From contig JAFDHD010000001.1 in the NCBI GenBank assembly GCA_019308995.1, positions 1-64,000 of the forward strand: 64,000 nucleotides of DNA. The letters run 5' to 3'. Every line of letters begins with the position of its first letter. Within the stretch, counting starts at the first letter, position 1. Position numbers and translations under genes: made by a program. Under the pieces are notes generated by a model. It saw only the letters and a program-made list of their open reading frames with translations, was not told the origin of the DNA and ran no database searches. This stretch comes from Deltaproteobacteria bacterium (GTDB lineage: Bacteria; Desulfobacterota; Desulfarculia; Adiutricales; JAFDHD01). Shown here piece after piece: positions 1-64,000 of the stretch.

Positions 1-759
1 GAAATAAAGACCGTGTCCGGTCCGGTACAGATCAACCACATCGAACGTGAGCGGGCGGTAACCATTCAGGTCATTCCTCCTGAAAACCTGCCGCTCCAGA
101 CAGCCATGGAGATAATTGAGGAAAAGGTCGTCCGGCCCATTAAAAAAAGCGGGGAGCTGGGTGAGTTCCACCGCATCAAGCTGGCCGGGACGGCCGACAA
201 ACTGACTCAGACCCGGGAGGCCCTGACCTTTAATTTTATCCTGGCCCTCATCATCATCTACCTCCTCATGTCGGCCCTGTTCGGAAGCTTCATCTACCCG
301 CTGGTCATCATGTTTTCCGTGCCTCTGGCCGCTGCTGGCGGGTTTCTCGGCCTGGCCGCGGTCAACGCCTTCATTTCCTTCCAGGCCCTGGACGTGCTGA
401 CCATGCTTGGCTTCGTCATCCTGATCGGCATCGTGGTCAATAACGCCATCCTCATCGTCCACCAGGCCCTCAACAACATAAGATATAACGGCCTGGCTTA
501 CCGCGAAGCCGTGTCCGAGTCGGTCCGGACGCGTCTCAGGCCCATCTTCATGAGCATGACCACCAGCGTCTTTGGGATGAGTCCGCTGGTCCTCTTCCCC
601 GGGGCCGGGTCAGAGCTTTATCGAGGCCTGGGCAGCGTGGTCATCGGCGGCCTGATCGTCTCGACCGTCTTCACCATCTTCCTGGTGCCTTCTTTCTTCT
701 CCCTGGTCCTAAGCATTCAAGGCAAACTGGGCTGGGGCCCCAAACCGGAAAAGAAATAA
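1..759 (+). CDS. RND efflux transporter, C-terminal part (5' end outside window)
   Basis: The reading frame is open from base 1, so this is the C-terminal ~250 residues of a larger inner-membrane protein of the RND family (AcrB/HAE1/CusA type), which drives proton-coupled efflux in a tripartite pump. Visible are the end of a periplasmic porter domain, then several hydrophobic membrane helices, including a stretch with FVILIGIVVNNAILIVH, typical of RND helices 10-11, and a final helix before a short basic tail (KPEKK). Substrate class cannot be told from this fragment. Membrane-fusion and outer-membrane partners would lie upstream, outside the window. Confidence 0.9.
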   Translation, partial: EIKTVSGPVQINHIERERAVTIQVIPPENLPLQTAMEIIEEKVVRPIKKSGELGEFHRIKLAGTADKLTQTREALTFNFILALIIIYLLMSALFGSFIYPLVIMFSVPLAAAGGFLGLAAVNAFISFQALDVLTMLGFVILIGIVVNNAILIVHQALNNIRYNGLAYREAVSESVRTRLRPIFMSMTTSVFGMSPLVLFPGAGSELYRGLGSVVIGGLIVSTVFTIFLVPSFFSLVLSIQGKLGWGPKPEKK

Positions 760-777
760 TCGCTTAAAAAAGGCGCA

Positions 778-797
778 AGCCCAAATCCCTTTGGGCT
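778..797 (+). terminator. Hairpin after the RND gene, possible terminator
   Basis: Perfect 8-bp stem AGCCCAAA/TTTGGGCT with a 4-base loop, starting 18 bases after the RND stop codon. There is no T-run after it, so intrinsic termination is uncertain. Confidence 0.35.
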
Positions 798-1005
798 GCA
801 TGACCCGGAGAGGTCTCTTGTAGTCATGCCTGGAGATGATAAAAATTGTTTTTTAGCCACGATTTTGGTAAGGTGACTAAACTCACGGTTCTCCAATTCA
901 TCAAAAACAAGGGCCAAAGGCGGTAATTTGGAACGAAAGCCCTTAAGAACAGCTGTTCCTTAATTCATGATAGAAGGCAAGATACTTTAGGAAGGAGCGT
1001 AAATC

Positions 1006-1257
1006 ATGCCAGAAAACGCACATTACAAACTTCCAGCACCGGACGCCTGCTACGTGGACCCCTCAGAAATGCCCGATTTCTTACGTCCTAAAATGCCGAC
1101 CAACCGGCACGGTGTCAAAAGACAGACCGCTGAAGGGTTTATAATCCGGCAAAGCCATGTCAAGGATGGCAAAGTCGTAATTCCCCCGGGCGGCTTGATC
1201 TATATGGAGAACGGAGGCGAATATTTCGGACTCTTAAGGGGTAAACGAAATCATTGA
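1006..1257 (+). CDS. Small protein of unknown function (83 aa)
   Basis: Encodes a hydrophilic 83-residue protein without signal peptide or membrane segment. It starts with ATG preceded by a strong ribosome binding site (GGAAGGAG, about 8 bases upstream), which supports real translation. I recognise no family. Its last codons overlap a remnant of an acyl-CoA carboxyltransferase in another frame, so its present C-terminus (after GLLRG) may have been created by a deletion that joined the start of one gene to the tail of another. Function unknown. Confidence 0.55.
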   Translation: MPENAHYKLPAPDACYVDPSEMPDFLRPKMPTNRHGVKRQTAEGFIIRQSHVKDGKVVIPPGGLIYMENGGEYFGLLRGKRNH

Positions 1258-1366
1258 TCCGGCCGAAACTCGTGATTTTCTTATAAAAATGCTCGACCTC
1301 CATACCAACCGGCTTCAGGGCGGCCTCGGGCGGCATTTGTTGCATAACTGGCCCACGTCCTACTAA
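1241..1366 (+). pseudogene. Remnant of an acyl-CoA carboxyltransferase C-terminus
   Basis: The frame that opens after a TAA at 1235 reads GVNEIIDPAETRDFLIKML and ends HNWPTSY-stop. The pattern (G..V.)EIIDPxETR, followed by a basic amphipathic helix, is typical of the very C-terminus of biotin-dependent acyl-CoA carboxylase carboxyltransferase subunits (PccB/MccB/GcdA type). Only about 40 codons remain and no start or upstream part is present, so it is a decayed fragment. The family call rests on a short motif. Confidence 0.45.
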
Positions 1367-1430
1367 TGGAATAATGATTGGCAAAATAACCTTCCGATCA
1401 ATCCCTTTTTAGATGGGATAAAAAGAGAGA

Positions 1431-1568
1431 TGGCTGCGCGTCGCTCGCAATGGCATTTTATTGATATTGTTATAAAATGCCACCCATAGGAGCGCCAGCC
1501 ACAAAGCAATCCAGGGATTCCAACCAAAACGTATTTTTATCATTCGCTCTGATCTATGTCATGGCAAG
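1431..1568 (+). repeat. Dispersed repeat, copy 1 (with internal 11-bp inverted repeat)
   Basis: Contains a reverse-oriented trace of the CATTGCGAGCGACG-type element (1431-1454), a perfect inverted repeat TGGCATTTTAT (1451-1461) / ATAAAATGCCA (1472-1482), an AAGCAATC trace (1504-1511), then AACGTATTTTTATCATTC (1528-1545) and ATGGCAAG. The same succession (GCAATC, AACGTATTTTTAYCATTC, ATGGCAAG) occurs at 35139-35252, with 21 of 23 bases identical in the central block. It fills most of the gene-free stretch 1367-1682; I see nothing else there. Confidence 0.5.
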
Positions 1569-1682
1569 CCCCTGACCCTGGCTCTGCACAGCAACACAAA
1601 TATCCGGCTGCCTTGACTATGGAAAACGGAAAAGGTAGTATTCTTCCCTGTTATGGTTACAGATCAGCAGGAGGCGTCATTG

Positions 1683-3104
1683 ATGTCAGTTCATCCCTTG
1701 GAAGAAATTCTCCATCCGCAATCAATTGCCGTGGTTGGAGCTTCGGGGAATCCCCATGTACCCGGTTACCAGTTTACCGCATGTCTGCTTAAATACGGCT
1801 TTCAAGGCAAGGTCTACCCGGTAAACCCCAAGCACTCCGAGATCGCCGGCCTCAAGGTCTACCCGGACATCCGGGAGATACCCGGCTCTGTTGACTACGT
1901 CATTTCGAGCGTTCCCGCGTCCCAGGTCTTGGGCCTGGTCAAGGACTGCGCCTCGAAGGGAGTCAAGGCGCTTCACCTTTTCACCGCCCGTTTCAGCGAA
2001 ACCGGCCGTCAGGAGGCAACGGAGCTGGAGCAGCAAATACTCGAGGAGGCCAAAAAAGGCGGGATCCGCATCATCGGGCCGAACTGCATGGGCCTCTATT
2101 ACCCGCGCCAAGGCATTTCCTTCAGTGACGCCATGCCCAAGGAATCCGGGCCGGTGGGATTGATATCGCAAAGCGGCCAGCTGGCCGAAGAACTTGGCCG
2201 GTATTCGGCCCTGAGGGCGGTCTATTTCAGCAAGGCTATCAGTTACGGGAACGCCCTTGATTTCAATGAGTGTGATTTTCTGGACTACTTTGCCCAGGAC
2301 CCGGAGACAAAATTTATCCTGATGTACGTCGAAGGGATCCGGGATGGCGAAAGATTTATGAACGCCCTGCGCCAGGCCGCCTCGATCAAGCCCGTCGCGG
2401 TCCTTAAAGGCGGCCGGGGAATGTCAGGCACAAGAGCCGCTGCCTCACATACCGCCTCCCTGGCCGGCTCCCAGAAGATCTGGCCAACCCTTGTCACTCA
2501 GGCCGGAGCCGTTTCAGCCGCAAGCCCGGAGGAATTGATTGACCTGGCAGCGGCCTTTACCTTCCTGCCGCCCATTTCGAGCCTGAGAGTCGGGGTCGCC
2601 GGAGGGGGTGGGGGTGCGAGCGTTCTCGCGGCTGACCTCTGTGAAGAGGCAGGCCTGGATGTGATCCCCCTGCCCGCCGAGATCCGGGAGGAACTGAAAA
2701 GGAATGGCAGCGCCATCTGGGACTGGATTGGAAATCCCGTGGATATGTCCATCAGGGATCGAGCGGATTTTAATCCAGGCGTTATCATGGAAATGATGGC
2801 CAGAAATGATAACTTCGACCTCCTCATCGCCATCATGAGCGATCCCCACCATGAGCGCCAGAAAGGCCTCACCGCTGAATCTTATCTTGAGGGATTCAGG
2901 CTGGAAAAACAAAATCACAAGCCTGTCATGGCCGTGGTGCCTGATAAGGCCCTGGGGATTGATGAGTTTGACCACTGGAGCTGGAAGGTGATGTGTGAAG
3001 TCAGAACCAGGCTCCTCGAGGCCGGTATACCCTTTTATTCGACCATCGAGCGCGCCGCCACGGCGGCAAGAAAACTGGTGGAGTACTACCAGAGGCGAGG
3101 CTAG
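1683..3104 (+). CDS. Acyl-CoA synthetase (ADP-forming), alpha-type subunit without ATP-grasp domain
   Basis: A 473-residue protein of the NDP-forming acyl-CoA synthetase family, which interconverts acyl-CoA and acid with ADP/ATP. N-terminal CoA-binding Rossmann domain (SIAVVGASG near residues 14-22), then a succinyl-CoA-ligase/flavodoxin-like pair with GPNCMGLY and the SHTASLAG loop whose His (~256) fits the phosphorylated histidine of the family. The usual ATP-grasp (beta) domain is absent, so a separate beta subunit is expected elsewhere or the protein has another role. Start chosen at 1683: AGGAGG lies 8 bases upstream, whereas the longer in-frame start at 1653 has no such site. Confidence 0.85.
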   Translation: MSVHPLEEILHPQSIAVVGASGNPHVPGYQFTACLLKYGFQGKVYPVNPKHSEIAGLKVYPDIREIPGSVDYVISSVPASQVLGLVKDCASKGVKALHLFTARFSETGRQEATELEQQILEEAKKGGIRIIGPNCMGLYYPRQGISFSDAMPKESGPVGLISQSGQLAEELGRYSALRAVYFSKAISYGNALDFNECDFLDYFAQDPETKFILMYVEGIRDGERFMNALRQAASIKPVAVLKGGRGMSGTRAAASHTASLAGSQKIWPTLVTQAGAVSAASPEELIDLAAAFTFLPPISSLRVGVAGGGGGASVLAADLCEEAGLDVIPLPAEIREELKRNGSAIWDWIGNPVDMSIRDRADFNPGVIMEMMARNDNFDLLIAIMSDPHHERQKGLTAESYLEGFRLEKQNHKPVMAVVPDKALGIDEFDHWSWKVMCEVRTRLLEAGIPFYSTIERAATAARKLVEYYQRRG

Positions 3105-3228
3105 TCAAGACAGCTTTCCGCACAGGCAGGTGAGGTTTCACTCATTTGCCCTATTTCCCGCTTTTCTTGCTTTTTCAGTATAGGTGGGTATTTTGCAGTA
3201 AATAAACGCCCCCGATCAAGCCCGGGTC

Positions 3229-3248
3229 CCGGCGTCCCTTTACGCCGG
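3229..3248 (+). terminator. Hairpin between the acyl-CoA synthetase gene and zapB
   Basis: Perfect 7-bp GC-rich stem CCGGCGT/ACGCCGG with a 6-base loop, about 125 bases after the upstream stop. No T-tract follows; a possible terminator or mRNA 3' end structure. Confidence 0.35.
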
Positions 3249-3323
3249 TGCTTCCTTAACTCACGCATGACGCTCAGCCGAGCCACTCCCTTCTGCCAGC
3301 CGCGCTGTTCAGGATTTTGGTTC

Positions 3324-3351
3324 TTGACTTTCATTATGAAATATATATGAT
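3324..3351 (+). promoter_or_regulatory. Promoter of the zapB-zapA-rny group
   Basis: TTGACT (3324-3329), 16-base spacer, TATGAT (3346-3351), a good sigma-70-type match. Start of transcription would be near 3358, about 30 bases before zapB. Confidence 0.5.
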
Positions 3352-3386
3352 GCTAGTTAATCCTTGATAAGATGCGATAAAAAGAT

Positions 3387-3623
3387 ATGGAATCGGAACA
3401 GTTAGATCAATTTGAGTTATTAGTGCAAAAGGTGGACGCCCTGCTGGTTCGATGCCAGGAAGCAGCCAGGGCCAGGGAAGAACTCGAAACCCTTTTATCG
3501 AAGAAGGAAGAAGAGATAGAGGCGCTCAAGAAAAAGGCCTTGAGCTACGAACAGGAGAAGGCCCGGGTCCGGGCCAAAGTTGACGAGATATTGTCCCGCA
3601 TCGCTCAATTCGAGACTGGATAG
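3387..3623 (+). CDS. zapB: Cell division protein ZapB-like
   Basis: A 78-residue protein predicted to be almost entirely coiled coil (heptad-rich from LDQFELLVQKVDALL to the end), the size and character of ZapB, which bridges ZapA-FtsZ filaments and the nucleoid-associated MatP in other bacteria. It sits 20 bases ahead of zapA and shares its promoter. The assignment rests on coiled-coil shape, size and the zapA neighbour, since sequence is weakly conserved in this family. Confidence 0.7.
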   Translation: MESEQLDQFELLVQKVDALLVRCQEAARAREELETLLSKKEEEIEALKKKALSYEQEKARVRAKVDEILSRIAQFETG

Positions 3624-3643
3624 CTTCCAGGAAGAGACATGGC

Positions 3644-3967
3644 GTGAAACTGGTTAACGTCCGAATCCTCACTCAAGAATACCGCATCAAGAGCGATGCC
3701 TCTGAAGAGATGATTTTTCAGATTGCGGAGTACATAAACCGGCAGATGGAAAATTTCAAGTCGAGCTCATTTATAGGGACTCAGATTGACTTAGCGGTCA
3801 TGGCCGCTTTCAAGGCGGCCAGCGACTACTTTCAGGCCACGGAGGAGTTAGAGCGCCTCCGGCACAAAGTCGAGTCAAATGCGGCCAGGCTGGTGGCGCG
3901 CATTGAAGGCCAATTGGCCGGGGAGTCACCCGGCCGGGAGGATAATGATCCAAGAGTAAAGTCTTGA
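3644..3967 (+). CDS. zapA: Cell division protein ZapA
   Basis: A 107-residue ZapA family protein that binds and bundles FtsZ at the division site. The N-terminal beta-hairpin motif VNVRILTQEYRIKSDAS and the following helix AEYINRQMENF match the family; a long C-terminal coiled coil follows, with a slightly extended charged tail. Start is GTG at 3644 with a GGAAGAG site just upstream. Downstream is a 334-base gene-free stretch holding a candidate 6S RNA and then rny. Confidence 0.88.
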   Translation: MKLVNVRILTQEYRIKSDASEEMIFQIAEYINRQMENFKSSSFIGTQIDLAVMAAFKAASDYFQATEELERLRHKVESNAARLVARIEGQLAGESPGREDNDPRVKS

Positions 3968-3976
3968 AGATATATT

Positions 3977-4172
3977 GATGGTCCAGGTAGTCGAGGGCGA
4001 TTTCCATCAGGCCCTGGTAATAAAGAAATGGTTCACAGCTTATGACATGGCGGGGTAAGATTTGGCGGCTCTTCATGAGTGACGGTCTTTAGCGTTAACT
4101 CAACCGGAACACCCTGTCTGTCTGCCGCAGCTTAATCGCCTGCTTAAAAGGGCCTCTCTCAGCCTGTCCATC
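3977..4172 (+). ncRNA. ssrS: Candidate 6S RNA
   Basis: In many proteobacteria the 6S RNA gene follows zapA. Here the 334-base gene-free stretch after zapA can form a closing stem between GATGG-TCC-AGG (3977-3987) and CCT-GT-CCATC (4163-4172), extended by GAGGG (3993-3997) with CTCTC-type bases at 4154-4158. The enclosed RNA would be about 196 nucleotides, the usual 6S size, leaving a large central open region. I did not confirm the apical hairpin. Position and size are the main support; strand follows the flanking genes. Confidence 0.42.
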
Positions 4173-4277
4173 ACCTCCAGATTTTCATCCGGGCGTAATC
4201 TTGGCTTGACCGTTTTCAAAGGAAACGGCAGAGGTGATTTGCGATCAGAGGCAGGGACGTGACCTCCGACACCTCGG
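4170..4277 (+). promoter_or_regulatory. Structured leader upstream of rny
   Basis: ATCACCTC (4170-4177) pairs perfectly with GAGGTGAT (4231-4238), enclosing a hairpin CCGTTTTC-AAA-GGAAACGG (4210-4228). A second CACCTC (4270-4275) could pair with the same GAGGTG (4231-4236), and a small CCGA/TCGG hairpin lies at 4266-4277. Mutually exclusive pairings directly before the rny start suggest RNA-level control, but this is inference. The 4170-4172 bases overlap the closing stem of the candidate 6S RNA. Confidence 0.3.
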
Positions 4278-4301
4278 TACCGTAACAGGAGCTAGTTTAA
4301 A

Positions 4302-5870
4302 ATGCTGTTATTTTCTATCACAATGTTTTTCATAGCCATCGCGGCTCTTCTTGTCGGGGCAGTTTTTGGAATTAAATGGCGCAAGCACACCACCGAGGCT
4401 CAGATCGGCTCCATCGAACAGCTTTCCCAGCGGATAATTGAGGAAGCCCAGAGAGAGGCTGCCAACCTCAAGAAGGAAGCCGCCCTCCAGAACAAGGATG
4501 CCCTCTATCAGATGAAACAGGAGCTCGAACGCGAGCTCAAGGACCGGCGGGCTGAACAGAACAAGCTGGAAAGACGGTTGATTCAGAAGGAAGAAAACCT
4601 GGACCGGAAAGCCGATCTGCTGAGCGAACGTGAAATAGACATCAATAAAAGGGTGAGCAGCCTCTCGCGCCAGGAAAAGACCATCAGCGGTAAAACGAAA
4701 GAACTTGACGAAACACTCGCCACGCAGAGGGAAACGCTGGAGCGAATAGCTGGCGTCTCTTCCGATCAGGCGAAAGATATGCTCCTCCGGAGCATGGAGG
4801 AAGAGGCGCGGTATGAAGCGGCCAAGATGCTCCGCCGCATTGAAACCGAGACCCGCGAGGTGGCGGACAAGAAGGCCAAAGAGATCTTATCCCTGGCCAT
4901 CAAGCGGTTCGCCGGGGATCATGTCGCCGAACGCACGATCTCGGTGGTCAATCTGCCCGGCGAGGAAATGAAGGGCCGGATCATCGGTCGTGAAGGCCGA
5001 AATATTCGCGCCATCGAAGCCGCCACCGGGGTGGACCTCATTGTGGACGATACACCCGAGGCGGTCATTTTATCCTGCTTTAATCCGATCCGCCGCGAGG
5101 TCGCCCGGTTGTCCCTGGAGCGGCTCATCTCTGACGGCCGCATCCATCCGGCGCGCATAGAAGAAATCGTAACCAAAGTAAATGAAGAGATCGAAGTATC
5201 CATCCGCGAGGCTGGAGAACAGGCCGCTTTTGACGTCGGCGTGCATGGCATTCACCCCGAATTGATCAAGCTCCTCGGAAGACTTAAATACCGCTCCAGC
5301 TATGCTCAGAACGTGCTGCAGCACTCCCTTGAAGTGAGCTTTCTGTGCGGCGTCATGGCTGCGGAACTGGGCCTGAATGTAAAGCAGGCCAAGCGAGCCG
5401 GACTGCTGCACGATATCGGGAAGGCCGTGGACCATGAGGTCGAGGGTCCCCATGCCCAGATTGGAGCGGACCTGGCCAAACGTTACGGGGAGGCCGATAA
5501 CGTTATTCATGCCATCCGGGCACACCACGAGGATATCCTTCCGGAGAGCGTGCTCGCAGTGCTGGTTCAGGCGGCCGACACCCTGTCCGGCGCCCGGCCG
5601 GGCGCCCGGCGCGAGATGCTGGAGACCTATGTCAAACGCCTGGAAGACCTGGAAAAAATCGCCTCCTCCTTCAATGGAATTTCCAAGTCCTACGCCATCC
5701 AGGCGGGCCGGGAGATACGGATCATCGTGGACAGCGAGCAGGTGAACGATTCGAACTCAGCGCTCCTCTGTAATGATATCTGCCGCAAGATCGAGAAGGA
5801 GCTGTCTTATCCCGGCCAGATTCGAGTGACCGTCATCCGTGAAACGCGTTCCGTGGATTATGCTAAATAG
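4302..5870 (+). CDS. rny: Ribonuclease Y
   Basis: A 522-residue membrane-anchored endoribonuclease that starts mRNA decay. One N-terminal membrane helix (residues ~2-23), a long coiled coil (~30-180), a KH RNA-binding domain with [15 protein letters not shown] (~226-239), and an HD metal-dependent phosphohydrolase domain with H341 and LLHDIGK (~368-374). Length matches the family (about 520). An AGGAG ribosome site precedes the ATG. Encoded after zapB-zapA, a common deltaproteobacterial order. Confidence 0.95.
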
Positions 5871-5933
5871 GCTGCTTCCTCCTTTGCCAATCCACCGAAC
5901 CGCGCCCTGAAAATGAAGGGCCAGACCTTCGGC

Positions 5934-5954
5934 CCGGAAGCCCGATTCTTCCGG
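5934..5954 (+). terminator. Hairpin after rny
   Basis: Perfect 7-bp stem CCGGAAG/CTTCCGG with a 7-base loop, 63 bases after the rny stop. No T-run follows, so it may act as a weak terminator or 3' end stabiliser. Confidence 0.35.
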
Positions 5955-6067
5955 GGCCATGGCTGCTGATTCGTATACCTCCCCCCGGGCTGATGTTAAT
6001 TGACGATTGATGTTTTATATGCTAAATATATACAAATTTGTAGAATGTTTCTGTTTAAATCTGCTTG

Positions 6068-6982
6068 ATGAGCCCACATTTTTGGTCGCAGACGGTGGAA
6101 CAGGTAACTGAACAACAGGATTCACTGGAAGCCCGGGTTATCAAGACCCTGACCTTGATGGATCAGGACTTGCCGACTATTCCGGTGGTCTTGAGCCAGA
6201 TCATGCACATGACGGCCTCGGATGACTCCTCGGTCCGGGATTTAATCAATGTTCTGAATCAGGATCAGGCCCTAACGGCGCGCATCCTCAGGGTGGCGAA
6301 CTCGGCTTATTACGGTCTCAGGGAAAAAGCCACGACCATTGAACGGGCGGTGGTGATCCTGGGTTTTGACATGGTCCGGAGTCTGGCCGTCGGCGCCTCC
6401 TTTATTCATTACTTCTCCCCTAAAAATCAGTATGAAAATTTTGACCTCAACGCCTTCTGGGCTCACACGACCGCGGTCGGCGTTTTTGCTGAAGCCATCG
6501 CGCAGGACCTGGGGGGGATTGACCCCGGCTATGCCTTTACGGCCGGGATACTTCACGATATCGGCAAGCTGGTTATGCTGATTTACTTCGAGGAGGAGTT
6601 CAGCCAGGTGCTCGCCCGGGTGGCCGAACACAGACTGGATTTCTACGAGGCCGAGACGCTCGACTTCGGTTTGAACCACGCCTCAGTGGGAGGGACATTA
6701 CTGAGACACTGGCATATCCCGGAGGTGCTGGCCTGGGCCATTGAGCACCACCACCAGCCCCTCATGGCCGAAAAAGGCCTGTCCCTGGCGGTATGCGTCA
6801 ATCTGGCCGACTTTGCAGCCAGATACATCCAGATCGGTTCCAGCGGCAGCCCCTACCTCAAGCCCCCGTCCATAGAATTGCTCAAAAGCACAAACCTGAC
6901 AGCCAAGGACTTCAAAAAAATACTTAAGCGGCTGACCAAGAAAAAGGACGACGTCTTCAAGCTGATCAGCGCTCTGGACTAG
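6068..6982 (+). CDS. HDOD domain signalling protein
   Basis: A 304-residue protein made of one HDOD domain (residues ~30-240), with the typical opening LPTIPVVLSQIMHM, the ARILRVANSAYYG segment, and GILHDIGKLVMLIY. HDOD proteins act in signal transduction, often beside c-di-GMP or chemotaxis systems, and usually lack phosphohydrolase activity although the HD remnant is kept here. ATG at 6068 is preferred over the TTG one codon upstream; neither has a clear ribosome site. Partner unknown. Confidence 0.85.
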   Translation: MSPHFWSQTVEQVTEQQDSLEARVIKTLTLMDQDLPTIPVVLSQIMHMTASDDSSVRDLINVLNQDQALTARILRVANSAYYGLREKATTIERAVVILGFDMVRSLAVGASFIHYFSPKNQYENFDLNAFWAHTTAVGVFAEAIAQDLGGIDPGYAFTAGILHDIGKLVMLIYFEEEFSQVLARVAEHRLDFYEAETLDFGLNHASVGGTLLRHWHIPEVLAWAIEHHHQPLMAEKGLSLAVCVNLADFAARYIQIGSSGSPYLKPPSIELLKSTNLTAKDFKKILKRLTKKKDDVFKLISALD

Positions 6983-7013
6983 AAAACCGTAAAAAGACGC
7001 TCCAATTGAAAAT

Positions 7014-7034
7014 TCCGGGATCGCTTCGCCCGGA
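7014..7034. terminator. Possible bidirectional terminator between convergent genes
   Basis: TCCGGG (7014-7019) and CCCGGA (7029-7034) form a 6-bp GC-rich stem with a 9-base loop. CATTTT follows on the plus strand and ATTTT follows on the minus strand. It lies between the HDOD gene (plus) and the 102-residue gene (minus), which converge here. Confidence 0.45.
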
Positions 7035-7087
7035 CATTTTATAACGATATCAAGGGCCCTTCATACCTTCCTGAATATTCGACGTGA

Positions 7088-7396
7088 TTATTGCTGCTCC
7101 GGCGCCGGCGCCAGGCTTTCGAGCACCTGGCCGTGACTGTCCAGAATGAAGAGCTGGTAGTTGTATGGCTCGATGGTATTGATCACTTCAGCCGAACGCA
7201 TGGCATGGATTTCGTATTTTCGCTCGGGCATTTTTTGCAGATACTGCAGGCAGGCCTGCCCGTCTTCCTGGCTGTTGAAAGCCGGAACGAAAAAGACGTC
7301 CTTTTCCTGTTCATGCTGGCCGAAAAGCCTTTCCAGCTCCCCGTCTTTTTCAATCACTATCCACAGCCATTCAGGCAGTTCCGTCGTCTCGCTCAT
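7088..7396 (-). CDS. Protein of unknown function (102 aa)
   Basis: A 102-residue acidic, soluble protein with no signal peptide. ATG at 7396 is preceded by AGGAG 7 bases upstream, which favours this strand over the overlapping plus-strand frames. It starts MSETTELPEWLWIVIEK and ends in a proline-rich PAPEQQ tail; the pattern looks like a compact alpha/beta fold with a helix around QACLQYLQKM. I do not recognise the family. It lies 88 bases downstream of rdgB on the same strand and may be cotranscribed with it. Confidence 0.6.
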   Translation of the reverse strand: MSETTELPEWLWIVIEKDGELERLFGQHEQEKDVFFVPAFNSQEDGQACLQYLQKMPERKYEIHAMRSAEVINTIEPYNYQLFILDSHGQVLESLAPAPEQQ

Positions 7397-7484
7397 GGGT
7401 ATGCTCCTGATCTGGATCGTTTCCTTTCCCGGTGGCGGCTGGAAAGCGCAGGGGTCTGAAGCATGGTCTGAGTTGCCCGGGACT

Positions 7485-8120
7485 TCAGCAGGGAGAACCG
7501 GCTTCCTTCAGACGTTCGTCCAGCCAGATGAGAACCTTGTCAAACTCGGACTTGAACTCAGCCAGAGCCCGGCCCCGGTGGCTAACCCGACCTTTCTCAG
7601 CCGGGCTGAGCTCGGCCAGGGTCTTTTTAAGCGGCGGATAGAAAAAAATGGGATCATAACCAAAGCCATTGAAACCGTGCGGCTCGGTGGTCAATTCCCC
7701 GTCAATGCGGCCGGTCCAGGTTAAAGCCGGTCCGGCTGGCACGGCCAGGACCAGGGCGCAGACGAATGAGGCCCGGCGCTTCGTCTGACCCTCCATCTGC
7801 TCAAGAATCAAGGCGCATTTTCCCGCGTCCGTTGCCTTTTCACCCGCCCAGCGGGCCGAATGAACCCCGGGCGCCCCGCCCAGCGCCTCGATCATAAGGC
7901 CGGAATCATCGGCCAGGGTCGGGCGGCCAAGAATGCAGGCGTAATGGCTGGCCTTGAGAAAGGCATTCCCTTCAAAGGTGTCGGCATCTTCCACCGGAGC
8001 TGGCTTGGGGCCGAAATCGTCCAGGTTCATGATCCTGACAGGATAGTCTTGAAGAAGAGCCGAAATCTCCCTTATCTTGTTCTTGTTTTGGGTGGCTAAG
8101 ACCAGGGTGACCTCTTGCAT
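7485..8120 (-). CDS. rdgB: XTP/dITP diphosphatase (RdgB/HAM1)
   Basis: A 211-residue Ham1-like pyrophosphatase that hydrolyses non-canonical purine triphosphates (dITP, XTP) to monophosphates and keeps them out of DNA. Family signatures are the N-terminal LATQNKNKIREI nucleotide/phosphate motif, DTFEGNAFLKA, ADDSGLMIEAL with the metal-binding acids, GAPGVHSARWAG, GFGYDPIF and the C-terminal SHRGRAL. Length is typical (about 200). It lies 11 bases after a double-GAF gene on the same strand. Confidence 0.95.
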   Translation of the reverse strand: MQEVTLVLATQNKNKIREISALLQDYPVRIMNLDDFGPKPAPVEDADTFEGNAFLKASHYACILGRPTLADDSGLMIEALGGAPGVHSARWAGEKATDAGKCALILEQMEGQTKRRASFVCALVLAVPAGPALTWTGRIDGELTTEPHGFNGFGYDPIFFYPPLKKTLAELSPAEKGRVSHRGRALAEFKSEFDKVLIWLDERLKEAGSPC

Positions 8121-8131
8121 TATTTGGCCGG

Positions 8132-9172
8132 TTATTCTTCGTCTGGCAGATCGGTCTCGTGCTCGATCGAGCCCTGACGGCGCTCGGACTCGTTCTTGAG
8201 CTGAATAACGAGCTGATCCTTTTCCAGGGCCACCCCGACCTGATCGGCTAGGAGCGCCATATAAGTCTGGTCATCCTCATCAGGCTCGAATTCAAACTGG
8301 AAGTAAAACCTCAAGGCGCCCACGATACGGTTGGCTATCCGAACCGGAAACCCGCACATGGCCTCGATATTTTCTTCCGCCGCCTGATCAGGATACTGAA
8401 TACGATCGTCTTCCGCTACGCGGCAGATGATGACCGGCTGGCCTGTCTCGACCTCCCCCAGACCCCGGTTGATAGAGATGGGACCTTTATTCAGATAGCG
8501 CTCGCTCAGGCCAAAGCCGCTGACGTCCATCATGGTGTTGCCTGCATTGTCAAGAAGCCATAAGACGCAGCCCCTGGCATAAGCGCCTCTGGCGGCGCTT
8601 TCGACAAGGTTCTGGAGAACCTCATCCAGGGTCTGGGAGGAATGCATGCTGTGAATTGAATGAAGAACCGCGTGAAAGGAGGAGAAATAGAAACTTTTTT
8701 TCAGAGCCTGCCCGGCCAGCTTGGCCAGGTTTTCAAAGATCGCCAGCCGATCCAGGTCTGGCTCGTTGGTTTGATCGAAATAAAGCCTTAAGGCGCCAAC
8801 CAGCATGTTCCCCGCCTGCAGAGGCAGTCCGATGATACTCTTGATTCCCTCCTGGGCGGCCTCCTCTTTATACTGTATCCGTTCGTCCTGGGTGGCGTTG
8901 AGGATGACGACCGGCTCCCGCTGCAAGGTTTCTCCCAGACTCTTGTCCGCGGCCAGGGGACCCTTATCCAGATAAGACTGACTCAGCCCGCAGGCGGCAG
9001 AACTCTTTAACGCTTTCGTGCCATGATCATACAGCATCAGGCTGGCCCCCTGGGCCTCGAAGAGCTGAGCCGCATTTTCAACAATAGCCTCCGAGGTCCT
9101 CATGACGCTGAGCGAACCGTGAATTTCAGTTAACGCCTTGATAAATTTTTTAAAAAATTCCTGATCCAGCAT
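8132..9172 (-). CDS. Tandem GAF-domain protein
   Basis: A 346-residue soluble protein with two GAF domains that are visibly repeats of one another: the first around SLGETLQREPVVILNATQDE and GIKSIIGLPLQAGNMLVGALR, the second around GLGEVETGQPVIICRVAEDD and MCGFPVRIANRIVGALRFYF. GAF domains bind small ligands or chromophores and usually feed a sensor output domain. None is attached here, only a short charged tail, so it may work through a partner. It heads a minus-strand group with rdgB and the 102-residue gene. Confidence 0.8.
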   Translation of the reverse strand: MLDQEFFKKFIKALTEIHGSLSVMRTSEAIVENAAQLFEAQGASLMLYDHGTKALKSSAACGLSQSYLDKGPLAADKSLGETLQREPVVILNATQDERIQYKEEAAQEGIKSIIGLPLQAGNMLVGALRLYFDQTNEPDLDRLAIFENLAKLAGQALKKSFYFSSFHAVLHSIHSMHSSQTLDEVLQNLVESAARGAYARGCVLWLLDNAGNTMMDVSGFGLSERYLNKGPISINRGLGEVETGQPVIICRVAEDDRIQYPDQAAEENIEAMCGFPVRIANRIVGALRFYFQFEFEPDEDDQTYMALLADQVGVALEKDQLVIQLKNESERRQGSIEHETDLPDEE

Positions 9173-9382
9173 TATACATCAATTCCCTCTCTCAGCCGGA
9201 TATCGCTCTCCTTTGGGATGATTCAGCCAGACGCCCCACCTTCTCAAATATTTTTGGCCTGGTTAAGACGCAGCGACTCCCCGGTTTCATGGCCTGAATT
9301 ATATGAAAGAATACCTCTAAAACGATGTAGTTTCAATGAAAATTATCATTATTTCAGAAGGCGGCCGGTTGGCCAACCAGGA

Positions 9383-10237
9383 TTATTTGGAAGACGGGGC
9401 ACTCAGAGCGGGACCGAGTTTCAGTCGGGGTTGGATTGCCGGCCCGGTCAGGTTGAAGTTAATCCTGGTCCTCAAACGGTTGGCAGGACCGAGGAGCGCC
9501 GAACCGGACAGGATCAGGACCGGTTCCTTCAGGTTAATGATTCGTCCGGCCAGCTTGATATTGATCTCCGGGTTTTTCAAAGCCAGGTTTTTGATAGTGA
9601 CCTGGTCGCGCCCCAGGCTGAAATCCAGGTCTAAAAGATCAAAATCCAGGCTCAGGCTGGGTAAATCAGGCAGGGGCCGCCCGGTAAAACGGCCCGGCCC
9701 CAGGCTCATCCTGCCTGAGCCGTGATGCGGAAAGACCTGGCCCTGGCCGCAGGCAACAAGCCGGCCTCGCAGCGTACCGCTCACGACGCCCGACTGGCCT
9801 GGACCGCGCAGGCTGAATCCAGGAATTTCTATCTCGCTGAAGCTGAGGCAGAATTGCTGGGAGCCAAAAAGCTGGTATTCAAACCGGCCCTTGACCCGGC
9901 CTTCCCATGCCTCTGCCTCGATCAGGCCGCATATGCGGCCGATCAGGAGTCGTGTCGGCTTCAGTCGCAGCCTGACCCGGTTCGATTTGAAAACCCAGAG
10001 GGTTTCGCTGGAGTCGGCCAGCCCGATGTTCAGCTCGTTCAGGTTGAGAGAAAACGGGAATCCGGCCCGCGGCGCAGACAGCTCCAGGCGCAGGGGAGCC
10101 GAGGCCTCGATGCGGTTTTTCAATAAATCGGCGGCCGCCTCATACGGGAATTCAAAAAAGGCTGCTATGAGCGCCAGAGCCAGGATGTAGCCCGCCACGA
10201 GCAGGGCGAGAAGGAATTTCAGCCACCTTGAGGTCAT
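9383..10237 (-). CDS. gspN: Type II secretion system protein N
   Basis: A 284-residue GspN family protein, an accessory inner-membrane T2SS component of unclear mechanism. One N-terminal membrane helix (residues ~7-27) and a periplasmic beta-rich domain with repeated leucine-rich segments. It is the last gene of the operon; its ATG shares one base with the gspM stop (TAATG at 10235-10239), so translation is probably coupled. Confidence 0.8.
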   Translation of the reverse strand: MTSRWLKFLLALLVAGYILALALIAAFFEFPYEAAADLLKNRIEASAPLRLELSAPRAGFPFSLNLNELNIGLADSSETLWVFKSNRVRLRLKPTRLLIGRICGLIEAEAWEGRVKGRFEYQLFGSQQFCLSFSEIEIPGFSLRGPGQSGVVSGTLRGRLVACGQGQVFPHHGSGRMSLGPGRFTGRPLPDLPSLSLDFDLLDLDFSLGRDQVTIKNLALKNPEINIKLAGRIINLKEPVLILSGSALLGPANRLRTRINFNLTGPAIQPRLKLGPALSAPSSK

Positions 10238-10758
10238 TAGCTGGACCCTGGAGTCGCCACGCGCAGGGTCACGTCGAGTTCGGTCGGGGAGAGGTAACGA
10301 GGCCGAATCCGGAGGTTGTTGATAAAGAGCACCTTATCGCTGGTTTCAATGCTATACAAAAAGCGGACCAGCTCTTCCAGTCCGATGCCAGCCAGCCGGA
10401 CCTCGAACTCGGCCATAGCCGCGCCTTCATCCACGGTCGAGGCCATCGGGGTCATTGATTCGATGTTTCCGCCTAAACCGGCCTGCCGAGCCAGGGTTTC
10501 CAGGTAGCTGAAAGGAGCGAAGTCTTTCCCCCGCGTTTCGACCCTGTTCCGCAGCCGGGCCTGCCTGCTGGCCAGAGTCTCATACTCGGCCGCCAGGACG
10601 CGCATCTCTGTCAGGTCCTTTTCCAGGCGGCTGGTAATCGCCTTGAGCCGGTCCCGCCGTGCGGCCAGGGGGGCGAGAAGAAAAAAGTAGACTCCCAGGC
10701 CCAGGATGATGACAAGTCCGGCGGAGATGACAGCGATTTCCCTCTGATTGAGCCTCAT
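10237..10758 (-). CDS. gspM: Type II secretion system protein M
   Basis: A 173-residue GspM/PilO-like protein: short cytoplasmic N-terminus, one membrane helix (VISAGLVIILGLGVYFFLLAPL, ~10-31), coiled coil (~35-75) and a ferredoxin-like periplasmic domain. It pairs with GspL in the inner-membrane platform. It overlaps gspL by 4 bases and gspN by 1. Confidence 0.85.
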   Translation of the reverse strand: MRLNQREIAVISAGLVIILGLGVYFFLLAPLAARRDRLKAITSRLEKDLTEMRVLAAEYETLASRQARLRNRVETRGKDFAPFSYLETLARQAGLGGNIESMTPMASTVDEGAAMAEFEVRLAGIGLEELVRFLYSIETSDKVLFINNLRIRPRYLSPTELDVTLRVATPGSS

Positions 10759-12335
10759 TCGGTTTGCCTTTTCAGGGAAAGTTTAAAGGTTAACTTTCGA
10801 GTGACCGGGTCCATCCGGGCCCCGCCCACCGTAACCTCGCTGAAAAAAGGCAGGCGGGTTAGCTCGTTTTTCAGGCGGTCAATATCCTCAAAACTTCCGC
10901 CTTCTCCCTGCAGTTCAAGGTTCTGCGGGGTCAGGGAGAGGTCCAGGATGCGGAGGCCTTCTCGGCTCCGGGCGATACGGCTAACTTCCAGGATCAGGCC
11001 CAGAACCCGCCTTTGTTCAGAGGCAAGCCCGGTGACACCGGAGCGGGTCTGTTCCACCTTCTGGCGGAGTTGAGCCAGGGGAGAGACCACCCGGGTCGTC
11101 TCAGGGGAAACTTCCTTAAAAACCCGGGTAATTTCAGACTTGACCGCATGATAACGCTGGTTTTGATGGCGGTAGTCCAGCAGCAGGGCGCCCGAGGCGA
11201 AGAAGCCCGCCAGGACCAGGCCGCCGGCCATGACGGCCAGGGAAGCACGGTAACGGGACAGGGCCTGCTGCGGCGCCAGCTCTCCCTGACGAAGGTTGGG
11301 CCGGGACCTGGCAGACAGGCCCAGGATGGCCAGGCCCGCCGCAGAGGCAAGTTCCGGGGTCAGGCCCAGAGGCAAGGCCGCGCCGCCTGCCTCTGAATTT
11401 AAAAGCTTAACCTCGAGACCGAGCCGACCGCTCAGGAATTGCCTCAGCCCGGGAGCATTGGCTCCGCCGCCCGCCAGGGCCAGAACAGGCGGCTGATCGC
11501 GCCGCTCGGCCAAGGAGGCGGCAAGGGTCCGCTCGATCTCAACCAGGAGCGGCTGCCAGGCCCGCACCAGAATCTCCCTGGGTTCGGAGTCCTTGTTATC
11601 CCCCAGATCGGTCTGGCGCTTCGAGGCTTCGGCCTCGGACAAGTCAATATTTTGGGCCTCGGCCAGCTTGCGAGTCAGGTCCAGACCGCCGTAAGGCGTT
11701 GTTCGGCAAGCGATGGCCCGACCCTGATCGAATAAAACCATGCCGGTCTGACTGGCTCCCAGGTCCAGCAGGAGCCAGGACCGGGAACGGTCTTCCGCCT
11801 GAAGGAAATGCTGCCCGGCCGCAACGAGCCCCAGGCTGTCAGGCAGGACAGCGTTCGGGTTCAGCCCGGCCGCCTGCAAGTTTTCTATGACCGAAGACAC
11901 CGCTTCGGGTTCGGCGGCAAAGGCCAGGGCCGGCTGCCCTTTGCGCCTCTTGTCCGTCAACGGCAGGTAGTCGAAAAAGAGGCCCTCGACCGGGGCCATG
12001 ATCAACGGCTCGATGATGTAAGGCAGGGCCTGGCGAACCTTGTCCGCGCGGTCAAAAGGGAGATCAAAGAAATGCAGCCTGGAATCGCGGGCCCTGACGT
12101 TTGCCACCAGCCGCGTCCTTTCGCCTCCTGTCAGGCTGGCGACCCGCAGCAGGGCCGCTTCAATCTCGACCTCATGGGGAGGGAGGGCGGCCGTAAACTC
12201 AACCGAGGTCGAATCCTTCAGGTCAAAGCCCGCCTCGGTCCTGGCCAGCCTCACGGCCCGCACTGCACCGGCTCCCAGGCTGAGGCCGACCGCCTCGCCC
12301 GGACTTAAGATGTTTGAAAAAAGCCTGAAAGCCAA
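10755..12335 (-). CDS. gspL: Type II secretion system protein L
   Basis: A 526-residue platform protein linking the GspE ATPase to the inner membrane. The large cytoplasmic region is an actin/PilM-like fold (LLLDLGASQTGMVLFDQGRA; LALAGGGANAPGLRQFL), then one membrane helix (~residues 365-390) and a periplasmic PilN-like domain. Longer than enterobacterial GspL (about 400), with a complete PilM-like nucleotide-binding fold. It overlaps gspM by 4 bases. Confidence 0.85.
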   Translation of the reverse strand: MAFRLFSNILSPGEAVGLSLGAGAVRAVRLARTEAGFDLKDSTSVEFTAALPPHEVEIEAALLRVASLTGGERTRLVANVRARDSRLHFFDLPFDRADKVRQALPYIIEPLIMAPVEGLFFDYLPLTDKRRKGQPALAFAAEPEAVSSVIENLQAAGLNPNAVLPDSLGLVAAGQHFLQAEDRSRSWLLLDLGASQTGMVLFDQGRAIACRTTPYGGLDLTRKLAEAQNIDLSEAEASKRQTDLGDNKDSEPREILVRAWQPLLVEIERTLAASLAERRDQPPVLALAGGGANAPGLRQFLSGRLGLEVKLLNSEAGGAALPLGLTPELASAAGLAILGLSARSRPNLRQGELAPQQALSRYRASLAVMAGGLVLAGFFASGALLLDYRHQNQRYHAVKSEITRVFKEVSPETTRVVSPLAQLRQKVEQTRSGVTGLASEQRRVLGLILEVSRIARSREGLRILDLSLTPQNLELQGEGGSFEDIDRLKNELTRLPFFSEVTVGGARMDPVTRKLTFKLSLKRQTE

Positions 12336-12344
12336 GAAACCTCC

Positions 12345-13343
12345 TCAGCCGGTTTTGTAATAAATCAAGGCAATGCCTTTGTCGTCCCGCTTCACGATGC
12401 CCAAGGCAACCACTCGCGCCTGGCGGAAAAGGCCTTCGACCTGAATGAGAAAATGACTGCTTTTAACCGAGATCAGACCGAAGATGTCGTTAAAAAGCTG
12501 CGGGTCCATGCGCAGGCGGTCCCGGAACTCCTCCAGAGACCGAAAGGGCTGCGTATTCCGGTGTTCTACTATCTCCTGGGCCAGGTTTGCCGTCAAGCCT
12601 TCATGCAGGCTCATGAGAACCAGGGGGTCTGCGGTGTTGATATTGATCCGGCCTCGATTGTCCGAGTCGTCCGGAAAGGCGGCCACCACTTCGGCCAGGC
12701 CGCGCTGCGCCTCGGTCCCGTAAACGATTGCCGGGGTGAAATCTTTGAGGAGCGTCAGCTGTCCCAAGGTCTCCAGGGGGCCGTTGGCGCAGGGATAAGG
12801 TCTTTCAAGGGATAAATAGTAAAGGCCTTCAGCGCTGCTGTTGGACCGGGGATCGTCGTCCCGGTCAAGCCAGTCCAGAAGGGGCTCCATCAGCGCGGGG
12901 TCCAGTTCGAGCAGCATAAAAAGGCGCTGGACCTGGTTCTGTTTTTCCAGGACGACCAGGCCGTTTTTATCAAGAAGGGCGTTGAGGTTGACGCGGCGGG
13001 AAAGGTCCTCGATCTTGCCTTTGAAACTCCCCTCTTCGAGAAGCATGCTCGCCATGGCTGCGAAGCGGTTGAAGTCGGCCCAGGGTTCGGTCAGGTCGTC
13101 ATATTCCTTTTTATCCAGAGACAGGAGAGCCATGGCCCCCCTGAGGCCGGCCTGGGCCAGAATCTCGGCCTGGGTAAGCGCATAAGTGTTGTCAGCCACG
13201 CGGGCTTCGAGGTTGGCCATCCTTATGAATGAAAGGGTCGAGGCGGAGAGCAGCCCGGTGACCAGCAGGGTCAGCAGCAGGGCGACGCCGGTCCTGGCGT
13301 TAAAGTATCCAGGCCAGAGGCCATGGAAGCGGGAACGATTCAA
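12345..13343 (-). CDS. gspK: Type II secretion system minor pseudopilin K
   Basis: A 332-residue minor pseudopilin, the largest of the set, expected at the tip of the pseudopilus in complex with GspI and GspJ. The prepilin-like N-terminus has the cleavage Gly in NARTG followed by VALLLTLLVTG; position +5 is not glutamate, as is usual for GspK. The globular part includes the helical SAM-like region (INTADPLVLMSL). It overlaps gspJ by 4 bases. Confidence 0.9.
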   Translation of the reverse strand: MNRSRFHGLWPGYFNARTGVALLLTLLVTGLLSASTLSFIRMANLEARVADNTYALTQAEILAQAGLRGAMALLSLDKKEYDDLTEPWADFNRFAAMASMLLEEGSFKGKIEDLSRRVNLNALLDKNGLVVLEKQNQVQRLFMLLELDPALMEPLLDWLDRDDDPRSNSSAEGLYYLSLERPYPCANGPLETLGQLTLLKDFTPAIVYGTEAQRGLAEVVAAFPDDSDNRGRININTADPLVLMSLHEGLTANLAQEIVEHRNTQPFRSLEEFRDRLRMDPQLFNDIFGLISVKSSHFLIQVEGLFRQARVVALGIVKRDDKGIALIYYKTG

Positions 13344-14002
13344 AAGAACCCCTCCAAACCGGCCGGGAGTTCGATGATCTTGACCTTGGGCCAGGACAGC
13401 GCCAGGGCCACCACGGTGGTGAAGGTCTCTTTTTTGTCCGGCGCCACGCTCAGGGTCAGGTTAATTCTGACGGCGCGAGGCAGGCCGCCGGCGTCCTTGG
13501 CCTGCCAGGTGGACAGTTCTTCACCCAACCGGTTGATGTAGCTGATCTCGAAGTGACGCAGGGACCTGGTCAAGAAGATCTCGGTTCCGCCTTCCAGTGC
13601 TTCTCCGTCCGGAGTCCGGTCCTGGCGCCGCAGCAGGGTCAGCTCCTCTCCGTCTTCATTTTCAACGGTCCGGTACCCGACTTCGACCAGGTCCAGACCG
13701 GGGGCGATGTCCGGCGAGAGGCGGGCCGTGGTGATAAGGTTCAGGCGGTCCTTCTGGCCGTCAAAGATATAGGAAAAACCGGTCTTTAAACGATTGCCAG
13801 CCGGAAGCCATGCCCCGGCCAGGTCCCGGACCATGCGGTCCAGGATAATGCGGCCCTGGCCATAGGCGTCTCTCGACTCTGAGGCCGCTTCAACGGATCG
13901 CTGGTGGTTGGCGAAGACCCAGTAAATGCTCGTCAGGATAACGGCCAGGATCGCCATGGCCACAAGCAGGTCCAGAAGGGTCAGGCCGGTTCGTCGGCTC
14001 AT
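13340..14002 (-). CDS. gspJ: Type II secretion system minor pseudopilin J
   Basis: A 220-residue minor pseudopilin. Short leader MSRRTG, then LTLLDLLVAMAILAVILTS, a type IV pilin N-terminal helix; position +5 is aspartate rather than the usual glutamate, a conservative change. The beta-rich C-terminal domain matches GspJ size. It overlaps gspI and gspK by 4 bases each. Confidence 0.87.
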   Translation of the reverse strand: MSRRTGLTLLDLLVAMAILAVILTSIYWVFANHQRSVEAASESRDAYGQGRIILDRMVRDLAGAWLPAGNRLKTGFSYIFDGQKDRLNLITTARLSPDIAPGLDLVEVGYRTVENEDGEELTLLRRQDRTPDGEALEGGTEIFLTRSLRHFEISYINRLGEELSTWQAKDAGGLPRAVRINLTLSVAPDKKETFTTVVALALSWPKVKIIELPAGLEGFF

Positions 14003-14373
14003 CGCGGCTCCTTGTAAACAATGCCTTCCAGGACCAGGCCCTCATGGGCCGGGCTGCCGGTGTGGTGTATCCGAATCACGATCTTGTAAAGCCCCTGAAG
14101 GATAGGCAGGGGAACGACACTCCGCTCCCAGGCCAGATCGTTGAGGGGCTCATCAAAAGTGCCTCTTTCCACGCCCTCGGTCAGATCGGCGCGGGCCTGG
14201 GCTTCGGCCATGACCTGCCGGGCCAGAAAGACGGTCCGGGAGGTGAAGCGGACCTGTTCGGTCAGCTTGACGCCCTGGCCCTGAGCCTGAATAACGGTCA
14301 CCAGCGCCACCGCGATAAAGGCCAGGGCGATCATGATCTCCAGGAGGGTGAACCCTTTGCAGCGCGGTTTCAT
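13999..14373 (-). CDS. gspI: Type II secretion system minor pseudopilin I
   Basis: A 124-residue minor pseudopilin with leader MKPRCKG and mature start FTLLEIMIALAFIAVALV, including Glu+5. The size is usual for GspI. It overlaps gspH and gspJ by 4 bases. Confidence 0.88.
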   Translation of the reverse strand: MKPRCKGFTLLEIMIALAFIAVALVTVIQAQGQGVKLTEQVRFTSRTVFLARQVMAEAQARADLTEGVERGTFDEPLNDLAWERSVVPLPILQGLYKIVIRIHHTGSPAHEGLVLEGIVYKEPR

Positions 14374-14894
14374 TCCACTTCCTCCCGCAGGTAGCCCTGA
14401 TGGATTTCGCTCTGCCCGAGGTAAGGCCGCAGGAAAAGAGTCATCTCCTCTCCGGCGTCATTCTTCACATGGATGGTCCCCGGCTCGTTACCGCCGTTGG
14501 GCCAGAAGGCAAAAGCCACCACGCCGTCCCTGAACATGCCTCCGGCCGGATGAATGACGTCTCTGAACTTGAGACCGGATGGCAAATGGATCGAGCGGAC
14601 CTCCGGACCCGTCTTCTCGCCCGGTTCGGGCCTCTTGACGGCCAGCCAGGACCTGGTGCGATCCAGGTCCAGGCAGAAAAACCAGGGCCGGGCTTCGGTG
14701 ACGGCCTGGCTGTGGGCTTCCATGGCCTGAGCGGCCAGGAGACGCATCGCGGTCCGCAGCCGCTCCGTTTCTCCCACCCCGCCGAAACGAGGCAAGACCA
14801 AAGAGAGAAGCAGGCCGATCAGGACCATCACCACCAGCATCTCGATCAGGGTGAAACCGCCCTTTAAGCCGGTGGGTATCTGCTTCACGAACAC
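14370..14894 (-). CDS. gspH: Type II secretion system minor pseudopilin H
   Basis: A minor pseudopilin of about 174 residues. The prepilin motif KGG-FTLIEMLVVMVLIG gives the frame. The frame is open far upstream into gspG, but that extension is low-complexity and antisense-like in composition. I place the start at GTG 14894, 7 bases after the gspG stop, giving a 13-residue leader; GTG 14888 is an alternative. No strong ribosome site is visible, so translation may depend on coupling to gspG. Confidence 0.8.
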   Translation of the reverse strand: MFVKQIPTGLKGGFTLIEMLVVMVLIGLLLSLVLPRFGGVGETERLRTAMRLLAAQAMEAHSQAVTEARPWFFCLDLDRTRSWLAVKRPEPGEKTGPEVRSIHLPSGLKFRDVIHPAGGMFRDGVVAFAFWPNGGNEPGTIHVKNDAGEEMTLFLRPYLGQSEIHQGYLREEVE

Positions 14895-14901
14895 GGCTGG
14901 A

Positions 14902-15378
14902 TCAGGGGCTCGAGGTTTCTGTCTCCCAGTTGGTGATGTCCGCGTCAGAGCCTGTTCCTCCCTCTTCTCCGTCAGCCCCCAGGGACAGGAGATCAAAGTC
15001 CTTGTTACGCACACCTGGCGAGAGATACACGAAATCATGACCCCAGGGATCCCGGGGAACCTGACCCTTGTCCAGGTAGCCTTCCTCCCGCCAGCGCAAG
15101 GGAATACGGCCCGTGGCCGGCTTCTCGACCAGGGCCTGCAGGCCCTGCTCCGTGTCGGGGTAGAAGCCGTTATCCAGCTTGAAAAGCTTGAGAGTCGCCT
15201 CCAGGCTTTCAATCTGCAGGCGCGCCTTGACCCGCCTGGCCTCCTCGGGCCGACCCATAATCCTGGGCACAATCAGCCCGGCCAGGATGCCCAGAATAAC
15301 GACCACCACCAGGATTTCAACCAGGGTAAAACCGACCTGACGCCAACAGGCCCGACGTATATACGGAATTGTATTCAT
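14902..15378 (-). CDS. gspG: Type II secretion system major pseudopilin G
   Basis: A 158-residue major pseudopilin. Leader MNTIPYIRRACWRQVG, then FTLVEILVVVVILGILAGL with Glu+5. The C-terminal part carries the GspG signature: DNGFYPDTEQGLQALVEKP, a region ending DPWGHDFVYLSPG, and the acidic calcium-binding end DLLSLGADGEEGGTGSDADI. A prepilin peptidase (GspO/PilD) is needed for processing but is not in this window. Confidence 0.95.
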   Translation of the reverse strand: MNTIPYIRRACWRQVGFTLVEILVVVVILGILAGLIVPRIMGRPEEARRVKARLQIESLEATLKLFKLDNGFYPDTEQGLQALVEKPATGRIPLRWREEGYLDKGQVPRDPWGHDFVYLSPGVRNKDFDLLSLGADGEEGGTGSDADITNWETETSSP

Positions 15379-15387
15379 CCCTTTCTC

Positions 15388-16617
15388 CTATCCAATCAGG
15401 CCGCTGAGTTCAAAGATGGGCAGCAGGATGGCCAGCACGAAAAAACCGACCACCAGCCCCATGACCACGATTATGACCGGTTCGGCCAGGGAGGTCAAGG
15501 CGGACATCACCTGATCCGTCTCCTCCTCATAGGCCTGGGCCAGCCTGGTCAGCATTTCCTCCAGGGCTCCTCCGGCCTCGCCCACGGCGATCATCCGTCT
15601 GACCAGGGGCGGGAACAGGCCGCTGGCCGCCAGCCCCTCGGCCAGAGAGCGGCCCTGGGAAATCTTCTGGCGGGCGGTCTCCAGGGCCAAGGCGTAACTT
15701 GACCGCCCCAGCCCCTGGGCGGTGACCTGGAGGGCCGCGGTGAGCGCCACTCCCCCGGAGCTCAAGAGAGCCAGGCTTCGCAGGACACGGGCCAGCAGGA
15801 GTTTTTGAAACAGCCCGCCGATGAGAGGCACACGAAAAACCAGGGTCTCGATAAAGCGGTAACGATCTTCGTTCCTCAAGAGACGCACCGCCAACACGAT
15901 CAGCCCGGCCAGGATCAGGAGCAGGGCCCACCAGTACCCCTTGAACAGGGCCGACAACCCCAGCAGCAGGCGGGTGGGCCAAGGCAAAACCGCGCCCAGA
16001 TCCTCGAACAATCCGGTCATGGTCGGGACAATAAACGAGAGAAGAAAAAAAAGAACCGCCGTTCCGATGACGGTCATGAAGACAGGGTATGTCAGGGCGG
16101 AGTATATTTTCGCCCGCCGTGCCTGGCGCGCCTCCAAACCCACGGCCAGCCGGTTAAGCACAGAATCCAGGGCGCCGCTCATCTCCCCGGCTCGCACCAG
16201 GTGGATATATTCTTTTGAGAAGAGGTCCGCATGGTTCTCAAGGGCCTCTGCCAGAGACTGGCCGCTGGTGACGTTATCTTTTATTAAAGCCAGCACTTGT
16301 TTGAGTTCATGATCTTCGGCCTGTTCCTGGACGGTGTCCAGGGCCTGCACCAGAGGCAGGCCGGCGGCCAGTAAGGTGGCCATCTGACGGGTGATTGGAG
16401 CCAGAAGCCTGACCGTATTTCGCCTGAAGGCCAGGATGCGCTTCAGATAATCCAGGGACAGGCCTCGAACCCGCTGCGAGGCGGTCGGGCGGACTTCAAT
16501 CGGGAACAGGCCCTCGGCCCTGAGTTTCGTTCTGGCCCTTAAAGGACTTTCCGCATCCAGAACGCCGCGTATGGTCCGACCCTTGTCGTTCAGGGCGCGA
16601 TAGGAGTAAACGGGCAT
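15388..16617 (-). CDS. gspF: Type II secretion system inner-membrane protein F
   Basis: A 409-residue polytopic platform protein with two GspF domains. Opens MPVYSYRALNDKGRTIRGVLDAES, the family start; repeats include IYSALTYPVFMTVIGTAVLFFLLSFIVP and the C-terminal EPVIIVVMGLVVGFFVLAILLPIF. Three or four membrane helices. It works with GspE, GspL and GspM. Typical length (about 405). Confidence 0.95.
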   Translation of the reverse strand: MPVYSYRALNDKGRTIRGVLDAESPLRARTKLRAEGLFPIEVRPTASQRVRGLSLDYLKRILAFRRNTVRLLAPITRQMATLLAAGLPLVQALDTVQEQAEDHELKQVLALIKDNVTSGQSLAEALENHADLFSKEYIHLVRAGEMSGALDSVLNRLAVGLEARQARRAKIYSALTYPVFMTVIGTAVLFFLLSFIVPTMTGLFEDLGAVLPWPTRLLLGLSALFKGYWWALLLILAGLIVLAVRLLRNEDRYRFIETLVFRVPLIGGLFQKLLLARVLRSLALLSSGGVALTAALQVTAQGLGRSSYALALETARQKISQGRSLAEGLAASGLFPPLVRRMIAVGEAGGALEEMLTRLAQAYEEETDQVMSALTSLAEPVIIVVMGLVVGFFVLAILLPIFELSGLIG

Positions 16618-16631
16618 GGAGTCAGGTCCTT

Positions 16632-18245
16632 TCAGGCCGAGGTGACCCGGAGGACTTCTTCGAGGGAAGTTGTGCCACGACGGACTTTGTCCAGGCCATC
16701 GCTAAGCAGGGTTTTCATGCCCGCCTTGAGTGCGACCTTCCGGATGACGTTGGCCTCCGGGCTGTGAACCAGGGTGCCTTGGATGGCGTCGTCCAGAACC
16801 AGGAACTCGTAAATTCCGGTGCGGCCGCGGTAACCGGTCTGCAGGCAGTCGGGACAGCCTCGAGCGCGGAAGACCGGGGTTTCGTCCCAGGAGGTCCCGT
16901 GCAGGCCTGCCCGGGCCAGTGTTTCAGGCGAGGGCTGGTAGGGTTCCCGGCATTGAAGGCAGAGGATGCGAACCAGGCGCTGGGCCAGAACCCCGGTCAC
17001 GGTCGAGGAGACGAGGTAGGGTTCGATGCCCATGTCTACCAATCTCGTCACGGCCGAAGAGGCATCGTTGGTGTGCAGGGTCGAAAAGACCTGGTGACCG
17101 GTCAGGGCGGACTGAATGGCGATCTCAGCCGTCTCGGCATCCCTGATCTCCCCAATCATGATCACATCAGGGTCGTGGCGCAGCACCGAGCGCAAGCCGC
17201 GGGCGAAATCGAGACCGATTTTTGTATTGACCTGAATCTGGCCCACTCCGGGCAGGTTGTATTCGACCGGGTCTTCGATGGTGATGATGTTCAGCTCCTT
17301 GGTGTTGAGACGGCTCAAAGCGGCATAGAGCGTCGTCGTCTTACCGCTGCCTGTCGGGCCGGTGGAGAGGATGATACCATGAGGTCTGGTGATGAGCCGG
17401 ACGAATCGCTCCAGGTTTTCCCGGTCCAGTCCGAGGTCCTCCAGACTCAAATGAGCCGAACCCTTGTCCAGGAGCCTCAGAACCAGCCTTTCTCCTTCTG
17501 AGGTCGGAATGACCGAAACACGGACGTCAATATTGCGTTCGGCCACGGTAAAGTTGAAACGGCCGTCCTGAGGCAGGCGCTTTTCAGCGATATCCAGTCC
17601 GGCCATGACCTTGATGCGCGATGACAGGAAAGGCAGGTAGTGCCGGGGCGGAGCGAGCCGGTCATAGAGGATGCCGTCAATGCGGGCCCGGACATTGACC
17701 ACGCCGGGGCCGGGTTCGATATGGACGTCGCTGGCCTGCTCGGACACGGCCTGAAAGAGAATGCGATTGACCAGTTTGATGACCGGCGCGGCGTCATCCG
17801 AGTCAATCAGGTCCGGGATATTTTCGAGATCCGCGCCCAGGAAGTCTTCATCCTCGGCCACGATCTCATTGAGGAGGTCATCGGCGGTGTCCATGCTTTC
17901 GGAGAAAATCATGTTGAGGGACTTGAGGATCTCCTCCTCCGGCGCCACCACGACCTCAATCCGTTTGCGGAGCGTAAAGGCCAGCTCATCGGTTGGCTCC
18001 AGGGCCAGGGGATTTGACACGGCCACCACGACCTTGTCCTCGGCGGCCTGAATCGGCACCAGCCGGTTCTTCCGGGCCCAGGCCACGTCCAGGCTCTTGA
18101 TCAATTCCTGCGGAAGCTGAACCTGAGGCAGACGATCATGGAAAGGGATACCCAGCCGTCCGCACAGGGCCTTCAACTCCCCCGGCCCCCCGGTGCGGGC
18201 ATTTTCAGCCAGGTTCATGGTTGTTGACAGCTCAGAATCCTCCAT
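16632..18245 (-). CDS. gspE: Type II secretion system ATPase E
   Basis: A 537-residue cytoplasmic hexameric ATPase that powers pseudopilus growth. N-terminal MshEN-type domain (~20-115), Walker A GPTGSGKT (~296-303), Asp box IITIEDPVEY (~320-329), Walker B VIMIGEIRD (~361-369), His box STLHTND (~388-394), and a C-terminal tetracysteine zinc site (CLQC ... CPDC) near residue 435 onward. All catalytic motifs are intact. Confidence 0.96.
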   Translation of the reverse strand: MEDSELSTTMNLAENARTGGPGELKALCGRLGIPFHDRLPQVQLPQELIKSLDVAWARKNRLVPIQAAEDKVVVAVSNPLALEPTDELAFTLRKRIEVVVAPEEEILKSLNMIFSESMDTADDLLNEIVAEDEDFLGADLENIPDLIDSDDAAPVIKLVNRILFQAVSEQASDVHIEPGPGVVNVRARIDGILYDRLAPPRHYLPFLSSRIKVMAGLDIAEKRLPQDGRFNFTVAERNIDVRVSVIPTSEGERLVLRLLDKGSAHLSLEDLGLDRENLERFVRLITRPHGIILSTGPTGSGKTTTLYAALSRLNTKELNIITIEDPVEYNLPGVGQIQVNTKIGLDFARGLRSVLRHDPDVIMIGEIRDAETAEIAIQSALTGHQVFSTLHTNDASSAVTRLVDMGIEPYLVSSTVTGVLAQRLVRILCLQCREPYQPSPETLARAGLHGTSWDETPVFRARGCPDCLQTGYRGRTGIYEFLVLDDAIQGTLVHSPEANVIRKVALKAGMKTLLSDGLDKVRRGTTSLEEVLRVTSA

Positions 18246-18288
18246 TTCTTATTCCAGGCGCCTGCTTGAAAAACCATCGCCTTTTCAG

Positions 18289-18310
18289 ACCCGCCTCTCA
18301 GAAGGCGGGT
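18289..18310 (-). terminator. Hairpin between gspD and gspE
   Basis: ACCCGCC (18289-18295) and GGCGGGT (18304-18310) form a perfect 7-bp stem with an 8-base loop immediately after the gspD stop. No T-run follows on the minus strand, so it is more likely an attenuating or mRNA-stabilising hairpin within the operon than a full terminator. Confidence 0.35.
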
Positions 18311-20286
18311 TATTCCTTGAGCATCTCGAGGGTCTTCTTGAGCTGCTCCTTCTTTTCCTTTTGATGGATTCGGCGCGCTTCCTCGGCCTGCCTCTGTTTC
18401 TCCAGCGTTATTTCCCTCAGTTTATCCGGGCTGCGGATGATGGTCGGGGTGAGGAGGATGAGGAGATTGGTTTTGTCGCCCGTGTCGGACCGGGCTTTGA
18501 ACAGCCAGCCCATGACCGGCACCTGGCCGAGACAGGGGACCGCGCTCTTGGTCTTCTGGGTGTTGTCACGAATCAGGCCTCCGATGACCACGGTCTCACC
18601 ATCAGCCACCATGACCGTCGTCTCGGTCTCCCGTTTGGTGGAGGTCACGGCCCCGGTTTCCGTCTCGGCCACGAAATCTTTGATCTGGAGGAAGACTTTG
18701 AGTTTCACAAACTGCCCTTTGCTGGTCTGGGGCGTAATCTTCAGGGTGATGCCCAGGTCCTTAAAGTCAAAGGTCCTGGTAACCTGTCCCTGGTCCAGGG
18801 TCGAGCTTTTAAGAAAGGGACGTTCCTCGCCCACGATGATGGTGGCTTCCTCGTTGTCCATGGTCAGCAGATGGGGGGTGGAAAGGATGTTGACCTCGGA
18901 GTCGGTCTGCAGGGCCTGAATGAGCAGACCGAGGTTCAGATAAGCCACTCCCCCGAAACTCAATGTTCCCCTGGCCGCCCCCAGCACCAGGCCGGACGGG
19001 CCGGACAGCGGCTGGGCAGCCATTTGATTCAGGTAACCCTGGGCGCTTGTTCCTGTGGGGAGGTTGGTCCCCCCGAAGATGGTGGTGGCCTTGGAATCCG
19101 GCGCCGGGATGTCAAGGGCGCGCCATTCCGCTCCCAGGGTGAGGGTTTTGCGGAAGGAAAGTTCCATGATCAGCCCTTCCACCAGGACCTGGGCCCGCTG
19201 GATGTCCAGTTTTTCAATAATGGAGCGCAGAACCATGTAATCCTGCGTCTCAGCCCGGATGATGAGCGCATTGGTGGACTTGTCGGCCACAATGGTCACC
19301 GACTCCTGGAGTAAGACCCGGCGGGGCGGGGCGCCCCTTTGCGCTTCGGTCCTGGCCGGGACGTCTTTTCCGGCCAGGTCAGTCAAGACCTTGGCCAGGT
19401 CTTCGGCCAGGGCGTTTTCCAGGAAGTAAACGTGGACCTTGGCCGCGCCTCTGGGGGCCGGTGTGTCCAGCTTCTGCACCAGCTCCTCGAAGAGCACAAG
19501 CTGGCTCGGTCGGGCCATGATGATGAGGGTGTTGGTCCGCGCATCGGACACAATGTTGAAGGCCTGCCAGGCCGGAGGCTTTCCTTTGATCCTGATCAGC
19601 TGCTCAAGCTCCCTGGCCAGGTCCCGGGCCGAGGCGTGCTTGAGAGGAACCAGCCTGAGCCGCGCCCCTTCTCCTTCCACGTCAATGGCCTTGATGATCC
19701 CCAGGAGGCGGGAGATGTTGGAAGCGTAATCGGTGATGATGATGATGTTTCCCACGTCATAGGCCATCATGACGCCGGTCTTGTCCAGAAGAGGCGTCAT
19801 GAGCTTGCGCATCTCAACGGCGTTGGCATGCTTCAGGCGGACGAGCTGTGTGATGACGCGATCCTCTTTTTTGGAAGGTAAAAGAACCCGGCCGCGGGTC
19901 TCGATGGCCTTGGTCCTGGCCTTGAGAGAAGGGATGATCTTGATGTAACTTTCATAAGGAACCGTGGTAAAGCCGTAGACTTCCAGCACGGACTCAAAGA
20001 GCCGGTAGGCTTCCACCGGGGTGACTTTGGTCGGGGAGAAGACGGTCACCTTGCCTTGAACCTGTCGGTCAAAGATAAAATTCTTACCCAACAGTTCACT
20101 GATGAATTTAGCCACCACCCTCAGGTCCACGTCCACAAAGTCAATCGTCACCTTGCGCTCAGAAGACAACCGCGCCTCCCGTCCAATTTCCTCAGCTTCG
20201 GCAATGCGGGCCGCTCGAGCCAGCCAAGGCAGGACCAGGATCAGGCTTAAAACAATTACAAAAATAAACGTTCTTTTCATCTTCAC
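18310..20286 (-). CDS. gspD: Type II secretion system secretin D
   Basis: A 658-residue outer-membrane channel. Signal peptide (~1-25), N0 domain with VTIDFVDVDLRVVAKFISELLGKNFIFD, three N/KH-like repeats (for example VPLKHASARDLARELEQLI), and the secretin domain with SEVNILSTPHLLTMDNEEATI, VGEERPF and VVIGGLIRDNTQ. It ends in a charged coiled tail (LEKQRQAEEARR...), not an obvious S-domain. Its start overlaps the TPR gene stop by 4 bases; ATG at 20280 is an alternative start. Confidence 0.94.
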   Translation of the reverse strand: MKMKRTFIFVIVLSLILVLPWLARAARIAEAEEIGREARLSSERKVTIDFVDVDLRVVAKFISELLGKNFIFDRQVQGKVTVFSPTKVTPVEAYRLFESVLEVYGFTTVPYESYIKIIPSLKARTKAIETRGRVLLPSKKEDRVITQLVRLKHANAVEMRKLMTPLLDKTGVMMAYDVGNIIIITDYASNISRLLGIIKAIDVEGEGARLRLVPLKHASARDLARELEQLIRIKGKPPAWQAFNIVSDARTNTLIIMARPSQLVLFEELVQKLDTPAPRGAAKVHVYFLENALAEDLAKVLTDLAGKDVPARTEAQRGAPPRRVLLQESVTIVADKSTNALIIRAETQDYMVLRSIIEKLDIQRAQVLVEGLIMELSFRKTLTLGAEWRALDIPAPDSKATTIFGGTNLPTGTSAQGYLNQMAAQPLSGPSGLVLGAARGTLSFGGVAYLNLGLLIQALQTDSEVNILSTPHLLTMDNEEATIIVGEERPFLKSSTLDQGQVTRTFDFKDLGITLKITPQTSKGQFVKLKVFLQIKDFVAETETGAVTSTKRETETTVMVADGETVVIGGLIRDNTQKTKSAVPCLGQVPVMGWLFKARSDTGDKTNLLILLTPTIIRSPDKLREITLEKQRQAEEARRIHQKEKKEQLKKTLEMLKE

Positions 20287-21347
20287 TCTTTTTCCGATGC
20301 GTGCCGGGCTGGCGCGGCCTGGCGGAGAAAGCGGTCAAACTCCGGCAGGTCAGCCAGGCCCTGTAAATCTTGATCACCAGCGGCCCATTCCCGAACCGCG
20401 GGGTTGACCTGGGCCGCTTTAAGCAGAAAAGCCATGGCTTTGGGCTTCATACCTTTTTGGGCGAACAAACAGGCCAGGTTGTACGAGGCGTCTGCAAAGT
20501 CCTGATCCAGATTCAAGGCAGCCTTGAACTGGGCTTCGGCCTGGTCGAAAAGTTTTCGCCTCAAGAATATGACACCAAGGTTATTGTGCCCTAATTTATT
20601 ATCCGGGTCAATCTTCAGGACCCGGGTGTACATCTCCTTGGCCTTATCCAGGGTTTTATCGTGAAAGAAAAAAATATTCCCGAGGTTCAGGTAGGCCTGG
20701 GCCAGGTTGGGGTTGAGACGCAGGGCCTGGCGGTACTCGGAGACCGCCTCGCTGTACCGCCCCTTTGCCTGGGCCGCGCGGCCCAGATTGAAATGCTTAA
20801 CGGCCGCCTCAGGGTCCCTGACCGGCCTGGCTGCAACCCGAACGGCCTGGGGCGGCGAGGCCTTGGTCCGCGCTTTTAGGCCGGGTTCGTCACGCCGGGG
20901 GGCGGTTTCAGCAAGCTGCGTCCTGGCCCGGGCCGCGGCCTTTTTCTTTATGACGCCAGGCGTGGGCCGCGCTTTGAGGGGACTGGTTTGCGGCGCGGCA
21001 GCTTTTAACAGTTTTTTGGCCGGGGCCGCCTTTTCAGATTCAGACGGTTTGAGCAGGCTTTTTGCGGCCGGGCTTGCCTTGGCCGAGGCAGGCGCAACCG
21101 CACCGGCGGTCTCAGCTTTGGCCAGGGTTTGTGACTTTTCAGCCAGCGGAGCCTCGGTTTCCCCGGGGCGGAGGACGAGCCAGGCCGCAGCCCCTGCCGC
21201 GACGGCCAGAATGACGATCATACTCAGGAAAGGGGCCCTGGAACGCGGTTTCTTCAGCGGCAGGTCTGCCTGGGGCGGATTCAGGACCTGGCCCGAGGCT
21301 TCATTCATCCGACGGGCTCGTCTCAAGGCGTCGTGGATAGAACTCAT
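20283..21347 (-). CDS. TPR protein in T2SS operon (GspB/MshN-like)
   Basis: A 354-residue membrane-anchored protein. The N-terminus MSSIHDALRRARR resembles the cytoplasmic start of GspB/MshN-type proteins; one membrane helix (~40-62) is followed by a long Ala/Lys/Pro-rich linker (~65-180) and four or so TPR motifs (~185-320; NLGRAAQAKGRYSEAVSEYRQ, AYLNLGNIFFFHDKTLDKA). It lies between the GspA-like ATPase and the secretin, so it probably helps secretin assembly or peptidoglycan passage, as GspA-GspB do elsewhere. That role is inferred from position and architecture. Confidence 0.7.
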   Translation of the reverse strand: MSSIHDALRRARRMNEASGQVLNPPQADLPLKKPRSRAPFLSMIVILAVAAGAAAWLVLRPGETEAPLAEKSQTLAKAETAGAVAPASAKASPAAKSLLKPSESEKAAPAKKLLKAAAPQTSPLKARPTPGVIKKKAAARARTQLAETAPRRDEPGLKARTKASPPQAVRVAARPVRDPEAAVKHFNLGRAAQAKGRYSEAVSEYRQALRLNPNLAQAYLNLGNIFFFHDKTLDKAKEMYTRVLKIDPDNKLGHNNLGVIFLRRKLFDQAEAQFKAALNLDQDFADASYNLACLFAQKGMKPKAMAFLLKAAQVNPAVREWAAGDQDLQGLADLPEFDRFLRQAAPARHASEKE

Positions 21348-21348
21348 G

Positions 21349-22284
21349 CTAGAAAGAACCCTTCAATTTGGTGTAACTCAGGTAAGAGGCCAGGATAACC
21401 AGAAGAAAAAGCAAGGCCGCCGGGATAAGGCTCTTATTTAATGCTCCGGCGAAAGAGCCTGTCCAGACCGGCCGCCGCGCTTGACCCGCCTGCTCGGTTC
21501 GAGCCTGGCGCACAGCCCCGGGCTTGATGAGATGGGTTCCCCGGGCAAATGCCACCAGAAGCGCCCGATCGCAAAGCGCGTTTATCTGCCGTGGCACACC
21601 TCCTGAATAACGATGAATGAGACGGTAGGCCCTGGATTTGAACCTGACCAGGCTTTGAGGCCCGGCTATGGAGATGCGGTGATGGATGTAACGAACCGTA
21701 TCCTCATATTCCATGGGCGAAAGATGGCAGCGCACCGTGATGCGCTGGTTCAGCTGCGCCAGGTCCGGACGGGCCAGAGTGCGAGTCAGCTCAGGTTGAC
21801 CGACCAGAATGATCTGAATGAGCTTGTCGGTTTCCGTCTCCAGGTTGGACAGCATGCGGATTTGCTCCAGGACCGGCACTGACAAATTTTGAGCCTCATC
21901 AATGATCAGGACGGCATTGCCTCCCGAGGTCAGCTCGTCAATGAGGAAACGATTCAAGGCAGCGATCAGAACCTCCCGGCTAGAACCTTCGGCTGAAAGG
22001 CCGAAATCAAGGTTGATGGCCCGGAGCAGCTCGATCTCGTTCAGAAATGTATTGAAGATCAAAGCGGTTCTGGCCCGTTCGTCCAGACGCTCCAGCAGCA
22101 GCCGGGTCAGGGTCGTCTTTCCGGCCCCGACGTCTCCGGTAATCAGGATGAACCCCTTACGCTGGTCAATCCCGTAGAGCATATGCTCCAGGACCTCCTG
22201 GTGGCCCGGGCTGAGGTAAACGAACCTCGGGTCAGGGGTCAGGTTAAATGGCGGTTCGTTGAACTGAAAAAACGATTCGTACAA
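21349..22284 (-). CDS. gspA: ExeA/GspA-like AAA ATPase
   Basis: A 311-residue ATPase of the ExeA family (AAA_22 type). The opening MYESFFQFNEPPFNLTPDPR is the family signature; Walker A GDVGAGKT (~50-57), Walker B AVLIIDEAQNLS, and the sensor region IILVGQPEL are intact. A single membrane helix near the C-terminus (~290-306) replaces the longer periplasmic peptidoglycan-binding tail of classical GspA, so only the ATPase part is kept. It ends one base before the TPR gene and probably acts with it. Confidence 0.85.
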   Translation of the reverse strand: MYESFFQFNEPPFNLTPDPRFVYLSPGHQEVLEHMLYGIDQRKGFILITGDVGAGKTTLTRLLLERLDERARTALIFNTFLNEIELLRAINLDFGLSAEGSSREVLIAALNRFLIDELTSGGNAVLIIDEAQNLSVPVLEQIRMLSNLETETDKLIQIILVGQPELTRTLARPDLAQLNQRITVRCHLSPMEYEDTVRYIHHRISIAGPQSLVRFKSRAYRLIHRYSGGVPRQINALCDRALLVAFARGTHLIKPGAVRQARTEQAGQARRPVWTGSFAGALNKSLIPAALLFLLVILASYLSYTKLKGSF

Positions 22285-22293
22285 TGAGACACC

Positions 22294-23190
22294 CTACTTG
22301 AGCGTATAAGTAAAGGTCGCCGGACGGCCCCGCCGTTCAACTTCCAGGGTCACGGTGTCAAGCTGAGTAATCTGCCGGTAGAGGCCCATGACATCTTCGG
22401 GCTGGCGAATGACGACCCCGTTGAGCTTGACGATGACATCGTTATTGCGCAGCCCAAACTGGTGGAAGATGCTGTTGGGGCGAATCGAGGACAGCCTGAA
22501 ACCATGAGGCTGTCCGCCCTTGAGAAAAGGCTGGATATTGATCTGAGACAACAGGCTGTAAAGGTCGCCCATGTCCTGGTCGAGAATCTCCCGGCTGACC
22601 ACATATTTGTTCAGGCCCACGGCCCGAGCTATCTTTGAGGTTTTGGTGCGGGAAACTGAGGCCGAGGCGCTTCTTCTGTATCGTGTTCGCGGGCTTGCCT
22701 TTGGTTCTTCGATCTGTATTCTCTGGATTTTACCATGAAGGCGCAGGAGGACTTCTCCCGGATTAATTTGAATCAACTCGGCTTGACCAACCATATCGCC
22801 GGGGCGATAGAGGTCCTGCTTTCTTGATTTGGCTGATTCCAGGATGGCGAAAGACAGTTCTGGCAGCTCGTTGATGATCGTTCCCTTCAGGTTGAATTCG
22901 TCACTGGCTTCAGCGGTTTCCGTTTCGAGCGCAGGCTCCGGCGCGGACAAGGAGGCTGATTTTTTCGTCTCCAAGGCAAACATGTTGTTCTGAACAATGG
23001 CCTCATATTCGGTCAGGGTGTGGAGTCTGGGAGACCGGCTCGCCGCGATTTTGACCGAGGTCTGGCTTCTGGCTCTGTCTTCCAGGCGATGGGCCAGGAG
23101 GGTCGCGCCCAGGTGAACCCCGGACCAGACGATCAGTCCCAGGATCAGGAAATGCGCCAACCAGATATAATGCTTGGTCGAGACGGTCAT
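22294..23190 (-). CDS. gspC: Type II secretion system protein C
   Basis: A 298-residue first gene of the operon. One N-terminal membrane helix (~8-30), an HR domain (~80-155; NLKGTIINELPELSFAILESA) that contacts the secretin N0 domain, and a C-terminal PDZ domain (~210-298; GFRLSSIRPNSIFHQFGLRNNDVIVKLNG). GspC couples platform and secretin and helps select substrates. It lies 9 bases ahead of the GspA-like gene. Confidence 0.9.
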   Translation of the reverse strand: MTVSTKHYIWLAHFLILGLIVWSGVHLGATLLAHRLEDRARSQTSVKIAASRSPRLHTLTEYEAIVQNNMFALETKKSASLSAPEPALETETAEASDEFNLKGTIINELPELSFAILESAKSRKQDLYRPGDMVGQAELIQINPGEVLLRLHGKIQRIQIEEPKASPRTRYRRSASASVSRTKTSKIARAVGLNKYVVSREILDQDMGDLYSLLSQINIQPFLKGGQPHGFRLSSIRPNSIFHQFGLRNNDVIVKLNGVVIRQPEDVMGLYRQITQLDTVTLEVERRGRPATFTYTLK

Positions 23191-23231
23191 TTGCCTTTTG
23201 ATTTCAACTTGAGATTTTAAACTTATTCATC

Positions 23232-23240
23232 ATCATACCA
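23232..23240 (-). promoter_or_regulatory. Extended -10 promoter upstream of gspC
   Basis: On the minus strand TG-G-TATGAT (extended -10) lies about 40 bases before the gspC ATG, with no good -35. The rest of the gene-free stretch 23191-23579 shows an AGGAGG-type ribosome site for the next plus-strand gene (23567-23573) and AT-rich sequence, but no clear plus-strand promoter and nothing else I can support. Confidence 0.35.
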
Positions 23241-23579
23241 CAAATTTTCATCCGGGGTAGCCACCTTTGCCAAACCGGGTCCTTTTTCCTGGCTCATCAG
23301 TCATTTTTAAACCTCCCCGTACTTTATCTTCTAATATTTAGCCTTTTATCCCGCTTGTAAATCCGCCTTGACGCCATCGGAAGGTGTGTGATATTGCTTG
23401 AGGAAACTTCCCGGCCAAAAGGCCTACCAGCGATGAATGCTGAAAGGGGAAGGATACATGTTTCACATCATTTTTAGATATAAGCGTACCACGGTTTGCT
23501 ATCAGGTTTTGTCAGAAACAACTATCATTTAAATTCAAATCTATATTCCCAGGTATAAACTACTCAGGAGGAGAAAATT

Positions 23580-25250
23580 ATGGAATCGAGACCTTGGATC
23601 AGGCATTATGATTACAACGTACCACCTACGATTCGTTATCCCCGCTTAACTTTGCCAGATCTTCTGCAGATGCCTGTCAACGCCTATCCGGACAAAGCGG
23701 CTATTGATTTCCTGGGAACGGAGATGACCTTCTGGGAGCTGCGCCAGCAGGTTCTGCGCCTGGCCAATGCTTTGGGAGCCCTGGGCGTGACCAAGGGTGA
23801 GCGGGTGGGCATTCATCTGCCGACCAGTCCGCAGTATGTTATTGCCTATTTTGCTACCGTCTCACTTGGAGCGATCGTGGTGAACCTCAATCCCATGTAT
23901 ACATCAGATGAACTCAAAGCCCTGGCCGAAGACACGGGCATGACTTCATTGATAACCTTTGATATGGTTCTGCCCAATGTCCGAACCCTATGTCAGTCTG
24001 TTGAACTCAAGCGAGTCATCGTGACCAAAGTCACCGATTATATCAAAGGCATGCCTCCCAGCACCGCGGAAAGCCTTGAGTTTGAACCCGGGTGGCACCA
24101 TTTTTCCACCCTGATCGAAAACTGCACCGACACCAGGCGGCCCAGGGTGGAGCTCAAGCCGGAAGACCCGGCCACCCTTCAGTTCACCGGAGGCACGACC
24201 GGCGTGCCCAAAGGCGCGATCATCACCCATTTCAACCTTATCGCCGCCACGCTCCAGTGCTCCCTCTGGGGTAACGCCACCCTCCTCAAGAAGCCGCCGG
24301 ACAGCCACAATGTCCTGGGAGTCCTGCCTTTCTTCCATGTATATGGAATAGTGGTGGTCATGAACTGGGCCCTGTTCAACGCCGCCACCCAGATCCTTGT
24401 TCCCCGGTTTGATCTTGATGAGTTCATGGATATCCTGGGCCGGTATGAGGAAATCACTTTTTTCCCGTCGGTAGCGACCATGATCAACGCCATCATAAAT
24501 CACCCCAAGGCCGAGGAATTGAACCTGGGTAAAAAGTTTGGTGTATTAAACTCCGGCGCCGCTCCTATCGCCGTGGAACTCATCGAGCAGATCAAGGATA
24601 TGGGAATCTTCTTCAGTGAGGGTTGGGGCATGACCGAGACCACCTCCCTGGGCATCTCCAGCCCCCAGATGGGCCTCAAAAAGGTCGGCAGCATTGGCAT
24701 CCCCTTCCCTGATACAGACATACGGCTCGTTGATGTGGAAGAAGGCAAGGAAGACGTGAAAAAGGGAGAGCCAGGCGAGATCATGATTAAAAGCCCCCTC
24801 ATCATGCAGGGCTACTGGAACAACCCCGAGGAAACAGCCAATCAGCTCAAGGATGGCTGGCTTTACACCGGCGACATCGCCGTCATGGATGAGGATGATT
24901 ACTTCTACATCGTAGACCGCAAGAAGGATATGATCATCGCCGGCGGATACAATATCTATCCCCGGGAGATAGATGAGGTGCTTTATCAGCATCCCAAGAT
25001 TGCGGACGCGGTCGCGGTGGGGGTTCCTGACAAGTACCGTGGTGAGACGGTCAAGGCGTACGTGGTGCTCAAGGAAGGGAAAACTGCCACCGAGAAAGAG
25101 ATCATCAGCTTCTGCCGTGAGAGGCTGGCGGCTTTTAAGTCCCCCAAGGTCGTTGAGTTCCGAGAAACCCTTCCCAAATCAACCGTGGGCAAGATCCTGC
25201 GAAAAGCCCTCCGGGATGAGGAGGCGGCTAAAAAGAACGAAAAGGATTAA
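23580..25250 (+). CDS. AMP-forming acyl-CoA ligase (long-chain fatty acid type)
   Basis: A 556-residue ANL-superfamily enzyme that activates a carboxylic acid with ATP and CoA. Motifs: P-loop-like FTGGTTGVPKG (~203-213), GWGMTETTS (acyl/AMP site), YTGDIAVMDEDDYFYIVDRKKD hinge region, and PKSTVGKILRKALR with the C-terminal catalytic lysine. Length and the motif set match FadD-like long- or medium-chain ligases; substrate is not certain. An AGGAGG site lies just before the ATG. Monocistronic by spacing; the next gene is on the other strand. Confidence 0.9.
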   Translation: MESRPWIRHYDYNVPPTIRYPRLTLPDLLQMPVNAYPDKAAIDFLGTEMTFWELRQQVLRLANALGALGVTKGERVGIHLPTSPQYVIAYFATVSLGAIVVNLNPMYTSDELKALAEDTGMTSLITFDMVLPNVRTLCQSVELKRVIVTKVTDYIKGMPPSTAESLEFEPGWHHFSTLIENCTDTRRPRVELKPEDPATLQFTGGTTGVPKGAIITHFNLIAATLQCSLWGNATLLKKPPDSHNVLGVLPFFHVYGIVVVMNWALFNAATQILVPRFDLDEFMDILGRYEEITFFPSVATMINAIINHPKAEELNLGKKFGVLNSGAAPIAVELIEQIKDMGIFFSEGWGMTETTSLGISSPQMGLKKVGSIGIPFPDTDIRLVDVEEGKEDVKKGEPGEIMIKSPLIMQGYWNNPEETANQLKDGWLYTGDIAVMDEDDYFYIVDRKKDMIIAGGYNIYPREIDEVLYQHPKIADAVAVGVPDKYRGETVKAYVVLKEGKTATEKEIISFCRERLAAFKSPKVVEFRETLPKSTVGKILRKALRDEEAAKKNEKD

Positions 25251-25293
25251 TTTTAACCAAGGGAACTTGTTGTCAAAAGTTCTCCCTCATGCA

Positions 25294-25983
25294 TTAGAGC
25301 AGATGGGGTTTCAGATTATTAAAGATGATTTGATGACCTTGAGCATTAACATGCACTTCATCCAAGGAAATCTTTTCCAAATCAACATTTTCATCAAAGG
25401 GAATCACAAGCTCAACGTTTGGAAATGAATCGGCTACCTCCCGATAAATACTATTATACAGATTTACATTTTCCATAATATATGGGCTTTTACTTAAAAA
25501 TAATTTTGTAGCCTTTGAGATTAAAAGAACAATAACTTTTACACCCGTTTTTTGAGCTCTTCCAAAGTAATTAATCAGGTTCGCTCTAAAGTTATCAGGA
25601 CTGACATCTGTGATCTTAGGATTTCTGCCACGTTTTTTCTTTATAAAATTTACATAGTTAAGCCTAAATCTGCTCGGGATTATCCGATTCAGAAAGAAAT
25701 ATTCAAAACCTGTTTTCTTAAATAGTCGCGGCGCACACTCAGCCATTCCGATCTGCATGATAACCAGGTCCGGCTCGTAAATTTCCAAGAGATCCACGCC
25801 GCCGCCGCCCTCGGTGACAAGCCTCAAGGTGGTGGAGCCGCGATCCGGCCTGTCTAAAAAATCATAATCAGGAAACGCTTGTTTGACCAGGGATATCCAG
25901 GTCTCCTCATATTTCACGTCAGGCCTTGGCATGGCCATTGAATCAGCAATGATCAGAATCCTTTTCCCCTTTTTCATTTCCAC
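25294..25983 (-). CDS. SGNH/GDSL hydrolase-like protein
   Basis: A 229-residue protein with the layout of a small SGNH hydrolase: block I LIIADSMAMPR (Asp-Ser kept, the usual preceding Gly replaced by Ala), block III-like MQIGMAECAPR, and block V LDEVHVNAQGHQII with the catalytic Asp-x-x-His pair. The IGMAECAPR segment resembles the GIVDCAPR motif of SGNH proteins found with surface-polysaccharide genes. It has no signal peptide. Codon use and base composition are AT-richer than the flanking acyl-CoA ligase gene. Substrate unknown. Confidence 0.7.
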   Translation of the reverse strand: MEMKKGKRILIIADSMAMPRPDVKYEETWISLVKQAFPDYDFLDRPDRGSTTLRLVTEGGGGVDLLEIYEPDLVIMQIGMAECAPRLFKKTGFEYFFLNRIIPSRFRLNYVNFIKKKRGRNPKITDVSPDNFRANLINYFGRAQKTGVKVIVLLISKATKLFLSKSPYIMENVNLYNSIYREVADSFPNVELVIPFDENVDLEKISLDEVHVNAQGHQIIFNNLKPHLL

Positions 25984-26042
25984 CCATTCCTTACATCAAA
26001 GATTTGCCCGATTCTGCCTGATACACCAATTGCAGGCAACCC

Positions 26043-28214
26043 TCACTTCAACCTTTCTTTTAAGTAAGTGAACCGTTTTTGCGTGCGATCGTTTCTGATT
26101 CCAATGGCCAGAGCCCCTTTCGAACCTACCAGCACCACCAGCTCTCGACCTCTAGTCACCGCGGTATAAATCAGATTCCGTTGTAGAAGTAAATAATGCT
26201 GAGGCAGGAGGGGAATGACCACGGCCGGATATTCAGAACCCTGGGATTTGTGGATGGAGATAGCATAAGCCAGGACGATCTGGTCCAGGTCTAGGTAATT
26301 GTAAACCACGCTTCGTTCATCAAAAGCAATCCTCACCTCCTGCATTTCCTCGTCAATACCGACGATCCGGCCGATATCGCCGTTAAAAACCTCCTTATCA
26401 TAGTCATTGCGGATCTGCATTACCTTATCCCCGACGCGAAAGACCTTTCCCCCGCGCCTGAGGCCATCGTCCCGGGGATTGAGGGCCTCTTCAAGCTTCA
26501 GGTTCAGGTTCTCTGTGCCCACCACGCCTCGATGCATCGGGGTTAGTACCTGGATGTCTTCCACCGCATCGAAACCAAAACGATTTGGGATGCGATCTTG
26601 GGCCAGTTCGATGATGATTCTGAGAACTTCCTCCGGATCATCCTGCTCAATGAAATAAAAGTCGTCCAGTTCTTTTTTAGGAGGCCTGAGGTCAGGCAGC
26701 AGGCCTTTGTTGATTCTGTGCGCATTAACGATGATCGAACTTTGTTTGGCCTGGCGGAAGATTTCACTCAGGCGAACCACAGGCACCGCCCCGGAAGAGA
26801 TGATATCCAGCAGGACATTTCCTGCACCGACAGAAGGAAGCTGATTCACGTCCCCGACCAGGATCAAGGTTGCTGCTGGAGGAATGGCCTTCAAAAGGTG
26901 ATACATCAATGTTACGTCTATCATTGAGGCCTCGTCCACGATCAGCAGATCGCTCTCCAGCGGCTCCCGATCGTTTCTCTGAAAGCCTCCTTTTCGAATG
27001 TTGTATTCAAGCACGCGGTGGATGGTCCTGGCCTCGAACCCGGTGGCCTCACTCATGCGCTTGGCCGCCCGTCCCGTGGGAGCGGCCAGCTGGATAGAGA
27101 CGCCGATCCTTCTGAAAATTTTTATAAGAGCATTGATTAAGGTCGTTTTCCCGGTGCCCGGCCCACCGGTGATGACCATGATTTTATATCTGGTCGCGTA
27201 CTTGATAGCTTCGATCTGTCCTTTAGCCAGGCGGATGTCAAGCTGCTGCTGCACCCACCCAACGGCCTTGCCGGCGTCAATCTTTCGTATGGACTTTGGG
27301 GTGAAGATAAGGGATGTTAATCTCTCAGCCACACCCGTTTCACTCACATAAAACGCTGCCAGATAAACTGCTTTGTTTGCCTCGCTAGAACCCTCCAGTC
27401 CGTTCAGTTCTTCGATGACGATTCGCTTCTGGATAGTGAGAGCTGCAAAGGCCTCCAGGATGATCTCACGGTTCACCTTCAGGATGTCCCGGCATTTTTG
27501 AATCAGCGGATTATAAGGGTAAAAGACGTGCCCCTCATCGGCGAGTTGATTTAAAATATAAATGACGCCCGCTTCAGCCCGTAACGGTGATTCCCGGGGG
27601 AAACCCAGCTTTTCAGCAATTAAGTCAGCGGTCACAAAACCGATCCCAAAGATGTCCGAAGCCAGACGAAAAGGATTTTCCCGGACAACCTGAATGGATT
27701 GATCGCCGTATTGCTTAAAGATCTTGGTGGCGTAACCTGAACTCACATCATGGGCCTGAAGAAAGAGCATAACCTCGCGAATTTCCTTTTGTTCCTCCCA
27801 GGCCCGCTGGATCATAATTATGCGTTTCCTGCCGATTCCTTCGACTTGGGCCAGCTTTTCAACTTCATTTTCGATCACTTCCAGTGTTTGTTCGCTGAAT
27901 TTTTTGACAATCCTCCCGGCCATGACCGGGCCGATGCCTTTGATGAGGCCGGAACCCAGATATTTTTTCATCCCGCTGATCGTCGCCGGAACTTCGGTCC
28001 TGTACTGCGCCATCTTGAATTGCTCGCCGAATCTCGGGTGGTGCATCCATTCACCCTTCATTTTAATGACCTCACCGGGCTTGGGCGCCATCATGTTCCC
28101 CAATACGGTCACCAGATCCCGGCGGCCACTGACCTTGACCTTGGCAATGGTGAAGCCGTTTTCCTCATTAAAAAAAGTAATTCTTTCGATCTGGCCCTTA
28201 AGGTCGGCAAGCAT
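26043..28214 (-). CDS. recD2: SF1B helicase RecD2
   Basis: A 723-residue RecD2-type 5'-3' DNA helicase. N-terminal OB-like region (~1-75), tandem helix-hairpin-helix segments (GLIKGIGPVMAGRIVKKF ~89-106; VEGIGRKRI ~124-132), then motor domains with Walker A GGPGTGKT (~350-357), DEAS-type Walker B (LLIVDEASMID), GDVNQLPSVGAG and the C-terminal AYAISIHKSQGSEYPAVV (motif V-VI). Length matches RecD2 rather than RecBCD-bound RecD. It probably acts in DNA repair without RecBC. Confidence 0.94.
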   Translation of the reverse strand: MLADLKGQIERITFFNEENGFTIAKVKVSGRRDLVTVLGNMMAPKPGEVIKMKGEWMHHPRFGEQFKMAQYRTEVPATISGMKKYLGSGLIKGIGPVMAGRIVKKFSEQTLEVIENEVEKLAQVEGIGRKRIIMIQRAWEEQKEIREVMLFLQAHDVSSGYATKIFKQYGDQSIQVVRENPFRLASDIFGIGFVTADLIAEKLGFPRESPLRAEAGVIYILNQLADEGHVFYPYNPLIQKCRDILKVNREIILEAFAALTIQKRIVIEELNGLEGSSEANKAVYLAAFYVSETGVAERLTSLIFTPKSIRKIDAGKAVGWVQQQLDIRLAKGQIEAIKYATRYKIMVITGGPGTGKTTLINALIKIFRRIGVSIQLAAPTGRAAKRMSEATGFEARTIHRVLEYNIRKGGFQRNDREPLESDLLIVDEASMIDVTLMYHLLKAIPPAATLILVGDVNQLPSVGAGNVLLDIISSGAVPVVRLSEIFRQAKQSSIIVNAHRINKGLLPDLRPPKKELDDFYFIEQDDPEEVLRIIIELAQDRIPNRFGFDAVEDIQVLTPMHRGVVGTENLNLKLEEALNPRDDGLRRGGKVFRVGDKVMQIRNDYDKEVFNGDIGRIVGIDEEMQEVRIAFDERSVVYNYLDLDQIVLAYAISIHKSQGSEYPAVVIPLLPQHYLLLQRNLIYTAVTRGRELVVLVGSKGALAIGIRNDRTQKRFTYLKERLK

Positions 28215-28427
28215 TCTTCAGACCTTATTGTAAATGGTTTGGTTCTTTATAACACAGTTGATCTTGATGAGGAAAGCTGCCTCTGACCCGTGCATGAGTT
28301 TCCATTGACTGTTCTGACCGGATAACTCACTGTCAATTGTATCAGAAACCATTCGTTTAAAAACCGTATCAACCCGCAGCCTTAAAAGCCCACCTTGTAA
28401 AATGAACCACATTAGCGTTAAAACGTC

Positions 28428-28455
28428 TTGACAAAAATCAGGCTTGTGGTATATT
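28428..28455 (+). promoter_or_regulatory. Promoter of arsR1-arsM
   Basis: TTGACA (28428-28433), 16-base spacer, TATATT (28450-28455). Transcription would start at about 28462, at or one base before the arsR1 ATG, which predicts a leaderless message. Confidence 0.7.
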
Positions 28456-28470
28456 TCGATATATGTCGAA
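28455..28470 (+). promoter_or_regulatory. ArsR operator 1
   Basis: TTCGA-TATATG-TCGAA, a 16-base interrupted palindrome overlapping the -10 box, the predicted transcription start and the first codons of arsR1. The same TTCGA-N6-TCGAA pattern occurs before arsM. Confidence 0.65.
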
Positions 28471-28792
28471 TTATGATGAAGATGACATCCAACAGTTTGC
28501 CGAAATATTTAAGGCCCTGTCCAATCCGAACCGGTTAAAGATATTCCTGCGCCTCATCTCCTGCTGCCAGCCAGGAACGATTGCAAGCATTAACAACAAC
28601 ATTGAGCCTGAAGGGTGCGCCTGTGTCGGTGAACTTGGCCAGGACCTGGGTATCGTGGCCTCCACGATTTCGCATCATATCAAGGAACTTCGTCAGGCCG
28701 GCCTCATTCGCATGGAACGCCAGGGGCAGAAGATCGAGTGCTGGGTTGACCCGAAGGCTTTAAGGGTTTTAAAAGGCTTTTTTACATTTTAG
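28463..28792 (+). CDS. arsR: ArsR-family regulator (first copy)
   Basis: A 109-residue winged-helix repressor of the ArsR/SmtB family. The fold is seen in IFKALSNPNRLKIFLRLI (residues ~15-32) and the recognition helix GIVASTISHHIKELRQAGLI (~63-82). Cysteines at 34-35 and 52/54 (EGCACVGEL) could form an As(III) or other metal site. No ribosome site precedes ATG 28463 and the promoter places the RNA 5' end on it, so translation is probably leaderless. Autoregulation through the overlapping TTCGA-N6-TCGAA operator is likely. Confidence 0.88.
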   Translation: MSNYDEDDIQQFAEIFKALSNPNRLKIFLRLISCCQPGTIASINNNIEPEGCACVGELGQDLGIVASTISHHIKELRQAGLIRMERQGQKIECWVDPKALRVLKGFFTF

Positions 28793-28821
28793 TTTTCGGT
28801 TTATTTTTTTTGGAAAAGATA

Positions 28822-28837
28822 TTCGATAGTTGTCGAA
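28822..28837 (+). promoter_or_regulatory. ArsR operator 2, upstream of arsM
   Basis: TTCGA-TAGTTG-TCGAA, the same 16-base palindrome as operator 1 (outer arms ATTCGA/TCGAAT are 6 bp here). It lies between arsR1 and arsM, 22 bases before the arsM start, and would allow arsM to be controlled by the same repressor. Confidence 0.62.
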
Positions 28838-28859
28838 TACTAATAATAAGGAGGAAAAA

Positions 28860-29765
28860 ATGAAAAACAAAAACCCAGAAGAAATCCGAGAGGCGGTTCG
28901 AGAAAGATACGGGAAAATAGCCAGGGTCGGAGCCGCAGCTTCTGAAAAATGCCAAACGGCCTCCTGCTGCGATCCAGTAGAGATTTCCCCCAAACCAACC
29001 CAGGCCGCATCCTGCTGCGCTCCAACAGACGTTTCCACCGAAACAGGTCAAGCCGCATCCTGCTGCGCTCCATCGGACATTTCCATAGAAAAAATGTCCG
29101 AGATCATAGGATATTCAAAGGAAGATATTGATAGCGTTCCCGAGGGTGCGAACATGTCGCTCGGTTGCGGCAACCCCGTGGCCCTCGCCACCCTTAAACC
29201 GGGGGAGACTGTTGTTGACCTGGGCAGCGGCGGCGGACTCGACTGCTTTCTGGCTGGCAGGGAAGTGGGCGAAACAGGAAAGGTAATCGGTGTGGATATG
29301 ACGCCGGACATGGTCAGCTTAGCCAGGAGGAACGTGGAAAAAATGGGGACAAGTAATGTCGAGTTCCGATTGGGAGAGATTGAAAATCTACCTGTTGCCG
29401 ATAACAGTGCTGATATTATCATGTCCAATTGCGTGATTAACCTTTCCCCTAATAAATCGAGTGTATACCAAGATGCCTATCGAGTGCTCAAGCCTGGAGG
29501 CCGATTGGCCATTTCAGATGTTTTAGCTACCGCTCAGCTTCCAGATGAAATTCGGCAAAACCTGGCTCTGATATCCGCCTGTATTGGTGGAGCCGCCACA
29601 ATTGAGGATACAGAGGAAATGTTGAGGGAAATCGGATTTCAGGACATCAAGATCAAATCAAATGACAGTAGCCGTGAAATCCTGAGGCAGTGGGATCCGA
29701 ACAGGAGCGAAGACGCCGGGGACTATGTTGTTTCCGCATACATCGAGGCCGTAAAGCCGGGTTGA
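28860..29765 (+). CDS. arsM: Arsenite S-adenosylmethionine methyltransferase ArsM with expanded cysteine-pair N-terminus
   Basis: A 301-residue methyltransferase that transfers methyl groups from SAM to As(III). SAM-binding motif VVDLGSGGGLDC (~118-129); C103 (LGCGNP), C128, C191 (SNCVIN) and C241 (SACIGGA) lie where the arsenic-binding cysteines of the family are expected. Upstream are three 16-residue repeats, each with a Cys-Cys pair (36-37, 52-53, 68-69). ATG 28860 follows an AAGGAGG site at normal distance; a longer in-frame start at 28830 would lie inside the operator. The gene is followed by a strong terminator. Confidence 0.92.
   Translation: MKNKNPEEIREAVRERYGKIARVGAAASEKCQTASCCDPVEISPKPTQAASCCAPTDVSTETGQAASCCAPSDISIEKMSEIIGYSKEDIDSVPEGANMSLGCGNPVALATLKPGETVVDLGSGGGLDCFLAGREVGETGKVIGVDMTPDMVSLARRNVEKMGTSNVEFRLGEIENLPVADNSADIIMSNCVINLSPNKSSVYQDAYRVLKPGGRLAISDVLATAQLPDEIRQNLALISACIGGAATIEDTEEMLREIGFQDIKIKSNDSSREILRQWDPNRSEDAGDYVVSAYIEAVKPG
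28947..29090 (+). repeat. Three 48-bp tandem units inside arsM
   Basis: Three in-frame 48-bp units code for residues 30-45, 46-61 and 62-77. Units 2 and 3 are the most alike (QAASCCAP followed by a T/S-D-V/I-S acidic segment); unit 1 has diverged (QTASCCDP). Each carries one Cys-Cys pair. The DNA-level similarity (GCATCCTGCTGCGCTCCA in two units) points to recent internal duplication. Confidence 0.85.
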
Positions 29766-29802
29766 TACTCTGTTCGCGTTCAGCGGCTGTCCGGTTTGAC
29801 CC

Positions 29803-29836
29803 AGGCAGGGGCATATGATTGCTCCTGCCTTTTTTT
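29803..29836 (+). terminator. Intrinsic terminator after arsM
   Basis: AGGCAGG (29803-29809) pairs with CCTGCCT (29824-29830), followed by a run of six T. A textbook Rho-independent terminator closing the arsR1-arsM unit. Confidence 0.85.
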
Positions 29837-29947
29837 GGGCCTGAACTGCACCGGCTTTTGGGCCTTTTTCGGTGCTTGCCTTCAGGCGGTCCTGTTCCTT
29901 TGGGTTTGCTTGTTTGCGGGATTTAGTCCGCTGAGGTGCATTTCCCC

Positions 29948-29975
29948 TTGACAATTCTGGCTCTATGACTATATT
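29948..29975 (+). promoter_or_regulatory. Promoter of arsR2
   Basis: TTGACA (29948-29953), 16-base spacer, TATATT (29970-29975). It has the same boxes and spacing as the arsR1 promoter. Predicted start is near 29982, 16 bases before the arsR2 ATG. Confidence 0.68.
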
Positions 29976-29985
29976 GCCATATAGT
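29968..29985 (+). promoter_or_regulatory. ArsR2 operator
   Basis: ACTATAT-TGCC-ATATAGT, a perfect 7-bp inverted repeat with a 4-base spacer, covering the -10 box. It differs from the TTCGA-N6-TCGAA operator of the first ArsR, so the two regulators should not cross-bind strongly. Confidence 0.62.
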
Positions 29986-29997
29986 GAGGACGCTAAA

Positions 29998-30306
29998 ATG
30001 AAACCTAACCTGTACAAACTCAAAGCAGAAGTGGCAAAGGCGCTCGCCCATGAAAGCCGGCTGATGATGCTTGACTCCCTCAAAGAGCGCGACCAATGCG
30101 TCTGCGACCTGACCGTCCTGGTGGGTGCGGACCAGTCTACTGTTTCCAAGCATCTTTCCATATTAAAAAACGCTGGCATCGTCACCAACCATAAAAAAGG
30201 CAACCGGGTCTTCTACCACCTGGAAACGCCCTGCGTGCTCCAGTTTTTTGACTGCGCCCTTGAGGTGGTGCGGCAGAGGACGCAGCTTGTCCGGGCCGTA
30301 CTCTGA
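29998..30306 (+). CDS. arsR: ArsR-family regulator (second copy)
   Basis: A 102-residue ArsR repressor of the classical type: CVCDL (C34, C36) at the start of the alpha-3 helix is the As(III)-binding motif, and DQSTVSKHLSILKNAGIV is the recognition helix. ATG 29998 is chosen with GAGG 9 bases upstream; a longer in-frame start at 29965 would lie inside the promoter and operator. It precedes the permease gene by 59 bases and probably controls it. Confidence 0.9.
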   Translation: MKPNLYKLKAEVAKALAHESRLMMLDSLKERDQCVCDLTVLVGADQSTVSKHLSILKNAGIVTNHKKGNRVFYHLETPCVLQFFDCALEVVRQRTQLVRAVL

Positions 30307-30365
30307 ACGGAGAGCCTTTTTTCTGAAGAATGACCAGCCCCCTGCGTGCCTGAAAAGAAGCCGAA

Positions 30366-31538
30366 ATGAAAGATAGATATAAGCTACTGATAATTATTGG
30401 AATATTTATCTGCGCTTACTGGGTGCCCTGGGATCATCAGCAGGTGAAGCAGGCCGGGCTGGAAGCCTTTATGATGCTCCAGGAGTACGCGCGCCAACAT
30501 GTCTTGACCTGCCTCATCCCGGCCTTTTTCATTGCCGGAGCCATTGCCACCTTTGTCTCCCAGGCGGCGGTGCTCAAATATTTCGGCGCCTCGGCCAAAA
30601 AGTGGCTCTCCTATTCCGTGGCCTCTGTTTCAGGGTCGGTCCTGGCCGTGTGCTCCTGCACGGTGCTGCCTCTTTTCGCCGGGATTTACACGCGCGGCGC
30701 AGGGATTGGTCCGGCAACCGCCTTTCTCTATTCCGGACCGGCCATCAACGTCCTGGCTATTATCCTGACCGCCCGGATTCTAGGCTGGCGGCTCGGGCTG
30801 GCCCGGGCCATAGGCGCCGTTACATTTGCCATCGTAACCGGACTTCTGATGGCGTTTATTTTTCGTCGAGACGAAGCCAAACGCTCGGCCGGACCGATTT
30901 ACCTGCCTGAAGAGGGGGCTAGAAAGCGAACCCTGGTTCAGGATGGATTTTATCTGCTGGTTCTGGTTTTAATTCTCGTTTTTGCGGCCTGGGCCCGGCC
31001 GACTTCCGGCGAAAACGGGTTGTGGGCCTGGATTTTTGCAGCCAAGTGGTACATTTCCGGGGCCCTGCTCCTCATCCTGGCCTTTATGGTCTGGAGATGG
31101 TTCGTTCATGAGGAGCGGGCCATGTGGGTCCAGGCGACCTGGGGCTTTATGCTCCAGATCCTGCCTCTGCTTTTCGGCGGTGTGCTTGTGGCCGGATTCC
31201 TGCTCGGCCGTCCGGGTCAGACTGCATTGATCCCGCCTGGCTGGGTGGAGTCCCTTGTGGGCGGCAACTCCTGGGGAGCCAACCTGTTTGCCTCGGTCAT
31301 CGGCGCCTTGATGTACTTCGCGACTTTGACCGAAATCCCCATTCTTCAAGGCCTTCTGGGGTCGGGTATGGGTCAGGGTCCGGCCCTGGCCTTGCTCCTG
31401 GCCGGTCCGGCCCTGTCTTTGCCCAACATGCTTGTCATCCGCAGTGTTCTTGGCACCAAAAAGACCTTGACTTTTCTGGTGGTCGTGGTGGTCATGTCCA
31501 CGGTGGCGGGGATGGTTTACGGGGTGATAGCCGGGTGA
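30366..31538 (+). CDS. ArsP-type permease
   Basis: A 390-residue protein with about ten membrane helices, of the DUF318/ArsP permease family. The hallmark CSCTVLPLFAGIYTRGAG segment (C96, C98) followed by GPATAFLYSGPAINVLA is present, and a second half repeat carries TEIPILQGLLGSGMGQGPALALLLAGPALSLPN. Characterised ArsP members export trivalent organoarsenicals, which fits the neighbouring arsM and arsR genes; substrate here is inferred. Confidence 0.85.
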   Translation: MKDRYKLLIIIGIFICAYWVPWDHQQVKQAGLEAFMMLQEYARQHVLTCLIPAFFIAGAIATFVSQAAVLKYFGASAKKWLSYSVASVSGSVLAVCSCTVLPLFAGIYTRGAGIGPATAFLYSGPAINVLAIILTARILGWRLGLARAIGAVTFAIVTGLLMAFIFRRDEAKRSAGPIYLPEEGARKRTLVQDGFYLLVLVLILVFAAWARPTSGENGLWAWIFAAKWYISGALLLILAFMVWRWFVHEERAMWVQATWGFMLQILPLLFGGVLVAGFLLGRPGQTALIPPGWVESLVGGNSWGANLFASVIGALMYFATLTEIPILQGLLGSGMGQGPALALLLAGPALSLPNMLVIRSVLGTKKTLTFLVVVVVMSTVAGMVYGVIAG

Positions 31539-31636
31539 AGGAGACAGGGAATACGCCGCAGGGTGCTTAGAGCTTGATTAAAGGGGAAATTAAAGAGTGG
31601 TTTGAAGATTCACCAAGGTAAAGGAAATAATAAACC

Positions 31637-32467
31637 ATGGAAATACATATCACACAAATAATCGCTTTACTTATTACCGGAGTTGGAGTTGGGTTTGCTT
31701 CAGGCCTTTTGGGTGTGGGGGGCTGCTTTATCATGGTTCCGGTCCAGTTCTGGGTCCTTAAATCCATCGGGGTGGACCCGACCATAGCCATCAGGATTGC
31801 TTTCGGAACCAACCTCTTGGTCGTTCTGCCCACGGCGTTGAGCGGTTCGATTACGCATCATTTAAAGGGGGCCGTCATTTGGAAAGCGGGCGTGACTCTG
31901 GGCATAGCCGGCGCTATCGGCGCATTCGGCGGGGGCTTTATCGCATCGCATCTGCCAGGAAAGGTCCTAACCATGGCCTTTGGAATCACGGTCATCCTCG
32001 GAGCGGTTAGGATGCTGACGGCCAGGCCGCCGCTGATCACAGAGGAACCCTCTGAAAGCCTGGCCGCGTATATCCTGTGGGGCATTCCACTGGGGATCGT
32101 CTCGGGTATCATCGGTATTGGAGGCGGCGTGCTCATGGTCCCCATTATGGTTTTTTTTCTGAGGTTCCAAATGCATCAGGCCGTGGGAACATCCACAGCT
32201 CTCATGATATTCACGGCTATCGGCGGATCGCTCTCTTTCTTTATCAATGGTTTGGGAGTCCAGGGGCTGCCGCCTTATTCCACCGGTTACCTTAACTGGC
32301 TGCAATGGGTATTGCTGGCCGGTTGCAGCGTTCCCATGGCCATCGTCGGAGCCAAAGTGGCTCACCTGCTGCCAGCCAAGCAGCTTAAATATATCTTCAT
32401 CCTGGTCATGTTTTACATGGGGTTGAAGATGATCGGCGTATTTGCTTGGCTCCATTTGCCAGTTTAA
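31637..32467 (+). CDS. TauE/SafE family permease
   Basis: A 276-residue membrane protein with about eight helices and the two internal repeats of the TauE/SafE family: GVGFASGLLGVGGCFIMVPVQFW near the N-terminus and GIVSGIIGIGGGVLMVPIMVFF in the middle. Members export sulfite, sulfoacetate or related small anions. Its place in the ars cluster may mean a thiol- or oxyanion-linked role, but that is not shown by the sequence. It follows the permease by 98 bases. Confidence 0.86.
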   Translation: MEIHITQIIALLITGVGVGFASGLLGVGGCFIMVPVQFWVLKSIGVDPTIAIRIAFGTNLLVVLPTALSGSITHHLKGAVIWKAGVTLGIAGAIGAFGGGFIASHLPGKVLTMAFGITVILGAVRMLTARPPLITEEPSESLAAYILWGIPLGIVSGIIGIGGGVLMVPIMVFFLRFQMHQAVGTSTALMIFTAIGGSLSFFINGLGVQGLPPYSTGYLNWLQWVLLAGCSVPMAIVGAKVAHLLPAKQLKYIFILVMFYMGLKMIGVFAWLHLPV

Positions 32468-32583
32468 CAACCTGGAGACAAGGATGTGTCCTGGGGTCAT
32501 GGATTGTGGTTGTTAAGATTTTTTTTCGGGTCATGCCGCGTCCGGCTGCTAGCGTCAATGGACGCGGAGAATAGGAAAAGGTG

Positions 32584-32817
32584 ATGGAGATCAAGGTATT
32601 GGGTCCTGGGTGTCCAAGGTGTCAGCAGACTGAAAAATTGGTCAAAGAAGTGGTTGCTGAAAAAGGCGTGGAGGCCAGGGTGGAAAAGGTAACCAACATC
32701 CTGGAGATTTCTAAATACGGGGTCCTTGTCACCCCGGCAGTGGTCATTGACGATGAAGTCAAATCCGTGGGGAAGATCCCTCCAAAGGACGAGATCGCTT
32801 CCTGGTTCGAAAAATAG
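32584..32817 (+). CDS. Small thioredoxin-like redox-active disulfide protein
   Basis: A 77-residue thioredoxin-fold protein of the redox-active disulfide protein 2 type: MEIKVLGPGCPRC with Cys10 and Cys13 in a CPRC active site, cis-proline loop in VTPAVVIDDEVK. Such proteins are often encoded beside DUF318 permeases and ArsR regulators, as here. It may provide reducing power for arsenic or thiol handling. ATG 32584 is preferred over the GTG one codon before it. Confidence 0.88.
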   Translation: MEIKVLGPGCPRCQQTEKLVKEVVAEKGVEARVEKVTNILEISKYGVLVTPAVVIDDEVKSVGKIPPKDEIASWFEK

Positions 32818-32921
32818 CCTGGTCGTTATGAACCATGGCCAGGAAGCCGAAATTACGAATTTTAGGATTGAATTCGAGGGACATCCATAATAGGTGTGGT
32901 GTGCCTCGATGTCATGAAAAC

Positions 32922-33323
32922 TTATTCAATAACCGAGGGAGGAAGAACCAAAGAAGCTTTTTCGGCGAGTTCAATCGCTTTCAATTTTTGTTCTGATTTT
33001 TCTTTCGGCCAATCAATGATATTCGCATGTCGTGGGTTGTCCGACATAGGTGTGGGTTGCACTCTAAGTTTCACAGCATAGACATTAGAAGCGTATACAT
33101 CTGCCCTTGCTTTCAGACTTTTTCCCCGTATCTCACCTATTTTTTCTCCTATCTTGAAAATCCTGTTTTCTTCTATGCCAGAAATTCGGCAGACTGAAGT
33201 TTCACGCCTGGGGTGTGGTAAAAAGGCTCTATATATAACCCGACCTTCTTTCGGATTGAACTTGCCCCTTTGTTCAAATATATAGCGTGTAAGCTTTTCT
33301 GTTGGTGATACGGTTTCGTTCAC
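32922..33323 (-). CDS. Unknown protein, third gene of TIGR04255 cassette (133 aa)
   Basis: A 133-residue soluble protein that I cannot assign to a named family. It has a segment SVCRISGIEENRIFKIGEK, then GKSLKARADVYASNVYAVKL and the motif NPRHANIIDWP followed by KEKSEQKLKAIELAEKASL. The RHANIxxWP block looks conserved and resembles sporadic uncharacterised bacterial proteins I recall. It overlaps the preceding gene by 4 bases (ATGA), so the two are translationally coupled. Base composition is clearly AT-richer than neighbours. Confidence 0.75.
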   Translation of the reverse strand: MNETVSPTEKLTRYIFEQRGKFNPKEGRVIYRAFLPHPRRETSVCRISGIEENRIFKIGEKIGEIRGKSLKARADVYASNVYAVKLRVQPTPMSDNPRHANIIDWPKEKSEQKLKAIELAEKASLVLPPSVIE

Positions 33324-33838
33324 TTTTTCGCTGGGAATCGGCTGCTGATTTTATTAAAGAGCTTACTGAGACCATCAGGAGTATACGGCACAACACCATG
33401 CTCTTTCTCTAAACCGAAGATACCTGCATAAGTTACTTCGTTACTTCCGTCAACACTTATAACAAATACCTGTTTATTCTTTTTATACCACTCAAAACCA
33501 ATGCCACCATCGGGTTCGGGGCTCAACTCAGGTAAGAGAGTGTATGACGAAATCCAATAGAGGAGCATTTCACGCGCCTGATAATAAGTGTTATCCGAAA
33601 TTGGTTCGGCATCATATCCATCCCAGTTTGGCTCAGAAGCTTCCTCTCGAATCTCTTGAAGAGCTTCAATCATTCGATCTAAGGGAAGCTTGGTGGTGGC
33701 AACTTGATTGATTTTATCTCTTGCCATGTCAAGATGCTTGTGAATCGCTTTTGAATGAGGTCCTACGCCCGTGTCCAAAATCATGGATGCCATCAATCCC
33801 CGATAAGATTCATCTCGTTCTAATAAACTTACTGGCAT
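33320..33838 (-). CDS. Unknown protein, second gene of TIGR04255 cassette (172 aa)
   Basis: A 172-residue soluble protein of no named family. The N-terminal half is helical (residues ~25-65). The central part has SEPNWDGYDAEPIS, then LSPEPDGGIGFEWYKKN, QVFVISVDGSNEVTYAGIFG. This NWDGY...PDGxIxxEW...YA pattern resembles a scattered family of uncharacterised proteins. It overlaps both neighbours (10 bases with the TIGR04255-like gene, 4 with the 133-residue gene). AT-rich. Confidence 0.75.
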   Translation of the reverse strand: MPVSLLERDESYRGLMASMILDTGVGPHSKAIHKHLDMARDKINQVATTKLPLDRMIEALQEIREEASEPNWDGYDAEPISDNTYYQAREMLLYWISSYTLLPELSPEPDGGIGFEWYKKNKQVFVISVDGSNEVTYAGIFGLEKEHGVVPYTPDGLSKLFNKISSRFPAKK

Positions 33839-34569
33839 AATTCGGCTACCCTTTCCGTTATGCTACTAAAGAAAATTTTATTTTTAAAAGCACGGAGATC
33901 CTCTAAAACGGCCCATATTTCATCATCGTTAATGTTAAAATTATTGTCTTGGGTAACTTCTATATCAAGTAACAGCGGTACTGTGCCAGGACTGTCTGGG
34001 GGCTCTGACATTTGAGTAATTATCCCCCGTGCCTTGATAGAAGAATCAAAAAACTGTATCCTTGTTAAAAAAGAATCAAGGCGCTGAGGTAAGTTTTCCG
34101 GAATTTCAGGTGGAGCAGTCAGGTAATCAGATAACTCGATCGTCGGTTCGGGGATTTCGATCCGGTTAACATATCTTAGCCCTAACCCGGTTACTACCTC
34201 TGGTGGAGCAATTTCCTTAAATATCTTCCATAATTTACGAGCCTCATCCCGCATTTGCTCCCAGGTTTCATAAGGCTCAATTTTATTGAAAGTAAAACCG
34301 TTCAACCTGGCTTGGATGATTTGTTTTTCATCCTCGGATAAATACCAATAGCCTTGAATCCCATGGTCCTTTGTTGACTGAGTGAAAGTTTTACTACCAA
34401 CCTGAAACGTTCCTTCCCATTGTTTGCGAATCTGTTTATGAGGATAGTCTCCTTTTATTTTATCGTGTATAGATTCTAGTCTGGAAATATAACCTGGATC
34501 CAGGGAATACCAGATATCAATGAGCGCTTCTTTTATTGGCGCGTTTGTTAGGTGTCTTGGCTCTATCAT
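33829..34569 (-). CDS. TIGR04255 family protein
   Basis: A 246-residue protein matching the TIGR04255 family (about 250 residues, sporadically distributed, function unknown). Typical marks are the opening LTNAPIKEALIDIWY, the FTFNKIEPYETWEQMRDEARKLW block (about residues 91-113), and GLGLRYVNRIEIP. It leads a three-gene unit with 10- and 4-base overlaps. Lower GC than the flanking genes suggests acquisition by transfer. Role unknown; a defence or stress function is only a guess from its scattered occurrence and setting. Confidence 0.8.
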   Translation of the reverse strand: MIEPRHLTNAPIKEALIDIWYSLDPGYISRLESIHDKIKGDYPHKQIRKQWEGTFQVGSKTFTQSTKDHGIQGYWYLSEDEKQIIQARLNGFTFNKIEPYETWEQMRDEARKLWKIFKEIAPPEVVTGLGLRYVNRIEIPEPTIELSDYLTAPPEIPENLPQRLDSFLTRIQFFDSSIKARGIITQMSEPPDSPGTVPLLLDIEVTQDNNFNINDDEIWAVLEDLRAFKNKIFFSSITERVAELCQ

Positions 34570-34602
34570 AGATTGAGACTATTATCTCTTTGTGGTAGTT
34601 GA

Positions 34603-34631
34603 ATTATACATTCATACTGACTCAAGATCAA
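34603..34631 (-). promoter_or_regulatory. Promoter of the TIGR04255 cassette
   Basis: On the minus strand TTGATC (34631-34626), 17-base spacer, TATAAT (34608-34603). Predicted RNA start is near 34596, 27 bases before the ATG at 34569. Confidence 0.5.
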
Positions 34632-34806
34632 ATTTTTTTCAAGGCCTCCCCTTCTCAATTTTCTCCCTCAACATTCTTCTCAGCCTACGACCCGACCTCA
34701 AGCGGAACCCGCTTCTTCATTGTTGTGGAGTTCCGGGGACATACTTAATTAATTTCTAAATTCTACACAATCTCACATAGTGAAAATCAAGGACCAGAAT
34801 TAATGA

Positions 34807-34880
34807 AACCCCCTCCCCAGCGGGTAGCCCACTTCGAACCGTCCGGGTTGCGAAGCAACAGGAGGGTAATCCCCGCTGGT
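34807..34880. repeat. Nested palindromic element
   Basis: Outer arms CCAGCGGG (34817-34824) and CCCGCTGG (34872-34879), flanked by CCCCCTCC-like and GGAGGGT-like sequence, enclose an inner hairpin CTTCGAACC-GTCCG-GGTT(G)CGAAG (34832-34855). It looks like a REP-type or mobile palindromic unit. Part of the 756-base gene-free stretch between the TIGR04255 cassette and tetR. Confidence 0.55.
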
Positions 34881-35051
34881 AGAAAAGGCTCTCCCGGCTG
34901 CTATTGAATATAAATGGAAAGTATTAAAAATATGGCCTTTTCTCTTTAAGTTTTCAATTTTTTTATATTGGGCCTTATGAGACTTGACGGAACGCCCTGG
35001 CTAACCCTCTTGTCGTTCGGTAGGAATGAAACCAGAGAAAAATCCCCCTAT

Positions 35052-35078
35052 ATCCCCCTTTAGAAAAGGGGGATTTTT
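35052..35078 (+). terminator. Strong hairpin with T-tract in intergenic repeat region
   Basis: ATCCCCCTTT (35052-35061), 3-base loop AGA, AAAGGGGGAT (35065-35074), then TTTT. Perfect 10-bp stem. It looks like an intrinsic terminator, but no plus-strand gene ends just before it; such CCCCC/GGGGG units are often dispersed repeats. Confidence 0.55.
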
Positions 35079-35138
35079 GCTCAATACCCTTCGCAAGGCC
35101 TTTAATACCAAGTTGCGATCAAACATTTACTAATGAAT

Positions 35139-35252
35139 CGTCATTGCGAGGAGCGTAGCGACGAGGCACCCATTAAGAGGCAATCTTAACCTTTTCAATC
35201 GGAACGTATTTTTACCATTCTCTCTAAAAGTTGACAAAAGGGCATGGCAAGT
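35139..35252 (+). repeat. Dispersed repeat, copy 2
   Basis: Begins CGTCATTGCGAGGAGCG (35139-35155) and continues TAGCGACGAGGC, then GCAATCTTAACC, AACGTATTTTTACCATTC (35203-35220) and GGCATGGCAAG. The CGTCATTGCGAGGAGCG...GACGAGGCAATCT type of element is common between genes in several phyla. It matches copy 1 at 1431-1568 in order and sequence. Confidence 0.6.
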
Positions 35253-35264
35253 TAAAAGAAAAAC

Positions 35265-35293
35265 TTGACAGAGGGTATTAACTGGGCTATTTT
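35265..35293 (+). promoter_or_regulatory. Promoter of tetR-icmF
   Basis: TTGACA (35265-35270), 17-base spacer, TATTTT (35288-35293). Predicted start near 35300, inside the operator and 26 bases before the tetR ATG. Confidence 0.6.
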
Positions 35294-35309
35294 CTGAACG
35301 AACGCTCAG
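35294..35309 (+). promoter_or_regulatory. TetR-type operator
   Basis: CTGAACGAACGCTCAG, symmetric at 12 of 16 positions (CTGAxCGxxCGxTCAG), directly after the -10 box. It resembles the GAACGxxCGTTC-type sites of TetR regulators of acyl-CoA metabolism. Autoregulation by the next gene is likely. Confidence 0.55.
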
Positions 35310-35325
35310 TCAGGAAGGCCTCATA

Positions 35326-35964
35326 ATGAAAAAACTAGAGCAAGTGAAAAATATACCGACCCTGGTCAAAGACGCCAGCCTGGTCGAAAAAAGACGAAGG
35401 CAGATCGTGGAAGCCGCCATGAAGCTGTTCGTGCAAAAAGGCTTTCACCCGACCACCACCCGTGAAATTGCACGCATGGCGGGTTTTTCCATCGGCACCC
35501 TTTATGAGTACATCGGTTCCAAGGAAGATGTCCTCTATCTGGTCTGCGAGGCCATCCACTCAGAGATGGAAACCAAACTGAGACAGGCCCTCGATGAAGG
35601 CAGCACCGGCCGGGAAACCCTGGTCAACGCCATCTCAAATTATTTTCAGGTCTGTGACCGGATGCAGGACTCGATTTTGCTTATCTACCAGGAATCAAGT
35701 TCGCTGGACCGGGACGCCCTCAGGTACGTGCTGGCCAGTGATGAGCGCGTTACCTCTACCTTTGCCAATATCCTGCTTCAGGGTCTTAAGGACGGGACCT
35801 TGCACCTGGAAAAGAATAACGTGAAACTTATAGCCCACAATATCATCGTCCTGGGCCACATGTGGACCTTTCGGCGCTGGTTTCTCAGGCGGGCGTTCGG
35901 GTTGGAGGAATATATCCGTATTCAGACCTCCTTCCTTTTGAGCGAGCTGACAGGCAAAGGCTAA
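35326..35964 (+). CDS. TetR-family regulator
   Basis: A 212-residue TetR/AcrR repressor. N-terminal DNA-binding domain RQIVEAAMKLFVQKGF...TTREIARMAGFSIGTLYEYIGSKEDVLY (HTH about 45-64); the larger C-terminal ligand domain is unspecific by eye. It sits 60 bases ahead of icmF on the same strand with a promoter and palindromic operator upstream, so it probably controls itself and icmF in response to an acyl-CoA. GGAAGG lies 8 bases before the ATG. Confidence 0.88.
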   Translation: MKKLEQVKNIPTLVKDASLVEKRRRQIVEAAMKLFVQKGFHPTTTREIARMAGFSIGTLYEYIGSKEDVLYLVCEAIHSEMETKLRQALDEGSTGRETLVNAISNYFQVCDRMQDSILLIYQESSSLDRDALRYVLASDERVTSTFANILLQGLKDGTLHLEKNNVKLIAHNIIVLGHMWTFRRWFLRRAFGLEEYIRIQTSFLLSELTGKG

Positions 35965-36024
35965 TAAAGGAAAACTTCATATCCCGGGCCACCGGGATTA
36001 AATATTATTTTAGGGAAAGCCGCC

Positions 36025-39000
36025 ATGAATGAGACTCAAGTTTACACACCGAAGAACCATGTCAGGGTGGTCTCAGCCACCTCCCTTTTCGATGGTCATG
36101 ACGCGGCCATCAACATCATGCGCCGGATTCTCCAGGGTTCTGGAGCTGAGGTCATTCATCTGGGACATAATCGCTCGGTTGTTGAGATCGTGGAGGCCGC
36201 CATCCAGGAAGATGCGCAGGCGATCGCGGTGAGTTCTTATCAGGGTGGTCATGTTGAGTTCTTCAAATATATCGTGGACCTTCTCAAGGAAAGGGGTTCG
36301 GAGCATATCAAGGTCTTTGGAGGCGGGGGAGGAGTGATTGTCCCGGATGAGATTCGAGAAATCGAGGCCTATGGGGTTACGAAGATTTACTCCCCTGAAG
36401 ATGGCCGACAGATGGGTCTGCAAGGCATGATCAATCACCTCCTGGCCTTTGTGGACTACCCCCCGGAAACAGACAATATCCTCAACAGGGTTTCAGACCT
36501 GAATCCGAAAAACCATCCGCTGCTGGCCCGTTTTATTACCATGATCGAACGGGCCAAGGCAGAGGATGACCCTCAGTTCCTGGGACAGCTGCTTAAGGCG
36601 CTTGATAAAAAGAAGGACCGGACCGTCCCGGTTCTCGGTATAACCGGGACCGGCGGCGCAGGCAAGTCTTCGCTCATGGACGAGATCGTGCTCCGTTTTT
36701 TAAATGATTTTAAGGATCAAACCGTGGCCATTCTCTCGGTGGATCCTTCACGGCGCAAAACCGGCGGGGCCCTGCTCGGCGACCGCATTCGCATGAACTC
36801 CCTGGGCCGCGACCGGGTCTATATGCGGTCCCTGGCGACCCGCTCTGCGGAAATCGAGGTTTCGGCGGCCCTGGGAGAGAGTATCGAGGTCCTCAAGGCG
36901 GCCGGTTTTAATCTGATTATCATCGAGACGGCCGGCATCGGGCAGGGTGACGCGGCTGTGGTGCCGCTTGTTGATGCATCCCTGTACGTCATGACGGCTG
37001 ATTACGGGGCGCCTTCCCAGCTGGAAAAGATTGACATGCTCGACTTTGCCCACCTGGTGGTCATTAACAAGTTTGACCGTAAAGGCTCTGAAGACGCCCT
37101 GAGGGACGTTCGCAAGCAGTACCAGCGCAACCATTCACTTTTTGAACTGACTCCTGAAGAAATGCCTGTTTACGGGACCATTGCGGCCAAGTTCAACGAC
37201 GATGGGGTCACGGCCCTCTATCAGACCATCCTTGAGGAGTTGAACAAGAAAACCAGCGCCGCATGGAAGTCATCCTTGCTCAAGCCTGAATCCAGGGTCT
37301 CTTCCTCAAAGGCCATTATTATCCCCCCGGAGCGCAGCCGCTATCTCTCCGAGATTGCGGAGACTGTCCGTAATTACCACGGCTGGGTTGGCGAGCAGGC
37401 CGGGCTGGCTCAAAGACTGTGGCAGATCGAAGGCGCGCAAGCGGCCTTGAGAGAGGATCAAGAGGAACGGCCTGACCTGACCGACGCCCTTGAAAAAAAA
37501 CGGGCGCTCCTGCACGGCCAGCTTGACCCGAGTTGTAAACGCCTCCTGGAAGAGTTTAAGGTCTTAAAGAAAGAATATTCAGCAGATGAGTTTGTTTACA
37601 GGGTTCGCGGTCAGGAGCTTCATACCCCGCTTTATAGTGAAAGCCTGGCCGGTTCCAGGGTCCCACGTGTAGCCCTGCCCAATTTTCAGAACCCCGGGGA
37701 TCTCCTGAAATGGCTTCTTTTAGAGAACGTGCCTGGCAGGTTTCCTTACACGGCCGGCGTCTTCCCCTTCAAGCGCCTTGATGAGGAGCCCACCCGGATG
37801 TTTGCCGGGGAGGGCGATCCGGCGCGCACCAACCGGCGCTTCAAGTACCTTTCAAAGGGTTACGAGGCCAAACGCCTCTCCACCGCCTTTGATTCGGTCA
37901 CCCTATACGGACAGGACCCGGAAGAGCGTCCCGACATCTATGGCAAGGTGGGCACCTCCGGCGTCTCAATCTGCACCCTCGACGATATCAAGGTCCTTTA
38001 CAGGGGCTTTGATCTCGCCGCTTCAAACAACAGTGTCTCCATGACCATCAACGGCCCGGCCCCGATCATTTTAGCTATGTTCTTTAACGCGGCCATAGAC
38101 CAGCAGCTGGATAAGTTCAAGGCCGAACATGGCTCTCCGCCTGATCCTGAAGAGGAAAAAAGGATCAGATCAGAAACCCTGAAAAATATCCGGGGCACGG
38201 TCCAGGCCGACATCCTCAAGGAGGATCAGGGACAGAACACCTGCATCTTCTCCATTGAGTTCGCCCTGAAGATGATGGGCGACATCCAGGCCTACTTCAT
38301 CGAGCATGAAATCAGAAACTTCTATTCTGTCTCCATCTCCGGGTACCACATTGCCGAGGCCGGGGCCAACCCGATCACCCAGTGCGCCTTCACCCTGGCC
38401 AACGGCTTTTCCTATGTCGAATACTACCTCTCCCGCGGCATGAAGATTGATGATTTCGCGCCCAATTTGTCTTTCTTCTTCTCCAACGGCATGGACCCTG
38501 AATACACCGTCATCAACCGCGTCGCCCGCCGCATCTGGGCCGTCGCCATGCGCCATAAATACGGGGCCAACGACCGTTCCCAGATACTCAAGGCCCACAT
38601 CCAGACCAGCGGCCGCTCGCTTCATGCCCAGGAGATTCAGTTCAATGATATCCGGACCACGCTTCAGGCCCTGACCGCCCTTTCTGACAACTGCAACTCC
38701 CTGCATACCAACTCCTATGATGAGGCCGTCACCACCCCCACCCAGGAGTCGGTTCGCCGGGCCCTGGCCATCCAGATGATCATCAACCAGGAATATGGCC
38801 TGGCCAAGAACGAAAACCCGACCCAGGGCTCCTTCATCATCGAGGAACTGACCCGGCTGGTGGAGGAGGCGATCCTGGAGGAGTTTGATCGTCTCTCTGA
38901 ACGCGGCGGCGTCCTGGGCGCCATGGAGACCGGGTATCAGCGCTCCAGGATTCAGGAAGAGTCACTTTATTATGAGTCTAAAAAAATGAACGGCGAACTT

Positions 39001-39297
39001 CCTGTCATAGGCGTCAACATCTTCTTGAATCCAGAGGCCGATGTTGAGGCGGAAACGGCCGGGCTTGAACTGGCCCGGGCCACAGAGGAGGAGAAGGCCA
39101 GCCAGCTCAAGCGGCTCAATGAGTTCAAGGCCAGCCACCAGGAGGAAGCCCCGCTCGCCCTGAAGCGGCTGAGGCAGGTGGTTCTGTCCGGGGGGAACAT
39201 CTTTGCCGAACTCATGGAAACCGTCCGCTGCTGTTCACTCGGTCAGATCTCCCAGGCCCTCTATGAAATCGGAGGCCAGTACCGCAGGAATATGTAA
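36025..39297 (+). CDS. icmF: Fused isobutyryl-CoA mutase IcmF
   Basis: A 1090-residue adenosylcobalamin enzyme joining three parts: N-terminal B12-binding domain with DGHDAAIN (His25 as cobalt ligand) and [14 protein letters not shown]; a MeaB-like G-protein chaperone domain with P-loop GTGGAGKSS (~208-216) and [19 protein letters not shown]; and the mutase (beta/alpha)8 barrel (~550-1090), with [20 protein letters not shown] and [12 protein letters not shown]. IcmF interconverts isobutyryl-CoA and n-butyryl-CoA (some members isovaleryl-CoA and pivalyl-CoA). All three parts look intact. Probably under the adjacent TetR regulator. Confidence 0.95.
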
Positions 39298-39320
39298 CGA
39301 TATCGTGGGGAGTTTATTCT

Positions 39321-39361
39321 CTGGGGGAACCCTTTTTTTAAATATAAAAGGGTTCCCCCAG
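39321..39361 (+). terminator. Long perfect hairpin after icmF
   Basis: CTGGGGGAACCCTTTT (39321-39336) and AAAAGGGTTCCCCCAG (39346-39361) form a perfect 16-bp stem with a 9-base AT loop, 23 bases after the icmF stop. It is likely the terminator or a palindromic repeat acting as one; T-runs are inside the stem rather than after it. Confidence 0.6.
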
Positions 39362-39562
39362 ACCCTCTCCCAAAAAAATTGTCTAAAAAAAATGATGAAT
39401 ATTTTTATAGGCTTTCCAACCTGCCCCACATTTAAAAATTGCATCGCCACATTAAAAGCTGATAAACTAATACTGGTCCCAAGCTCCAGACACTTGTAAG
39501 TCAGGGTGCGAAGCTCCCTGACAATTTATATTGATTATTTTTCTTAACCCCAGGAGCTAACC

Positions 39563-40264
39563 ATGGTCGAACACATCGGAATCGTGGCTTGTAGCGCCGA
39601 GGGGGCGGCTCTGTGCTACCGCACCATCTGCATGGAGGCGGGACTGGAGATGGCAGAGTATGACCATCCTGAGATTACCATGCATACTCATCCGCTGGCG
39701 GAATATCTGATCGGTATCCGCGCTGGAGACTGGGAGCTGGTGGCTCATTTGATGCTGTCTTCGGCAAACATCGTTGCCGAGGCTGGTGCGAGCTTTGCCA
39801 TCTGCCCGGACAACACGGTCCATGAGGCCTACGACCTGGTTGTTCGTGAGTCGCCCATCCCCTGGCTTCATATTGCGGACGCCGTCGGGGCGGAGGCCAG
39901 GCGCAAAGGGATTACGCGCCTGGGCGTCCTGGGAACGAAATATCTCATGACCGGCCCGGTCTATGCGGAGACCCTAAAAAAGTTCAGTATAACCTGTGAG
40001 ATTCCAGATGAAGATGATCGGGAGCGCATTAATAACATTATTTTCAAGGAGCTTGTAAACGCTGTATTTACTGAAGAGTCCCGGCTGTACTTTAATGAAG
40101 TCATAGCAAGGCTTAAAGAACGAGGCTGCGAGGCGGCCGTGCTGGGGTGCACGGAGATTCCCCTGATCGTGGACCCGCATGACTGCCCGCTGCCAACCCT
40201 GGATTCAACGCGGCTGCTGGCCAGGGCAGCCCTGAGGAAGGCCCTGGGGAAAACCCTGCAATGA
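39563..40264 (+). CDS. Aspartate/glutamate racemase family protein
   Basis: A 233-residue protein of the Asp/Glu racemase superfamily, a two-cysteine, cofactor-free fold. First catalytic Cys in AICPDNTVHEAYD (C81), second in VLGCTEIPLIV (C196). The N-terminal IGIVACSAEGAALCYRTI differs from the classical GGMGPES start, so it is closer to divergent racemase-like members than to known RacD. An AGGAG ribosome site is 7 bases before the ATG. Substrate unknown. Confidence 0.83.
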   Translation: MVEHIGIVACSAEGAALCYRTICMEAGLEMAEYDHPEITMHTHPLAEYLIGIRAGDWELVAHLMLSSANIVAEAGASFAICPDNTVHEAYDLVVRESPIPWLHIADAVGAEARRKGITRLGVLGTKYLMTGPVYAETLKKFSITCEIPDEDDRERINNIIFKELVNAVFTEESRLYFNEVIARLKERGCEAAVLGCTEIPLIVDPHDCPLPTLDSTRLLARAALRKALGKTLQ

Positions 40265-40356
40265 CCGTAATCCTCCATTGAAGTGCAGTGCAAGAGAGAT
40301 ACATATGATAGTTTGTTCTGATAAGGGTGAGGATAAGCCTGATAACGGAGAGATGG

Positions 40357-40827
40357 ATGAACATTCGAATCGAGTATTTAACAGACGATAATAATGTGAT
40401 ACCTCTCTTGGCTCAGTGGCATTATGATGAATTTGGTCGTTTAAATCCTGTTGATTCTGTTGAAGAACGCTTAGCCAAGCTAAAGGCTCAGGCGGGTTCA
40501 AGACAGATCCCGCTGACCCTCGTGGCTTTCACAGGAGAAACCCTTTTGGGTTCCGCCTGTCTTGTGGCTCACGATATGGATACCCGGATGGACCTCTCTC
40601 CCTGGCTCGCCACCCTCTTCGTGGCGTCCGAGCATCGGAATCAAGGGGTCGGTTCGGCCCTGGTCGAGCGTGCTGTTGAAGAAGCACAGAAGCTCGGCGT
40701 GAAAACGCTTTATCTTTTTACCTGGGATAGAGAAAAATTGTATGCCCGGCTCGGCTGGTCTGTTATCGAGCGCTCGGTTTATCATGGCAGGCAGGTGACT
40801 GTGATGTCCATTGAGACAGGGGCATGA
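40357..40827 (+). CDS. GNAT-family N-acetyltransferase
   Basis: A 156-residue GNAT acetyltransferase. Acetyl-CoA loop motif ATLFVASEHRNQGVGSALVERAVEEA (core Q/R-x-x-G-x-G/A as RNQGVG) and the C-terminal LYARLGWSVIERSVYHG are visible. ATG 40357 has GGAG 6 bases upstream; a longer in-frame start at 40327 lacks one. Acceptor substrate unknown. Confidence 0.85.
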   Translation: MNIRIEYLTDDNNVIPLLAQWHYDEFGRLNPVDSVEERLAKLKAQAGSRQIPLTLVAFTGETLLGSACLVAHDMDTRMDLSPWLATLFVASEHRNQGVGSALVERAVEEAQKLGVKTLYLFTWDREKLYARLGWSVIERSVYHGRQVTVMSIETGA

Positions 40828-40899
40828 GGTTTTTTTGAAGGGGTCTGGAGGAATTCCTTTTTAGTAAATGAGGGTTTCTCAGAAATAAGCGAGAGAAGT

Positions 40900-41757
40900 T
40901 TGATTCGAAATTGGAAACTTTATATTTTTACTTTTTGGGCGGTCATTGCATTGGCGGGCTTGCTCCCCGGCTGCACTGATCAATCGTCCCCGGGCCCTGT
41001 TTTGACCGTGATGAGTTACAATATCGGAACCAGAGGCCTGCCAATCCCCAGGACGGACGAGATAGCTGAGATCGTGCGAAGGCACGATGTACCGGACATC
41101 CTCCTGATCCAGGATGCGCCCTGGAAGGTAAAAATCAAGGACCTGGCCGGGTCGTTAGGTTTTGCCTATTTTATTTCCGGAAGGAAGGAGCCGCCTTATA
41201 CCAATTTAGGAATCCTATCGAAGCGGCCTCTTTTTAACATAGATAAAATCCGCTTCAATATCACTCCAACTGACCTGAGACCTGCAGCCTTGTGTGCTGA
41301 AATCGCTATGGCCGGTAAGACGGTGCTTCTCTGCTCCGTCCATCTGGCAAGTCTAAGATTCGAGCTTGACAGAATGGTAAAGGAAGGAGAATCCTATATC
41401 CCGAGTGCCTTACGCCTGGTTGGCGATGAATTCTTACGTGATTCAAAACATACCAGGAGCATAGAAAAACTACTGAAATGGCTCGAAACCAAACCATATG
41501 ACGCAGCCATTATCGGTGGGGATTTCAACACATTCATCTTCACCAAACCCATCCGCGCCATGAATCGCCGTTTCGATGACGCCCTCTGGCCGTCCAGAGA
41601 TTACTTCCGCGGAACGTACCGGGAAGTTAGTTTTCCGATTAAACCGAGAATAGATTTCATCTTCCATTCAAAAGATATTGAGTGCTTAAAGGCCGAAATT
41701 ATCCGGGAAACCCCGGGGGATCATTATCCCCTTAAGGCGACGTTTGGCCTGGACTGA
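40900..41757 (+). CDS. Lipoprotein of the endonuclease/exonuclease/phosphatase superfamily
   Basis: A 285-residue probable lipoprotein: N-terminal helix and lipobox LLPGC (Cys near 25). The mature part has the EEP-fold marks SYNIG, LLIQDAP (where Glu is usual, here Gln-Asp), IIGGDFNTF, RIDFIFHS and GDHYPL, with metal-binding Asp/Asn and the catalytic His kept. Such proteins act on nucleic acids, phosphoinositides or other phosphodiesters outside the inner membrane. The start is TTG at 40900, with a weak GAGAGAAG site. AT-richer than its neighbours. Confidence 0.75.
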   Translation: MIRNWKLYIFTFWAVIALAGLLPGCTDQSSPGPVLTVMSYNIGTRGLPIPRTDEIAEIVRRHDVPDILLIQDAPWKVKIKDLAGSLGFAYFISGRKEPPYTNLGILSKRPLFNIDKIRFNITPTDLRPAALCAEIAMAGKTVLLCSVHLASLRFELDRMVKEGESYIPSALRLVGDEFLRDSKHTRSIEKLLKWLETKPYDAAIIGGDFNTFIFTKPIRAMNRRFDDALWPSRDYFRGTYREVSFPIKPRIDFIFHSKDIECLKAEIIRETPGDHYPLKATFGLD

Positions 41758-41844
41758 GACAAAACCCAGGAGTTTGTTTCAAAGCAATAGGTTAGCGGTT
41801 TAAATAATAAAGGCCTTTGGCGGGCCAGGGAGATGATTCCCTTT

Positions 41845-43275
41845 CTAAGCTTGGAGCTTCTCCTTTAGTAACTCGTTCACAGCCCGGGGATCAGCCTGAC
41901 CTTTTGTCTTCTTCATGACCTGGCCCACGAAGAAGCCTAAAATTTTTTCTTTACCGGCCTGGTACTGCCTCACCTGCTCAGTATGGTCGTTCATAATTTC
42001 TTCGATAATCGCATTCAGGTGGGAGGTGTCAGAAACCAGCTCCAGGCCTTTTTCCTTAACGATCTCCACCGGGTCCTTACCTGTCTGGTACATCTCCGAG
42101 AAAATGGTCTTGGCCATCTTGCCGCTGATTTCGCCTTTTGCAACGAGCTTAAGCAGGCTGCCTAACTGGTCCGGCTTGACCGGACATTCATTGATCTCCC
42201 TTTCGTCCGCCTTGAGCTCCCGCAGCAGTTCCGACATGATCCAGTTGCTCAGGGTTTTCGACTCATTGAAGGTCTTGAGGCTCGCTTCAAAGTAGTCGGC
42301 CAGGGCCCTGGAGGAGGTCAGGATTTCAGCGTCATACTGAGGCAGGTCGTACTCCCTGACAAAGCGCTCCCTCCGGGCCGCAGGCAGCTCAGGCAGGGTG
42401 CTTCTGATCTGTTCGATCCATTCATCATCAATAACAATTGGCGTCAGATCAGGGTCGGGGAAGTAGCGGTAGTCGTGGCTCTCTTCTTTACTCCTCATCG
42501 GCTCGGTAATGCCCCTGGATTCATTCCATAACCTCGTCTCCTGGATAACCTCCTCCCCGTCTTCGATCACGGCCTGCTGACGCCTTATTTCATATTCCAG
42601 GGCGCGGGCCACATGGCGGAAGGAGTTCATGTTCTTCAGTTCGGTTCGGGTGCCGAACTCCTTCTGACCGACCGGGCGGATGGAAACATTGGCGTCACAG
42701 CGGAAGCTGCCTTCCTCCATATTACCATCGCAGATTTCGAGGTAAACCAGGATATCGCGCAGCTCCTTCAGATAGGCCGTCGCCTCCTCAGGGGAACGAA
42801 TATCTGGCTCGGAGACGATCTCGATTAGAGGCACTCCGGTTCGGTTGAAATCCACGTAAGAGACCGCTTTGGATTCATCATGGATGAGCTTGCCCGCGTC
42901 TTCCTCCATGTGGATGCGGGTCAGGCCGATGCGTTTGGTCTGATCGTTGGTGCTGATTTCCACCCAGCCGCGCTCAGCCAGGGGTGATTCATATTGGGAA
43001 ATCTGGTAGCCCTTGGGCAGGTCCGGATAAAAGTAGTTCTTCCGGGCAAAGATGCTCCACGAGGCAACCTGGCAGTTGGTGGCCAGGGCCATCTTTATGG
43101 TGTAATCCACCACCTTTTTGTTGAGCACAGGCAGCACCCCGGGCATGCCCAGGCAAACCGGACAGGTGTGGGTGTTGGGCCGCGCCCCGAACTGAGTGGA
43201 ACAGGAACAAAAAATCTTGGATTTAGTTAAAAGCTGGGCATGCACCTCCAGCCCGATTACTGCTTCAAAATTCAT
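41845..43275 (-). CDS. gatB: Aspartyl/glutamyl-tRNA(Asn/Gln) amidotransferase subunit B
   Basis: A 476-residue GatB, the tRNA-binding kinase subunit of the GatCAB complex that converts Asp-tRNA(Asn) or Glu-tRNA(Gln) to the amide form. Opening [21 protein letters not shown], zinc-type cysteines (FCSCST...CPVCLG), [33 protein letters not shown], and the C-terminal YqeY-like tail [17 protein letters not shown] are all present. gatA and gatC are not adjacent. Confidence 0.97.
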
Positions 43276-43330
43276 AAGCAGACCCCGAGGGTAGATATCA
43301 CCTAAAACCTATCACTTATTATTTTTTATC

Positions 43331-43353
43331 TCAAGGCCTGAGGTCAGCCTTGA
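43331..43353. other. Hairpin in the gatB upstream stretch
   Basis: TCAAGGC (43331-43337) and GCCTTGA (43347-43353) form a perfect 7-bp stem with a 9-base loop in the 308-base gene-free stretch 43276-43583. On the minus strand a weak TTGAGA-N17-TAGGTT pair (43334-43306) could be the gatB promoter. Apart from a direct repeat AACCGGC near 43480-43520 I see nothing else there. Confidence 0.3.
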
Positions 43354-43583
43354 CCATAGAGTTTTGAAACATGGGTAACACCAACAACTACCTAAGGGCT
43401 CCGCCGGCTTTCTTACGCTTGCCGCTCGTTCGTCCATCCATGGACTCACTCACTTTGATTCTCTTCGCCTTGTTCCTCCTGAACCGGCAGCAGAGAAACA
43501 GTCGCTTCAGAAAACCGGCTGAACCCTTTCTGGATCAAATATATGCTTAATATGGTTACTAAAACTGGATTTTAAACCGGAAC

Positions 43584-43991
43584 CTAACCTTGAGGTTTGA
43601 ATTTTGGCAGGCTGAATTCCTCGTTAATATCCTCCCATGTCACCTCCACATCCATGTCACACCTGACCTCCTGCGGGTCACAGCCGACAATATTGCTCAG
43701 GAGCCGCGGACCCTCCTCCAGCTCGATGCTGGCGGTTACGTAAGGGAGATCACTGGCAAAGGCCTTGTGATAGGCGGTGTGATAGACGACAAAGGTGTAA
43801 ACCTTTCCTCTGCCGCTGGCCGTTATCCACTCTGTTTCTTCAGAATAGCACGTCGGGCAGAGGATGGAGGCTGGCCACCGGACATGGCCGCAGCTACGGC
43901 ATTTCTGAAATCGTAATTCATGCCGCTGGCAGCCTTCCCAGAACGCCTTGGTGTCGGCATCAGGACGCGGCAGGGGCTTCTCGTAAGTCAT
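43584..43991 (-). CDS. Zn-ribbon/OB-fold protein (DUF35), thiolase partner
   Basis: A 135-residue DUF35 protein: rubredoxin-like zinc ribbon with CRSC...CPTC (residues ~36-54) followed by an OB fold that binds acyl-CoA (GRGKVYTFVVYHTAYHKAF; GPRLLSNIVGC). Proteins of this type form complexes with SCP-x-like thiolases, as in BbsA-BbsB or ChsH2 with Ltp2. It starts 6 bases after the thiolase-like gene stop, so the two are one unit. Confidence 0.9.
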   Translation of the reverse strand: MTYEKPLPRPDADTKAFWEGCQRHELRFQKCRSCGHVRWPASILCPTCYSEETEWITASGRGKVYTFVVYHTAYHKAFASDLPYVTASIELEEGPRLLSNIVGCDPQEVRCDMDVEVTWEDINEEFSLPKFKPQG

Positions 43992-43997
43992 ACGCGA

Positions 43998-45152
43998 TTA
44001 TAACCTCCGTAAGATGCAGCAGGTATGCGTCTGCAAAATGCCGCCGTTGTCACTGCATAGAATGATCTCCGGCTGCTTGGTTCGAGTTTTGGGTCCGAGC
44101 TGCCTGTCGCTGCACCGGCCCATGATCTGCATCACGCCTTCGGTCAATGGCGTCAGGCCCATAAAATAAGCCTCGGACAGCAGCCCTCCTGAAGTATTGA
44201 CCGGGAGCCTCCCGCCTGGCGCGATGGCTCCGTCTTTAAACCAGTCTTGTCCTTCACCCGGCCCGAAAAAGCCGTAATCCTGCAGGGTGATTTCCACGGT
44301 ATAGGTGAAGCAGTCGTAAATTTCGCAAGCGTCAATATCGCTGCAGGTAATCCCTGCCATGTTAAACGCTGTTTGACCGGCTGTCCTGGCCCCGGTTGGC
44401 CCGGCCAGACGGTCCGATTGATAAACATCATAAGAAGGGTTGTGCTGACCCAGGCCCATGATCACGGCTGGAGGGTGTTTCAGGTCCCGCGCCCTCTCCA
44501 GGGAGGTGATGACATAAGCCCGGCCGCCATCGTTAATTAAGCAGCAGTCATTGAGCCGGAACGGCTCGACGACCCACCTGGCGTTGTAGTAATCATCATA
44601 GGTCAGGGGACGGCCGTGCATGATGGCCCTTGGGTTCAGGTTCGCCCACCGGCGCTGCCCCACGGCGATCTCCTTCCACGTTTCAGGTCCGGTGCCAAAG
44701 GTGTGCATGGCCCGCCGGGCGGCCATGCCATAGCCCGCTACCGCCCCGAACTCCCCGAAAACCTCCTTATCACCCTGACCCATGGCAAAACCACGCGCTC
44801 CCGCAGACATCTTAAAGGCATAGCCTACCACGATATAACGGCACAGACCCGCTTCCAGAGCGCCGAGGGCATGGTGGAGATGAGTCCGGGCGCAGTTGGC
44901 TTCCTGGCTCAGCAGGTTTGGAGACAGGCCCAGGTGCTGGGCCACCAGGTACGGCGTCACTTCCTCTTCGCCCGACTCTGGCGGAAAATAACGATAGCAC
45001 ATCAGGCCGTCAATATCCTCTCTCGTCAAACCCGCGTCCTTAATGGCGTTTGCGCAGGCCTCGACGTAAAAACTGAGCGCGGTTCGGTCTGGGACGCGGC
45101 CTTGAGGGGTGTACCCGACTCCGACAATGGCGTATTTATCTTTTAAAGTCAT
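43998..45152 (-). CDS. Thiolase-like (SCP-x type) protein
   Basis: A 384-residue thiolase-fold protein. The nucleophile-region Cys is in EANCARTHLHHALGALEAG (C87), and the C-terminal NTSGGLLSEAYFMGL block is kept, but the usual GHP histidine motif that should follow NTSGG is absent. That loss is seen in retro-aldolase-type members (Ltp2), so C-C cleavage of a CoA thioester may be the activity, rather than classical thiolysis. Start placed at ATG 45152 with AAGGGA upstream; an in-frame ATG at 45218 adds 22 unlikely residues. Pairs with the DUF35 gene. Confidence 0.82.
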   Translation of the reverse strand: MTLKDKYAIVGVGYTPQGRVPDRTALSFYVEACANAIKDAGLTREDIDGLMCYRYFPPESGEEEVTPYLVAQHLGLSPNLLSQEANCARTHLHHALGALEAGLCRYIVVGYAFKMSAGARGFAMGQGDKEVFGEFGAVAGYGMAARRAMHTFGTGPETWKEIAVGQRRWANLNPRAIMHGRPLTYDDYYNARWVVEPFRLNDCCLINDGGRAYVITSLERARDLKHPPAVIMGLGQHNPSYDVYQSDRLAGPTGARTAGQTAFNMAGITCSDIDACEIYDCFTYTVEITLQDYGFFGPGEGQDWFKDGAIAPGGRLPVNTSGGLLSEAYFMGLTPLTEGVMQIMGRCSDRQLGPKTRTKQPEIILCSDNGGILQTHTCCILRRL

Positions 45153-45431
45153 GGGTTCCCTTTCTGATGAAAATCTGAATGACCGGTTCATACTTTCAAA
45201 TTCATGCTCAGGAGTCAAGATCGTTTCCCTGCCTCATAATCAGCGGCAATTTGACAAACTCTTTGACGAATCATTTGAACATAGATATGCTTTGTATATG
45301 AAAGCGGTCGCGTTAAACCCCATTTAATCGTCAGGGATGGCGGTTTTTAAGGAAAGGGCGCAGCATGATCATCAAGGAACTGTCTGAATTGGAAAAGTAC
45401 AAACAGGATACCGACACCACCACCCATCTTT

Positions 45432-45554
45432 ATGAAGGCATCCTGTGAGGCCCTTGAACTGGCCCGGCAGCCGGAAAACCAGGGGGAAAAAATCGTTGTC
45501 ATCTTACCCAACACCGGTGAACGATATATCAGCACTGATCTGTTTATTGGTTAA
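45432..45554 (+). pseudogene. Remnant of cysteine synthase C-terminus
   Basis: The frame reads [18 protein letters not shown] then [22 protein letters not shown]-stop. This matches the final helix and strand of CysK/CysM (typically ...ALxLAxxPENxGKxIVVILPDTGERYLSTxLF). About 40 codons survive and no upstream part is in frame. Rest of the stretch 45153-45623: a short AT-rich segment before the thiolase gene and no other gene I can support. Confidence 0.7.
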
Positions 45555-45623
45555 AGGTATTTGCGACAGGGTTGTGCTCACTCCGGCTGTGACCATGCCC
45601 GTTCCAGGTAGCCTCCGAAAGAC

Positions 45624-46175
45624 ATGATAACCATCTTCCTCATCGCCATTGGTTTAGCTATGGACGCCTTCGCCGTGTCCATCACCAGCGGCCTGGCCTG
45701 CAAACCCTTGAAACTCTCTTTCACACTGAAGATTGCCGCTTTCTTCGGTCTGTTTCAGGCCATGATGCCGGTCATCGGCTGGCTGGCCGGGATTAGTTGT
45801 CGAGATTTCATCGCAGACATAGACCACTGGATTGCTTTTGGTTTGTTAAGCTTCATCGGGTGTAAAATGATCGCCGAATCCGCTGGCATGAACTCCAAAG
45901 ATGATGCACCTGAGATGATGAATAATTACAAAATACTCATTCTGGCCATTGCCACCAGTATTGACGCTTTGGCCGTCGGTCTGAGCCTTTCCTTCCTTAA
46001 GGCTGCCATCCTCTTTCCGGTGATCATTATCGGGGCCGTGACATTTGTTCTCTCTATTTTAGGCGTGGTTATCGGTCACAAGCTCGGACATTTTTTTGAA
46101 AAAAAGGCGGAAATCCTGGGCGGCCTGATCCTGATCGGGATCGGGATAAAGATATTGATTGAACACCTAGCCTAG
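45624..46175 (+). CDS. mntP: Manganese efflux pump MntP
   Basis: A 183-residue MntP (DUF204) membrane protein with six helices in two inverted halves. The conserved charged motifs GLAMDAFAVSITSGL (helix 1) and ATSIDALAVGLSLSF (helix 4), each with the essential Asp, are present. Exports Mn2+. I found no yybP-ykoY-like riboswitch in the 69 bases between the cysK fragment and the start; the ribosome site is weak. Confidence 0.93.
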   Translation: MITIFLIAIGLAMDAFAVSITSGLACKPLKLSFTLKIAAFFGLFQAMMPVIGWLAGISCRDFIADIDHWIAFGLLSFIGCKMIAESAGMNSKDDAPEMMNNYKILILAIATSIDALAVGLSLSFLKAAILFPVIIIGAVTFVLSILGVVIGHKLGHFFEKKAEILGGLILIGIGIKILIEHLA

Positions 46176-46351
46176 TTTTTTCATCCATAATTTTAAGATA
46201 ACTCTTTCTTTACCTAAAAAGGCCTGCCTTCATGTTAAATCGTTTGCCTCTGCCCTTGATGTAAAATCAGGCCGTCATCAAATACTATTTTTAAAAACCA
46301 GTAGATTTTGATAAGATCAAACATACATTGAAAAAAAACAGAGACAATTGA

Positions 46352-46465
46352 GTGAAAGGATTAAGAAAGAAAAAGGAAGCAGCCGAAACGCTTCACCAGA
46401 AGCGGGTCATGAGCCGCACGGGCGAGTGTTACCGAACTTTGAGGAGGGTGCGCCTCTTTAAATAA
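46352..46465 (+). CDS. Possible 37-residue leader peptide overlapping the epimerase start
   Basis: A GTG-initiated frame of 37 codons, very basic (KGLRKKKEAAETLHQKR... RTLRRVRLFK), ends in TAA that shares its last A with the ATG of the TIGR01777 gene (TAATG at 46463-46467). The overlap is of the kind that couples translation. There is no clear ribosome site for it, and it could be chance. The rest of 46176-46351 is AT-rich with nothing recognisable. Confidence 0.25.
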   Translation: MKGLRKKKEAAETLHQKRVMSRTGECYRTLRRVRLFK

Positions 46466-47370
46466 TGAAATTTTTTATCACCGGCGGAACCGGTTTTATC
46501 GGCCAGGCTTTACTGAAGCGGCTCCTGGAGGCGGGCCATGAAATAAGCCTGTTGACCAGATCGGCCCGGGGTCGGGAGCATTTAAAGGATAAGGTTCGCC
46601 TGATCGAAGGGGATCCAAGCCGGCCCGGCCTCTGGCAGGAGGAGGTCGTCCGGGCTGAGGCTGTCATCAACCTGGCCGGAGCCTCGATCTTTTCCCGGTG
46701 GAGCAAGAGGGTCAAACGAAAGCTCCTCGAGAGCCGTGTCCTGACGACCAGGCGCCTGGTCGAAGCCATGGCCTCCTCGAAGGACGGTCCCCAGGTCCTG
46801 CTCAGCGCCTCGGCCGTGGGCTACTATGGCTTTCAAGGGGATGAGGAGATAGATGAGTCTGTGACACATGGCGACGACTTCCTGGCCCAGACCTGCCAGG
46901 CCTGGGAGGCGGAAGCCCTCAAGGCAAAGGAGGCCGGAATTCGAGTCGCGCTGATGCGTTTTGGCATCGTCCTCGGCCAGGAGGGAGGAGCGCTGAAACT
47001 GATGCTGCCGCTCTTCCGGATCGGGCTGGGCGGCCGGTTAGGCAAAGGCAGCCAGTGGTTTTCCTGGATCCACCGGGCTGATCTGGTAGAGGCCATTGTC
47101 TTCATTTTGGATCATCCTGAGGCCCAGGGACCGATTAACTTTACCGCGCCCGAACCCGTGACCAACGCCGAGCTGACCCGCGCCCTGAGTCAGGCACTGC
47201 ACCGGCCGGCCATGCTGCCTGTCCCCGGCTTCATAATCAGCCTGGTCCTGGGAGAATTTGGCTCGATCCTGCTGAAAGGTCAGCGTGTCAAGCCCGTTAA
47301 ACTGGAAAACCTGGGTTTCAATTTCCAGTATCCTTCCATAAACCAGGCCCTGACCGATCTTCTGCCTTGA
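46465..47370 (+). CDS. TIGR01777 family NAD-dependent epimerase
   Basis: A 301-residue extended short-chain dehydrogenase/epimerase (YfcH/SULA-like). N-terminal Rossmann motif FFITGGTGFIGQALLKRLL, VINLAGASIFSRWSKRVKRKLLESRV, SASAVGYYG (active-site Tyr region), and the C-terminal DUF1731 tail (GQRVKPVKLENLGFNFQYP). Substrate not established for the family. Its start overlaps a short basic frame. Confidence 0.92.
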   Translation: MKFFITGGTGFIGQALLKRLLEAGHEISLLTRSARGREHLKDKVRLIEGDPSRPGLWQEEVVRAEAVINLAGASIFSRWSKRVKRKLLESRVLTTRRLVEAMASSKDGPQVLLSASAVGYYGFQGDEEIDESVTHGDDFLAQTCQAWEAEALKAKEAGIRVALMRFGIVLGQEGGALKLMLPLFRIGLGGRLGKGSQWFSWIHRADLVEAIVFILDHPEAQGPINFTAPEPVTNAELTRALSQALHRPAMLPVPGFIISLVLGEFGSILLKGQRVKPVKLENLGFNFQYPSINQALTDLLP

Positions 47371-47460
47371 GGCAGGGGTTGTGCTGTAAAAACAGTAAAA
47401 ACTGCAACTCTTGCAAAAAATAATTAAATAAGATTTAATCAAACGCCGTGGAGGCAAGAA

Positions 47461-47751
47461 ATGGCTATTGACTCCCTTGTCAAAGTGAAGCGAGACGAGA
47501 TCCTGAAGGTTGCGGCCCGGCATGGAGTTACTAATGTTAAGGTCTTTGGCTCAGCTGCTCGTGGAGAAATTACCGATAAAAGCGATATAGACTTTTTGGT
47601 CGAAACTGGAGAGGTCCGATCTTCCTTCTTCCCCGGCGGTTTGATTGCAGATCTTGAAGAATTACTTGGACGACGGGTGGATGTCGTCGAACCGGATGGC
47701 CTGCATTGGTTTGTCCGCGACCGCATCCTAAAGGAGGCCGTGTTGCTTTGA
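47461..47751 (+). CDS. mntA: MntA-type nucleotidyltransferase antitoxin
   Basis: A 96-residue minimal nucleotidyltransferase. The catalytic GSAARGEITDKSDIDFLVE motif (G30-S31, D42, D44) is intact. In HepT-MntA systems the MntA antitoxin AMPylates a tyrosine of the HEPN toxin to silence it. It is preceded by GGAGG 7 bases before the ATG and overlaps hepT by 4 bases. Confidence 0.92.
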   Translation: MAIDSLVKVKRDEILKVAARHGVTNVKVFGSAARGEITDKSDIDFLVETGEVRSSFFPGGLIADLEELLGRRVDVVEPDGLHWFVRDRILKEAVLL

Positions 47752-48086
47752 AAGATGAACGTTTATACCTGCTTCACATTTTGGAATCTATCAACCGGAT
47801 AGAGCAATATACTGCTGAGGGTAAAGAAACATTTTTTCAAGATGTAAAAACTCAGGATGCGGTTTTGCGCAACCTTCAGGTCCTGGCGGAATCAACTCAA
47901 CACCTGTCCGATCATTTGAAGGCCAGCCATCCAGACGTACCATGGCGAGCAATCGCTGGCCTCCGCAATGTCTTGGTCCACGACTATCTTGGGATCAAAC
48001 TTGAAACAGTCTGGCGCACTATAGAGACTGATCTTCTCGACCTGAAAACTAAAGCCCAAAATATTTTGGATCAGATGGAAAAATAA
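47748..48086 (+). CDS. hepT: HepT-like HEPN toxin
   Basis: A 112-residue HEPN RNase toxin. The active motif R-x4-H-x-Y is seen as RNVLVHDY (R73, H78, Y80); Y80 is the residue AMPylated in characterised members. Start chosen at TTG 47748, which overlaps the mntA stop (TTGA) and has AAGGAGG 10 bases upstream; longer in-frame starts lie inside mntA. Forms a toxin-antitoxin pair with MntA. Confidence 0.9.
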   Translation: MKDERLYLLHILESINRIEQYTAEGKETFFQDVKTQDAVLRNLQVLAESTQHLSDHLKASHPDVPWRAIAGLRNVLVHDYLGIKLETVWRTIETDLLDLKTKAQNILDQMEK

Positions 48087-48164
48087 TTGATTCAGCTATC
48101 CTTTGACACCGCTTGCATATTTTTCATCGCTGCCTCAGCATCCAGCATATGATGTCAGACCCGT

Positions 48165-49757
48165 ATGAGTCAATCATCATCCAGCCATGGTCTAAAAAAG
48201 CTTTTCATCGCAGCCCTGCTTTCTCAAAGAGCCGACCTTGATGACCCTCAGCGCGGCTCAATCATCGCCGCCTTTCCAGAATTTAATACTTATGACCCGA
48301 TAGAAATCCGGTCGGCCCTGGAAAATATCCGCCAGAATAAAGGCTGGGAAAGGATTTTCCATCCCAGGGCTTTAAACTGGCCTTCTTCCCGGCAGATAGA
48401 AAAGGCCCTGACTCAGGCCCGGGAATGGTTTGATCGAGCGGTCTTTGTCATGGCCGCTGAAGAGCTTGGCTTATCTTCAAAAGCAGAGATAACCTTTTCG
48501 CCAGTCTTTTTTGCCTGGGGCAGCAGGCAAATTTTAAATCTGCCTCGGGCCGCGGTGCTCAATTCAAGAAAACCTCGCTTCGTCTCCCCGCAGGACCGCT
48601 GGATAAAGGTAACCAAGTGGCTGGTTCAACTGGCCTTGGATCAAGGCTGCGGCCTCGTGACCAGCTGGGGCAACTATCCCTATGAACTTGTTTGCTCCCT
48701 GGCAAAAATAGCCGGGTGTCCCACTCTTATTATCTGCGACAGCCTCCTGCCTTTCATGCTTTCTCAGGAAAAAATGAACAGTTTCCTGGCGAGATACGAT
48801 CGAATGTTTCCTCCCGGGCAGACCCTTTTCCTGTCCCCTTTTTCGCCGGGACGTCTTCCGCCGCGCAAACTAAGGGGCATCCAACGGGACGCCTGCCTGG
48901 TGATCCTGTCTTCGTCTATCCTGGCCGCTGAGATCAGGTCTGGAGGCAACATGGAGCGGTTGATCAGGGAGGCGCTCAAACAGGAGGCAGACGCCAAGGT
49001 CTTTCGACCTGATGAGTTCGACCGCGCCACGGCTGGGAATAAAACATTATTAAGCCTTGGCGCTCAGGCCTGCCGCCTGCCTTTGGCGCCCATTCAAACT
49101 GATCTCAAGGAAGAAAAGATCGTCGCCCGAGACGGGGTCACCATTCAAACCGACCTCAAGGATAACACCTATCTGATTCATTTCACTCGATCCTGTCCCG
49201 GACCGTGGCCCGGGCAGCCTCTAGATGAATACTACCGCTCTCTTCTGGAAATGAAAAAAGAAGCGGCTCATACTGCTTTTGACACCTTGAACCGGATCCT
49301 CAAGGAGCAGAGAATCCGGGGAAGCGGTCATCTGATTCGAGGCCGGATGCCGGTTGTATCTCTGACGGCTCAATCTTTGAAAGATTTGAAGAGCCTGATT
49401 CGCTGGCGGCGGGGGCTTGTCCGCTGGGCCTTTGAGCCGTATGGCATCGCCATGGCCCGGGCTCTTCTAGTTGAGCTTGGCGCGCGCCCTGTGATTTATG
49501 GTGGAGAAGAAGACTGGCAAAGGTTACCGCATGACCGGAAGTATCGTTTTCAGCTTCATCAGCCGCCTGACACGGACTGGTCGCTGGAAAAAGAGTGGCG
49601 TTTGCCTCAAGATTTGAATTTAAAAGACATCCCAGAGGAGCATATCAGAATCATACTTCCTTCAACTCATGAGGCCATGCTGATAGCCTCTGCCTTCAGC
49701 TATCAGGTTGTTTTAGCCGAAGGATTTAAGGAAGCATCGAAGAAAGGCAGGCCGTGA
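48165..49757 (+). CDS. Two-domain protein: DprA/SLOG-like domain plus possible effector domain
   Basis: A 530-residue soluble protein of no named family. Residues ~125-310 have the order of a DprA/SMF (SLOG) Rossmann domain: PRAAVLNSRKPRFVSPQDRW, LALDQGCGLVTSWG, AGCPTLIIC, then RDACLVILSSSILAAEIRSG as in the nucleotide loop of DprA. Residues ~335-510 are distinct: YLIHFTRSCPGPWPGQ, FEPYGIAMARALLVELGARPVIYG, DWSLEKEWRLPQDL, reminiscent of HxT...EKEWR effector domains of ADP-ribosyltransferase-like or DUF2971-like proteins. It lies 78 bases after hepT. SLOG domains are linked to nucleotide-signal sensing in conflict systems, so a defence role is plausible but unproven. Confidence 0.6.
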   Translation: MSQSSSSHGLKKLFIAALLSQRADLDDPQRGSIIAAFPEFNTYDPIEIRSALENIRQNKGWERIFHPRALNWPSSRQIEKALTQAREWFDRAVFVMAAEELGLSSKAEITFSPVFFAWGSRQILNLPRAAVLNSRKPRFVSPQDRWIKVTKWLVQLALDQGCGLVTSWGNYPYELVCSLAKIAGCPTLIICDSLLPFMLSQEKMNSFLARYDRMFPPGQTLFLSPFSPGRLPPRKLRGIQRDACLVILSSSILAAEIRSGGNMERLIREALKQEADAKVFRPDEFDRATAGNKTLLSLGAQACRLPLAPIQTDLKEEKIVARDGVTIQTDLKDNTYLIHFTRSCPGPWPGQPLDEYYRSLLEMKKEAAHTAFDTLNRILKEQRIRGSGHLIRGRMPVVSLTAQSLKDLKSLIRWRRGLVRWAFEPYGIAMARALLVELGARPVIYGGEEDWQRLPHDRKYRFQLHQPPDTDWSLEKEWRLPQDLNLKDIPEEHIRIILPSTHEAMLIASAFSYQVVLAEGFKEASKKGRP

Positions 49758-50124
49758 ATCACGGACAAAATAGGGTGCGGGCCTATCCGTGCTACCATAA
49801 CCCACACCATGACACAACCGGCCTGATGAACTAGGTTGAGCGGACCCCGGCCGATTGGCTCATCCAGGTCCTGGCTTACGTCTCATGCGCCTAACTGCTC
49901 CTCCAGCCAGCTCTTGAGAGGCTCCTTGATCTGTATCACCTCTCTCCAGCTTGGGTCCCTGCTGTTTCGGAATCCGCCATCAAAGCAAAGGTGATTTTTT
50001 TCGCTAGTTTCACTGGTTCTTGCATTAACGCTCTTCCTTGATCGAGCCATGGGTGCTTCTCGGCTATTTATAAAAAATCCTTTCAAACGATTGCGATAAA
50101 TTTTATATTCCCATTAAGGTTCCA
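49758..50124. other. Gene-free stretch, 367 bases
   Basis: No gene I can support. A 67-codon minus-strand frame (49883-50086) has no ribosome site and no recognisable motif; its end (KEPLKSWLEEQLGA) could be a remnant. No hairpin terminator found between the plus-strand gene before and the minus-strand gene after. Confidence 0.4.
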
Positions 50125-51366
50125 TCATTCCTCTAGACCGGCTAGCTTCATTTCTTCGTTACGGCCGTTATTAAAAATATTGCGAGCAATGAAGCTGGGC
50201 TCATGTTCACCCATAATGCCAAGCAGTTCACCCTTCAGACGGTGTGTTTCCTTTTCTTCTTCTGGGTTTAAATCTGAGGCCAGTGCCATATCCGCGAATT
50301 GCAGGGCCATGGCCGTCCGGCCTTCTTCCTTTAACATGCGGGCCTTGTCAATGATTTTGTCCTGACCGATTAGGCTGGCAACCTCCTTATAAATATCCAT
50401 CTTCTTTGGAGGGAAGAGATCAGAGGGGTTTCCATTGTACCAGCCGGCGTACTGACGCAGAATGCCATGAACAACGAATTTCGGATGACCGTAAATCGGC
50501 GCGAGGATTTCTGAATTCTTCATGTCATCAGTCAGATCAACCTCATGAAGGATATCCTCGTACCACATACCGGCGTTAAGCCGTTTGACCACCTCATCGT
50601 GGAGATAGCGGAGAGCCTTTGAAATAGTAAGCAGCCGCTCTCTGATCTTCTCTTTGCCCACGATCAGTGGACTATGTCCTGGCACAAGGACCTCCGGCTC
50701 TTTGGCGACAATGGCCTCGAGCCCCTCGGCCCATTCCAGCGTATAGCGTTGAACTTTAAAGGGATTGCCCACATTAGGCATGCCCATAATCACCAGATCT
50801 CCAGCGAAAACAGCCTTCTTCTCCGGGACCCAGACCCACAATGCATCATCGGTTTCCCCTTTTTCATGAAAGGCGTGTAGCTCAGTCTCACCGACTGTAA
50901 GGCTTATACTTTGATCAAAGGTGATGTCTGGATTTTCTCTGGGAGGAATAAAGGCCGGGATGTCTTCAGGTATGGCAAATTGAATTCTGTTGATGTAGCC
51001 GTGATACTTGTCGAGCATCCGGTAGCGGTTTAATCGTTTCAGCACGTTGCGATGAGCGATGACTCCTGGCCGAGGGTTGCCGTTTTTCTCGGCCTCCTCG
51101 AACATCGTATCAAGTGAGAAGGCGTGGTCTAAATGGCCATGAGTCAGGAAAATCGTATGAACCGGAGCGCTCAGCTTTTGCCTGAGCATGCCCATCATCC
51201 CAGGGACGGCTCGAACACCTGGAATGTCTATTAAGACGAGACCTGCTTTGGTCTCGACTAGGCCGGTGTTCGCAAAGCCTGGAATCATCCAGACGCCTTC
51301 AACAGGGTTTTCCAGGGTCCTGTTTTCCCTGCTGGTGGCGGTTTCCGTTAATGATGCTTTTTTCAC
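50125..51366 (-). CDS. Alkylsulfatase-like metallo-beta-lactamase fold protein
   Basis: A 413-residue hydrolase. MBL motif FLTHGHLDHAFSL, further metal ligands in FHEKGETDDALWVW, VFAGDLVIMG and VPGHSP. The C-terminal part (~280-380: VKRLNAGMWYEDILHEV...YGHPKFVVHGILRQYAGWYNGNPSDLFP) matches the dimerisation domain of BDS1/SdsA1-type alkylsulfatases. Shorter than those (about 650), lacking their C-terminal sterol-carrier domain. Start placed at GTG 51366, with AAGGAGG directly upstream; a longer ATG at 51384 would place that site inside the coding region. Confidence 0.82.
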   Translation of the reverse strand: MKKASLTETATSRENRTLENPVEGVWMIPGFANTGLVETKAGLVLIDIPGVRAVPGMMGMLRQKLSAPVHTIFLTHGHLDHAFSLDTMFEEAEKNGNPRPGVIAHRNVLKRLNRYRMLDKYHGYINRIQFAIPEDIPAFIPPRENPDITFDQSISLTVGETELHAFHEKGETDDALWVWVPEKKAVFAGDLVIMGMPNVGNPFKVQRYTLEWAEGLEAIVAKEPEVLVPGHSPLIVGKEKIRERLLTISKALRYLHDEVVKRLNAGMWYEDILHEVDLTDDMKNSEILAPIYGHPKFVVHGILRQYAGWYNGNPSDLFPPKKMDIYKEVASLIGQDKIIDKARMLKEEGRTAMALQFADMALASDLNPEEEKETHRLKGELLGIMGEHEPSFIARNIFNNGRNEEMKLAGLEE

Positions 51367-51531
51367 AATACCCTCCTTAGACAAGTTTAGCTCAGATTAC
51401 AGGTCACATCCTGCCTTGTAAAAATATTTTGGCAAGAATTCCATGTCAGATGACAAAGCCAATGAATTTTTTCTAAGCCAGATAAGACTATTTCTTTCCG
51501 GCGCAGGCGTCAATACCCAGGAAGGATGTCA

Positions 51532-51583
51532 TGTCAATAGAAAATTAAAATGTCCGGTGTTCATAGCACATTAAATGTCCGGT
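51532..51583 (+). mobile_element. IS21-like terminal repeat remnant
   Basis: TGTCAATAGAAAATTAAAATG and two copies of a TTAA(A)ATGTCCGGT unit (51547-51559 and 51571-51584) resemble the multiply repeated TGTC...AATGTCC ends of IS21-family elements. No istA or istB is present, so this is at most a solitary end. The rest of 51385-52029 is AT-rich degraded sequence without a gene I can support. Confidence 0.35.
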
Positions 51584-52176
51584 TGCCTTTTTTTGTTTCT
51601 GTTTATCATTCAATTACACCATGGAACCAAACTGCCTTCAGCGCGAACAGTAATTGATTCGGATGCACGTATACTGAACTTCCTTCCTTATCACTTTCTT
51701 CACTGAGATATTGAATCGGCTCACTATCTTGTACTTAATCATCTGAAAGACATTTCATTTGACATTGCTAGCGAACCCATACATATTTGGTATATATTTC
51801 ATAAACAACTAGCAACTGAACCCATATTTCTGAATGACAAGGAAGTGCAGCGGTTAATTGAATAGATTATCCGCAGGCTCATAAAGGCAGTTTCTCGCAT
51901 TTCATACCACGGCCGTCGCTGGTGGGTGCATGTCGCTTTGGCTTTCCCGCTGATAAGCCCGATAAGGAGGGAGAAAGTGGAGATTCAGGAGCCTGAAATT
52001 AAACCGGACGACATATTGATTCTATCTGACAACAATTTCAATCCAAACAATATCTGTTTCTCTTTCCTTCATTCAAGTCCCTCGACCTGGCCGTTAAGAT
52101 CATTATCTTCGGGACCCTGGTAGCGAGCTACGATATCCTCCTCGGATATACCGGCATTATCTCTTTCGGGCACGCC

Positions 52177-53040
52177 ATGTTCTTTGGGATCGGGGCTTAC
52201 AGCATGGGCTTTTTTCTGAGTAAATACGGGAGCCCAACCTACCTGAACATGGTCATGGCCTTCATGATCGCGGTCATGGTCGCCTTCCTCCTGGCCTTGG
52301 TTATCAGCTTCATATCCCTCAGGGTCAAGGCTATTTTCTTTGCCATGGTCACCCTGGCCCTGGCCGAATTTTCCATGATCCTGGCCATGAAACTGAGCCG
52401 ATTTTCCGGGGGCGAAGACGGCATAAGCATGTCCTTGCCCGGAATACTTACGGTTTCAACCGATTTTGGCCGATTTCTGGGCCTGGACCTCACCGGTCGA
52501 ATCATGAGCTATTACTTCATCCTGCTGGTCTGCCTTGGTCTATTTCTGGTCATGCTCCGCTTTACTGAGTCTCCGCTCGGCCGGGTACTCCAGTCCATTC
52601 GGGACAATGTCCAGCGGGCCGAAGCCCTGGGTTACACCACATTTGTATATCAGACTATTTCCATTACCTTTGGATGTATCGTGGCCACTATTATGGGGGG
52701 TCTCTACGCCCTGTGGGTCGGCTACGTCAATCCGGAATCCACTTTGCACGTCACCATTGTGCTGGATATCCTTGTCATGGTTATTATCGGAGGAATGGGC
52801 ACCCTATATGGAGGCATTATCGGCGCAGGCTTTCTTCAGATGGCCCAGACGTATCTGCCCGACCTGCAAAACCTGGCCAAGGACCTTCTGCCAAACGCCA
52901 CTCTGCTGCATACTGCGTTGGAACGCTGGCTTCTCATCTTCGGGATCCTTTTTATCCTGGTCGTGTTCTTCTTTCCTCGAGGCGTCATGGGTACTATTCA
53001 GGAATTTACGGCTCGCCGAAAAGCAGCCAAGGCCTCTTGA
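52177..53040 (+). CDS. livM: LivM-type branched-chain amino acid ABC permease, 5'-truncated
   Basis: About 287 residues from the first possible ATG, with the LivM family segments GHAMFFGIGAYSMGFFLSKYG, SLRVKAIFFAMVTLALAEF, TESPLGRVLQSIRDNVQRAEALGY and GGMGTLYGGIIGAGF. Homology continues upstream in frame (IFGTLVASYDILLGYTGIISF, from about 52080), but that part has no ATG, GTG or TTG and a stop at 52027, so the true N-terminus with the first helix is gone. No livH, livG, livF or binding protein is nearby. Likely a pseudogene, or a shortened product from 52177. Confidence 0.8.
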   Translation: MFFGIGAYSMGFFLSKYGSPTYLNMVMAFMIAVMVAFLLALVISFISLRVKAIFFAMVTLALAEFSMILAMKLSRFSGGEDGISMSLPGILTVSTDFGRFLGLDLTGRIMSYYFILLVCLGLFLVMLRFTESPLGRVLQSIRDNVQRAEALGYTTFVYQTISITFGCIVATIMGGLYALWVGYVNPESTLHVTIVLDILVMVIIGGMGTLYGGIIGAGFLQMAQTYLPDLQNLAKDLLPNATLLHTALERWLLIFGILFILVVFFFPRGVMGTIQEFTARRKAAKAS

Positions 53041-53075
53041 GGACGTGTTAAGCAATAAAGATCGGAGGGTGATGC

Positions 53076-53930
53076 ATGTCTGAACCGAGAATGAAAAAGG
53101 CAAAGGGAGATGGAGTAGAAATCCAACTGGCCATTTGGGAAGGTGGAGGGAAAACAATCCTGTGCATCCACGGCCTCACGGCCAATTCACGATGCTGGGA
53201 CACGCTGGCTGAAACTCTGGCTCCCACTCATCGTGTCCTGGCCATGGATTTAAGGGGAAGAGGGCTTTCAGAGAAGCCGCCTTCAGGTTATTCCATTGCC
53301 CAGCACGTCAAAGATGTTCTGGCCCTTTTAGATGATTTAAAATTGGAACGGGCCGTCATCATGGGGCATTCTTTGGGCGCCATCATCGCCATGGCGTTTG
53401 GGGCCGAACACCCGGATCGTGTAGACAGACTCATTCTGATTGACGCCGGTGGCAAGGTCTCCGAAGAGCAGATGACAAAATTTTACGCAGGCATTAAGCC
53501 GTCACTGGGCCGCCTGGGCCAAATCTTTCCCACCTTTGAAGCGTATTTGGCTCCCTTGAAACAGGCCCCTTTCAATCAGCCTTGGGTACCAGCCCTGGAG
53601 ACTTATTTTCGATATGAGGTCGAGGAAATTGAAGGCGGGGTTCGCTCCCGAGTTCAGCCGGGCCATATCCAGGAAGAAATCCTCAATAATTCATTGGTAG
53701 ACGTAAGCCGGTTTTACTCGAAGATAACCAACTCAGTCCTTATCCTGCGGGCTACGGATGGGCTATTGGCTAAGGACGATTACCTGCTTCCTCTAGAGGC
53801 GGCGGAGAGAATGGTGCGGGAAATGCCAAACGCCAAGTGTGTGGACGTGGAAGGTGCCAATCATTACACTATTATCTTTCGGCCGAATGAAATGAGGGAC
53901 CGTGCTATTGATAACTTTCTCGCTGAGTAG
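53076..53930 (+). CDS. Alpha/beta hydrolase
   Basis: A 284-residue alpha/beta-fold hydrolase. Oxyanion motif ILCIHGLTANSRCWD, nucleophile elbow MGHSLG (Ser99), catalytic acid near LRATDGLL and catalytic His in GANHYTI. The cap region (~150-210) is of the size seen in esterases, C-C hydrolases and lactonases; substrate unknown. GGAGGGTG lies before the ATG. It follows the truncated livM by 35 bases. Confidence 0.88.
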   Translation: MSEPRMKKAKGDGVEIQLAIWEGGGKTILCIHGLTANSRCWDTLAETLAPTHRVLAMDLRGRGLSEKPPSGYSIAQHVKDVLALLDDLKLERAVIMGHSLGAIIAMAFGAEHPDRVDRLILIDAGGKVSEEQMTKFYAGIKPSLGRLGQIFPTFEAYLAPLKQAPFNQPWVPALETYFRYEVEEIEGGVRSRVQPGHIQEEILNNSLVDVSRFYSKITNSVLILRATDGLLAKDDYLLPLEAAERMVREMPNAKCVDVEGANHYTIIFRPNEMRDRAIDNFLAE

Positions 53931-53990
53931 TAACCGAACCATTATCTAGATTTAATCATATAATGGCATAAGAGATGGATTTCAAATTTG

Positions 53991-54018
53991 TGACAAAAGA
54001 CCTGAATATCGGTATAAT
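53991..54018 (+). promoter_or_regulatory. Promoter of the UPF0158 gene
   Basis: TGACAA (53991-53996; TTGTGACA context), 16-base spacer, TATAAT (54013-54018). Predicted start near 54025, just before an 11-bp inverted repeat. Confidence 0.45.
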
Positions 54019-54027
54019 ATCACAAAT

Positions 54028-54083
54028 TAGCAGCATTTGTCAGCGAAGTTATGTTCTAAAATCGTGACTATTAAATGCTGCTA
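54028..54083 (+). promoter_or_regulatory. Structured 5' leader (11-bp inverted repeat) of the UPF0158 gene
   Basis: TAGCAGCATTT (54028-54038) and AAATGCTGCTA (54073-54083) are perfectly complementary, with a 34-base loop. The stem starts at the predicted RNA 5' end and stops 36 bases before the ATG. It may be a regulatory leader or RNA-stability stem, or a DNA operator. Confidence 0.45.
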
Positions 54084-54119
54084 TTACGCTACTTAATTCA
54101 AAGTTAGCCACTAAATCAT

Positions 54120-54533
54120 ATGATTTCCTTCAACGACATTGAGGCTGCCTATCTGTTTGTCAGTTCAGCACGCTGCGGGATGAATTCTGCTGTGCTCCGC
54201 AAGGACACAGGACAGATACTCTATCAGTCTGAAATGGGTGATATTGACGAGATTGAGGATGAATATCTTGATTGGGACATGTGCGTCGAGATCCCCCACA
54301 AGAACGATCTTGATTTGGGGGAACAACTTGTCTTTGCCTTTGTCAATGCACACATTCCAGATGAATACGATAGGGTTCACCAGATGTTCAGACAGCGCGG
54401 AGCTTATGGAAATTTCAAAAGCTTCCTCGAGTCGAGAGGACTGCTCAACACCTGGTACGAATTCGAGCACAAGCGTGAGGAACGGGCGCTGCGACAGTGG
54501 TGCCAGGAGAATGAGATAGAGCTGTCAAGTTAA
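54120..54533 (+). CDS. UPF0158 family protein
   Basis: A 137-residue acidic protein of the UPF0158 family, function unknown. Family-like segments are ISFNDIEAAYLFVSS, DTGQILYQSEMGD, VEIPHKNDLDLGEQLVFAFV and the C-terminal SRGLLNTWYEFEHKREERALRQWCQEN. No good ribosome site precedes ATG 54120. AT-richer than its neighbours. A lone gene with its own promoter and structured leader. Confidence 0.8.
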   Translation: MISFNDIEAAYLFVSSARCGMNSAVLRKDTGQILYQSEMGDIDEIEDEYLDWDMCVEIPHKNDLDLGEQLVFAFVNAHIPDEYDRVHQMFRQRGAYGNFKSFLESRGLLNTWYEFEHKREERALRQWCQENEIELSS

Positions 54534-54736
54534 CAATGGCGTGCAAGCTGATCACCTTTCCGCTCGCACTCTAAGCGGCTCTTGTGCCTTTAAGATTACA
54601 TTACCCGTCGTCCCGAAAGAGCGGCTGACCAAGGCATACGCTAATGGGCGAGGGTGTGTTTTCTTAAATGGATTAAGTCTCTTCTGAAACTTAGCAAAGC
54701 AATAGCGGACTTGGAGCCGACATGTATGCCTGCGGT

Positions 54737-55240
54737 TTACCGGAGCGTCACCCGCTCCCCCTCCAGGTCCAGCAGCCATCTCTTCCAGTCCAGGCCCCCT
54801 CCGAAACCGGTCAATTGACCCCCTGACCCCAGGACCCGGTGGCAGGGGATGACCACGCCGATGGGATTGGCTCCGCAAGCCCGGCCCACGGCCCGGGCCG
54901 CCTTTAGGCGGCCGATGGACCTGGCCACCTCACCATAGGTCATGGTGCGGCCATAGGGTATCTCCCTGAGCGCCTGCCAGGTCTCTTTTTGAAAGTCAGT
55001 CCCCCTTACATCCAGGGCCAGATCAAAGATTTTACGTTTACCTTCCAGGTATTCCTGAATCTGGGAGGCGGCGTCCACGACGGAAGGCAGAAGGCGCGAC
55101 TCAGGAAACCAGCGGCGGGTAAATGCCGTTAAATGGTCCAGACCTTCAGGCCCGAAACTTACGTGTATCAAGCCCTGGCGCGTTTCGGCGACGAAAAGGG
55201 GGCCGGGAGGAGCCTCGATCACGGTATAGGCGATATTCAT
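54737..55240 (-). CDS. ogt: Methylated-DNA-protein-cysteine methyltransferase
   Basis: A 167-residue O6-alkylguanine-DNA alkyltransferase, a suicide repair protein. The acceptor motif IPCHRVLGSGGQLTGFGGGL has Cys133; the helix-turn-helix YGRTMTYGEVARSIGRLKAARAVG with the arginine finger is intact. Its start overlaps the radical SAM gene stop by 4 bases. Confidence 0.95.
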   Translation of the reverse strand: MNIAYTVIEAPPGPLFVAETRQGLIHVSFGPEGLDHLTAFTRRWFPESRLLPSVVDAASQIQEYLEGKRKIFDLALDVRGTDFQKETWQALREIPYGRTMTYGEVARSIGRLKAARAVGRACGANPIGVVIPCHRVLGSGGQLTGFGGGLDWKRWLLDLEGERVTLR

Positions 55241-56184
55241 TTTAAGTCCTCGCTTATCGGTTGGTGTGTTCGCCCGGCCTGGGGGGCCCCAAGTTTTTGT
55301 CCCTGCCAGGTGTCCATTTCCTCAAGACGCTGCCTGATGAAGGCAATGGTGCGGTGCTTGTCAAGGCTCCACTCAGGCGCTATCAGCCTGGCCGGGTCAG
55401 GGTCGCCGGTCAGGCGGTGAATGACCATGCCCGAAGGAATGTTCTCCAGGAAACCGACGGCCAGACGCACGTATTCTTCCCGGCTGAGGCAGCGGAAAGA
55501 GCCTTGCCGGTACATATCCGCCAACTCCGTCCCGCTGGAAACATAAAGAGAATGTATCTTTACGCCATCCAGCCCCAGGTCTGCCACAAACCCGGCCGTG
55601 CTTAAGACATCCTGCTCGCCTTCCTCAGGCAAACCCAGGATGACGTGAGCCAGGACCTTGATCCCTCTGCCTCTGACACGGGAGACGGCCTGGGTAAAAT
55701 CGGCGGCAGTATGGCCACGATTGATCAAGGCCAGGGTCCGGTCCGAGGCTGATTGAAGACCAAGCTCCAGCCAGACTTCATATTCCTGCGCATACCCGGC
55801 CAGGAGATCAAGGGTCTCATCTGGCAGGCAGTCCGGGCGGGTGCCAACAGCCAGGCCGACTACATTTTCCGGGGCCAGGGCCAGGTCCCACATCTCCCTG
55901 AGCCGCTCAGGCGGTGCATAGGTATTGGTGAAGGCCTGAAAATAAGCAATAAACTTATCGGCTCGCCGTTTCAATCCAGTCAGGCCGCGTTCAAGCTGCC
56001 CGGCCAGGCTCAATCCGGCCCTGGCGGCTCCTGTACCCGAGCCTTTCTCATCACAAAAAATGCAACCGCGATCTGAAAGAGTTCCGTCTCGATTGGGACA
56101 ACTTAGACCGGCGTCAAGGCTGATCTTGGCGACCGAGCATCCAAAGCGATCTCGGAGATACCTATTTAAGCTGTAATAACGCAA
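55237..56184 (-). CDS. Radical SAM protein, TIGR01212/YhcC family
   Basis: A 315-residue radical SAM protein. The iron-sulfur ligands follow the family spacing CPNRDG...GCIFC (C29, C41, C44). Further marks are LERGLTGLKRRADKFIAYFQAFTNTYAP, WLELGLQSAS and HVILGLPEEGE. The biochemical role of TIGR01212 proteins is not settled; tRNA or other modification has been proposed. Cotranscribed with ogt by overlap. Confidence 0.92.
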   Translation of the reverse strand: MRYYSLNRYLRDRFGCSVAKISLDAGLSCPNRDGTLSDRGCIFCDEKGSGTGAARAGLSLAGQLERGLTGLKRRADKFIAYFQAFTNTYAPPERLREMWDLALAPENVVGLAVGTRPDCLPDETLDLLAGYAQEYEVWLELGLQSASDRTLALINRGHTAADFTQAVSRVRGRGIKVLAHVILGLPEEGEQDVLSTAGFVADLGLDGVKIHSLYVSSGTELADMYRQGSFRCLSREEYVRLAVGFLENIPSGMVIHRLTGDPDPARLIAPEWSLDKHRTIAFIRQRLEEMDTWQGQKLGAPQAGRTHQPISEDLK

Positions 56185-56296
56185 AGTGATATTGGCTGCC
56201 TCTGATAAATCAGAAGGCAGACTGCTGAAGATATGCCTTTTAAAAAAACTCTCTCAAATCCAGTGCTGACCTGCCTCTTGGCCTTGATTATAATGG

Positions 56297-57208
56297 CTAT
56301 TTCATCTTGGAGAGTCTTTTTCGGGCAACTCCAGCAGAGTATGTCTTGGGATATTGCCTGACTAGCTTTTCTAAAAGAAGCTTGGAACTGGTTTTGTCAC
56401 CAATATTATAAAAGGCAAAGGCCTGCTTGAGCAGGGCATTGGAGACCCTCTTGCTCCGGCCATACTGTTTGATGACCTTCTGATATTCAAGGATAGCCTC
56501 CTCGTATTTCTGCTGCTGGTAAAGACATTCGCTTGCATAAAATTGTGCCGAGGAGGCGAGGTCGGCCCGGGGGTACTTTTTCAAGAATTCTTTGTACTTA
56601 GTTAGCGCGGCTTCATAGAGTTTTTTATTGTACAACGCTTCAGCCACCTTGTAATGCTCTTCTGGCGTGGATGGTTTGACCTCGACCTCTGGCTTGGCTT
56701 TAAGCGGCGGTTTCTCTTTGCTGACAGAGGCAACCGGTTTGGGTGGCTCAGCCGTTGTCGTTGGAGTGGGTGGGCCGCCGGGGCGAGCCATAGCCGAAGG
56801 GCTCATGGGTGACAGGGACAAGGTTGCCTCGAGCCTGTCAAGGCGGAGCTTGATGAAATTCAGGTCCTTTTTCAGGGCTGTGCCTTCGGTGACGTCTATG
56901 ATCTTCCGCCGCTGACCGAGCTCCACAGCGTTGGTCAAACGCTGAAACTCCGTGTGCATGCGGTCTAATTCCAGGCGGATATCGGGGAGGTTCTGGCGGG
57001 TTTGATCCAGCCGGCGTTCAAGTTCGGAGTCCCTGAGCTTGGCCTGGGCGCGCAGGTCGTTCACCTCGGCCCTGAGGGCGCTCATATCCCGATTGTTGGC
57101 AGCGACCTGCGTTGAGAGCCGATTAAAGTCTTGCTCGGTTATCACGCATCCTGACAGGCAGAGTGCGCACCCGATCAAGGCTCCAAATAAAAGATGCCTT
57201 TTTTTCAT
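56297..57208 (-). CDS. cpoB: Tol-Pal system protein YbgF/CpoB
   Basis: A 303-residue periplasmic protein with a lipobox-like end of the signal region (LCLSGC, Cys21), unlike the soluble E. coli form. A coiled coil (~25-120) is followed by a Pro/Thr-rich linker and three TPRs (~180-300) beginning EEHYKVAEALYNKKLYEAAL. CpoB coordinates peptidoglycan synthesis with Tol-driven outer-membrane constriction. Last gene of the tol cluster. Confidence 0.9.
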   Translation of the reverse strand: MKKRHLLFGALIGCALCLSGCVITEQDFNRLSTQVAANNRDMSALRAEVNDLRAQAKLRDSELERRLDQTRQNLPDIRLELDRMHTEFQRLTNAVELGQRRKIIDVTEGTALKKDLNFIKLRLDRLEATLSLSPMSPSAMARPGGPPTPTTTAEPPKPVASVSKEKPPLKAKPEVEVKPSTPEEHYKVAEALYNKKLYEAALTKYKEFLKKYPRADLASSAQFYASECLYQQQKYEEAILEYQKVIKQYGRSKRVSNALLKQAFAFYNIGDKTSSKLLLEKLVRQYPKTYSAGVARKRLSKMK

Positions 57209-57261
57209 AGAGAAGTACTGCCCAGGGGGACTGACCCTCCCCCTGGGCAGGCAGTGCTGTT

Positions 57262-57879
57262 CTATTCTCCGCTGATAATGACGAATTGAGCGCGCCGATT
57301 TTCAGCCCAGGCCTCTTCGTTGTGACCAGGGTTCAGCGGCCGCTCTTCACCGTAAGATATGGTTTCGATACGGGTCGAACTAATACCTCGTGATATGAGA
57401 TACCTGGCAGCGGCGTAAGCGCGGCGGTCTCCTAAGGCCAGGTTGTAGTCAAGAGTGCCTCGTTCGTCGCAATGCCCCTGAATCTCCACGATGATTTTGG
57501 AATGCTTAGTCATGTACTCAGCCTTGGCTTTCAGAACGATTTCCGCATTCGGCTTGATATTGTACTTGTCAAAATCAAAGTGGACATGCTGATTCAGAAA
57601 CAGGGCCCTTTGGGCGTATGCAGCCGCCTTCTCGCGCGCCTCTCTCTGCGCCCTGGCCTTTTCTTCAGCCGCTATCTTTTTTCGTGCTTCCACGCCCGCC
57701 TTCTCGCGTTCTGCCCTTTGGCGTTTTAGACGATCGGCCTCAATCTTGGCTTTTTCCTCAGCTGAAATTACAGGTTTTTCAGCTTTTACCGCTTTTTTTG
57801 CACATGAGGTGAAGTTCAATGCCATGAGAGGCAAGATCAAGAGGGCCACCAAGAACAAAATTAATCCATGCCGTTTCAT
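57262..57879 (-). CDS. pal: Peptidoglycan-associated lipoprotein Pal
   Basis: A 205-residue outer-membrane lipoprotein: signal with lipobox FTSC (Cys26), a highly charged Lys/Glu/Arg/Ala helix (~30-95), then the OmpA-like peptidoglycan-binding domain with IVEIQGHCDERGTLDYNLAL and GDRRAYAAARYL. The charged helical linker is longer than in E. coli Pal (173 residues). Next to tolB. Confidence 0.94.
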   Translation of the reverse strand: MKRHGLILFLVALLILPLMALNFTSCAKKAVKAEKPVISAEEKAKIEADRLKRQRAEREKAGVEARKKIAAEEKARAQREAREKAAAYAQRALFLNQHVHFDFDKYNIKPNAEIVLKAKAEYMTKHSKIIVEIQGHCDERGTLDYNLALGDRRAYAAARYLISRGISSTRIETISYGEERPLNPGHNEEAWAENRRAQFVIISGE

Positions 57880-58034
57880 TCTCTCATCTCCTTTGCCTTT
57901 TCTCCCGCTTTTGTTTTTGAACCGGGAAAGAGTGGATGAAATTTGGTTGCCACTACCATTTTCTTACTTGCGCCCTTAGTATATCTCGGATCACTTTTAA
58001 GGTCAAATATTAATCTGAGAATCTTTTGCTTTAA

Positions 58035-59360
58035 TTAATCTACTGCAGCCGGGGACCAGGTTGGCGCGGTCTGCTCCCCGGGGAAATCCAAAACCAGGGG
58101 GCGCTGTCTTTCTCCATTGGCGGTCATGGTGAATATCACAAAGCGGCCCAGGCGGTTCGAGGCGAAGACGATCATACGGCCGTTCGGGGACCAGCAGGGC
58201 TTGGTGTCATCCGCCTCATTGGATGTCAATTGCTGGCGATCAGTACCGTCGGGTTTGATGGTGTAAATATTGAACCGCTTTTCGTGCGAGCCGACATAGA
58301 TCAAGCGGTCTCCTCGCGGTGACCATTGAGGATCGGTATTATATTTGCCTTCAAAAGTGACCCGGCGAATCTCGCCGCCCGTTATGGAGGAGATATAAAT
58401 CTGGGGGGTGCCCGCCCGGTCGGAAACAAAGGCAAACTGCTTCCCATCCGGGGAGATGGTCGGCGAGATGTTGATCCCCCACAGTCGGGTAAGCTGGCGT
58501 TTAATGTGGCCGAGTCTGTCCACTAGATAAATATTTGAGTGGTTCGCCCGGCTGATTGCGACTAAAATATCTCCAAGAGGTGTAAAGTTCGGCGATATAT
58601 AGAGTCCCTTTACAACCGAGATCTTCCTTTCTCGGCCGTCAGACAGGCGACGAACATACAGCTCGGGCTTCCTTGACCTGTATGAGATATAGGCAAGTTC
58701 GTCCCCCTTGCGCGAAAAAGCCGGGCTCAGGTTGAGGGAACGGTTGTTCGTAACCTTAACGAGGTCTTTTTCGCCAAATCTCGTGATGAATATCTCTTTA
58801 TTTAAACCCTCCTTGCCAACAAAGGCGATCACGGACCCGAAAACGCCCCGCTCTCCGGTCAAGATCAGCATGACCTCGTTGCTGAAGCGGCTGATCATGG
58901 CCTGGCTGTCTTTCATGACGCTCTTGTAGCGTTTGCCTAGAAGCATTCGGTTCTCGAATACATCGAAGAGCTTAAGTTCAAGGGTCAGTTCTTCTCCATG
59001 GACCTTGAAAGCGCCCTTGATTAGAAGCTCGCTTCCGATCATGAGCCAATCTTTGAAATTGATATCCTTCTCGGCTAGGCCCGCCCTTTTATCGGCTTCA
59101 AAGAAGGTTCGCTTATCCAGGACGATAAAAAGACCGGTTAGGTCCAGGTTCTGGCTGAGCAACCGCGGCAAACTTTGACTGATCTCCACCGGCGCGGACG
59201 CGGCTAAATCAAGAGGCACGAAGTCAGGCACGGCCAGCGGAATCTTTCGGGCAAACGGCTGATTAATGTCAATGTAAACCCGTCCCATGGCCGGACAGCT
59301 CACGAGAATCAGTCCGACCAGCAGGCAGACCAAAAGGCCGACTTTTCGTGAAAATTTCAT
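58035..59360 (-). CDS. tolB: Tol-Pal system protein TolB
   Basis: A 441-residue periplasmic TolB. Signal peptide MKFSRKVGLLVCLLVGLILV..., N-terminal alpha/beta domain, then a WD40-like PD40 propeller with repeats such as NISPTISPDGKQFAFVSDRAG, NTDPQWSPRGDRLIYVG and KPCWSPNGRMIVFASNR. Start placed at 59360: AAGGAA lies 7 bases upstream and a signal peptide begins there. The frame is open a further 103 codons upstream, but that overlaps tolA and has no secretion signal. Confidence 0.93.
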   Translation of the reverse strand: MKFSRKVGLLVCLLVGLILVSCPAMGRVYIDINQPFARKIPLAVPDFVPLDLAASAPVEISQSLPRLLSQNLDLTGLFIVLDKRTFFEADKRAGLAEKDINFKDWLMIGSELLIKGAFKVHGEELTLELKLFDVFENRMLLGKRYKSVMKDSQAMISRFSNEVMLILTGERGVFGSVIAFVGKEGLNKEIFITRFGEKDLVKVTNNRSLNLSPAFSRKGDELAYISYRSRKPELYVRRLSDGRERKISVVKGLYISPNFTPLGDILVAISRANHSNIYLVDRLGHIKRQLTRLWGINISPTISPDGKQFAFVSDRAGTPQIYISSITGGEIRRVTFEGKYNTDPQWSPRGDRLIYVGSHEKRFNIYTIKPDGTDRQQLTSNEADDTKPCWSPNGRMIVFASNRLGRFVIFTMTANGERQRPLVLDFPGEQTAPTWSPAAVD

Positions 59361-59388
59361 GGACGTTCCTTCTTGATCCCCGGTCAAT

Positions 59389-60249
59389 CTATTCTCTTCC
59401 CAGCCCTGTAGGAGTGAAGCGGAGCCCGACCTCAAAATAACTGCCTTTGAAGGCATCGGGTAGAGGCGGCAAAGGGCTCGAGCGAACGACAGCCTTTTCT
59501 GCTGACTGGTCAAAATATTTGTCCCCGGACTTCCTCTCAAACCAGCCCCTGGTAATAGCGCCCGAGGGGGCGATCTGGATGATATAAACCGCCTCCAGAG
59601 GCCCTTTTTTGCGGATAAGCCCGGCAGGCGGCATGTTCCAGTTGGCATTGATGACGTTATGAATGACAACCAGATACTCCCCTATCTTGGTATTGAGCTC
59701 ACTTCTGGACTCGGTTCCTGGCAGACCAAAGGCGCTGGCAGCATCACCAGGCCCCGTCTTCCTTGTCAGCCTGGTGATGGCCGAATCAATCCGATTATCG
59801 GCCTGCTGCTTTTGTTGGACTTTGGTCTTTACACGGGCCAGGGCTTTATCAAGGTCCGGGCTGGTGTCCACCCGGCGCGCTGGCCTGGACGGCGGCGGGG
59901 CTTTTTTTATCTTTTTAATCTCCGGTTTTTTCTCAAGCTTCTCTTCCACCGGCCCCAGGGGGATCAATTTGGCTTTCTCCTTTGGCGGCACAAAGGCGGG
60001 GGCCGGGGCTGGCTTGCTCACGACCTTTTTGGAGGCTGCGAGCGCGGCGGCCTGCGGCGGCAAGGTCACCAGATTAACCGTGTATATCAGCGGCAAAGCA
60101 CCCCGTCTGGAGGTCATTCCTGGCAAGACGATCAAACCAAAAATAAGCACTGCGAAATGCAAAGCAATCGAAATGAGGATCGTCCATTTAAATTGCGGAC
60201 TAAGGCCTTCATCAAGAACGGTGTCGGCATAGGCAACACTCATGTTCAT
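59389..60249 (-). CDS. tolA: TolA/TonB-like energy-transducing protein
   Basis: A 286-residue protein: one N-terminal membrane helix with the SxxxH motif region (ISIALHFAVLIFGLIVL, ~30-46), a Pro/Lys-rich periplasmic linker (~65-150), and a C-terminal TonB/TolA-type domain (IGEYLVVIHNVINANWNMP ... GAITRGWFERKSGDKYFDQSAEKAV). Its place between tolR and tolB makes TolA the likely role, connecting TolQR to Pal-TolB. Confidence 0.87.
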   Translation of the reverse strand: MNMSVAYADTVLDEGLSPQFKWTILISIALHFAVLIFGLIVLPGMTSRRGALPLIYTVNLVTLPPQAAALAASKKVVSKPAPAPAFVPPKEKAKLIPLGPVEEKLEKKPEIKKIKKAPPPSRPARRVDTSPDLDKALARVKTKVQQKQQADNRIDSAITRLTRKTGPGDAASAFGLPGTESRSELNTKIGEYLVVIHNVINANWNMPPAGLIRKKGPLEAVYIIQIAPSGAITRGWFERKSGDKYFDQSAEKAVVRSSPLPPLPDAFKGSYFEVGLRFTPTGLGRE

Positions 60250-60364
60250 GCCTCATCGGTCGGGCCGCCAGACAGATTACACTGCCTCGACAGTTAAACA
60301 ATCTCTAACCCTCCCAAGTATATCATATTAATTCGCGCCGGGGTTGATTTTGAATATAAATAAT

Positions 60365-60796
60365 TTACTGCTTTTTCGGCGGCTTGATCCGCTCCGATTC
60401 GGTGACCAGTCCCAGATTGGTCACGCCGGCCTCGCGAATCTCCGCCATGATCCGAGCCACCTTTCCGTAAGGAATGGCCCTGTCCGCCCGGAGGAAAACC
60501 TCCCTGGTCCCCCGAACTTCCATGATCCGCTGGACCTTTATGCCAAGGTCCTGGAGAGTGACTTTATACTCGTCAAGATAGATGTCACCTTCTGCGGTAA
60601 GCGAGATAGTAACCCGCTCGCTTTCAGTGCGAATGGCGGTCGTGTCCACCTGAGGCAGGTTGATGTCAATGCCTTGCATCATCATCGGAACCGTAACCAT
60701 GAAAATAATCAGCAGCACCAGCATCACGTCCACCATGGGCGTGACGTTGATGTCGGACATCAATCTTCGGCTGCCGCCGTTTATATCAAAAGCCAT
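60365..60796 (-). CDS. tolR: TolR/ExbD family proton-channel protein
   Basis: A 143-residue ExbD/TolR protein: short N-terminus, one helix SDINVTPMVDVMLVLLIIFM with the proton-carrying Asp (MVDVMLVLL), then a periplasmic domain. It starts 9 bases after tolQ. With TolQ it uses the proton gradient to energise TolA. Confidence 0.94.
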   Translation of the reverse strand: MAFDINGGSRRLMSDINVTPMVDVMLVLLIIFMVTVPMMMQGIDINLPQVDTTAIRTESERVTISLTAEGDIYLDEYKVTLQDLGIKVQRIMEVRGTREVFLRADRAIPYGKVARIMAEIREAGVTNLGLVTESERIKPPKKQ

Positions 60797-60805
60797 ATCC
60801 TGTGC

Positions 60806-61573
60806 TTAACGCTGCGCGCCTGCCTTTTTCAAGGTATCGCGTTCGAGAATATTCAGGAAATCAGAGGAGAAGTTGGTCATCTCCGTTTCAAGGACTCCGA
60901 CCTGGCTGTTAAAGTGATTAAATGCCACCACGGCCGGGATGGCGGCGGCCAGGCCCGCGGCTGTGGCCACCAGGGCCTCTGAGATTCCCGGCGCCACCAC
61001 GGCCAGATTGGCCGCACCCACCATGCCGATCTCATGAAAGGAGCCCATGATTCCCCAGACTGTCCCGAACAGGCCGATGAAAGGTGTTGTATTGCCTGTT
61101 GTGGCCAGAAAGGAAAGGCTCCGGGTCAGCCGAGTTGATTCAACGCTCATGGCCCGGCGCAACGCTCGCTGGATGTTATCCAGGCCCTGAAACTGTATCG
61201 TGACGGTCTCGCCGCCCTCGTCCTCAGGCGTCCCCTCGCGGGCGCTCTTTCGCAGTCGTGTCAGTTCCTGGTATCCCACCCGGAAGATCTCGGCCACAGG
61301 ACTGGCCTCAAACCTCCGTGATTCATTATAGATAGAGACCAGACTGCGGCTCTTCCAGAACAGTTCCAGAAAATAATAGGATTCCCGGCGCGCTTTGCGA
61401 ATCTGGTATGCTTTGTAAAGGATAATCGTCCAGGAAATCACAGAAAAGGCCAGCAGAAGGAGCAAGACAAATTTGACCATGAGACCGGCATGGGTAATCA
61501 TGGCCCAGATATTACTGGTATAAGAAATTGGCCCCGCTCCGGTTAATATTGAAATGAACAGCTCTGAAGTCAT
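60806..61573 (-). CDS. tolQ: TolQ/ExbB family proton-channel protein
   Basis: A 255-residue protein with three membrane helices and the MotA/TolQ/ExbB signature in the second and third (LATTGNTTPFIGLFGTVWGIMGSFHEIG; ISEALVATAAGLAAAIPAVVAFNHF). A cytoplasmic loop of about 80 residues with a charged insert (SAREGTPEDEGGETV) lies between. First gene of the tol operon, behind a clear promoter. Confidence 0.94.
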   Translation of the reverse strand: MTSELFISILTGAGPISYTSNIWAMITHAGLMVKFVLLLLLAFSVISWTIILYKAYQIRKARRESYYFLELFWKSRSLVSIYNESRRFEASPVAEIFRVGYQELTRLRKSAREGTPEDEGGETVTIQFQGLDNIQRALRRAMSVESTRLTRSLSFLATTGNTTPFIGLFGTVWGIMGSFHEIGMVGAANLAVVAPGISEALVATAAGLAAAIPAVVAFNHFNSQVGVLETEMTNFSSDFLNILERDTLKKAGAQR

Positions 61574-61725
61574 AATCTACCTTAGTCTGAAGATACAGCA
61601 CCTTCCGCAGGGCTTCGCCCTCGGTTATGTCTTGCTGTTTTCACCGATCCATACGCCGGGTTAACATTATAAAAAAAATCCCGCCATGTTCTATTCGTGA
61701 GACAATGTCTTAGGTTACCTGTAGT

Positions 61726-61754
61726 ACAATAGTAAGAGCGGTCAAGCAAGTCAA
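61726..61754 (-). promoter_or_regulatory. Promoter of the tol-pal operon
   Basis: On the minus strand TTGACT (61754-61749), 17-base spacer, TATTGT (61731-61726). The RNA would start near 61718, giving a leader of about 145 bases that contains an AGGGC/GCCCT hairpin (61609-61621). The stretch 61574-61883 shows nothing else. Confidence 0.55.
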
Positions 61755-61883
61755 GACCCTTCCTTGAAGAATTTATGGCCTGGCTTTTTCTTGCACCCAT
61801 AAAATCAAGGGCCATCCTTTTGTTTGCAAGTTGTAAAAAAGAAGAAGTAGTCCAGACCTGCCATGCGGTTAAAGGCAAGGTTG

Positions 61884-62309
61884 TCAGGCCGGTGTGGGAG
61901 CGGTGCGGCTGTAGGAGATGGTCAGGTTATGGCCTCGCGCCAGGGTTATGTCGGTCTGGCCCCTGATCCAGGCGTAGCGCCAGGCGCCGGTAGCCTTTGG
62001 CTCCCCGTACTTATCCATAAGCCACCTTTGCAGCTTGATAAAGTCTTCATCCGAAGGCACGCCGTGAAAGGCCAGGGTGACGCTTTTCAGACGCCGATCG
62101 GTGTCGAAGGCAAAATTAATGTCATAGTTGGCCGACAGGTCGGTGCCCAGAATCTTGAGAGAACCAAATCGGGCCGGCTGCGCTTCCGGGTAGATAGTCT
62201 GGACGCGTGATCTGGTCATGCCCCAGCTCACTCGTCCCCAGCCCTGAAAGGCAAAATCCTGAGGCTGTGAAACAAAGGAAGCATACCCGAAAATCGGGCT
62301 GAAACTCAT
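61884..62309 (-). CDS. Protein of unknown function (141 aa)
   Basis: A 141-residue soluble protein. Segments FQGWGRVSWGMTRSRVQTIYP and LKSVTLAFHG...EDFIKLQRWLMDKYGEP resemble the WGMSxxEVxxxYP pattern of small lipid-binding-like proteins found across deltaproteobacteria; I cannot name the family. No signal peptide. A GGGGGG ribosome-like stretch precedes ATG 62309. It is on the same strand as the tol operon, upstream of it. Confidence 0.65.
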   Translation of the reverse strand: MSFSPIFGYASFVSQPQDFAFQGWGRVSWGMTRSRVQTIYPEAQPARFGSLKILGTDLSANYDINFAFDTDRRLKSVTLAFHGVPSDEDFIKLQRWLMDKYGEPKATGAWRYAWIRGQTDITLARGHNLTISYSRTAPTPA

Positions 62310-62534
62310 TTTTTAACCCCCCCTGATTTGAGCCGGCGTACTTAGAACCCACCGTCTCGATTACTTTATCGGTTAATAAAAAAAATACTTTAATACTTTT
62401 TTGAAGCTCCCGGCTGCAAGCAGCAGGGAATCTTCCAAATGTAAGGTAAGTTGGGCTATTTTACTTTCGCTCGCTAACTCCGCAGCAAGCCGCGAGGAAT
62501 GCGCTCGCAGGCATTTTCAAGTTCAGGTTTCGGC

Positions 62535-62563
62535 TTGACAGCACTTTTTGAAAAGCTTATCTA
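62535..62563 (+). promoter_or_regulatory. Promoter of the GGDEF gene
   Basis: TTGACA (62535-62540), 17-base spacer, TATCTA (62558-62563). RNA would start near 62570, 70 bases before the ATG. In the gene-free stretch 62310-62639 there is also an AATGC/GCATT hairpin (62498-62515); nothing else seen. Confidence 0.55.
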
Positions 62564-62639
62564 GACATGAGAAAATCTTTAAGGTCAGTTTAGCTTGCAT
62601 CGCGATTAAGCTAATAGAAGGGAGTCTTGCTTATCCTTG

Positions 62640-63497
62640 ATGGAAAAACGCAAGACAGCTAACGCGAATCTTCCTCTGACTTCTCTGGAACCGGACCTTG
62701 AGTCTTTGAGGAAGTTGAGTCATGATCTCGTTGACGCCGGGGCCTTAAGCGGTATTATCAAGACTATGGATGGCCAGAAAACTCCTGGTCTGGCCTTTGT
62801 CTTGAAAAACCTGTCCGCAGCAAGCCTCAAAAAGATCCTCAGTCAGGTTGATCTGGTCCTGCCTTTACCTACCGACAGCCTAAAAACCCTCAAGGACCTC
62901 GAGGACCTGGTGACGCAGAGTCGGACCATGGCCGAACTCAGCGTCAAGGACCCCCTGACCGCGTTGTTTAATGTGCGGCATTTCATGGGGCAGCTAAGGG
63001 TTGAAATAGAACGGGTCAAGCGCACCGAACGGCCCTGCTGTTTGATGATGGTTGACCTGGACAATTTTAAACCGGTCAACGACAAGTATGGGCACCAGAC
63101 GGGCAGCCAGGTTTTGAAAGACGTGGCCGAGATCATTTTAAAAGAGGTGCGCACGGTGGACCTCGTGGCGCGTTACGGCGGGGATGAATTCGCGATCATC
63201 CTGCCTGATACAACGGCCATCAGCGCCTCTAAGATTGCGGAGCGCATCCGTCAGGCCTTTCTGGACGACCGGCGGACCAATCAATACAACATCACCGGTT
63301 CGTTCGGCCTGGCGGCGTGTCATTATTTAGACGAGATGAATTTCGAGACTTTTATCGAGCATGCTGACCAGTCCATGTACCAGGCCAAGCGCGAGGGCGG
63401 GAATCGTGTCTGCATCTGGGAATCGGACAGGCTCAAGGAAGAATCCACCGAGGTGACTACGGCAGAGAAACAAGCCCTGTTCAGGAATGGAACTTAA
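62640..63497 (+). CDS. Diguanylate cyclase (GGDEF)
   Basis: A 285-residue cytosolic protein. The N-terminal ~100 residues are helical with no named domain; the C-terminal GGDEF domain starts at KDPLTALFNVRHF, has the active site RYGGDEFAIIL (GGDEF 180-184) and, five residues before it, the inhibitory I-site RTVD, so c-di-GMP feedback is expected. ATG 62640 is chosen over the TTG before it. It is followed after 3 bases by a FlhG/MinD-like ATPase gene and has its own promoter. Confidence 0.92.
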   Translation: MEKRKTANANLPLTSLEPDLESLRKLSHDLVDAGALSGIIKTMDGQKTPGLAFVLKNLSAASLKKILSQVDLVLPLPTDSLKTLKDLEDLVTQSRTMAELSVKDPLTALFNVRHFMGQLRVEIERVKRTERPCCLMMVDLDNFKPVNDKYGHQTGSQVLKDVAEIILKEVRTVDLVARYGGDEFAIILPDTTAISASKIAERIRQAFLDDRRTNQYNITGSFGLAACHYLDEMNFETFIEHADQSMYQAKREGGNRVCIWESDRLKEESTEVTTAEKQALFRNGT

Positions 63498-63500
63498 ACG

Positions 63501-64000
63501 GTGAAAAGAAAGAGAGCAAGCAGCGGATGGCCCTTGCTATCTTCGTTTTCAAGCGGTAAAGGGGGCGTGGGCAAGACGATCGTGGTGATCAACCTGGCCG
63601 CCCTGCTGGCCGGAAAAGGCAGGCAGGTCCTGGTGGTGGACTGCGACCTCGGATTGGCCAACGTGGACATCCTTTTAGGCCTGAGACCCAGGCAAAACCT
63701 CTACCATGTCCTCAAGGACGAAGCGGACATCCGTGAGGTGGTCATTGACTCCGGGGCTGGATTCGATCTGATGCCCGCCAGTTCCGGAGTCTCGGACATG
63801 GTTGATATCTCCCCGGAAGACCAGGGCCGTTTGATTTCCCAGCTTGGGACCCTGTTCCACCAGTATGACCTGGTGCTCCTGGATACCGGGGCCGGTATTT
63901 CTTCACCCATTATACGGTTCAATCATGTGGCTCATGAAAACATCATTCTCCTGACCCCTGAACCCACCTCCATTACCGACGCTTACGCCTTGATCAAGGT
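63501..64000 (+). CDS. FlhG/MinD-like P-loop ATPase, N-terminal part (runs off the window)
   Basis: A GTG-initiated frame open to the window end (166 codons). Deviant Walker A SSFSSGKGGVGKTIVVINLA near residues 13-32, then VVDCDLGLANVDILLGLRP and YDLVLLDTGAGISS (switch II), with LLTPEPTSITDAYALIK typical of FlhG/YlxH-type members of the MinD family. These place flagella or other polar machinery. It starts 3 bases after the diguanylate cyclase stop, so c-di-GMP output and polar or motility control may be linked. Confidence 0.88.
   Translation, partial: MKRKRASSGWPLLSSFSSGKGGVGKTIVVINLAALLAGKGRQVLVVDCDLGLANVDILLGLRPRQNLYHVLKDEADIREVVIDSGAGFDLMPASSGVSDMVDISPEDQGRLISQLGTLFHQYDLVLLDTGAGISSPIIRFNHVAHENIILLTPEPTSITDAYALIK

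Follow-up and report, generated by a model that had tools for sequence, protein, structure and literature searches.

Tripartite toxin-antitoxin modules with a helper protein are a known kind of system. In TAC, SecB-like chaperones serve antitoxins that bear a C-terminal chaperone-addiction extension (ChAD) (PMC5105189), and in CmdTAC a capsid protein draws the chaperone away, which frees the ADP-ribosyltransferase CmdT for use against phage (PMC11618068). We analyzed a three-gene cassette, P1-P2-P3, within a 64,000-nucleotide stretch of DNA from a Deltaproteobacteria bacterium (contig JAFDHD010000001.1, hereafter the window), and consider it probable that the cassette is a tripartite toxin-antitoxin-like module with P3 as an ADP-ribosyltransferase (ART)-like toxin, P2 as the antitoxin and P1, a TIGR04255 protein, as the helper. 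As in TAC, three adjacent genes would encode a toxin, an antitoxin with an added docking region and a dedicated helper, assignments that we draw here from sequence, and one kind of helper is found with several toxin-antitoxin families (PIN, MazF, zeta, HicA-like, HEPN-like and others). The likeness to CmdTAC lies in the toxin, with CmdT being an ADP-ribosyltransferase and P3 being predicted to be ART-like. The cassette differs from TAC in that its helper is a TIGR04255 protein that is not SecB-like by sequence, in that the putative docking region lies at the N-terminus of the antitoxin as opposed to the C-terminal ChAD, and in its gene order of helper-antitoxin-toxin. By analogy, the best reading is that the cassette would work like TAC but without SecB, and that it is not a TAC by membership.

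The three genes are intact on the minus strand (34569 to 32922) and overlap by 10 and 4 bases, in agreement with the coordinates and open reading frames of an earlier sequence-only reading of this DNA. That reading also described the cassette as AT-richer than its surroundings, and indeed its GC content is 41.3% compared with 53.5% for the window, the GC3 of its genes is 34–38% compared with a window median of 67%, and it is the most AT-rich stretch of its size (1 of ∼310 windows, the cassette itself). The proposed promoter TTGATC-N17-TATAAT exists, and the exact string has a single match in the window (0 expected from 100 shuffles), but consensus-type sites number 9 in the 3 kb region versus 5.4 ± 1.9 in shuffled sequence, so that the site is weak evidence for a consensus-type promoter. 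As had also been stated, a metal-resistance cluster (ArsR/methyltransferase/ArsP/TauE/thioredoxin) adjoins the cassette, and the remaining neighbors are a TetR gene and then a large mutase. The repeat-rich spacer of the same reading was not borne out, with positions 34560-35330 containing one 12-nt inverted repeat and zero direct repeats. We also observed, inside a gene for an ArsM-like methyltransferase, a 48-bp tandem repeat (28962-29085) that encodes recurring ASCCxP motifs close to the N-terminus of the protein, and a REP-like CATTGCGAGGAGCGTAGCGACG stretch at 35142-35163 that is single-copy in the source genome.

Table 1. Window coordinates of the cassette genes, candidate sites and promoter-like element.
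Feature	Coordinates	Strand	Description
P1	33829..34569	-	246 aa, TIGR04255 family; proposed docking chaperone or sensor
P2	33320..33838	-	172 aa, middle protein; proposed antitoxin with WDGY...PDGGIGFEW domain
P2 residues 1-60	33659..33838	-	proposed TIGR04255-docking region, based on N-region length and N-half/C-half swaps
P3	32922..33323	-	133 aa, GTG start; proposed ADP-ribosyltransferase-like toxin/effector
P3 Arg13 codon	33285..33287	-	candidate catalytic/NAD-binding residue; R in 98% of 65 sequences
P3 Ser43 codon	33195..33197	-	candidate catalytic residue; S in 100% of 65 sequences
P3 His99 codon (HANIxxWP motif)	33027..33029	-	candidate catalytic residue; H in 100% of 65 sequences
Promoter-like TTGATC-N17-TATAAT	34603..34631	-	ends 34 bases before P1 start; consensus match only

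We searched 84,980 species genomes with a P3-only signature, which yielded 76 loci, 74 of them with a clear P3 open reading frame, from Nitrospirota, Planctomycetota, Desulfobacterota, Pseudomonadota, Acidobacteriota, Gemmatimonadota and other phyla. P2 lies directly before P3 in 72 of these 74 loci (the remaining two are near contig ends), TIGR04255 precedes the P2-P3 pair in 60, and the modal junction at both P1-P2 and P2-P3 is a 4-base overlap of the ATGA/GTGA type. One locus (L114) carries a natural P1-P2 fusion encoding a single 414-aa protein. This co-occurrence strongly supports the earlier description of a tightly coupled system. Of the 14 loci that have no TIGR04255 gene, four sit on or close to contig edges, a different ∼215-aa gene occupies its position in seven (L083, L089, L090, L103, L137, L139 and L147) and one has no candidate first gene; the other two (L072 and L075) consist of P2-P3 alone, and thus P1 is not always needed. 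With hhalign, no similarity to TIGR04255 was seen for the ∼215-aa genes (those of L083 and L137, among others) or for the gene that comes first in L071; we therefore dropped homology and regard them as positional replacements only. In the 297 genomes of the window's phylum that were searched for P3, eight were positive, five with full cassettes and three with degenerate or P1-less copies.

P1 belongs to TIGR04255, as the sequence-only reading had it, with a match of 3e-35 and 122.3 bits (curated cut-off 30) that runs from residue 7 to 241 and covers the near-full model (2-247 of 252). A Pfam search at E-values up to 1 returned no family for P1, which consequently has no SecB sequence match. 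The AF2 model (pLDDT 94.6) is a duplicated beta-alpha saddle for which the best Foldseek match is TBP (prob 0.97, E 1.5e-3) at low TM-scores of 0.25–0.38, while VIA-align gives guanido kinases and TBP at Z 7–9; judging from the predicted model, these likenesses would reflect a common arrangement only. With no sequence match, and with fold lists that give TBP and guanido kinases at this level, a SecB-like or other known chaperone fold for P1 found no support, although these lists are still compatible with a SecB-like fold. The conserved residues of P1 include P11-I12-E14, P99-Y100, R132, N135, D202, K229 and F233, among others. P1 was not found in the phage collection, and we found no mention of TIGR04255 or DUF7689 in the literature searched.

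P2 and P3 match no family in Pfam, NCBIfam or PHROGs, which agrees with their earlier description as unassigned. What P2 does is suggested by natural swaps among related loci. Identity between L034 and L036 is 85% for the TIGR04255 proteins and 56% over the first 72 residues of the middle proteins, whereas the C-halves of the middle proteins are unrelated (alignment score 16), as are the third genes, a QGD protein versus MazF. Conversely, the TIGR04255 proteins of L036 and L197 are just 31% identical and the N-parts of their middle proteins differ, whereas the middle proteins can be aligned at their C-ends and identity between the MazF proteins is 61%. Judged from these three loci, the N-half of a middle protein is thus linked to its TIGR04255 protein, and the C-half is linked to the toxin. 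Within the P2 family, the number of residues before WDG has a median of 68 in the presence of TIGR04255 (n = 54). It is 92–131 where another gene comes first (n = 7), and 35 and 46 in the small group that lacks a first gene (n = 2). Because the N-half follows TIGR04255, our best guess is that P1 is a docking helper, and by analogy with CmdTAC it is possibly also the sensor.

We infer that P2 is the antitoxin from its position, from the swap data and from the fact that it is paired with a single toxin family. The predicted C-terminal domain resembles small binding domains, among them Med17 (Z 6.7) and TriTu (Z 6.1 over 79 of 87 residues), the immunity protein of the ART toxin TreTu, although this resemblance is not decisive. 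Pfam gave no antitoxin support for the middle proteins except for HTH domains in one subtype, and versions with an HTH may thus regulate their own operon. HTH-bearing middle proteins were seen in L160 and L161 (Vibrio plasmids), L163, L195, L198 and L205. A hydrophobic or signal-like segment was rejected as a general docking signal, with 8 of 45 middle proteins above threshold versus 5 of 45 third proteins. Both the two-part middle protein and the shared TIGR04255 hub appear to be undescribed so far.

In the window's phylum 32 of 395 genomes carry TIGR04255, and in Pseudomonadota (the phylum of L082) 30 of 398 do. This amounts to ∼1 of every 13 genomes across the two phyla sampled and is consistent with the sporadic distribution given in the sequence-only reading. 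The third gene of its operons encodes a PIN, MazF/PemK, zeta, HicA-like, HEPN-like or DUF7689 protein, a member of an unnamed QGD/CD family, or P3. When third-gene types were assigned by cluster of the third or middle gene, 37 TIGR04255 loci from the window's phylum included 11 of the P3 type, 7 QGD/CD, 5 PIN, 4 HEPN-like, 4 DUF7689, 3 HicA-like and 2 MazF/PemK. Pfam identified PIN (1e-11), PemK/MazF (2e-13) and DUF7689 (1e-40) among the third genes, with HicA (3e-4) and HEPN (0.004) below cut-off, and a Vibrio plasmid has a zeta toxin at the third position (3e-12). The source genome itself contains a second TIGR04255 operon (contig C49, L064:7857-8696 and downstream) with a third gene of the QGD/CD type. 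Known toxins can take the place of the third gene, which indicates the kind of system to which the cassette belongs, a point absent from the sequence-only reading. Pairing of the same TIGR04255 helper with at least seven different toxin-like proteins suggests a modular growth-arrest system, possibly directed against phage.

Two of these families deserve a separate description. The QGD/CD proteins (third genes of L034, L051, L056, L060, L064, L067, L195, L198, L205 and L257) share QGD and (T/S)(Q/N)xC(D/N) motifs, have no Pfam match and are probably a further effector class. DUF7689 is the third gene in L035, L038, L050 and L162 and has conserved Cys/His motifs (NCIAWA, THAARQL and DIEH); its presence at the toxin position suggests what its function may be.

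We also placed effector types on a tree of 71 TIGR04255 proteins, with labels partly assigned by reading the sequences. The effector label changes 14 times on this tree, compared with a minimum possible of 7 and with 36 for shuffled labels, a pattern that points to effectors being inherited for some time and repeatedly exchanged. A DUF7689 clade (99% support) is nested within the window's own P3-type clade, and QGD, MazF and HEPN types occur together in one further clade, also supported at 99%.

P3 has no sequence link to any solved structure. Profile comparison of P3 with KptA gave a probability of 0.2%, using KptA open reading frames pulled from PF01885 loci with an E. coli KptA seed sequence, and a sequence relationship between the two was rejected on this negative result. 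Structure was predicted for a homolog (L118:2740-3633) whose P2 and P3 share a reading frame, with the one intervening stop read as glycine (AlphaFold model m58ce274a1ff5, 36 rows). The P3 part of this model has pLDDT values mostly >90, while the arrangement of P2 relative to P3 is not confident (pTM 0.57). Foldseek returned no significant match of this model to the PDB. In VIA-align, the first five rows over the P3 region (172-298 of the tandem) are all Tpt1/KptA, with Z 7.4–8.2 and rmsd 2.7–3.4 Å over 91–95 residues of the NAD+ lobe only; the sixth is the mono-ADP-ribosyltransferase domain of SdeA (Z 4.8), and zero rows are non-ART. A Z of ∼8 is near background for unmatched models, and it is because all rows over the P3 region agree that we favor an ART reading.

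ART active sites are built from three motifs, of the R-S-E or H-Y-E type, in which the third residue is usually Glu. In the predicted P3 fold Arg lies on the first strand, Ser on the next and His on a later one, which matches the placement of the ART motifs; the first two residues are thus R and S, and the third is an invariant His in place of Glu. All four aligned subtypes keep the R, S and H, as does the PDC-M32B relative, and N101, W105 and P106 are likewise present in 100% of the 65 sequences. On the strength of this single predicted model of a homolog, P3 is probably ART-like. The P3 family was not found in IMG/VR (by signature pattern) or in PLSDB. Two phage proteins, A0A345BPV0 (114 aa) and A0A5S9HX71 (Tenacibaculum phage PTm1, 122 aa), match the P2-P3 model with a probability of 1.00 and are possibly phage-borne relatives or decoys.

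Three further systems bear comparison with the cassette. The NAD+ lobe of the Tpt1/KptA tRNA 2'-phosphotransferase is the best structural match of P3 (PMC6333775), but P3 lacks the winged-helix RNA lobe, the HGT motif and PF01885 sequence similarity and is not a member of that family. TreTu (PDB 7zhm; PMC10469887) is an ART toxin whose immunity protein, TriTu, is small and among the better fold matches of P2; however, TreTu is a secreted interbacterial Rhs effector, and the P2-TriTu match is within background level. PDC-M32 is a PADLOC candidate system only, with a single mention in the literature searched, as a PADLOC hit. The match of P2 to PDC-M32A is weak (6e-5) and lies in the C-terminal part of the model, of which it covers 75 of 375 positions; 7 of 8 P2 relatives match a PDC-M32A model, and P3 weakly matches PDC-M32B (0.0016), as do 2 of 7 relatives. 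L071 offers a parallel in gene order, since ahead of its A and B genes lies a 235-aa gene that has no model, just as TIGR04255 lies ahead of P2 and P3 here. The similarity is nevertheless distant, PDC-M32A is a 375-aa protein, and the first gene of L071 shows no similarity to TIGR04255.

A defense role had been put forward in the sequence-only reading, as had transfer of the cassette. Restriction-modification (R-M) genes occur at 3.9 per 100 kb within 3 kb of the 74 P3 loci versus 1.0 at 6–10.5 kb, ∼4-fold more; an R-M gene lies within 3 kb in 10 loci, two of which are near-copies. In L111, L094, L131, L046, L107, L077 and L085 the cassette sits within or adjacent to a type I R-M operon, and from the sequences we read a PIN-type operon embedded in a BREX-like locus (L033) and one of the QGD type next to a helicase/methylase cluster (L034). 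Near genes matched 254 PADLOC models, and far genes matched 56. Against this, most P3 loci lie among housekeeping genes, and no R-M gene adjoins the cassette in the window. With the PDC-M32 likeness added, this genomic context is suggestive of defense, and defense by abortive arrest is plausible. Acquisition of the cassette is supported in that its composition, its patchy distribution and the absence of TIGR04255 from the one same-genus genome, G827 (90% complete), all fit transfer. Synteny with G827 and G829 starts at ∼35259-35284, just before the TetR gene, with the cassette on the non-conserved side; an empty-site test found no precise empty site, with G827 sharing sequence only from 35259 on in the TetR direction.

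Even if P3 is the toxin and P2 its antitoxin, P3 could have an unrelated small alpha/beta fold and act as a nuclease or some other enzyme, its likeness to Tpt1 being a common arrangement. The insignificant Foldseek E-values, Z scores close to background and missing sequence link to KptA or any solved structure speak for this reading, and the other third genes are mostly ribonuclease families. We nonetheless think it rather unlikely, as all six P3-region rows are ART domains (five Tpt1 and one SdeA) and the invariant R, S and H sit on the strands that bear the ART motifs. The helper assignment may be questioned in a similar way. TIGR04255 could be an additional antitoxin or a transcriptional autoregulator, as in three-gene toxin-antitoxin systems with a separate repressor, given that it is the first gene of the operon and that TBP, a nucleic-acid-binding fold, is the best Foldseek match to its duplicated saddle. 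This we judge to be unlikely: the TM-scores of that match are low and its VIA-align scores are also reached by guanido kinases, the middle protein of one subtype already has an HTH, and protein binding is indicated by the coupling of TIGR04255 to the middle protein's N-half.

A greater departure would be a regulatory or sensory complex tied to restriction-modification that is not a toxin-antitoxin system, in which TIGR04255 senses and P2/P3 modify or regulate a partner with the host unharmed. P2-P3 pairs without P1 do occur, and cassettes lie in or beside hsd operons at no fewer than seven loci, yet such a complex seems improbable to us when an R-M gene was seen within 3 kb at just 10 of the 74 loci and the same first gene is paired elsewhere with bona fide toxin families.

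The toxin-antitoxin-like mechanism that we favor builds on the co-occurrence, coupling and swapping of the genes, the two-part middle protein and the invariant R-S-H, as read from sequences, and on folds taken from predicted models; its toxicity, neutralization, chaperone or sensor role and trigger are stated conditionally as follows. P3 would be the toxin, most likely an NAD+-using enzyme of the ADP-ribosyltransferase fold with an Arg-Ser-His active site. The C-terminal WDGY domain of P2 would neutralize P3 while its N-terminal region docks on TIGR04255, and P1 would be the dedicated helper that keeps P2 folded or bound. A trigger, such as a phage protein or other stress, may then draw P1 away, so that P3 is freed and growth is arrested. 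TIGR04255 and the N-region of P2 would constitute a reusable control unit for which elsewhere the C-half and toxin have been swapped (PIN, MazF, zeta, HicA-like, HEPN-like and others). More tentatively, and at somewhat less than even confidence, TIGR04255 could be the hub of a large undescribed anti-phage class that consists of a non-SecB chaperone or sensor, a two-part antitoxin and an exchangeable toxin half, here with an R-S-H ART-like toxin family that includes PDC-M32B.

What appears to be new in this cassette is the TIGR04255 hub, the N-terminal docking half and the P3 toxin family. TIGR04255, a family of no known function, would gain a concrete function, that of a common control element in toxin-antitoxin modules whose toxins differ, and the natural swaps among L034, L036 and L197 mark points at which experimenters can cut and graft. 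If our reading is true, chaperone- or sensor-addiction of antitoxins would have evolved outside SecB, PDC-M32 would be placed in a mechanistic frame, and TIGR04255 would serve as a positional tag for new toxins, including the QGD/CD, DUF7689 and P3 families.
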